Shown: positions 1 through 34,579 of the stretch, one piece after another
How the letters are laid out: every line of letters begins with the position of its first letter
Position numbering within the stretch: position 1 is the stretch's first letter
DNA from: Candidatus Fonsibacter lacus
GTDB taxonomy: Bacteria > Pseudomonadota > Gammaproteobacteria > Burkholderiales > Burkholderiaceae_C
NCBI GenBank assembly: GCA_009921245.1
Contig: RFXW01000006.1
Location: 1 to 34,579 of the forward strand
Direction of reading: 5' to 3'
DNA length: 34,579 nt
Notes under the pieces: model-generated
What the model saw: the letters and a program-made list of their open reading frames with translations, nothing else
Databases searched by the model: none
What the model was told of the DNA's origin: nothing
Made by a program: the position numbers and the translations under genes

Positions 1-1014
1 CAGTGCATCGGCCGCTTGCAGATCACCGTCGGCGCTGCCGCTCAAGTAATGCGGAATGGCGTCGTCCACATCGGCGTCGGCCACGGCGCTGCTTAAGCTG
101 CCAGGGTTGGGTTCGGTTGGGTCTTTGGGGTCGCGATCCAAATCGAGGTCGATGCCATCAACCCAGGGACCCAGGGCACTACCGGCCATGACCATCTGGC
201 GTGCTTGGGCTTCGCGGCGGCCGTGCACCCACGCCCACAATGCCAACAACAGCAGCACCACCACCACGGCAGGAATCAGCGCCGGATGGTCTTTAACCTC
301 GCGCATCCAGGCTGGCCATTGCGCATAAGGATCTGGCTTGGCAATGGGTTCGGCTTGGGCCGCAACAGGCGGCGCGGCAACCGCAGGCATTTGCGCAAGC
401 TGGTTTTGAATTTTGTTTAAATCCAACAAGTTGCGTGTCATGGCCTCGGCCTGCAGGGCCTGCTGACGCGCGGCTTCGGCTTGCGCAATTTGACGCTCTT
501 CGGCTTGGGCTTGGCTGAGTTCAAGCCGATCGCCCTGCGGCGGCTGGGCCTGGCTGGCTTGGGCCGTTACGTTACCCTGATTGGCTTGGGCTGGGGGCGT
601 GGCGGCGTTGGCTCGAGCCGCCAAACGCTGGCGCCATGCGGCAAACCTCGCGTTGTGATCGGCCACCACTTGGGTTGCCTGCGCTGGGCTTTTGCTGAGC
701 ACCGCCGCCTCGCTGGGCAACGTAAGGCGGGCACCGGCATACACCAAATTGAGGTTGTTTTGTATAAAGGCCTTGGGATTGGCCTCGTACAGCGCAACCA
801 AGGTTTGGTTGAGCGTGGCGCTTGAGGGGCGAACCTGGCGGGCAATGGTGCCCAAAAATTCGTTTTGTCCCACCGTGACCACCTGCTGCGCCGAGGCCGT
901 GGTGGCAGCCACCGTAAACAGTGCGCTCAGCGCCCAAGCCAACCCGGCTTGGCGCCATGCACGGCAGATGTTGATTTGGTCAGCATGCATACGAAATAAC
1001 CAAGTGGGAGCCAT
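1..1014 (-). CDS. FimV/TspA-like protein (LysM-like domain, one TM helix), 3' end truncated by the window edge
   Basis: My minus-strand translation from the CAT at 1012-1014 is open to base 1: MAPTWLFRMHADQINICRAWRQAGLAWALSALFTVAATTASAQQVVTVGQNEFLGTIARQVRPSSATLNQTLVALYEANPKAFIQNNLNLVYAGARLTLPSEA... It has a signal peptide, a FimV-type LysM-like segment, a Q/A-rich linker, a TM (HPALIPAVVVVLLLLALWAWVHGRR) and an acidic tail. It is absent from the ORF track because it has no stop in the window. The start could instead be the ATG at 988-990. Confidence 0.8.
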   Translation of the reverse strand, partial: MAPTWLFRMHADQINICRAWRQAGLAWALSALFTVAATTASAQQVVTVGQNEFLGTIARQVRPSSATLNQTLVALYEANPKAFIQNNLNLVYAGARLTLPSEAAVLSKSPAQATQVVADHNARFAAWRQRLAARANAATPPAQANQGNVTAQASQAQPPQGDRLELSQAQAEERQIAQAEAARQQALQAEAMTRNLLDLNKIQNQLAQMPAVAAPPVAAQAEPIAKPDPYAQWPAWMREVKDHPALIPAVVVVLLLLALWAWVHGRREAQARQMVMAGSALGPWVDGIDLDLDRDPKDPTEPNPGSLSSAVADADVDDAIPHYLSGSADGDLQAADAL

Positions 1015-1044
1015 TGAGTTGGCTTAACTATAGACGAGTTCGTG

Positions 1045-1803
1045 TTACGTGACCAGTTTGACCCGTTGGCGCTGGCGAGCGGCCTCAAACAACACCACGC
1101 CAGCGGCAACCGAAACGTTAAGGCTTTCCACCGCCCCTGCCATGGGGATGGCGGCGAGTTGGTCGCAGCGCTGGCGCGTAAGGTGGCGCAAACCCTTGCC
1201 CTCAGCCCCCAATACCCAGGCCGTGGGGCCGGTGGCGTCGATGGCGGTGTACTCGGCGCTGGCGCCGTCGGCTGCGCCGATCACGGCAATGCCCTGGTCG
1301 CGCAGTTGCACCAGGGTGCGGGCCAGGTTGGTGACCATCAGGTAGGGCACGGTGTCGGCGGCGCCACTGGCCACTTTGGCCACCGTGGCGTTGATGCCCA
1401 CCGCGTGGTCTTTGGGGGCGATCACGGCGTGCGCACCCACCGCATCGGCCACCCGCAAGCAAGCGCCCAGATTATGCGGATCGGTGACACCATCGAGCAC
1501 CAGCAACAACGCCGGCGCGGAGGCATGGGCCAAGGCGTCTAGGGTTTGGTCTAGGTGCTGCGCCAGTTGCAAGCGCTCGGCCCGCGCCACCACCCCTTGG
1601 TGGCGGCTGGTGCCTGCGAGTTGGGTAAGGCGCTCGGCGCTGCAAGGCTCGGGCACAATACCGAGGTCGGTCGCCCGCTGCAACAAATGCTGCATGCGGG
1701 CGTCGCGCCTTTGCTCGTCTACATAGAGCGTATGTATGCTTTGCGCGGCCACACGCAAACGCGCGCCCACGGCATGGAATCCGAATAAGGTTTGGGCCGC
1801 CAT
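1045..1803 (-). CDS. rlmB: 23S rRNA (guanosine-2'-O)-methyltransferase, SpoU/TrmH family
   Basis: 252 aa. N-terminal substrate-binding domain ([12 protein letters not shown]) and SPOUT motifs ([80 protein letters not shown]). Confidence 0.92.
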
Positions 1804-1810
1804 GGCGACA

Positions 1811-2521
1811 TTATGCGACCGACAGCGCCTCCGTCACCTCGCCGGCGTGGACCTCAATACGTCGCTGACAACGCGCGGCCAGCGCCGTGTCGTGGGTGAC
1901 CAGCAACAACGTGGTGCCCAATTCCGCGTTGAGCTCCAGCATGAGTTGCAGCACCGCTTCGCCGGTGGCGGCGTCAAGGCTGCCGGTGGGCTCGTCGGCC
2001 AACAGCAACGCGGGTTTCACCACAAACGCACGCGCCAGTGCCACACGCTGCTGTTCGCCGCCCGAGAGCACGCGTGGCAGGTGGCGTAGACGCTGACCCA
2101 GCTGCACACGCTCCAGCATGTGCCGTGCCTGCTCCGCTGCGCCGGGTACACCGGCCAGCTCCAACGGCAGCATGACGTTTTCAAGCGCGCTCAGGTGGGG
2201 CAGCAATTGAAAGCTCTGAAACACAAAGCCCAGTGTGCGTGCGCGCCACGCCGCGCGCTGGTCTTCGTTCATGTCAACGATGGACTCACCGCCCACCCAC
2301 ACTTGACCGCTGGTGGGTGTATCCAAACCGCCCAACAACGACAGCAAGGTGCTTTTGCCTGAGCCCGATGCCCCCACAATGGCCACGGTTTGCCCGGCCC
2401 ACACCTCAAAGCTGGCGCGGCTTAGGATGGATAATGTGCCACTTGAGTCGGTGACTTGTTTACACAAATCCTGGCATCGCAGCAACGGCTGCGTTGGCTC
2501 CAGAGGGGGGGTTGAGTTCAT
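1811..2521 (-). CDS. ABC transporter ATP-binding protein (LolD/YbbA-like)
   Basis: Walker [10 protein letters not shown], signature [14 protein letters not shown], Walker [13 protein letters not shown]. Divergent to a tesA-like gene, as ybbA is in E. coli. Confidence 0.9.
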
Positions 2522-3227
2522 GGTTTTGGGGTTGCTCCTTGGGCGCCGCGAGCCAGGTGGCGATGACCACTGGGGCTGGCGTTCATTACGTCTATGGCGT
2601 TACTGTAGCGTGTTGTGGATAGCCTTAAGTGCCACGCTGGCTTGCGCCTCGGCCACGCCTGCCACGGTATTGGTGGTGGGCGATTCGCTGAGCGCCGAAT
2701 ACGGCATTGCCAAAGATTCTGGCTGGGTTGCTTTGCTGCAGCAGCGCCTGCAACAACGCGGCATAGCGGCCAAGGTCATCAATGCCAGCATCAGCGGCGA
2801 CACCACCGCAGGCGGGCGCAGCCGATTGCCGCGCTTGTTGCAAGTGCACCAGCCCACGGTGGTGGTGATTGAGTTGGGCGGCAACGACGCCTTGCGTGGC
2901 TTGCCACTGCAGAGCACACGCGCCAACCTGAGCGCCATGACGCAAGCGGCACAAGCGCAAGGCGCGCGCGTGTTGCTGGTGGGTATGCAGGTGCCCCCCA
3001 ATTACGGCAAGCGCTACGCCGATGCATTCAGTCAAAGCTTTGGTACGGTGGCGCAGGCCACGCAAGCCGCGCTGGTGCCCTTTATGTTGGCTGGCGTGGC
3101 CGACCGCGACGACGCACTGGAATGGTTTCAGCCTGACCGCATCCACCCCTTGGCCAAGGCACACCCCAAAATTTTGGACAATCTTTGGCCAGCGTTGGCC
3201 CCTTTGCTGGGCGCGCATGCCAATTGA
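2520..3227 (+). CDS. tesA: GDSL-type esterase / lysophospholipase (TesA-like), periplasmic
   Basis: VLVVGDSLSAEYGI (GDSL block), INASISGDTTAGG, IELGGNDALRG and DRIHP (catalytic block V). Signal-like LWIALSATLACASA. Start uncertain: ATG at 2520, or an in-frame GTG/TTG further downstream near 2610. Confidence 0.88.
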   Translation: MVLGLLLGRREPGGDDHWGWRSLRLWRYCSVLWIALSATLACASATPATVLVVGDSLSAEYGIAKDSGWVALLQQRLQQRGIAAKVINASISGDTTAGGRSRLPRLLQVHQPTVVVIELGGNDALRGLPLQSTRANLSAMTQAAQAQGARVLLVGMQVPPNYGKRYADAFSQSFGTVAQATQAALVPFMLAGVADRDDALEWFQPDRIHPLAKAHPKILDNLWPALAPLLGAHAN

Positions 3228-4290
3228 ACAGGTTGAGCCGGCGCAGGCGCTGGCCTTGCCCTTGCGATATCACGCGCTGATTGACGCGCGCTCGCCCGCC
3301 GAGTTTGCACTCGATGCTTTGCCAGGGGCAATCAATTGGCCGTCGCTCACCAACGCCCAACGCGAACAGGTGGGTACCCTGTATGTGCAGGTGGGTGCGT
3401 TTGAAGCCAAAAAACTGGGGGCCGCCTTGGTGGCACGCAACATTGCCATGCATCTGGAGCAACACGCAGCGGCGCTGCCCAAAGATTGGCAGCCGCTGGT
3501 GTACTGCTGGCGTGGCGGCAATCGCAGCGGGGCACTGGCCACGGTGCTTGGGGCCATTGGCTTTAAGGTGCACGTGCTGCATGGTGGCTACAAGGCGTTT
3601 CGGGGTTTGGTGCGCGAGCAACTGAGCACCCTGCCCTTGGGGCTGTCATGGCGGGTACTGGCTGGCCCCACTGGCGTGGGTAAAACGCATGTGTTGCATG
3701 CCTTGCAACAACAAGGCGCCCAGGTGCTTGATTTGGAGGGGTTGGCGCAACACCGCAGCTCGGTGCTGGGGCTGCTGCCCGGCACCACGCAGCCCAGTCA
3801 AAAAGCGTTTGAAACCCGGCTCTGGGATACGCTGCGCCAATTGGACAGACAACGCCCCGTTTTTGTAGAGGCCGAGAGCAAGCGCGTAGGCAACGTAACG
3901 GTACCCGAGTCCCTGATTGCGGCGATGCGGCAAGCCCCCTGCGTGCACCTTAACTTGCCCATGGTGCAAAGGGTGCAGCTGCTGATGCGCGACTACGCGC
4001 ATTTTGTACACGACGTGGCGCCGTTTTGCGAGCGATTGGAGGCGCTGGTCAGCCTATGCGGGCGGCAGCGTGTCACGCAATGGCAGCAAGCCGCGCGTAG
4101 CGGTGCGGTGGGCGAGGCCGTGCAAAGTTTGCTGGCGGAGCACTACGACCCGCGCTACCACGAGTCGATTGAGCGCAACTTTGCCCAGTCTGCGCGTGGC
4201 CCACACATGCAGGTCTTGGGCATCGAGCCCACGGCCATGCACCGCGCCGCGCACGAGGTTGTTGAATGGGCCAACAGCCTGGGCGCTTAA
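3217..4290 (+). CDS. mnmH: tRNA 2-selenouridine synthase
   Basis: N-terminal rhodanese domain with catalytic-Cys motif VYCWRGGNRSG, then P-loop GPTGVGKT and SelU-type C-terminus (FVEAESKRVGNVTVPESL). Start ATG 3217 overlaps the tesA 3' end by 11 nt. Confidence 0.92.
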   Translation: MPIEQVEPAQALALPLRYHALIDARSPAEFALDALPGAINWPSLTNAQREQVGTLYVQVGAFEAKKLGAALVARNIAMHLEQHAAALPKDWQPLVYCWRGGNRSGALATVLGAIGFKVHVLHGGYKAFRGLVREQLSTLPLGLSWRVLAGPTGVGKTHVLHALQQQGAQVLDLEGLAQHRSSVLGLLPGTTQPSQKAFETRLWDTLRQLDRQRPVFVEAESKRVGNVTVPESLIAAMRQAPCVHLNLPMVQRVQLLMRDYAHFVHDVAPFCERLEALVSLCGRQRVTQWQQAARSGAVGEAVQSLLAEHYDPRYHESIERNFAQSARGPHMQVLGIEPTAMHRAAHEVVEWANSLGA

Positions 4291-5468
4291 AGGCGGGCCA
4301 AGGCTTGGGCCAAATCGGCTTGTAAATCGGCCGGGTCTTCAAGCCCGACACTGAAGCGCACCAAGCCGCCGCCATAGGGCCAGCCGTCGGTACGTAGGGC
4401 GGGCATGTTGTAAGGCGCGCAAAGACTTACTGGGCCAGCCCAGCTGTAACCCAATGCAAAGCGTTGCAGGTTGTTGCAAAAGGCGTCAATTTGAGCTTGC
4501 GACACATTGGGTTGAAACACCGCACTGAACAAACACGCGGCGCCTTGGCACAGCCGCGCCCAAGCTTCGTGCCCCGGCGAATCAGGCAGCGCCGGATGCA
4601 GCACGGTGGCAACCGCAGGCTGTTGTGCCATCCACTGAGCCAACGCGCGGGTGCTTTGATCTTGCGCCTGATAACGCAACACCATGGATGGCAAGCCACG
4701 CAGCACCGCCTCAACGTCGTTGGCACCCACCCCAAGCCCCAAGCGCTTGTGGGTTTGCAGCACCAATTCATGCAACTCAGGCGCCTGCACCGCCACCGAG
4801 CCCATCAGCATATCGGCGCCACCACTGGGGTATTTGGTGAGCGCGTGCACCGCCACGTCAACCTGCCAATCAAACGGCCGGTAAGCCACCCCCGCGCCCC
4901 AGGTGTGATCCAGGGCCGTCAGCACAGGGCGGGCGCGCCCACCATTGGCCTGCTGCACCACCTGCACCAACGCCGGCACATCGGGGAATTCCATGGAGAT
5001 CGACCCTGCGGCCTCCAACCACACCAGCCGGGTGTTGGGGCCAATGGCTTGCGCCAGGGAGTTGGGCTGTTGCGCATGGTAGGTGCCTACGCGCACACCC
5101 CAGCGGGTTAATTCGTCGCGCAGCAGCACGCGGTTAGGGTCGTACACATTGTGCGGGATCAGCACCTCGTCACCGGCTTGCAGCAACGCCATGTTGGTTA
5201 GTGCAATGGCGGCCAGACCGCTGGGCGCCAGCGTGACGTGCGCGGCGCCCTCAAGCGTGGCCAAGCGCTCCTCCAGCGTAAAGGTGGTGGGGGTGCCGTG
5301 CAGGCCATAGGTGTAGCCGGCTTTGCTGCGCCAGTCGCGGGCGCGCAATGCCTCGACGCTGGGAAATATGACCGTGGACGCCTTGTGCACCGCCGGCAAC
5401 ACCGCCGCAAAACCATCGGGCGGGCGGTAGGGGTGGTGGATCAGCTCGGTGCTTAGTCGCTCGGTCAT
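4287..5468 (-). CDS. metC: Cys/Met metabolism PLP-dependent enzyme, cystathionine beta-lyase-like
   Basis: 393 aa. PLP-Lys motif HALTKYPSGGADMLMGSV and C-terminal VRFSVGLEDPADLQADLAQAL. Confidence 0.88.
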   Translation of the reverse strand: MTERLSTELIHHPYRPPDGFAAVLPAVHKASTVIFPSVEALRARDWRSKAGYTYGLHGTPTTFTLEERLATLEGAAHVTLAPSGLAAIALTNMALLQAGDEVLIPHNVYDPNRVLLRDELTRWGVRVGTYHAQQPNSLAQAIGPNTRLVWLEAAGSISMEFPDVPALVQVVQQANGGRARPVLTALDHTWGAGVAYRPFDWQVDVAVHALTKYPSGGADMLMGSVAVQAPELHELVLQTHKRLGLGVGANDVEAVLRGLPSMVLRYQAQDQSTRALAQWMAQQPAVATVLHPALPDSPGHEAWARLCQGAACLFSAVFQPNVSQAQIDAFCNNLQRFALGYSWAGPVSLCAPYNMPALRTDGWPYGGGLVRFSVGLEDPADLQADLAQALARL

Positions 5469-5483
5469 GTGGCCTCCTGGGTG

Positions 5484-6008
5484 TTACACCTTCCACTTCT
5501 CCAAAATATCTGCCGGTCGCATGGAATCATAGGGCTCAAAGGGCTGATGAATCCAAGGGTTGGTGGGCAGGTCTTCAACCGAGTAGTCGGGCGTAAAAGA
5601 CGAAACGCCTTTGGTCCAGATGACGGCGCTGCGCAATTCAGTAATCGGCGGATAGTTGTTGCGCAGTGTGTCGATGACCACCTTGAGGGTGTGGCCGGTA
5701 TCGGCCAAATCGTCGACCAGCAACACGCGCCCAGCGATTTCACCCTTGGGGGTGGTGATGTAGCGCGCCACATCCAACCTGCCCTGCACCGTGCCGGCAC
5801 CGGCGCGGTAGGAGCTGGTGGACATGATGGCCAAAGGGCAATCAAAAATACGCGACAGAATGTCGCCAGGGCGCATGCCACCGCGCGCAAGACACAAAAT
5901 GGTGTCAAAAGTCCACCCCGATTGGTGCACCTTGATGGCGAGTTTTTCGATCAGGCTGTGGTACTCATCGTAAGAAACGTAAAGGTGTTTGCCGTCTTCG
6001 GTGAGCAT
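5484..6008 (-). CDS. Phosphoribosyltransferase (hypoxanthine/xanthine PRT-like)
   Basis: PRPP motif VLLVDDLADTGHTL; start MLTEDGKHLYVSYDEYH. Adjacent to purA. The longer ORF start at 6236 runs into purA and is not needed. Confidence 0.85.
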   Translation of the reverse strand: MLTEDGKHLYVSYDEYHSLIEKLAIKVHQSGWTFDTILCLARGGMRPGDILSRIFDCPLAIMSTSSYRAGAGTVQGRLDVARYITTPKGEIAGRVLLVDDLADTGHTLKVVIDTLRNNYPPITELRSAVIWTKGVSSFTPDYSVEDLPTNPWIHQPFEPYDSMRPADILEKWKV

Positions 6009-6037
6009 AAAGGTGTCTCCTGTGTCGGGGCGGTTGG

Positions 6038-7435
<1,398 letters not shown>

Positions 7436-8602
7436 TCAGGAAGATAAAGGCTGCACCTGCCAGCCTTGAGGGGTTTGCACCAGCTCGCGGTCGCACACCA
7501 AGGCGTCTTGACCCAAGGCGTGACCCGGCAGTTCGCAAATAACCACATGCCCGGCCTGGCGCAGCGCTTCGATGGCCTGCGCAAGCTCGGCATGATCGTG
7601 CCACGGCGCGCGGATGGCGCGCGGGGCCTCGGCCTCGGGCAAAGCACGCGCCAGTTCTTTGATATCCAGACTGAACCCCACGGCCGGGCGTGAACGCCCA
7701 AACACAGCGCCCACTTCGTCGTAGCGGCCACCGCGTACCAGCTCGATCGGCTCGCCCGAGTCACGCAAACACCCCACCACCGCAAAGCGCAGCCCGGTGT
7801 AGTAGGCGTAGCCCCGCATGTCAGATAAATCAAAGCTCACCTGGGCGCCCTGTGCGCCGTTGGCCAGCGCTTGCAGGTCTTCCAGCGCTTGGGTAATTAA
7901 CGGCAACGACGGCAACTGGGTGCGGGCGCGCTCCAGCACCGTGATGTCGCCGTGCAAGCTGGGCAAGGCACGCAAGCCGTCGCGCACCGGTTGCGCCAGG
8001 GCAGCGGTGAGCGAGGCCAACTGCCCCACGTCTTTGCGTGCCAGGGCTTGGTGCACCGCTTGCGCCACGCTGGCGTCGATGGGCTGACCCTGCAACAGCG
8101 CGCGCACGATGCGTACATCGGCACAGTCCATGACCAGCGATGACACCCCCGCTTGCCGCAGCGCGTCGAGGGCAAGTTGTTGTATTTCGTGTTCGGCCTC
8201 ACGCCCAGCGTAACCATAGATCTCGGCACCAAACTGCAGTGGCTCGCGCGTGGCCTGCGCACGCGCTGCCCGGGCATGGGCCACCGGGCCGCAATAGCAC
8301 AGGCGCGTAACACCCGGCCGGTTCAGCAAGTGCGCGTCCACGCGTGCCACCTGAGGGGTGGTGTCGGCACGCAAGCCAAGGGTTCGGCCGCTGGTTTGGT
8401 CGACCAGCTTGAAGGTCATGAGGTTCAGCGCCTCACCGGTGCCGGTGAGCAGCGATTCGATGTGCTCAAGCAACGGCGGGGTAACCAGCTCGTAGCCATG
8501 GACCATGGCGCGGTCGAGCAGCTGACGCCTAAGGATTTCCACTTGCCGCGCTTGGGCAGGCAGCAAGTCGGCAATGTGATCGGGCAATACCCAGGCGGAC
8601 AT
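7436..8602 (-). CDS. hisZ: ATP phosphoribosyltransferase regulatory subunit (HisRS-like)
   Basis: HisRS-like fold: [88 protein letters not shown]. Lies between hflC and purA. Confidence 0.92.
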
Positions 8603-8702
8603 AAAGGGCGGCTGTGTAACGACAAAACAGGCGGAAACACGGATTCTATCCGCCCCGCCACAGGGCACAGCCGGGCGCGCCATGCGCGCCGACGGCCTTG
8701 CT

Positions 8703-9590
8703 TTACTTGGCGCCGGTACCGGCGCGCAACACGCGCATGAATTCGGATGATGCGTCCAACACCATCACATCGCCCTTGTTGTTAAAGGTACCTCGATACG
8801 CCTCTAGGCTGCGATAAAAGCGGGCAAAGGCCGGGTCACGATTGAACGCTTGGGCGTATACCTTGGCCGCTTCACCGTCACCCGCACCCTTGATGCGCTG
8901 GGCGTCGCGGTAAGCGTTAGCCAAAATCACCTCACGCTGGCGGTCGGCGTCGGCGCGAATTTTCTCGCCCTCGGCCAAGCCCGTGGCACGCAGCTCGTTG
9001 GCCACCCGTTTCCGCTCGGCCTCCATGCGGTCATACACCGAGTTGGTAATGGTTTCGGCGTAGTCAACCCGGCTGATACGCACATCGGTGACGTCCAAAC
9101 CCCAGGGCTTGTCGGCACTTTTAACCGCTTCAAGCACCGCTTGTTTGACGTCGGCCATTAGGGTCTCACGGGCCGAAGCCAGCAGCTGCGACACGGTGCG
9201 GCGGTTGACTTCTTCTTGAAACGCGTTGCGCACCACACGCTGCAATTGCAGTGTGCCCGCGCGCTCGTCCAAGCCCACGTTACGAATGTAGGCAGATGGG
9301 TCGGCAATGCGCCAGCGCACGTACCAGTCGATGACCACGCGCTGCTTTTCGGCAGTGAGCATGGGCTCGGTGTCGGCGCTGTCGAGCAGCAGCAAGCGTT
9401 TGTCTAAAAACCGGACGTTTTGGAACGGCGGGGGCAGCTTGAAGTTCAATCCAGGTTGGGTTTCGACTCGGCGAATTTCACCCAACTGATACACCACGCC
9501 AAACTGCCGCTGGTCCACCACAAACATGGTGGAGCTTGCCAGCACCAAAAGCAACAAAAGCGATGAAACAATCAATCCAATGCGATTCAT
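8703..9590 (-). CDS. hflC: HflC protease modulator (SPFH/band 7)
   Basis: [53 protein letters not shown] and the downstream SPFH domain. Adjacent to hflK. Confidence 0.95.
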
Positions 9591-9611
9591 GATTGGCCTT
9601 TAGATATCGGT

Positions 9612-10922
9612 TTAACGGAGCTCGCGCGCGCGGCTGCGGTCGGCGTCACGGGCACGGCCCTCACTTAAAGGCAGGCGCGAGTTGGCCGAGTTGCTGCCCG
9701 TGGCCGGCGCCAAGTCGGGCACCCCGCCGCCAGGGTTACCGGGGGTGGCGGTTTGTTGCATGAGCTTATCGAGCGGCAGGTACAGCAGGTTGGAGCCCTG
9801 CTTGGATTCCACCACCACCTTACTGACGTTGCTGAACACCTCTTGCATGGTCTCCAGGTACAAGCGATCGCGTGTGACCTCAGGGGCCATGCGGTATTGC
9901 TCGAGCACCTGGGTAAAGCGTTGCGCGTCACCTTGGGCTTGGGCCACGATACGGGCACGGTAACCCTCGGCTTCTTCAAGCAAACGTGAGGCGGCACCGC
10001 CCGCGCGCGGCACCACGTTGTTGGCATAAGCCTGCGCTTCGTTTTTGGCACGCTCGCGCTCTTGGGCGGCCTTGAGCACGTCGTCAAACGCCGCCTGCAC
10101 CTGCTCAGGCGGGCGCACGCCGCCTTGTTGCAGGTTCACACCCACCACCTCTATGCCGGTGTTGTAGCGGTCTAGGATGGTTTGCATGAGCTCGCGCATG
10201 CGGGGCGCAATTTGGTCGCGCTCCTCAGCCAACGCCGAGTCCATTTTCATCTTGCCCACCACCTCACGCACGGCGGTTTCGGCGGCTTTCATCACGGCGC
10301 TGTCGGGGTCGCGCGTTTCAAACAAGTAAGCGCGCGCATCGTTTAAGCGGTACTGCACGGCAAACTTAATTTCCACAATGTTTTCATCTGCCGTCAGCAT
10401 GGCCGACTCGCGCAAGCCGGTGGCGCGCACGATGTTGTCGGTGCCAATATCAACCGAACGAATTTGGGTGACGTAGACCTCTTCGTTGGCCTGAATGGGC
10501 CAGGGGAGGCGCCAGTTAAAACCCGCACCAACCGTGGCGTGGTAGCGGCCAAACTGCGTAATCACCGATTGCTGACCTTCTTGAACAATAAAAAAGCCAC
10601 TGCCCAACCACAGCAGGGTCAGCACCACCAACACCAAACCCGCGCCCACGCCGGCGGCTTTGCCGCTGGGGCGCAAGGGCGGCGGCGAGCCACCGTTGCC
10701 ACCCCGGCCACCACCCAACCAGCCGTTGATTTTTCGGTTCAAGTCGCGCCACATTTCGTCCAAATCGGGCGGCGCGTCTTGACCACGTCGCCCGCGGGGT
10801 GGCTCGTTGTCGTCTTGACCGTTTTGTTCGCCACGTCCCCAGCGGGGGTCGTTAAGGTTCAGTACCACCTGGGGGTTGGCACCGCGGCGCGCGCGTAAGC
10901 GCTGAAAAATGGAAAAAAACAT
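9612..10922 (-). CDS. hflK: HflK protease modulator (SPFH/band 7)
   Basis: Gly-rich N-terminus, TM, GSGFFIVQEGQQSVITQFGRYHATVGAGFNWRLPWPIQ. Start chosen at MFFSIFQRLRARRG. Confidence 0.95.
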   Translation of the reverse strand: MFFSIFQRLRARRGANPQVVLNLNDPRWGRGEQNGQDDNEPPRGRRGQDAPPDLDEMWRDLNRKINGWLGGGRGGNGGSPPPLRPSGKAAGVGAGLVLVVLTLLWLGSGFFIVQEGQQSVITQFGRYHATVGAGFNWRLPWPIQANEEVYVTQIRSVDIGTDNIVRATGLRESAMLTADENIVEIKFAVQYRLNDARAYLFETRDPDSAVMKAAETAVREVVGKMKMDSALAEERDQIAPRMRELMQTILDRYNTGIEVVGVNLQQGGVRPPEQVQAAFDDVLKAAQERERAKNEAQAYANNVVPRAGGAASRLLEEAEGYRARIVAQAQGDAQRFTQVLEQYRMAPEVTRDRLYLETMQEVFSNVSKVVVESKQGSNLLYLPLDKLMQQTATPGNPGGGVPDLAPATGSNSANSRLPLSEGRARDADRSRARELR

Positions 10923-11002
10923 AAGGGCGTGAATCCAATCAAGCGTCGTCAACAATTAGCAAACATTGTGGCAGAACCGGCCGCGTGCCAGGCCAATGAC
11001 CA

Positions 11003-12139
11003 TCAAAGCCCTACCGACGATGGGTGTTGCAATCGGGCGGCCAGAGCAAATTCAGCCAGTACCGCCCGAAGGCGGTCCAGCCCCTGACCGGTATGGGCGC
11101 TCACAAAAACCCGCGGGTACACGGCATGATCCAAGTGCAGCTCGTCTTGGTCGTGATGCGGCCGCTGCTCGGCCCCCAGGGCGTCGATTTTGTTAAACAC
11201 CAGCACCTGCGGCACGTTGGCGGCGCCAATGTCGTGCAGCACCTCTTGCACCTGCGTCATGCGCTCGGGCGCGTTGTCGTCGGTGGCATCGACCACGTGC
11301 AGCAGCAAGTCGGCCTGCACCGCTTCTTGCAACGTGGCTGAAAAAGCTGCCACCAAATCGTGCGGCAGATCCCGAATAAAACCCACCGTATCAGACAACG
11401 ACACACCCAGCTGCGCCTCGGGTAGGTACATGGATCGCGTGGTGGTGTCTAGGGTGGCAAACAACTGATCGGCCACATAGGCACCCGATTTCACCAGTGC
11501 ATTGAACAGCGACGACTTGCCGGCGTTGGTGTAGCCCACCAGCGACACATTGAATACCCCGGCGCGCAGCCGACGGCGGCGCTGCGTTTGGCGCTGGCGT
11601 TGCACCATGTGCAAGCGCTGGCGCACGCGCTTGATGGCCGAGCCGATCATGCGCCGGTCGAGTTCGATTTGGGTCTCCCCCGGGCCACCACGCATGCCCT
11701 CGCCGCCGCGCTGCCGCTCAAGGTGGCTCCAGCGGCGCACCAAGCGCGTGGCCAGGTATTGCAATCGCGCCAACTCCACCTGCAGCTTGCCTTCGTGGCT
11801 GCGCGCGCGCTGCGCGAAGATGTCGAGGATCAGCAAGGTGCGGTCGTTGACCGGTGCGCCCAAGTGGCGCTCAAGGTTGCGCTGCTGGGCCGGACTCAGG
11901 GCCTGATCAAAAAGCACCTCTTGCGCCTGGTGCTGCTGCAGGCACTGGCCGATTTCATCGGCCTTGCCCCGCCCCACAAACAACGCGGGGTCGGGCGCGC
12001 GACGCTTGCAAACCATGCGCTGCGCCACCTCGTAGCCAGCGCTTTGCGCCAGCAAGGCCAGTTCGTCCAAACGGGCGTCGAAGTGGGGTGACCCAAGGTC
12101 TACCCCAACCAGAACCACGCGCGGCGCGGCGGCGCTCAA
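11003..12139 (-). CDS. hflX: GTPase HflX
   Basis: GGEGMRGGPGETQIELDRR, G1 LVGYTNAGKSSLFN, DTVGFIRDLPHDLVAAFSATLQEA, NKID. The codon at 12137-12139 reads TTG, so the start is TTG or further in. Confidence 0.95.
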   Translation of the reverse strand: MSAAAPRVVLVGVDLGSPHFDARLDELALLAQSAGYEVAQRMVCKRRAPDPALFVGRGKADEIGQCLQQHQAQEVLFDQALSPAQQRNLERHLGAPVNDRTLLILDIFAQRARSHEGKLQVELARLQYLATRLVRRWSHLERQRGGEGMRGGPGETQIELDRRMIGSAIKRVRQRLHMVQRQRQTQRRRRLRAGVFNVSLVGYTNAGKSSLFNALVKSGAYVADQLFATLDTTTRSMYLPEAQLGVSLSDTVGFIRDLPHDLVAAFSATLQEAVQADLLLHVVDATDDNAPERMTQVQEVLHDIGAANVPQVLVFNKIDALGAEQRPHHDQDELHLDHAVYPRVFVSAHTGQGLDRLRAVLAEFALAARLQHPSSVGL

Positions 12140-12145
12140 AGGTGG

Positions 12146-12397
12146 TTATTCGGCATCGTCGGCCGGGGTGTCCAAGGTTACGGCGCGGCCCGGCACGATG
12201 GTGGAGATGGCGTGCTTGTATACCATTTGGGTCACACTGGAGCTGCGCAGCAGCACCACGTAAGCGTCAAACGACTCAATATGCCCCTGCAGCTTGATGC
12301 CGTTGACCAAGTAAATTGAGCATGGCACGTGCTCGCGGCGCAGGATGTTAAGAAACGGGTCTTGTAAAGACTGGGGCTTGTTGCCTTTGGCGCTCAT
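12146..12397 (-). CDS. hfq: RNA chaperone Hfq
   Basis: [83 protein letters not shown]. Confidence 0.97.
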
Positions 12398-12436
12398 GTG
12401 TTTTTCCCTTGAGAGATTTGTGATTTGTAGCAAAAA

Positions 12437-12445
12437 AGTGTAGCA
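12437..12445 (-). promoter_or_regulatory. Candidate extended -10 promoter element for hfq
   Basis: The minus strand reads TGC-TACACT (TGn-TANNNT), about 40 nt upstream of the hfq ATG. No good -35 was found. AAGGGA SD-like stretch before the start codon. Confidence 0.4.
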
Positions 12446-12492
12446 CGAGGCGACCGCCCCTTTGCCCTGCGAGGGTCAACAAGCGCGGTGAA

Positions 12493-13668
12493 CTACAGCA
12501 CCTCAAACACGCCGGCCGCACCCATGCCACCGCCTACGCACATCGTGACGCAGACCCGCTTGGCCCCCCGGCGTTTGCCCTCAATCAAGGCGTGGCCGGT
12601 TAGTCGCTGACCACTGACGCCGTAGGGGTGACCCAGGGCAATCGCGCCACCGTTGACGTTGAGCTTGTCGGGGTCGATCCCCAGCTTGTCGCGGCAGTAC
12701 AAAACCTGCACCGCAAAGGCTTCGTTGAGCTCCCACAGGTCGATGTCATCCACCTTTAGGCCAAGGCGTCCCAGCACCTTGGGCACCGCGTACACCGGGC
12801 CAATGCCCATTTCATCGGGCTCGCAACCAGAGACCGCAAAGCCCAAAAAACGCCCCAAAGGTTCAAGCCCGCGCTGGGCCACCACGGCTTCGTCCATGAT
12901 CACACAGGCCCCTGCGCCGTCAGAGAACTGGCTGGCGTTACCCGCGGCCACGCTGCCACCGGGCAAGGCCGCTTGAATACCCGCCAGCGCCTCGGCGGTG
13001 GTGCCTTGGCGCAAACCCTCGTCTTGTGCCACTTGCACTTGGCGTGTGGTCATGCCGCGCTTGGGGTCTGCCACGCCCGCCGTGACTGTGATGGGCTCGA
13101 TTTCGTCCGCAAACAAACCGGCCTCTTGCGCGGCGCAGGCGCGCTGCTGGCTTTGGGCGCCGTAGGCGTCCATGCGCTCGCGGTCGATGCCGTACCGCGT
13201 GGCCACTTGCTCGGCGGTTTGCAGCATGGGCCAGTACACCGCTGGCACGGCTTGCTGCAGGGCGGCGTCGATGAACATGTGCATGTTCATTTCTTGCTGC
13301 ACGCACGAAATGCTCTCCACCCCACCGGCCACATACACGCTGCCCTCGCCACTGGCGATGCGCTGGGCGGCCAAGGCGATGGTTTGCAAGCCAGATGAGC
13401 AAAAGCGGTTCACGGTCATGCCCGCCACGCCAACCGGACAGCCTGCGGCCAGCGCCACTTGCCGGGCGATGTTCCAGCCGGTGGCGCCTTCGGGGTTGGC
13501 GCAGCCCATGATGACGTCTTCAACCTCAGCCGGTTCAATGCCGGCGCGCTGCATGGCCGCGCGCACCACGTGCCCGCCGAGGGTGGCGCCGTGGGTCATG
13601 TTGAATGAGCCTTTCCAGCTTTTGGCAAAGGGGGTGCGGGCGGTGGAGACGACCAAAGCGGATGTCAT
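12493..13668 (-). CDS. Acetyl-CoA acyltransferase / thiolase
   Basis: [41 protein letters not shown] (active-site Cys), [39 protein letters not shown]. Confidence 0.95.
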
Positions 13669-13697
13669 AACAATCAACTCCTGTAAGGCGGCGGGGG

Positions 13698-15800
13698 TTA
13701 GGCGTTAAACAGTTTGCCCGCCGCGGCGAGCTCGGCCAGCAGTGGCGCGGGTTGCCAAAAATCGGCGTCGTCGTGCGGGTTTTGTGCAAAGCGCTGCATG
13801 GCGTAAGTTACGGGCAGCAACCCCACCATGTCGGCGTAGCACATGGGGCCGCCGCGCCAAAGTGGAAAACCGTAGCCCGTCAGGTACACCATGTCGATGT
13901 CGCTGGCGCGGATGGCGATTTTTTCTTCTAGGATGCGCGCGCCTTCGTTGACCAGCGCGAACACCAAACGCTGCACGATTTCGCTGGCCTCGATGCGGCG
14001 CGGCTTGATGCCCAAGCGGTCTCGATGTTGGGCAATCATGGCCTCGACCTCGGCGCTGGGCACGGCCTTGCGGCTGCCGGCGGGGTAGTCGTACCACCCT
14101 TTGCCCACCTTCTGCCCAAAACGTCCTTGCTCGCATAACAAGTCGGCGGTTTTGCCGTAGCGCAGCTCGGGCTGCTCTTGGTAGCGCCGCTTGCGAATCG
14201 CCCAACCGATGTCGTTGCCCGCCAAATCGCTCATGCGAAACGGCCCCATGGCAAAACCAAATTTTTCAATGGCACGATCGATTTGCTTGGGTGTGGCGCC
14301 CTCGTCCAGCATAAACAGCGCCTGCCGTATGTACTGCTCAACCATCCGGTTGCCAATAAAGCCGTCGCATACGCCCGAGACCACGGCGGTTTTGCGAATG
14401 GTTTTGGCCAGGCGCATGACAGTGGCCAATACATCGGGCGCGGTTTGGCTGCCACGCACCACTTCAAGCAAGCGCATCACGTTGGCAGGGCTAAAAAAGT
14501 GCATGCCCACCACATCGTGCGCACGCTTGGTAAACCCCGCGATACGGTTTAAATCGAGGGTGGAGGTGTTGCTGGCCAAGATGGCACCGGGCTTGGCCAC
14601 GGCATCCAAACGTTCAAAAACCTGACGCTTGACCTCAAGGTCTTCAAACACCGCCTCGATGATCAAGTCGGCGTCGGCTAGCTGGGCCATGTCCAGGGTG
14701 GTTTCAAGCAATGCCCATGTTTGCTCGAGTTTTTCCGCCTTGAGTTTGCCTTTTTTTACCTGCGCTTCGTAATTTTTTCGCATGACAGCGGTGCCACGCT
14801 GCAGCGCCTCGTCTGAGGTCTCGAGCATCACCACGCGCATGCCCGCGTTAAGAAAATTCATAGCGATGCCGCCGCCCATGGTGCCCGCACCAACAATGCC
14901 CACTTTGGCGATTGAGCGGGTGGCGGTGTCGGCCGGCACGTCGGGGATTTTGCTGGTCTGCCGCTCAGCAAAAAACGCGTGGCGCAGGGCACGCGATTCA
15001 GGCGTGCCCATGAGCCCCAAGAAGGTGTCGCGCTCCTGACGCATGGCATCGTCAAACGGCAGTCGGGTGGCCTGCTGCACCAAGTCGATGCATTTGAGTG
15101 GCGCCGGATACTGAGGGGCTACGCTGCGCACGGTGTTGCGCGCAAATTGAAAATAAGCATCGGCTTGTGGGTGCGAACAAGCCAACTGACGCAACAGCGG
15201 CAGCGGTCGAACCGTCGCAACTTCGTGCGCCAATGCCATGGCTTCGTCCATCAGGCTCTCGGTGCTGTTGGCGATGCGGGTAAACAGTTTTTGTTGCGGC
15301 ACTTGCGCCAGCACCTCGGCCGGTACCGGGTCGCCCTTGACCATTAAGTTCAGCGCGGCTTCTACCCCCAGCGCACGTGGCATGCGCTGGGTACCGCCCG
15401 AGCCAGGAATCAAACCAAGCTTGACTTCGGGCAACGCCACCTTGGTGCCGGGCGCGGCCACACGATAGTGACAGGCCAGCGCCAGCTCCACGCCGCCGCC
15501 CATGGCCACGCTGTGCATGGCCGCCACCACCGGCTTGGCCGAGGCCTCCAGCGTGGCAATAAGGGTGAGCAGGTGCGGCTCGGCGGTGGCCTGGGGGGTG
15601 CCGAATTCGCGAATGTCGGCCCCACCCGAGAAGGCCTTGCCGGCGCCGGTGATCACAATGGCATGCACCGCGGCGTCTTGGTTGGCGCGCTGCACCCCTT
15701 GCACCACGGCCCGGCGGGTGGACAAGCCCAGGCCATTGACCGGCGGGTTGTCTAGGGTAATCACGGCAACGTTGGCTTGAACGTGGTAACTCGCGGTCAT
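13698..15800 (-). CDS. Bifunctional enoyl-CoA hydratase / 3-hydroxyacyl-CoA dehydrogenase (FadJ/FadB-like)
   Basis: Crotonase N-terminus ([51 protein letters not shown]) fused to HAD ([46 protein letters not shown]). Confidence 0.94.
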
Positions 15801-15842
15801 GTGTTGGGGCTCCAAAAACAACTGGCTATCAACGCCAAAGGC

Positions 15843-17471
15843 TTAGCGAAAATCAGGGTGCACGTACTGACCCAGCTGCTCGCGCAGGGCCATTTTTTGC
15901 ATTTTGCCGGTGGCGCCCAGCGGAATGGCATCGACAAAGATGACGTCGTCGGGCACTTGCCACTTGGCGATTTTGTCTTGATAAAACGCCAACAACGCGT
16001 CACCTTGGATATCGGCGTCGGGTTTTTTGACAACAAAAAGCACCGGGCGCTCATCCCACTTGGGGTGCGGCACGCCCACGCAGGCCGCCATGGCCACGGC
16101 GGGGTGCGCCATGGCAATGTTCTCGATGTCGATTGAGCTGATCCACTCCCCACCCGACTTGACCACGTCTTTGCTGCGATCGGTGATTTGCAAAAAGCCA
16201 TCGGGGTCTATGGTGCCCACGTCACCGGTGTGAAACCAGCCGTCTTGCAACAACGGGGCGCTGGCGCGGTAATAGTTGTCTATCACCCAGGGGCCGCGCA
16301 CCATGAGGTTGCCAAACTGCACCCCGTCCCATGCCACTTCGGCACCTTGGTCGTCCACAATTTTCATGTCAACGCCATACACCGCCCGCCCCTGTTTGAG
16401 GCGCGCTTGGCGCTGGGTTTGCAACGGGCTTTGTAGCTGGCTGTATTTCAGGGTGTTCACCGTTCCCAGCGGTGACATCTCGGTCATGCCCCAGGCGTGC
16501 AGCACCTCAACACCATAAGTTTGAACAAAGGTGTCAATCATGGCGGGTGGGCAAGCCGAGCCGCCAATCACGGTGCGCTGCAGTGTGCCAAAGCGTTGCT
16601 GGGTTTGGCTCATGTGCGCAAGCAGCATTTGCCACACCGTGGGCACCCCAGCGGCCATGGTGACGCCCTCGGCTTCAATCAGTTCGTAAACCGAGGCGCC
16701 GTCGAGCGCACCGCCAGGAAACACCAGTTTGCATCCCACGGCAGCCGCGCTGTACGGAATACCCCAGGCGTTAACGTGAAACATGGGCACCACCGGCAGC
16801 ACGCTGTCGCGCGCGCTCAGCCCCAGGGTATCGGGTAAAGCGCCACCGTAGGCGTGCAAGATGGTGGAGCGATGGCTGTACACGGCGCCTTTGGGGTCGC
16901 CCGTGGTGCCGCTGGTGTAGCACATGCTGCTGGCGCTGCGCTCATCCAGTTCGGGCCAGGTGTATTGCAGTGGGTGTGTTGCCAACCAGGCTTCGTAGCT
17001 CACCAAGTTGGGGATGCCGGTGTCGGCCGGTAGCGCATCGGCCTCGCACAGCGCCACCCAGTGCCTCACCGTGGGGCACTGCGCGTGCACCTTTTGTACC
17101 AAGGGCAAAAAGCTGGTGTCAAAAGCCAATACGGTGTCTTCGGCGTGATTCACGATCCAGGTCAGCTGATCGGGATGCAAACGCGGGTTCAGTGTGTGCA
17201 GCACACGGCCACTGCCACTCACACCAAAGTAAAGCTCAAGGTGTCGGTAGCCGTTCCACGCCAGCGTGCCCACGCGCGCACCCTGAGGCACCTGCCAATC
17301 GTCCAGCGCATGCGCCACCTGCGCGGCGCGTTGGCCAACCTTGGCCCAGGTGGTGCGATGGATGTCACCTTCTACCCGGCGCGACACAATTTCGGTTTGG
17401 CCGTGGTGGCGTTGGGCGTGCGTGATCAACGACGAAATGAGCAGCGGTTGCTGTTGCATCAATCCCAGCAT
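15843..17471 (-). CDS. AMP-forming acyl-CoA synthetase (medium/long-chain, AlkK-like)
   Basis: [86 protein letters not shown]. Confidence 0.93.
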
Positions 17472-17545
17472 GGCTTGTTTCTCCGGTGTGCAAAAAAACG
17501 TAGCCTGCCATCGTAGCGGCTGGCGTGCGCTTTACCCCCAGGTTC

Positions 17546-17605
17546 AGTGCAAACCCTAGGCCCATGCCCAAAGCACCCGCCGCGCATGGGGTTTGCCCCT
17601 GCACT
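17546..17605 (+). repeat. Nested inverted repeats in the acs/selO divergent intergenic region
   Basis: GCAAACCC (17549-17556) against GGGTTTGC (17589-17596), flanked by AGTGCA (17546-17551) and TGCACT (17600-17605). Confidence 0.45.
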
Positions 17606-17643
17606 CGGCAAGCTTAGCGACCAACCAGGCGCACAATGACACC

Positions 17644-19131
17644 ATGAATCACGCTTTGTCCGCGCCGGTGTTTGCCCCTGCCATGGCTGAATTGGGGCCG
17701 GCTTTTGCAGCGCCGGTGGCCCCGCAGCCGGTTCAGGCGCCGCGCTGGCTGACACAAAACCATGCGCTGGCCGAGCAGGTGGGCGTACCCGCGGGCTGGC
17801 TCAAGACCCCCGAGGCACTGACCTTGCTCGCCGGCAACGACACCTCCCACGCCAGCCACGCCAGCGTGTACAGCGGCCACCAATTTGGCGTGTGGGCGGG
17901 GCAGTTGGGCGACGGCCGGGCGCTTTTGCTGGGTCGCACCCAGGGGAGCGATGGGCAAAGCTGGGAATGGCAGCTCAAGGGTGCGGGGCTGACGCCCTTT
18001 TCGCGCATGGGTGACGGCCGCGCCGTGTGGCGCAGCAGCATTCGCGAGTTTTTGGCCAGCGAAGCGATGCACGGTTTGGGTATTCCAACCACGCGCGCCC
18101 TGGCGTTGGTGGGGTCGGACACACCGGTGCGGCGCGAAACCCTAGAAAGCGCCGCCGTGCTAACCCGACTGGCCCCAAGCTTTGTGCGCTTTGGGCACTT
18201 TGAGCACTTCACCCACGACGCGGCCGCCATGCAAACGCTGTTGGATTGGGTGGTGCAACACCACTTTACGCACCTGGCCACGCTGCACGACCCCAGCGAG
18301 CGGGCGTTGCAGTGGTTTGACGAGGTGCTGCAGCGCACCGCCCGGCTGATGGCCCAATGGCAAGCGGTGGGGTTTTGTCACGGCGTCATGAACACCGACA
18401 ACATGAGTGTGCTCGGCCTGACGCTGGACTATGGGCCCTACCAGTTCATGGATGCGTTTAACCCAGCGCACAACGCCAACCATTCCGACAGCGGTGGGCG
18501 CTACATCTATCAAAACCAACCGCAGGTGGCGTGGTGGAATTTGCAGTGCTTGGCGCAGGCCTTGGCCAGCTTGGTGCCCGATGTGGAGGCCCTGGCCGAG
18601 GCCCTGAAACGCTACCCCAACGCCTACGCCAAGGCGCAAGCCACCGCATGGGCTGGCAAACTCGGGCTGGCCCACGCCCCCGACGCGGCGCTGCCCGTGG
18701 CGCAAGCTTGGCTTTCGTTGCTGGCTGAGCACGGCGCGGATTTCACCTGGAGCTGGCGTGCCCTCACCGACACCCTGGCCAACACCACCGACTGGGCAGC
18801 CCTACCCGAGGCGCTGCACCTGGCGCTGCACAACAGTGTGCCGGCGCCGGCGTTGGCGCCTTGGGCCGAGCAACTGCAACAAACCGCCACCGCTTTAGGA
18901 GAGACGCCGCGCGCCATGGGGCAGCGCATGCAACAGGTGAACCCTGTGTTTGTGCTGCGTAACCACATGGCGCAAGAGGCAATTGTTGCGGCGCAAAACG
19001 GCGACCTTAGCGTGTTGCACGCGGTATGGAAGGTGCTTGAATCGCCCATGCAACACCACGCAGCGCACGCGGCTTGGGCGCAACGCCCACCGGCCTGGGC
19101 CAGCGAGTTGGTGCTGAGTTGCTCGTCTTAG
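17644..19131 (+). CDS. selO: Protein adenylyltransferase SelO/YdiU family pseudokinase
   Basis: [95 protein letters not shown]-terminus SCSS-stop (Cys where some homologues have Sec). Confidence 0.95.
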
Positions 19132-19137
19132 CGGGTA

Positions 19138-19168
19138 TGCTTGCGTGCTGCTTGTGGGCCCGCAAGCA
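19138..19168 (+). repeat. Overlapping inverted repeats between selO and msrB
   Basis: TGCTTGCG (19138-19145) pairs with CGCAAGCA (19161-19168). The nearby TGCTTGTG (19149-19156) can pair with the same right arm with one G-U. Confidence 0.5.
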
Positions 19169-19195
19169 CGGCCACGGGAGCCCGATAATCCAACC

Positions 19196-19636
19196 ATGAC
19201 TTCATTCAACCGTCCACAAACCGAAGCCCAATGGCGCCAATGGCTCAAAGACCGTGGTGCCGAACCCGGCGCCTACGAAATCACCCAACTTGCGGCCACC
19301 GAACGCCCAGGCAGCGGGCGCTTTGATCAGCATTGGACGCCCGGCGAGTACCGCTGCATTTGCTGCGATACACCGCTCTTTGCCAGCGACACCAAATTCG
19401 ACGCCGGTTGCGGCTGGCCGAGTTTTCACACCGCCATGCCCGATGCGGTGCAAGAGCGTCGCGACGTAAGCCACGGCATGATTCGCACTGAAACGCTGTG
19501 CCAACGTTGCGGCGCCCACCTTGGCCACGTGTTTGAAGACGGCCCTGCGCCCACCGGGTTGCGGTATTGCATCAACTCGGCCTCGCTGGCGTGGCAGCCC
19601 GCACCCAGCGACGCCGACGGCAACGACGCCGGCTAA
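19196..19636 (+). CDS. msrB: Peptide-methionine (R)-S-oxide reductase
   Basis: Zn-binding CICC and CQRC pairs, [18 protein letters not shown], catalytic RYCINSASL. Confidence 0.95.
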
Positions 19637-19641
19637 ACCTT

Positions 19642-20211
19642 ATGCGCCTGTTGCTCGATTTTTTACCGATTGTGCTGTTTGTGCTGTTGTACAAGCTGCA
19701 AGGCATTTATGCCGCCACCGCAGGTCTGATGCTGGCCACCGTGTGCCAAATGGCGTTGATTGGGTGGTTGGACAAGCGGCTGTCTGCGCTGCAAAAAACA
19801 ACGCTGGTATTGGTGTTGGTGTTTGGCACACTGACATTGGTGCTGCAAGACGAGCGCTTTATTAAGTGGAAGCCGACCGTACTCTACGGTGCCATGGCGT
19901 TGGCGTTGGTCGTTATGCTCAAGGTATGGCGGCGCAACGTGTTGCATATGCTGCTGGGCAGCCAACTGACGCTGCCACCGTGGGTGTGGCAGCGCCTGAC
20001 ATGGGCGTGGGCGGGCTACTTTGTCTTCATGGCCACCATCAATGGCGTGGTGGCCTATGCCTTTAGCACCGATGACTGGGTGAATTTCAAACTCTGGGGC
20101 TACGTTTTTCCGCTGGTCTTCATCGTGGCGCAAGGGGTTTACGTGGCGCGCCACTTGCCGGACGATACCCAAGCGCCAGCCAAAGGCACCACCCATAAGG
20201 ACCAGCCATGA
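19642..20211 (+). CDS. yciB: Inner membrane septation protein (YciB/IspZ family)
   Basis: MRLLLDFLPIVLFVLLYKLQGIYAATAGLM, several TM helices, KWKPTVLYGAMALAL, WVNFKLWGYVFPLVFIVAQGVYVARHL. Confidence 0.92.
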   Translation: MRLLLDFLPIVLFVLLYKLQGIYAATAGLMLATVCQMALIGWLDKRLSALQKTTLVLVLVFGTLTLVLQDERFIKWKPTVLYGAMALALVVMLKVWRRNVLHMLLGSQLTLPPWVWQRLTWAWAGYFVFMATINGVVAYAFSTDDWVNFKLWGYVFPLVFIVAQGVYVARHLPDDTQAPAKGTTHKDQP

Positions 20212-20465
20212 CCGCCGCTGAGCAACTGCGCGACATTTTGCAGACACGCTACGCACCTGAGGTACTGCAGGTGATCGACGAGAGCGCCCAACACGCGGGA
20301 CACGCCGGCAGCGATGGTCGCACCGAGGGCTCGCACCTCAGGGTACGCATCAGCGGTGCGGCTTTAGGCGCAGGCTCGCGCGTCGCCAAACACCGCCTTG
20401 TGTATGATGCGGCGCAACCGCTATTTGCTCAGGGCTTGCACGCCCTGGCGATTGAATGGGTCTAA
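20208..20465 (+). CDS. bolA: BolA family protein
   Basis: MTAAEQLRDILQTRYAPEVLQVIDESAQHAGHAG..., SGAALGAGSRVAKHRLVYDAAQPLFAQGLHALAIEWV. ATGA overlap with yciB. Confidence 0.88.
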   Translation: MTAAEQLRDILQTRYAPEVLQVIDESAQHAGHAGSDGRTEGSHLRVRISGAALGAGSRVAKHRLVYDAAQPLFAQGLHALAIEWV

Positions 20466-20486
20466 CCTTTAGGGAATCAGAAACAC

Positions 20487-21223
20487 ATGAAACACAATTT
20501 AATTCTTGCCGCTGGCATGGCGCTGTTGCTCTCGGGCGCTGCCTTTGCCCAGAACGTGGCCGTGGTCAATGGCAAGCCCATTCCAACCAGCCGTGTGGAA
20601 GCCTTGGAGCGCCAAATGGCGCGCGCAGGCCAGCCCGTAACCGAAGCACAACGCCAGCAAATTCGAGACGAGTTGGTGATGCGCGAAATATTTGTGCAAG
20701 AAGCCGAGCGCCGGGGCCTAACAGCCAGCCAAGACTACCAAGACCAAATGGCCCTTACCCGCCAAATGGTGTTGATTCGGGCGCTGCTTAACGACTTTCA
20801 AGCCAACAACCCAGTCACCGATGCCGATGTGCGCGCGCAATACGACAAGCTCACCAGCGGCGTGAGCGGGCAAGAATACCGTGCCAGCCATATTCTTTAC
20901 AAAGACGAGGCGGCTGCCCAAGCGGGTCTGAAGGCTTTGGCTGGTGGCGCAGACTTTGCCACGCTGGCCAAAAAAGATTCGCAAGACCCAGGCTCGGGTG
21001 CCAACGGTGGCGACCTAAACTGGGCCACGCCTGATACCTTTGTTCCAGAATTCAGCCAACGGTCAAGAGCCAGTTTGGCTGGCACATCATTCGCCTCACG
21101 GATGTGCGCAAAGCCGAGCCGCCGCCATTTGATCAAGTTAAAGACGCCTTGCGTGAGCGCCTGCAGCAAGAAAAACTGCAAGCGTTTCAAGCCAAACTGC
21201 GCAGCGACGCAAAAATTCAATAA
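20487..21223 (+). pseudogene. Periplasmic PpiC/SurA-type parvulin peptidyl-prolyl isomerase, apparently disrupted by an internal deletion plus frameshift near 21057-21065
   Basis: Frame 1 from 20487: signal peptide, SurA-N-like region, parvulin YRASHILYKDEAAAQAGLKALAGGADFATLAKKDSQDPGSGANGGDLNWATPDTFVPEFSQ, then out-of-family sequence. A second frame resumes family sequence (PTVKSQFGWHIIRLTDVRKAEPPPFDQVKDALRERLQQEKLQAFQAKLRSDAKIQ) and stops TAA at 21221-21223. The tracked ORF to 21356 is the shifted frame reading into purL antisense. Confidence 0.8.
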
Positions 21224-21234
21224 CGCCGCAAGCG

Positions 21235-24200
21235 CTAGCCCACCGCGCGGCGTGCGTTGTGCCACAGCTGCATCCACGGGCTGGGCTCACCGATATCACC
21301 TAACGACCAGCTCCACTGAGCGTAGCGAAAGCCGCGCTCGGGATGCGGCATCATGATGGTGACCCTGCCGTCTGTGGTGGTGAGTCCATTGATACCTTGT
21401 GTGCTGCCGTTGGGGTTGTACGGATAAGCCTCGGTGGCTTGGCCATGGTGATCAACAAAACGCAGCACGCTGTGCGCCGCGGCCGCTTGATCGGGCGAGG
21501 CAAATACCGCCCGCCCCTCGCCATGTGCCACCACCACAGGCAGGCGGCTGCCTTGCATGCCAGTGGTAAACAAACTGGGCGAAGGCACGATCTCTACCAA
21601 GCTCAACCGTGCCTCGTATCGATCACTGGCGTTGGGCTTAAACGCCGGCCAATGCTCGGCGCCTGGAATGAGCGGGGCCAGATGCGCCAGCATTTGACAG
21701 CCGTTGCACACACCCAACGTAAAGGTGTTGCCGCGCGCAAAAAACTCGCCCAACATGTCGCGCAATAGGGGGTTAAAACGCCAACTGCTGGCCCAGCCCA
21801 AACCGGCACCCAGGGTGTCGCCGTAACTGAAGCCGCCGCACGCCACCAAGCCGGTAAATTCAGCCAAGTCGGCGCGGCCGTGTTGCAGGTCGCTCATGTG
21901 CACATCCACCGCCTCAAAGCCGGCCAAGTCAAACGCCCGCGCCATCTCAACGTGCGAGTTCACACCCTGCTCGCGCAGCACCGCCACGCGCGGTCGGTGG
22001 CTCAGCACCGCCGGGGCCAAAGCAAACGTGAGATGGGTATGCAGCCCAGGGTCCGCTGGGTCGCCCCGACTGGCGTGCTCGGCGTCGGCGGTGAGCGGGT
22101 TGTCGCGCGCACGAGCCATGCGCCAGCTTACGCTGTCCCAGACTTGGTGCAAGTCCTGCAAGGTGGCGCCAAACACCACCTGGGTGTCGCGCCACACTTG
22201 AAGCTCGGGGGTGTCCTGGTGCAACAACGTCATGCCCACGCAGTGGCTGCAAGCGCCCAAGCCGTGTTCGCGCAGCACCGCCAGGGCTTGGTCGCGGTGC
22301 GCGCGCGAGACTTGCAGCACCACACCCAGTTCCTCGTTAAAGAGGGCACGCAGCGTGGATTCATGGCGCCGCGCTTGCACTTGGGACGACCAGTTTTTGC
22401 TGTCGCCCACATCCATGCGGCTGTCGCTGATGCCGTCGCCCTCCAGCAACAACATGTCGATATTCAACGTCACCCCCACCTGTCCGGCAAACGCCATCTC
22501 GGCCACGCACGCAATAAGGCCACCGTCGCTGCGGTCGTGATAAGCCTGCAACCAACCGGCACCGCGCAAGGCGTTGACGGCTTGCACCAAGGCCACCAGG
22601 TCGGCGGGCTGATCCAGATCGGGCACGGCGCTCTCGGCCTGGGCCAGCACCTGCGCCAAGATGGAGCCGCCCAGGCGTTGTTGGCCGCGCGCCAAGTCCA
22701 CCAAAATCAAGGTGCTTGGCTGTTCACGCTGCAGCTGCGGTGTCAGGGCGCCGCGCACGGTGGGCAGTGTGGCAAAAGCCGTAACCACCAGCGTCACGGG
22801 CGAGCTCACTTGGTGCGCCTGGCCGCTGTCGTCTTGCCACTGCATACGCATGGACAAGCTGTCTTTACCCACTGGAATCGAGACCCCCAATGCCGGGCAC
22901 AACTCATGACCCACCGCTTGCACCGCGTCGTACAGTGCCGCATCTTGTCCGGGTTGCCCGCACGCGGCCATCCAGTTGGCCGATAGTTTGACGGCACCCA
23001 AGTCAATCGGCGCCGCCAACAAATTGGTGATGGCCTCAGCCACGGCCACGCGCGCCGACGCCGCCGCGTTGTGCACCGCCAGCGGGCTGCGCTCGCCCAT
23101 GGCCATGGCCTCGCCGCCCAAGCTGTCGTGGTCGGCCAGGGTGATGGCGCAATCGGCCACCGGCACCTGCCACGGGCCCACCATTTGGTCGCGATGCGTG
23201 AGGCCGCCCACGCTGCGGTCACCGATGGTGATTAAAAAACGCTTAGAAGCCACGGTGGGATGCGCCAGCACCTGAATCACCGCGTCTTGTAACAGGGTAT
23301 CGTCCAGCCGCAGCCGAGACAACGGCACCGGCGCACGCGTGTCGCGGCGGTGCAGGCGTGGCGGCTTGCCCAGCAGCACGTCCATGGGCATGTCGATCAC
23401 CGGGGTTTGCTCGTTGAGCAGCTGCAGCTGCGGTTGGTCGGTGCTGTAACCCACCACCGCCATGGGGCAGCGCTCGCGCTCGCATAGGGCACGCAGGGTG
23501 TCCAGCCGCTCGGGAGCCACCGCCAAGACGTAGCGCTCCTGGCTTTCGTTGCACCAAATTTCGCGTGGCGACAAGCCACTGGCTTGCAAAGGCACGGCCT
23601 GCATGTCAAAGCACGCGCCTTGACCGGCGTCGTGTACCAGTTCGGGAAAGGCGTTGGAGAGGCCACCGGCGCCCACGTCATGAATGGCCAAAAGTGGGTT
23701 GTCGGCGCCCATGGCCTGGCAGTGCGTGATCACCTCTTGGGCACGGCGCTGCATTTCGGGGTTGGCACGTTGCACCGAGTCGTGATCGAGCGCGGTGTCG
23801 TTGCTACCACCCACCAAAGAGCTGGCGGCCCCCCCGCCCAAGCCAATGCGCATGCCCGGCCCGCCAATTTGCACCAGCAAGCTACCGTGACCAAACCGAA
23901 CTTTGCTGACCTGATCGGCGTCGATGCTGCCCAATCCACCGGCGAGCATGACCGGTTTGTGGTAACCCATGCGCTGCGCTTGCCCGTTGTACTCAAAGGT
24001 TTGCTCAAAGCTGCGAAAGTAACCCGCCACATTCGGACGACCGAACTCGTTGTTAAATGCCGCCGCTCCCAACGGGGCATCGCGCATGATGGTGAACGCA
24101 CTGGCCACGTGCGGCGGCACCGATGGCGGTGGCGTGGGGTCGTCTGGCCAATGCAAGCCCGAGACGCTGTAGCCCGTGACACCGGCTTTGGGCAGGGCGC

Positions 24201-25251
24201 CACGCCCGGTGGCGCCTTCGTCGCGAATTTCACCGCCAGCCCCAGTGGCTGCCCCTGGCCACGGGCTGATGGCGGTGGGGTGGTTGTGGGTTTCCACCTT
24301 CATCAGCACATGGCGCAAGCCAGGTCGCACTCGGTAAGCCGCCGGTTGGGCTGCGCCCGCCGCGCTGAACTGGCGCACCGGTTGGCCTTGCATCACGGCG
24401 GCGTTGTCGGCGTAGGCCACCACCGTGCCCTGCGGCCGCTGCTGGTGGGTATGCCGAATCATGTCAAACAGGCTATGCCTTTGCGTTTGGCCATCGATTT
24501 CAAAGCGGGCGTTGAATATTTTGTGCCGACAGTGCTCGCTGTTGGCTTGGGCGAACATCATCAACTCAACGTCGCTTGGGTTGCGGTTTAGGGCCCGAAA
24601 GGCTTGCTCCAAGTAAGCAATTTCATCGTCATCCAAGGCCAAGCCCATGCCAACATTGGCCGCACGCAGCGCCGCCTGGCCTTGCTCCAGCAAGGGCACA
24701 TGCTGCATGGGCAGCGCGGCGCTCGGTTGAAACATTTGCCACACCGCGTCGGCATTTTCAAAAACGCTTTCAGTCATGGGGTCGTGCAAGCGTTGCGCAA
24801 CACGCAGCCATTGCGCTGCGTCGAGCGGCAACCGGCTGTGCGCAGGCGCGCCGCCGTAGGTGGCCTGCCAACACCACACGCGCTCCAGCCGCGACACCGC
24901 AATACCCGCGTTGTACGCCAAATCCACCGCCTTGCTGCCCCACGCAGAGACCGTGCCCACGCGCGGCGCCACCCACACGTTTAAAGTATGTGTGACCGTT
25001 GCAGGGGCTGACCCCTGCAGCGGTGCGCCCAACAGCGTGGCCAATGACTGGGCTTGTTCCGGCCGCAGATCATCGGCCTGAGCCAAATACCAAGGGCATA
25101 CCGTGACTGTGGCGCCGGGGCCCAGTTCGGCGTCTAACCACGCATGCACCTGACGCAGCGGTGGTGAAAACCCAAATAAAACCGGTGAACCAATAAAAAG
25201 CGCGCGGGTGGGGGACACAAGCAAACGGTCCAATAAGGCAATAAAGAGCAA
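21235..25251 (-). CDS. purL: Phosphoribosylformylglycinamidine synthase
   Basis: About 1338 aa. [69 protein letters not shown], class I GATase [12 protein letters not shown]...GVCNGCQML and catalytic HGEGR. The start codon at 25251 is TTG; an in-frame GTG at 25218 is an alternative. Confidence 0.95.
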
Positions 25252-25262
25252 ATTTTACGAGG

Positions 25263-25292
25263 TTGAGACAAGGCCAAACCTTGCGCTACGAT
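25263..25292 (+). promoter_or_regulatory. Candidate sigma70-like promoter for the chemosensory operon with an inverted repeat in the spacer
   Basis: TTGAGA (25263-25268), 18-nt spacer, TACGAT (25287-25292). The spacer contains CAAGG-ccaaa-CCTTG, a perfect 5-bp inverted repeat (25269-25283). Confidence 0.35.
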
Positions 25293-25346
25293 AGACCCAC
25301 AAGAGGCCGCACCCCATGGCCCCATGCCGATACGCTCCAACCGTCC

Positions 25347-27017
25347 ATGACCGCCCTGCCCGAAGCCCTGGTGAATCAAGCGCTGCTTGAGGCGGTTTGC
25401 TGGCGTGCCTGGCCCAAGCAGGGCTCGCAGCGGCTGGCGGAGGCTTTGCAAGCGTTGCGGCCGCACGCCACCGATGAAGCCAGCGCCCAAGCGGTATCGC
25501 AAGCGCAACAGGCGCTGCAACTGGCAGACGCTGACCAAGCCACCGCGGCGGTGACGCATCACCTAAGCGTAAGCCCGCCTCCGCCCAGTTCAAACGAGGC
25601 CAGCGAGCCCGCGGTGGATTTTGTTGCCGAAGCCCTTGACTGGCTGGAGCAAGCCGAGGCTGCGGCGTTGCAACTGGAGCAACAAACCGCAAACGAGGCG
25701 GCGTGGCAGCATCTCAAGCGCGCACTGCACAGCATTAAGGGCGGGGCCGGCTTGAGTGCACGCCAAGCGCTGGTTCAACACATGCACCAATTGGAGCAAC
25801 AACTTGCGGTTGCGCCTGAGCGCGTGGCCTGGGATGACCTGTTGGCTGGACTCGACCAAGCCCGCACCCTGCTAACCGGCAACGAACCAAGCCATGGCCA
25901 AGGCGCACACTGGCGCCTAGACCAAGCGCAAATGGATGACTTGCAAGCCCGCTGCGACGATTTGCTGCAACTGCAGCACACCTTGACACACAGCGCACCC
26001 GAAGAGGCCGCGGCAACCTTGGCGCACATCACCCGCCACAGCAAGCGCTTGGCGCAACAGGTGCAAGCCCTGCGCTTGCAGCCACTGCAGCCTTTGCTCG
26101 ACGCCATGCAACGGGTGGTGCGCGACGCCGCCAAAGCCTATGAAAAAGAGGTTCACCTGCGCATTCATGGCGGCCAAGTGACGCTGGATGCAGGCATGGT
26201 GCAAGCGCTGCGCGAGCCGCTTGGCCATTTGTTGCGTAACGCGGTGGCGCATGGCATTGAAAGCGCAGCGGTGCGGCAACAGCACAACAAGCCGCGTCAC
26301 GGACAGATTGAGCTCACGGTCAGCGCCTCTGGCCGAACGGTGCAAATTGATATCGCCGACGACGGCGCAGGCATAGACGAGGCGACGCTGCGAACCCGGG
26401 CCGGACTGGGGCCAGACGCGGCGCTGATTACGCTGCTGGCACAGCCCGGGCTAAGTACCAGCGAAAGCGCCAACCTGGTGGCGGGGCGCGGCATGGGCGT
26501 GCACGCCGCGCAACAGGCCATCCAAGCCTTGGCCGGCGCGCTGAGCGTGGAACATGAGCCACAGCGTGGCTGCCGCTGGCGCATCAGATTGCCGCAGTCG
26601 CTGGCGCTGCAAAGCGTGGTGCACGTCTCGGTGGGGCCATACGCCATGCTGATCCCAACGGTGCATGTGCTGCGCGTGGTTGGGCCCGGGTCGGCGCCCG
26701 AGCCAGCCGACCCGCCACAAGCCGCGCTCCACGCCCATGCCTGCTTTGGCCAAGGGCTGCCCAACACCCCCACCGAGACAACCTGGCAGGTGTGGCTGCA
26801 GTCGGGCGCTGGGCGCTACCGTTTGCTGGTAGACGGCGTGCACGGCGTGCACGATCTGCTGATACGCCCCACCGACCCGTTGCTGGCCCACCTGGCGCAC
26901 GTCACCGGCCACGCCCGACTGCCGGACAACCGCGTGTTATGCGTGGTTAACCCCGATGCCCTTTACTTTGCGCTGAACCGCGCACCCCGCGAAGAAGCTG
27001 ACCCATGCGTAACCTAA
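25347..27017 (+). CDS. CheA-like chemosensory histidine kinase (HPt, HATPase, C-terminal CheW-like domain; no fused receiver)
   Basis: HPt His in [13 protein letters not shown] (CAC 25728-25730). [31 protein letters not shown]...[18 protein letters not shown] (N box), [10 protein letters not shown] (G1), [23 protein letters not shown] (F/G2). CheW-like tail [21 protein letters not shown]. Confidence 0.9.
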
Positions 27018-28561
27018 CCATCACCCAACGAATTTTTTCTGTTTATGTGCTCACCATTGCCTTGGTGGCTGCTTTTGGCTGGATCGCCTACCAAGCCATC
27101 ATGGGCAGCACGCGCGGCGTCAACGCGGTATCGCAAAGCCATGTGCCGCGCACCGTGCTGTTGTCGGATATCAATGAGGTGATGAACGCCAACGAATTTT
27201 TGGGTTCGGTCTACCTTTACGCCGACACCCAACAAAGGCGCTCCATGGTTGACGCCTACGACGTCAGCCGTCAACGACGTGACGCGCTGATGCAACAACT
27301 GCATACCTTGGACGATACGCTCACCAAAAGCCAATCCATGGCCACACTCGATCAAGCGATTGCCGATTTGGACGCTGCCGTGCTGGCCTTTACTGCGGCG
27401 GTGCAGCAAGGGCGTATCAGCAGCTTGGCCGATAGCCCGATTGCGCTGCGCTTGGAGACCCAGCGTCAAGCCGCCCAGCAGGTGCTATTTAAGTTAATTG
27501 ATCAGGCCCAAAGCCAGGTGATGACGCGCAGTCAAGAGGTGGCCAGCGAGCTGCGCCAACTGCAATGGCAAACGCTAACCATGGTGGCCACGGTTATGGT
27601 GCTGACCCTGCTGGCCGGCGCGGTGGTCAGTCAAGGTATCAAGCGTTTGTTACAAAGCGCCACCGATCGACTCAAACTCAGCACCAACGCCAATCGCGAG
27701 CACGTGGGTCAGCTGCGCGAGACCAGCCAAAACCTGGTCAAAGGTGTCAGCCAACAGGAACACGCGGTGCAAACCGTAAGCCAAGCCCTGGCGGAGGCCA
27801 ACCGCCGCACCCACGACACGGTGCGTGAAGCCAGCACCGCGCGCGAGCAAACCCGCCACGCCCAACAATCGGCCCAAAGTGGGCTGCAAGCCATGCAAGA
27901 TTTGCAACACGCCATGCTGGAGGTGGAACGCTCAGCCAAAGAAATGGCCTACATGGTGCGCAGCATCGACGACATTGCCAGTCAAACCAACATGCTGGCC
28001 CTCAATGCCGCAGTTGAAGCCGCGCGCTCGGGCGAGGCCGGCGCCGGCTTTGGCGTGGTCGCTGACGAGGTACGAGAACTGGCCCAACGCAGCGCCGAAG
28101 CCGCCAAAGACACGGCGCGCCGTATCGACGCGGCCATGACCAGCGCGCAAGCGGGTATCCAAAGCTGCAGCGCCATGGCCAGCGCCTTACAAGGCATTGT
28201 TGAGCAGGTCAGCACCGCCGACGAAGCCGCGCAGCGCATCGCCAACAGCGCCCGCACCCATGCAGACGATTTGCAGCGCATGGCGCAAGACATGGACGGC
28301 GTGCATCAGGTGGCCGAGCAAACCCACCGCCACGCCCAAGATACCCAGCGCGTGGCCGAGGCACTGGCCGCCCAAACCCGTATGCACAATGAGCTGATGC
28401 TGGCGCTGCAGCGCATGGTGCAGCGCGCGGGCCACGCCGCCCTACCCCCCGAACCGGCACCTCGGCCCTGGCCCGCCAGTCAACCCGTGGCGGCCTTGGC
28501 GCACAGCAGCGACGAGTCCACCGTGCCCTACACCCCGACGGCGCATCGCGCCCATCATTGA
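27005..28561 (+). CDS. Methyl-accepting chemotaxis protein (periplasmic 4-helix-bundle type sensor)
   Basis: Two TMs flanking a helical periplasmic domain, and the signalling tip [56 protein letters not shown]. Confidence 0.93.
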
Positions 28562-28565
28562 CGAC

Positions 28566-28970
28566 ATGAGCACGGCGGGCGCCAGACGCCGCTACACCGC
28601 CCACACCCGCGCCGCGCCCGCCACCATGGCGTTGCGCACCAGCGCGGGCGACTGGACGGTGGCCATGACCTCGGTTCGCCAAGTGGTGCCGTATGCCACG
28701 CTCACCCCTTTGCCACTGGCCCCAGCGGCCGTGTTGGGCTTGTTGCCTTGGCGCGGGCAAGCGGTTCCCGTGCTTCATCCGCCCGGCACGGCGGCCGCGC
28801 CATCGGCACCGAATGCAGGCCCTCATGCCAGCCAAATCGTGTTGCTGCAATTGCCTGCCCAGCAAAGCGTGGTCGGGTTGCCCGTGCTGCAGGTGCTATC
28901 CCACGCCGCTCCGCAAACGCCCTGGCTCGACCTTGAGGCGTGGTGGCAAAACGCCCGCCTAAGCGCATGA
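28566..28970 (+). CDS. CheW-like adaptor (short, divergent)
   Basis: WTVAMTSVRQVVPYATLTPLPLAPAAVLGLLPWRGQAVPVLHPPG...IVLLQLPAQQSVVGLPVLQVLSH matches the CheW pattern (V.EVV..., P..V.G....RG...PV.., I......VGL.V..V). Located between the MCP and CheB genes. Confidence 0.75.
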   Translation: MSTAGARRRYTAHTRAAPATMALRTSAGDWTVAMTSVRQVVPYATLTPLPLAPAAVLGLLPWRGQAVPVLHPPGTAAAPSAPNAGPHASQIVLLQLPAQQSVVGLPVLQVLSHAAPQTPWLDLEAWWQNARLSA

Positions 28971-29896
28971 TTGGCGTGCTGGTGGTGGATGATTCGGCGC
29001 TGGCGCGCGACTCGGTGGTGCGCGCGTTGGCCTGCGACGACATTGAAATTTTGGCCCAAGCCAACGATGCCTTTGCCGCGCGTGACGTTTTGCAAAATCT
29101 CAACCCCGACGTCATCACCCTAGACCTTGACATGCCGGGCATGGACGGGCTCACCTTTTTGCGCATGCTGCAGGCGCATCGGCCGGTGCCGGTGGTGGTG
29201 TTGAGCGCGCGCGCACACAGCGACCCGCAATGGGCAACGGCGTGCCTGCAAGCTGGCGCCTCTGACGTGCTTGCCAAGCCCGACAGCCCCCTGGCCTTGG
29301 CCGCGCTCAGCGCCGAATTGCAACGTGCGGTGCGCGCCGCCGCACGCAGTCAACAAGGCCAAGGTCGGGTGCCCGACGCGGACGACCCCGCCACCCCCAA
29401 GGCGCAGGCGGTGGTTGCGATTCAAAGCAGCAGCGGCGCGCTGCCGTGGCTGCTGCAAGCCATTAAGTCTTGGCCCAAGCACGGTGCGCCCTGGGTGATC
29501 GTGCACCCCACCGCGGCCGGTTACGAACAAGCGTTGCTGCAATATCTGCAACAACAACAGCAACACCCGGTGGCACTGGTGGAGTCAACCGTGCCGCTGC
29601 AGCCGGGCCAGGTGTGGTTGGCCCCAGCGCAACAGCACGTGGTGTTGGGCGGCGACAGCGCGCAGCCCGAACTCACCTGCGTGACTGGCCCCGCCATTCA
29701 AGGTGCCTGCCCCAGCGCCGACGTGCTGTTTACCTCGGGCGCACGCCACTGCGCCAGTGCGGCAGTGGCGTTGCGACTGGTGCTGGGCCCAGGTGACGGG
29801 GTACAAGGCCAACGCGAGGTGATGCGTGCCGGTGGCTTGGCACTGGCACCCCCGCTGCACGACTGGATGACCGACGCCTGGCAGGCCACCACATGA
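28967..29896 (+). CDS. CheB-like protein: intact receiver domain plus divergent, C-terminally short methylesterase domain
   Basis: Receiver: VLVVDDSALARDSVVRAL...VITLDLDMPGMDGLTFLRML...VVVLSARA...DVLAKP. Esterase-like: VVAIQSSSGALPWLL (Ser), WVIVHPTAAG (His), PGQVWLAPAQQHVVL, LVLGPGDGVQG (Asp). Confidence 0.85.
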   Translation: MIGVLVVDDSALARDSVVRALACDDIEILAQANDAFAARDVLQNLNPDVITLDLDMPGMDGLTFLRMLQAHRPVPVVVLSARAHSDPQWATACLQAGASDVLAKPDSPLALAALSAELQRAVRAAARSQQGQGRVPDADDPATPKAQAVVAIQSSSGALPWLLQAIKSWPKHGAPWVIVHPTAAGYEQALLQYLQQQQQHPVALVESTVPLQPGQVWLAPAQQHVVLGGDSAQPELTCVTGPAIQGACPSADVLFTSGARHCASAAVALRLVLGPGDGVQGQREVMRAGGLALAPPLHDWMTDAWQATT

Positions 29897-31050
29897 GCGC
29901 AAGCGAACTGCCGCCACCCCCCACCGCCGAAGCGATTGAAGCGTTTTGGCGTGGGCCAGCGTTGGCCGCGCCCGATCAAGCGCACCTGCTGGTGGTCAGC
30001 GCCAGCGCCAGCACGCACGACATGCTGCGCCAGGTGCTGCTGCCCTTGGGCGGCACGCTGCACCACGCCACCCACACCGAGCAAAGCCACGACCTGTTGC
30101 AACTGCAACCGGTGGATGTGGTGTTGCTGGCCCTTGGACCGGACAACCTGGCTTGGCTCAATCAACCCCTACCACCGCTGCCACAACGCCCCACCGTGCT
30201 GGCGCTGAGCACGCGCGACAACCATGAGGCGGTGCGCTCGCTGCTGCAGCAAGGCGCCCACGACGTGCTTGGCATAGACGACGCCGCGGCCTTGTTGCGC
30301 GCGCGTGTACAAGCCAGCCTTGAGCGCCAACGGCTGCAACGCGAACAAAGCCAAACCCTCAGTCAGTTGCGCCAAGAGCGCGAGGCGCTGGCCGTGCAAC
30401 GCGAGCGCGCCGACAACTTGCTGGCCAACATTCTTCCGCCATCGGTTATCAAACGGCTAGGCAACGCCGAGCAACAAGTGGCGGACGCACACGCCAGCGT
30501 CAGTGTGTTGTTTGCCGATTTGGTGAACTTCACCGCCTGGGCCAACACCCAAACGGCCCAAACCACGGTGCATGCGCTGAACCAGATTTACACCGCTTTT
30601 GACCGTGCCACCCAAGCCGCCGGGGTAGAAAAAATCAAAACCATAGGCGACGCCTACATGGCCGTGGCCGGTTTGGCCCCGCCTTTACCCGACCATGCCA
30701 CCCGCTGCGCGGCGCTGGGGTTGCAGCTGCAACGGCTGTTACACGAGCTGGTTGCGCAGCATCAATGGCCGCTTAACTTGCGTGTAGGGATACACAGCGG
30801 GCCGGTGGTGGCCGGCGTCATTGGCGAGCATAAGTTTGCTTACGATGTGTGGGGCGACACCGTGAATACCGCCAGCCGCATCGAATCGGCGGCACAACCC
30901 GGCAAAGTGCTGGTCTCAGCCAGCACCGCGCTGGGGTGTGACGACAGCCTGTCGCTCACGCCCCAAACCCCGCTGCCGCTTAAGGGTTTGGGCATGGTGC
31001 AAACCTTTGAGGTGCAGCTTAAGCACCCCACTCAAACGCCAATGGGATAA
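29893..31050 (+). CDS. Class III adenylate cyclase with N-terminal degenerate receiver-like domain
   Basis: N-terminal response-regulator-like fold (about residues 31-147), coiled linker, LLANILPPSVIKRLG, then the cyclase domain: metal Asp VLFADLVNFT and IGDAYMAVAG, substrate Lys EKIKTIGD, Asp YDVWGDTVNTASRIES with Asn and Arg. Confidence 0.9.
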   Translation: MSASELPPPPTAEAIEAFWRGPALAAPDQAHLLVVSASASTHDMLRQVLLPLGGTLHHATHTEQSHDLLQLQPVDVVLLALGPDNLAWLNQPLPPLPQRPTVLALSTRDNHEAVRSLLQQGAHDVLGIDDAAALLRARVQASLERQRLQREQSQTLSQLRQEREALAVQRERADNLLANILPPSVIKRLGNAEQQVADAHASVSVLFADLVNFTAWANTQTAQTTVHALNQIYTAFDRATQAAGVEKIKTIGDAYMAVAGLAPPLPDHATRCAALGLQLQRLLHELVAQHQWPLNLRVGIHSGPVVAGVIGEHKFAYDVWGDTVNTASRIESAAQPGKVLVSASTALGCDDSLSLTPQTPLPLKGLGMVQTFEVQLKHPTQTPMG

Positions 31051-31051
31051 T
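31043..31051 (+). promoter_or_regulatory. Candidate extended -10 element immediately upstream of map
   Basis: TGG-GATAAT (TGn-NATAAT) at 31043-31051, 8 nt before the map ATG. No convincing -35. Confidence 0.25.
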
Positions 31052-31058
31052 ACGAGGC

Positions 31059-31862
31059 ATGCTGATTACCTACAAAACCGACGCCGACATCGAGGGCATG
31101 CGCGTGGCCGGACGACTGGCCTCTGAGGTGCTGGACTACCTCACCCCCCACGTGCAGCCTGGCATCACCACCGAAGCCCTTGATCGGCTGGCGCATCAAT
31201 ACATTGTGGAGCAACAACAGGCCATACCCGCACCCCTGAACTACTGCCCGCCAGGCTACACCCCCTACCCCAAGTCAATCTGCACCTCGGTGAATCACAC
31301 GGTTTGCCACGGCATTCCCAACGCCAAACCGCTGAAAAAAGGCGACGTGGTGAACATCGACATCACCGTCATCAAAGACGGCTGGCACGGCGACACCAGC
31401 CGCATGTTTGTGGTGGGCGAGGCCTCGATTGCCGCCAATCGGCTGTGCCAAGTCACCTACGAGGCCATGTGGCGCGGTATTCGCATGGTGCGCCCCGGGC
31501 GGCGCTTGGGCGACATTGGCCACGCCATTCAAACCTTTGCCGAAGGGCAGGGCTACAGCGTGGTCAGAGAGTTTTGTGGCCATGGCATTGGGCGTGGTTT
31601 TCACGAAGATCCGCAGGTGCTGCACTATGGCCGCCCGGACACCGGCGAGGTTCTTGCTGCAGGTATGACCTTCACCATTGAGCCAATGATCAACGCCGGG
31701 CGGCGTGACATACGCGAAACCGGCGACGGCTGGACCATCGTCACCAAAGACCGATCACTCTCAGCGCAATGGGAGCACACCGTGCTGGTCACGGCCGACG
31801 GCTTCGAGGTGCTCACGGTCTCGGCCCAAAGCCCGGCTGAGCCTACACCCAGCGCAGCCTAA
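31059..31862 (+). CDS. map: Type I methionine aminopeptidase
   Basis: KTDADIEGMRVAGRLASEVLDYL, CTSVNHTVCHGIPNAKPLKKGDVVNIDITVIKDGWHGDTSRMF, CGHGIGRGFHEDPQVLHYG, GMTFTIEPMINAG. Confidence 0.97.
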   Translation: MLITYKTDADIEGMRVAGRLASEVLDYLTPHVQPGITTEALDRLAHQYIVEQQQAIPAPLNYCPPGYTPYPKSICTSVNHTVCHGIPNAKPLKKGDVVNIDITVIKDGWHGDTSRMFVVGEASIAANRLCQVTYEAMWRGIRMVRPGRRLGDIGHAIQTFAEGQGYSVVREFCGHGIGRGFHEDPQVLHYGRPDTGEVLAAGMTFTIEPMINAGRRDIRETGDGWTIVTKDRSLSAQWEHTVLVTADGFEVLTVSAQSPAEPTPSAA

Positions 31863-31865
31863 ACC

Positions 31866-34472
31866 GTGGCCTTGCCCAGCGCCACCCTAGAGGGCATCAA
31901 AGAACGACTGGCTGCGGCCAAACTCACCGCACTGCAACCGCTGCACAACCCCGCATTGCCGCCGCGCGGGGTGCAAGGGGTGGGGCGCGACCTGGCCCGC
32001 GCGACCGACGCCACCTTGCATGAACTGTGGCAAGCCTGCGGGCTGGGGCCGGACTGGTCACTGATTGCCGTGGGTGGCTACGGACGCGGCCAGCTGGCGC
32101 CGCACTCGGACGTCGATGTGCTGCTGATCAACGCCCAGGCCAACCCTGACCACGCGGCAGTAGAAACTTTTGTGCAAGCCTGCTGGGACGTCGGCTTGGC
32201 CATTGGCTCGGCGGTTCGCACACCGCTGCAAACGCAAGAGGCCGCGGCCGAGGACGTCACCACCCTCACCGCCTTGCTGGAAGCACGGCCGCTGATCGAC
32301 CCCAGCGCGCAATGGCCTGGGCTGCTGCAGGCGCTGCGCGAGGGGCTTGACCGGGTGGCGTTTTTTCAAGCCAAGGTACGTGAACTCAAACAGCGCCATC
32401 AGCGCTTTGACGACACCGCCTACGCCTTAGAGCCCAACTGCAAAGAGGCGCCCGGTGGCCTGCGCGATCTGCACACCATACGCTGGCTAGCCAACGCCTG
32501 CGGCTGGGGCGATGGCTGGGAGGCCATGCAGCGCAATGGACTGATTTCGGCACTGGAGCGCCAGCGCTTGGCCAACCATGAGGCCACGCTTAACTTAATT
32601 CGGGCACGGCTGCACACCCTAACCCAGCGTCGCGAAGACCGCCTGATATTTGATGTGCAAACCGCGTTGGCCCACCGCTTTGGCATGCAAGACCGATTGG
32701 CCAAAGACGGCAAACGCCTGATCAGACGCGCCAGTGAACTGCTCATGAAGCGCTATTACTGGGCGGCCAAAGGCGTGCGTCAACTCACCGACATTTTGCT
32801 GCCCGCCATTGAGCAGGGCCTACACCCGGAGTGGCCGCAATCGGGCCAGCCCATAGACCAAGATTTCACCTTGCGCAGCGGCTTATTGGACATTGAAGAC
32901 GAGCACTTGTTTCAGCGCAAGCCCGCGGCCATATTGCAAGCCTTTGTGCATTTTCAGCGTGTGCGTGGGGTGGACGGCATGGCCCCGCGTACCCTGCGCG
33001 CTTTGTACCATGCGCGCGCGGTGATGACACCCCAGTTTGGCCAACACCCCACACACCGCGCGCTGTTCATGCAATTGCTGCAAGCACCCCAAGGGCAAAC
33101 CCATGTGTTTCGCTTGCTCAACCGCACCTCGGTGTTAGGGCGCTACCTTAGGCCATTTCGCCGCATCGTGGGGCAAATGCAGCACGACTTGTTTCACATA
33201 TACACCGTGGACCAACACATACTCATGGTGTTGCGCAATGTGCGGCGTTTTTTTATTGCCGACCACGCCCATGAATATCCCCTTTGCAGCCAATTGGCGG
33301 CGGACTGGGACAAGCCCTGGCTGCTTTACGTAGCCGCGCTCTTTCACGACATCGCCAAAGGCCGTGGCGGCGATCACTCCACCTTGGGTGCGCGCGAGGT
33401 GCACCGCTTTGCCAAAGCCCACGGCATGACCGATGAAGACCGCGACCTGGTGGCGTTTTTGGTGATGCACCATCTCAGCATGAGTCATGTGGCGCAAAAG
33501 CAAGACCTTTCCGACCCCGACGTGATCCAAGCCTTTGCCCAGCGCATGGGCAACGCACGACGTTTGACCGCGTTGTACCTGCTGACGGTGGCCGATATCC
33601 GTGGCACCTCACCCAAGGTGTGGAACGCCTGGAAAGGCCAGCTGCTGCAAGATTTATTCAGCCGCACGCTGCGGGTGTTGGGCGGTGAGCACGTCAGCCA
33701 AGACACCATGGTGCGCAGCCACCAACGCGACGCCCTGCACATACTGGCCAGACAGGCTTTACCCCACGATGCCCACCAGCGTCTATGGCAACAACTGGAT
33801 GTGCGCTACTTTTTGCGCCACGATGCCGACGAAATCGCATGGCACACGCGCCACGTCAGCCGGGCCTTGGCCCTGAATCAAGTGGGGCACGGCCTGGCCA
33901 AGGCCAGACGCTCGCACCGCAGCGATGGCTTGCAGGTCATGGTGTTTTGCCCCGACCAGCCCGACCTATTCGCGCGCCTGTGCAGCCAGCTCAGCGTGGC
34001 CGACCTTGAAGTCCTCGACGCCAACATTTACACCACGCACGACGGCTATGCCCTGGACACCTTTGAAGTGACCGCTCCCGACATGGCTGAGCAGCCACGC
34101 GAGTGGATGGCCATGCTTGAGGCCAAGTTGTCGGCGGCGCTGGCCACCAACGCGGCACTGCAACCACCGCGCGCCGGGCGCGTCTCGCGCCGCGTACGTC
34201 ACTTTCCCACCCCGACACGCATCAGCTGTCGACCCGATGAAAGCGGCAAACAATTTTTGATCACGGTGGCCTCGGCCGACCGCAGCGGGTTGCTTTACAC
34301 GCTGGCGTACACCTTTGCAAAGTTTGAACTCGAGGTCTTGTTGGCCCGCGTCTCTACTTTGGGCGAGCGCATTGAAGATATTTTTTTGGTGCGTGGCGCG
34401 GCCCTGGCCGATACCCGCAAGCGCAGCGCTTTTGAGGCGGCACTGCAAACGGCGATTGACGCCCCAGCCTAA
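31866..34472 (+). CDS. glnD: Bifunctional [protein-PII] uridylyltransferase / UMP hydrolase
   Basis: GTG start. NTase GGYGRGQLAPHSDVDVLL, YALEPNCKEAPGGLRDLHTIRW, HD motif LFHDIAKGRGGDHS, two C-terminal ACT-like regions. Confidence 0.97.
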   Translation: MALPSATLEGIKERLAAAKLTALQPLHNPALPPRGVQGVGRDLARATDATLHELWQACGLGPDWSLIAVGGYGRGQLAPHSDVDVLLINAQANPDHAAVETFVQACWDVGLAIGSAVRTPLQTQEAAAEDVTTLTALLEARPLIDPSAQWPGLLQALREGLDRVAFFQAKVRELKQRHQRFDDTAYALEPNCKEAPGGLRDLHTIRWLANACGWGDGWEAMQRNGLISALERQRLANHEATLNLIRARLHTLTQRREDRLIFDVQTALAHRFGMQDRLAKDGKRLIRRASELLMKRYYWAAKGVRQLTDILLPAIEQGLHPEWPQSGQPIDQDFTLRSGLLDIEDEHLFQRKPAAILQAFVHFQRVRGVDGMAPRTLRALYHARAVMTPQFGQHPTHRALFMQLLQAPQGQTHVFRLLNRTSVLGRYLRPFRRIVGQMQHDLFHIYTVDQHILMVLRNVRRFFIADHAHEYPLCSQLAADWDKPWLLYVAALFHDIAKGRGGDHSTLGAREVHRFAKAHGMTDEDRDLVAFLVMHHLSMSHVAQKQDLSDPDVIQAFAQRMGNARRLTALYLLTVADIRGTSPKVWNAWKGQLLQDLFSRTLRVLGGEHVSQDTMVRSHQRDALHILARQALPHDAHQRLWQQLDVRYFLRHDADEIAWHTRHVSRALALNQVGHGLAKARRSHRSDGLQVMVFCPDQPDLFARLCSQLSVADLEVLDANIYTTHDGYALDTFEVTAPDMAEQPREWMAMLEAKLSAALATNAALQPPRAGRVSRRVRHFPTPTRISCRPDESGKQFLITVASADRSGLLYTLAYTFAKFELEVLLARVSTLGERIEDIFLVRGAALADTRKRSAFEAALQTAIDAPA

Positions 34473-34579
34473 GTTGCTGGTGGCAAGCCCTCGCGCAGCA
34501 CGCGCTGCAGGGTTGCTTCGTCCCAAACCGGTACTCCGAGTCGCTGCGCGTCGTCGAGTTTTTTTCCAGCCTCAGCCCC
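34469..34579 (-). CDS. ligA: C-terminal (BRCT) end of NAD-dependent DNA ligase, 5' part outside the window
   Basis: Minus-strand reading from the window end: GAEAGKKLDDAQRLGVPVWDEATLQRVLREGLPPAT-stop, matching the LigA BRCT tail pattern (AG..AGSKL.KA..LG..V.DE). Only 36 residues visible. Confidence 0.65.
   Translation of the reverse strand, partial: GAEAGKKLDDAQRLGVPVWDEATLQRVLREGLPPAT

Follow-up and report, generated by a model that had tools for sequence, protein, structure and literature searches.

A reduced chemosensory cassette with a putative adenylate cyclase output in Candidatus Fonsibacter lacus

The window, a stretch of 34,579 nucleotides from an assembly of Candidatus Fonsibacter lacus, contains five adjoining genes that encode a chemosensory array and a receiver-adenylate cyclase fusion (REC-AC). 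These genes probably belong, in reduced form, to a mainly betaproteobacterial chemosensory family in which the REC-AC is the dedicated output. It appears most likely that the cyclase works independently of phosphorylation and that receptor adaptation has been dismantled. Such a cassette would be a compact route from an array to cAMP. This pairing of array and cyclase is seen repeatedly in Burkholderiales, and most of the carriers examined, some without a FliG match among them, have no other CheA system. The variant in the window also raises the question of whether an array can control an output whose receiver no longer takes phosphate.

Layout of the cassette

The features of the cassette and of its flanks are as follows.

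21235..25251, minus strand: purL, synteny marker; divergent upstream flank, which also flanks the locus in G217, a genome of the same genus
25347..27017, plus strand: CheA histidine kinase, 556 aa (ORF call, Pfam)
About 25620-25859, 26214-26597, and 26763-26963, plus strand: Hpt, HATPase_c, and CheW-like domains of CheA (Pfam)
27005..28561, plus strand: MCP chemoreceptor, 518 aa (ORF call, Pfam)
28566..28970, plus strand: CheW, 134 aa, short (ORF call, Pfam)
28967..29896, plus strand: CheB, 309 aa; receiver (about 28970-29293) intact, methylesterase (about 29414-29893) degenerate and C-terminally truncated
29893..31050, plus strand: receiver/class III adenylate cyclase, 385 aa (ORF call, Pfam, alignment, predicted structure)
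29983..30276, plus strand: pseudo-receiver domain of the cyclase (residue alignment; receiver-like fold predicted)
30286..30432, plus strand: long signalling helix joining receiver to cyclase (structure prediction, H132-180; HNOBA-like match)
30478..31017, plus strand: class III cyclase catalytic domain (Pfam, alignment, Foldseek)
31059..31862, plus strand: map (methionine aminopeptidase), synteny marker, 8 nt downstream of the cyclase; 79% identical to L037 Map
31866..34472, plus strand: glnD, synteny marker, 3 nt downstream of map

The first-pass annotation had described five co-directional genes with tight junctions, and its coordinates and junctions were reproduced. CheA and MCP overlap by 13 nt, MCP and CheW are separated by a 4-nt gap, and CheW/CheB and CheB/cyclase are joined by ATGA overlaps. 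The co-directional run extends beyond the cyclase into map and then glnD, which had been missed. The Pfam identities agree with those given earlier, with matches in CheA to Hpt (6.5e-8), HATPase_c (8.3e-13), and CheW (3.7e-5), in the MCP to MCPsignal (4e-33), in the stand-alone CheW to CheW (1e-9), in CheB to Response_reg (1.5e-23) and CheB_methylest (1.1e-19), and in the cyclase to Guanylate_cyc (1.8e-52). Chance open reading frames are excluded for all five genes by these E-values. Misassembly of the contig is unlikely because the order purL-che-map-glnD is common to the window and G217.

The cassette in relatives

The linkage of the cyclase to che genes is conserved. The cassette is defined, from the relatives, by a REC-AC next to cheA/cheW/mcp/cheB, and this arrangement is present in the window. 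Across 251 genomes of the family, its own genome included, the top full-length cyclase homologues outside the window were found in G093, G217, G088, and G125, and in the surrounding DNA che genes adjoin each REC-AC. A total of 14 che-linked REC-ACs besides that of the window, mostly betaproteobacterial, were identified. Among named GTDB genomes, the same gene set is present in L048 (a Comamonadaceae MAG), in L049 (uncultured Ferrovum), and in two uncultured betaproteobacterial MAGs, L054 and L067. In that collection a short contig, L068, carries CheW and a REC-AC, and Polynucleobacter nymphae (L065) possesses two loci, cheB-cheR-REC-AC and mcp/cheA/cheW.

An order-wide census covered 399 genomes. 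REC-ACs scoring at least about 500 bits were found in five of these (G615, G088, G495, G389, and that of the window), each with che genes at the locus. None of the eight lower-scoring REC-AC loci inspected in the census had a che operon, and some adjoin hybrid kinases. At the edge of one of these loci, L191, a CheB-like gene lies about 6 kb away, but there is no che operon at the cyclase. Plasmid searches returned only REC-cyclases without shown che linkage, or che operons without a cyclase. In a tree of 58 REC-ACs, the 15 che-linked sequences group together with two others (85/94). These two, which were scored as unlinked, are L040, a G125 paralogue, and L069, on a contig labelled Planctomycetaceae with a CheB gene as well. 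A constraint holding the 17 sequences, including the window, L040, and L069, as one clade was not rejected (p-AU 0.54). The exact place of the window REC-AC is unsure because it forms a very long branch (end branch 3). Chance association of the cyclase with che genes is ruled out by the linkage in relatives, the census, and the grouping in the tree.

The locus in G217 is a fuller version of the cassette. It consists of purL and two single-domain cNMP-binding proteins on the minus strand, followed by cheA-cheW-mcp-mcp-cheR-cheB-REC-AC-PDEase_I-map-glnD. One of the cNMP-binding matches is just under the Pfam cut-off (27.0 vs 27.5 bits). The two loci share their flanking genes, purL on one side and map-glnD on the other, and therefore they occupy the same chromosomal slot. 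In L048 the REC-AC is followed by a gene for a class I phosphodiesterase (PDEase_I), and such a gene is also found close to the cassette in G615 and in G125. The G125 match is below the Pfam cut-off, and two cNMP-binding genes are also present there. In L067, a cNMP-binding gene follows the REC-AC. PDEase_I was found in none of 14 control genomes. The relatives encode a putative writer, reader, and eraser of cAMP together with the array. The cassettes of G217, L048, Polynucleobacter nymphae, and uncultured Ferrovum resemble that of the window in that the gene set ends in a homologous REC-AC. Unlike the window, they have kept CheR and intact receivers, and G217 and L048 also have a PDEase_I gene beside the cyclase, a gene missing from the assembly that holds the window.

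The gene content, linkage, synteny, and residue losses are read from the sequence; all of the biochemistry and the direction of signalling we infer. In the fuller, ancestral form, MCP and CheW would set the activity of CheA, which would phosphorylate the cyclase receiver and so raise cAMP. That CheA phosphorylates the cyclase receiver seems the natural reading for the relatives. cNMP-binding proteins could then read the cAMP, the class I phosphodiesterase could remove it, and CheR and CheB would adapt the receptor.

State of the array and the cyclase in the window

In the catalytic domain of the cyclase, the six class III residues D209, D253, K249, D318, N325, and R329 are all kept and align with those of the relatives. 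We take D209/D253 to bind the metals, K249/D318 to be the ATP-type purine pair, and N325/R329 to be the transition-state pair; the two metal Asp, the Lys/Asp purine pair, and the Asn/Arg pair that mark a class III adenylate cyclase are thus all in the sequence. From these residues the enzyme should use ATP, and K249/D318 rule out a guanylate cyclase. The best PDB matches to the predicted model in Foldseek were adenylyl cyclase domains.

The N-terminal receiver of the cyclase was not recognised by a Pfam search. In the AlphaFold2 model, residues 31-127 alternate between strands and helices as in a receiver, with a pLDDT mostly of 74-89, and a helix at 132-180 runs from the receiver into the cyclase domain. 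The fold is therefore predicted to be kept. The phosphorylation residues are not. Where the relatives have D, D, D, K, the window has S, A, A, I (DD to SA, phosphoacceptor D to A, K to I). The D/D/D/K set is kept in all 14 che-linked relatives and, in the alignment, in 54 of the 57 REC-ACs other than that of the window. The receiver has also diverged more than the cyclase domain (26-33% vs 43-50% identity to relatives). Because the 14 che-linked relatives are intact and the window receiver lacks D/D/D/K, the window is classed as a cassette variant, by descent.

These residues bear on the proposal that CheA controls the cyclase by phosphotransfer, as in Wsp. The operon architecture and the relatives with intact receivers would suit a canonical relay in which CheA phosphorylates the cyclase receiver and switches cAMP synthesis. 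However, the two pocket acids, the phosphoacceptor Asp, and the Lys are all missing. CheA-to-cyclase phosphotransfer is ruled out in the window by these losses, and a canonical relay here is hardly credible. The first-pass annotation had made the cyclase the dedicated output of the array. A conserved che partner with ATP-type residues upholds this, but Wsp-like control by CheA phosphotransfer is not supported for this receiver.

The remaining proteins differ in how much they have kept. In CheA, the phosphoacceptor His, the N-box, G1 (DDGAG), and G2 (GRGMG) are present, and the F-box has F changed to L, as read from the alignment. The MCP has a 4HB-like sensor (1.9e-5, just under the Pfam cut-off), and HAMP was not detected by Pfam. 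Its hairpin aligns without gaps to E. coli Tar, which gives it a 36H-type length. The E-E methylation pair of Tar and of the L048 MCP reads Q-T in the window MCP. The IASQTN segment, with F changed to S relative to Tar, is not read as a defect, since this position differs among other MCPs as well. The CheB receiver is intact (D10/D11/D56/K), and no other phosphate acceptor in the operon is. The esterase motifs of CheB have changed from GASTGG to QSSSGA, from QHMPP to VHPTA, and from TGMGNDG to LGPGDG, and the C-terminal segment bearing ..VVFGMP is missing. Equivalents of the esterase Ser and Asp are still there, and one His is shifted by one position.

The rest of the genome is known from a single fragmented MAG that is 88.8% complete, and absences outside the window are provisional. 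The only CheW-domain proteins in this assembly are the CheA and the stand-alone CheW of the cassette, and the cassette MCP is the only one. No CheR was found, either in the cassette or elsewhere in the 88.8%-complete assembly, and none of its nine receiver genes is a stand-alone CheY; all REC genes outside the cassette sit in open frames of at least 210 aa. A cNMP-binding pair orthologous to that of G217 is present on another contig (G000:C204), with 41% identity for one protein and 27% for the other. The search of the assembly gave no PDEase_I, which is missing from some relatives as well.

The pattern of loss appears selective. The CheA His and the CheB receiver have been kept, and adaptation and the receiver chemistry of the cyclase have been lost. 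For this reason a phosphorylation-independent cyclase dimer is favoured. Most probably the enzyme either needs no phosphorylation of its own receiver or is in part a relict. With adaptation dismantled and its receiver now a pseudo-receiver, it would be a dimer held by the pseudo-receiver and the long helix, and would still supply cAMP to the cNMP-binding proteins that the genome has kept. If any control by the array is left, it could be through protein contact or via CheB. Dimerisation that needs no phosphorylation has a precedent in WspR: the purified protein forms oligomers constitutively, and mutants in the active site of its receiver show wild-type behaviour (PMC2270323). Communication between array and cyclase is a proposal here, and the window proteins are very divergent, so that accelerated evolution or decay is possible.

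Decay is the main rival to the reduced but working cassette. In a shrinking genome, nothing but the cyclase, and possibly transcription into map-glnD, would then be needed, and MCP, CheA, CheW, and CheB would be remnants. The loss of CheR, of a second MCP, and of the phosphodiesterase would fit this, as would the degenerate CheB esterase and the dead cyclase receiver. CheA, CheW, and CheB are also shorter than in relatives, and the assembly is 2.0 Mb vs 2.4-2.9 Mb in the genus. However, no frameshift or stop is present across the 5.7 kb of the cassette, the tight gene overlaps are maintained, and the CheA His and ATP motifs and all of the CheB-receiver residues have been kept while neighbouring parts were lost. 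Decay is thus considered somewhat unlikely. A two-receiver relay without CheY is quite doubtful. CheA would phosphorylate the CheB receiver, and the esterase-less phospho-CheB would pair with the cyclase pseudo-receiver to switch cAMP. If true, a response regulator would serve as the adaptor between an array that does not adapt and a cyclase whose receiver is dead.

Relation to known systems and to flagella

Arrays that control cAMP (Pil-Chp/CyaB) and arrays with receiver-cyclases (Wsp) are already known. The cassette of the window is probably a reduced form of a Che-adenylate-cyclase family that has been little described. Pseudomonas Wsp (WspA-F, WspR) likewise has a single receptor/CheA/CheW/CheB array with a receiver-helical stalk-cyclase output, and the WspR receiver is phosphorylated in vivo (PMC2270323). 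In contrast to the window, with its class III cyclase and dead receiver, the Wsp output is a GGDEF protein that makes c-di-GMP. Membership in Wsp is rejected, since CheA has no REC, the assembly has no CheR, and the output is Guanylate_cyc and not REC-GGDEF. Of the Wsp-like architecture that had been claimed, an array encoded with a receiver-cyclase output remains; the composition differs in the CheA without REC, the absent CheR, and the 36H-type MCP.

In Pseudomonas Pil-Chp, a CheA array controls cAMP that is read by a cNMP-binding protein (PMC12632253), as is proposed for the cassette. CyaB in that system, which also includes Vfr, is a free-standing cyclase that is activated via PilG; it is not fused to a receiver within the operon. 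In the window, the cassette ends with the cyclase gene, and a PilG-like CheY was not found.

A REC-mononucleotidyl-cyclase is listed among the outputs of cheR-TPR/ACF clusters (Munoz-Martinez, 2012, PMC3447774). REC-cyclase fusions are thus outputs of ACF pathways as in the window, where a receiver-like fold with a dead receiver is fused to a cyclase as a multidomain response regulator. That survey, in its passages on ACF outputs, names the domain only and does not mention phosphodiesterase or cNMP-binding partners. Unlike the cheR-TPR clusters, the window has no CheR and its MCP is of the 36H type. 36H MCPs are associated with F7 systems (PMC7184735), and the length of the hairpin may point to an F7-like rather than an ACF ancestry. 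A literature search for che-linked adenylate cyclases in this group of bacteria found only the one-word listing in those passages of PMC3447774, and among the papers searched none was found to describe an array encoded together with a class III cyclase, a phosphodiesterase, and cNMP-binding proteins.

It had been noted that the window contains no cheY, cheR, or flagellar gene. This is correct, yet FliG is present elsewhere in the same genome. The cassette could possibly be a flagellar chemotaxis system, in which the only CheA of a flagellated cell steers swimming and cAMP or CheB-P takes the place of CheY. FliG is also present in G217, G125, G093, G088, G252, and G256, and the first five of these have no CheA or CheW beyond the cassette. 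By inspection, the G615 cassette adjoins a flagellin gene. However, neither the cassette nor the set of REC genes in this genome includes a CheY, and FliG had no match in the isolate Polynucleobacter nymphae or in the MAGs L049, L054, and L067, which carry the same cassette. The family therefore cannot be purely flagellar, and a flagellar role for the window cassette is judged unlikely. In flagellated carriers, the cassette may be the sole sensory input to motility. The earlier proposal that the array makes cAMP rather than controlling flagellar switching is thus no more than a possible reading, since this genome and several of the relatives are flagellated and possess no second CheA. CheW-family matches were confined to the cassette or cassettes in 9 of the 10 relatives searched; in G256, a fragmented MAG, other contigs gave matches as well. 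PilB/PilT-type ATPases were found in all eleven genomes named here for FliG presence or absence, in some as fragments only.

Cassette arrangement in two relatives

G615:C1:590000-609000 (L187), cassette stretch in G615, an order-census carrier whose genome is one contig of 1.95 Mb
L065 9944-11062 and L199 9313-13794, cassette parts at two loci in Polynucleobacter nymphae

In G615, the cassette lies within a longer run of genes in the order FlaG-like, cNMP-binding, PDEase_I, mcp-cheA-cheW-cheB-cheR-REC-AC (receiver-adenylate cyclase), sulfate permease-STAS-cNMP-binding protein, and flagellin gene. FlaG and flagellin were assigned by inspection. The cassette is divided in Polynucleobacter nymphae, with cheB-cheR-REC-AC at one locus and mcp/cheA/cheW elsewhere. 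No match to FliG was found in this isolate.

Receptor C-terminus

Relatives' chemoreceptors end in an aromatic pentapeptide, EFTDF (L037, 5452), HFKDF (L048, a Comamonadaceae MAG locus, 4574), and NFTKF (L060, 4170), which resembles the NWETF terminus of E. coli Tar. The window MCP does not possess such a pentapeptide, and its absence is consistent with lost adaptation.

Other cyclase and cNMP-binding genes of the window's genome

G000:C58 7653-9101 (L035), second class III cyclase, with PAS-like regions
G000:C204 7672-8022 and 8015-8329 (L144), an overlapping pair of genes, both on the minus strand, each encoding a single-domain cNMP-binding protein

The second cyclase may be frameshifted or truncated, because its frame stops approximately 40 residues short of the Guanylate_cyc profile end. 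The cNMP-binding pair is homologous to a pair sited between purL and cheA in the same-genus genome G217; unlike that arrangement, it is on a separate contig from the che cassette.

Possible pairings beyond Burkholderiales

L086 2263-6475 (Cyanobacteria bacterium UBA8803), gene order REC-cyclase, single receiver, CheC-like protein (assigned by inspection), MCP

This is possibly an unrelated che-cyclase pairing. A REC-cyclase also adjoins CheB in L060 and L069, both 5 kb contigs labelled Planctomycetaceae. The cassette may really have spread there, or the two contigs may be mis-binned. L060 additionally carries the end of an MCP.
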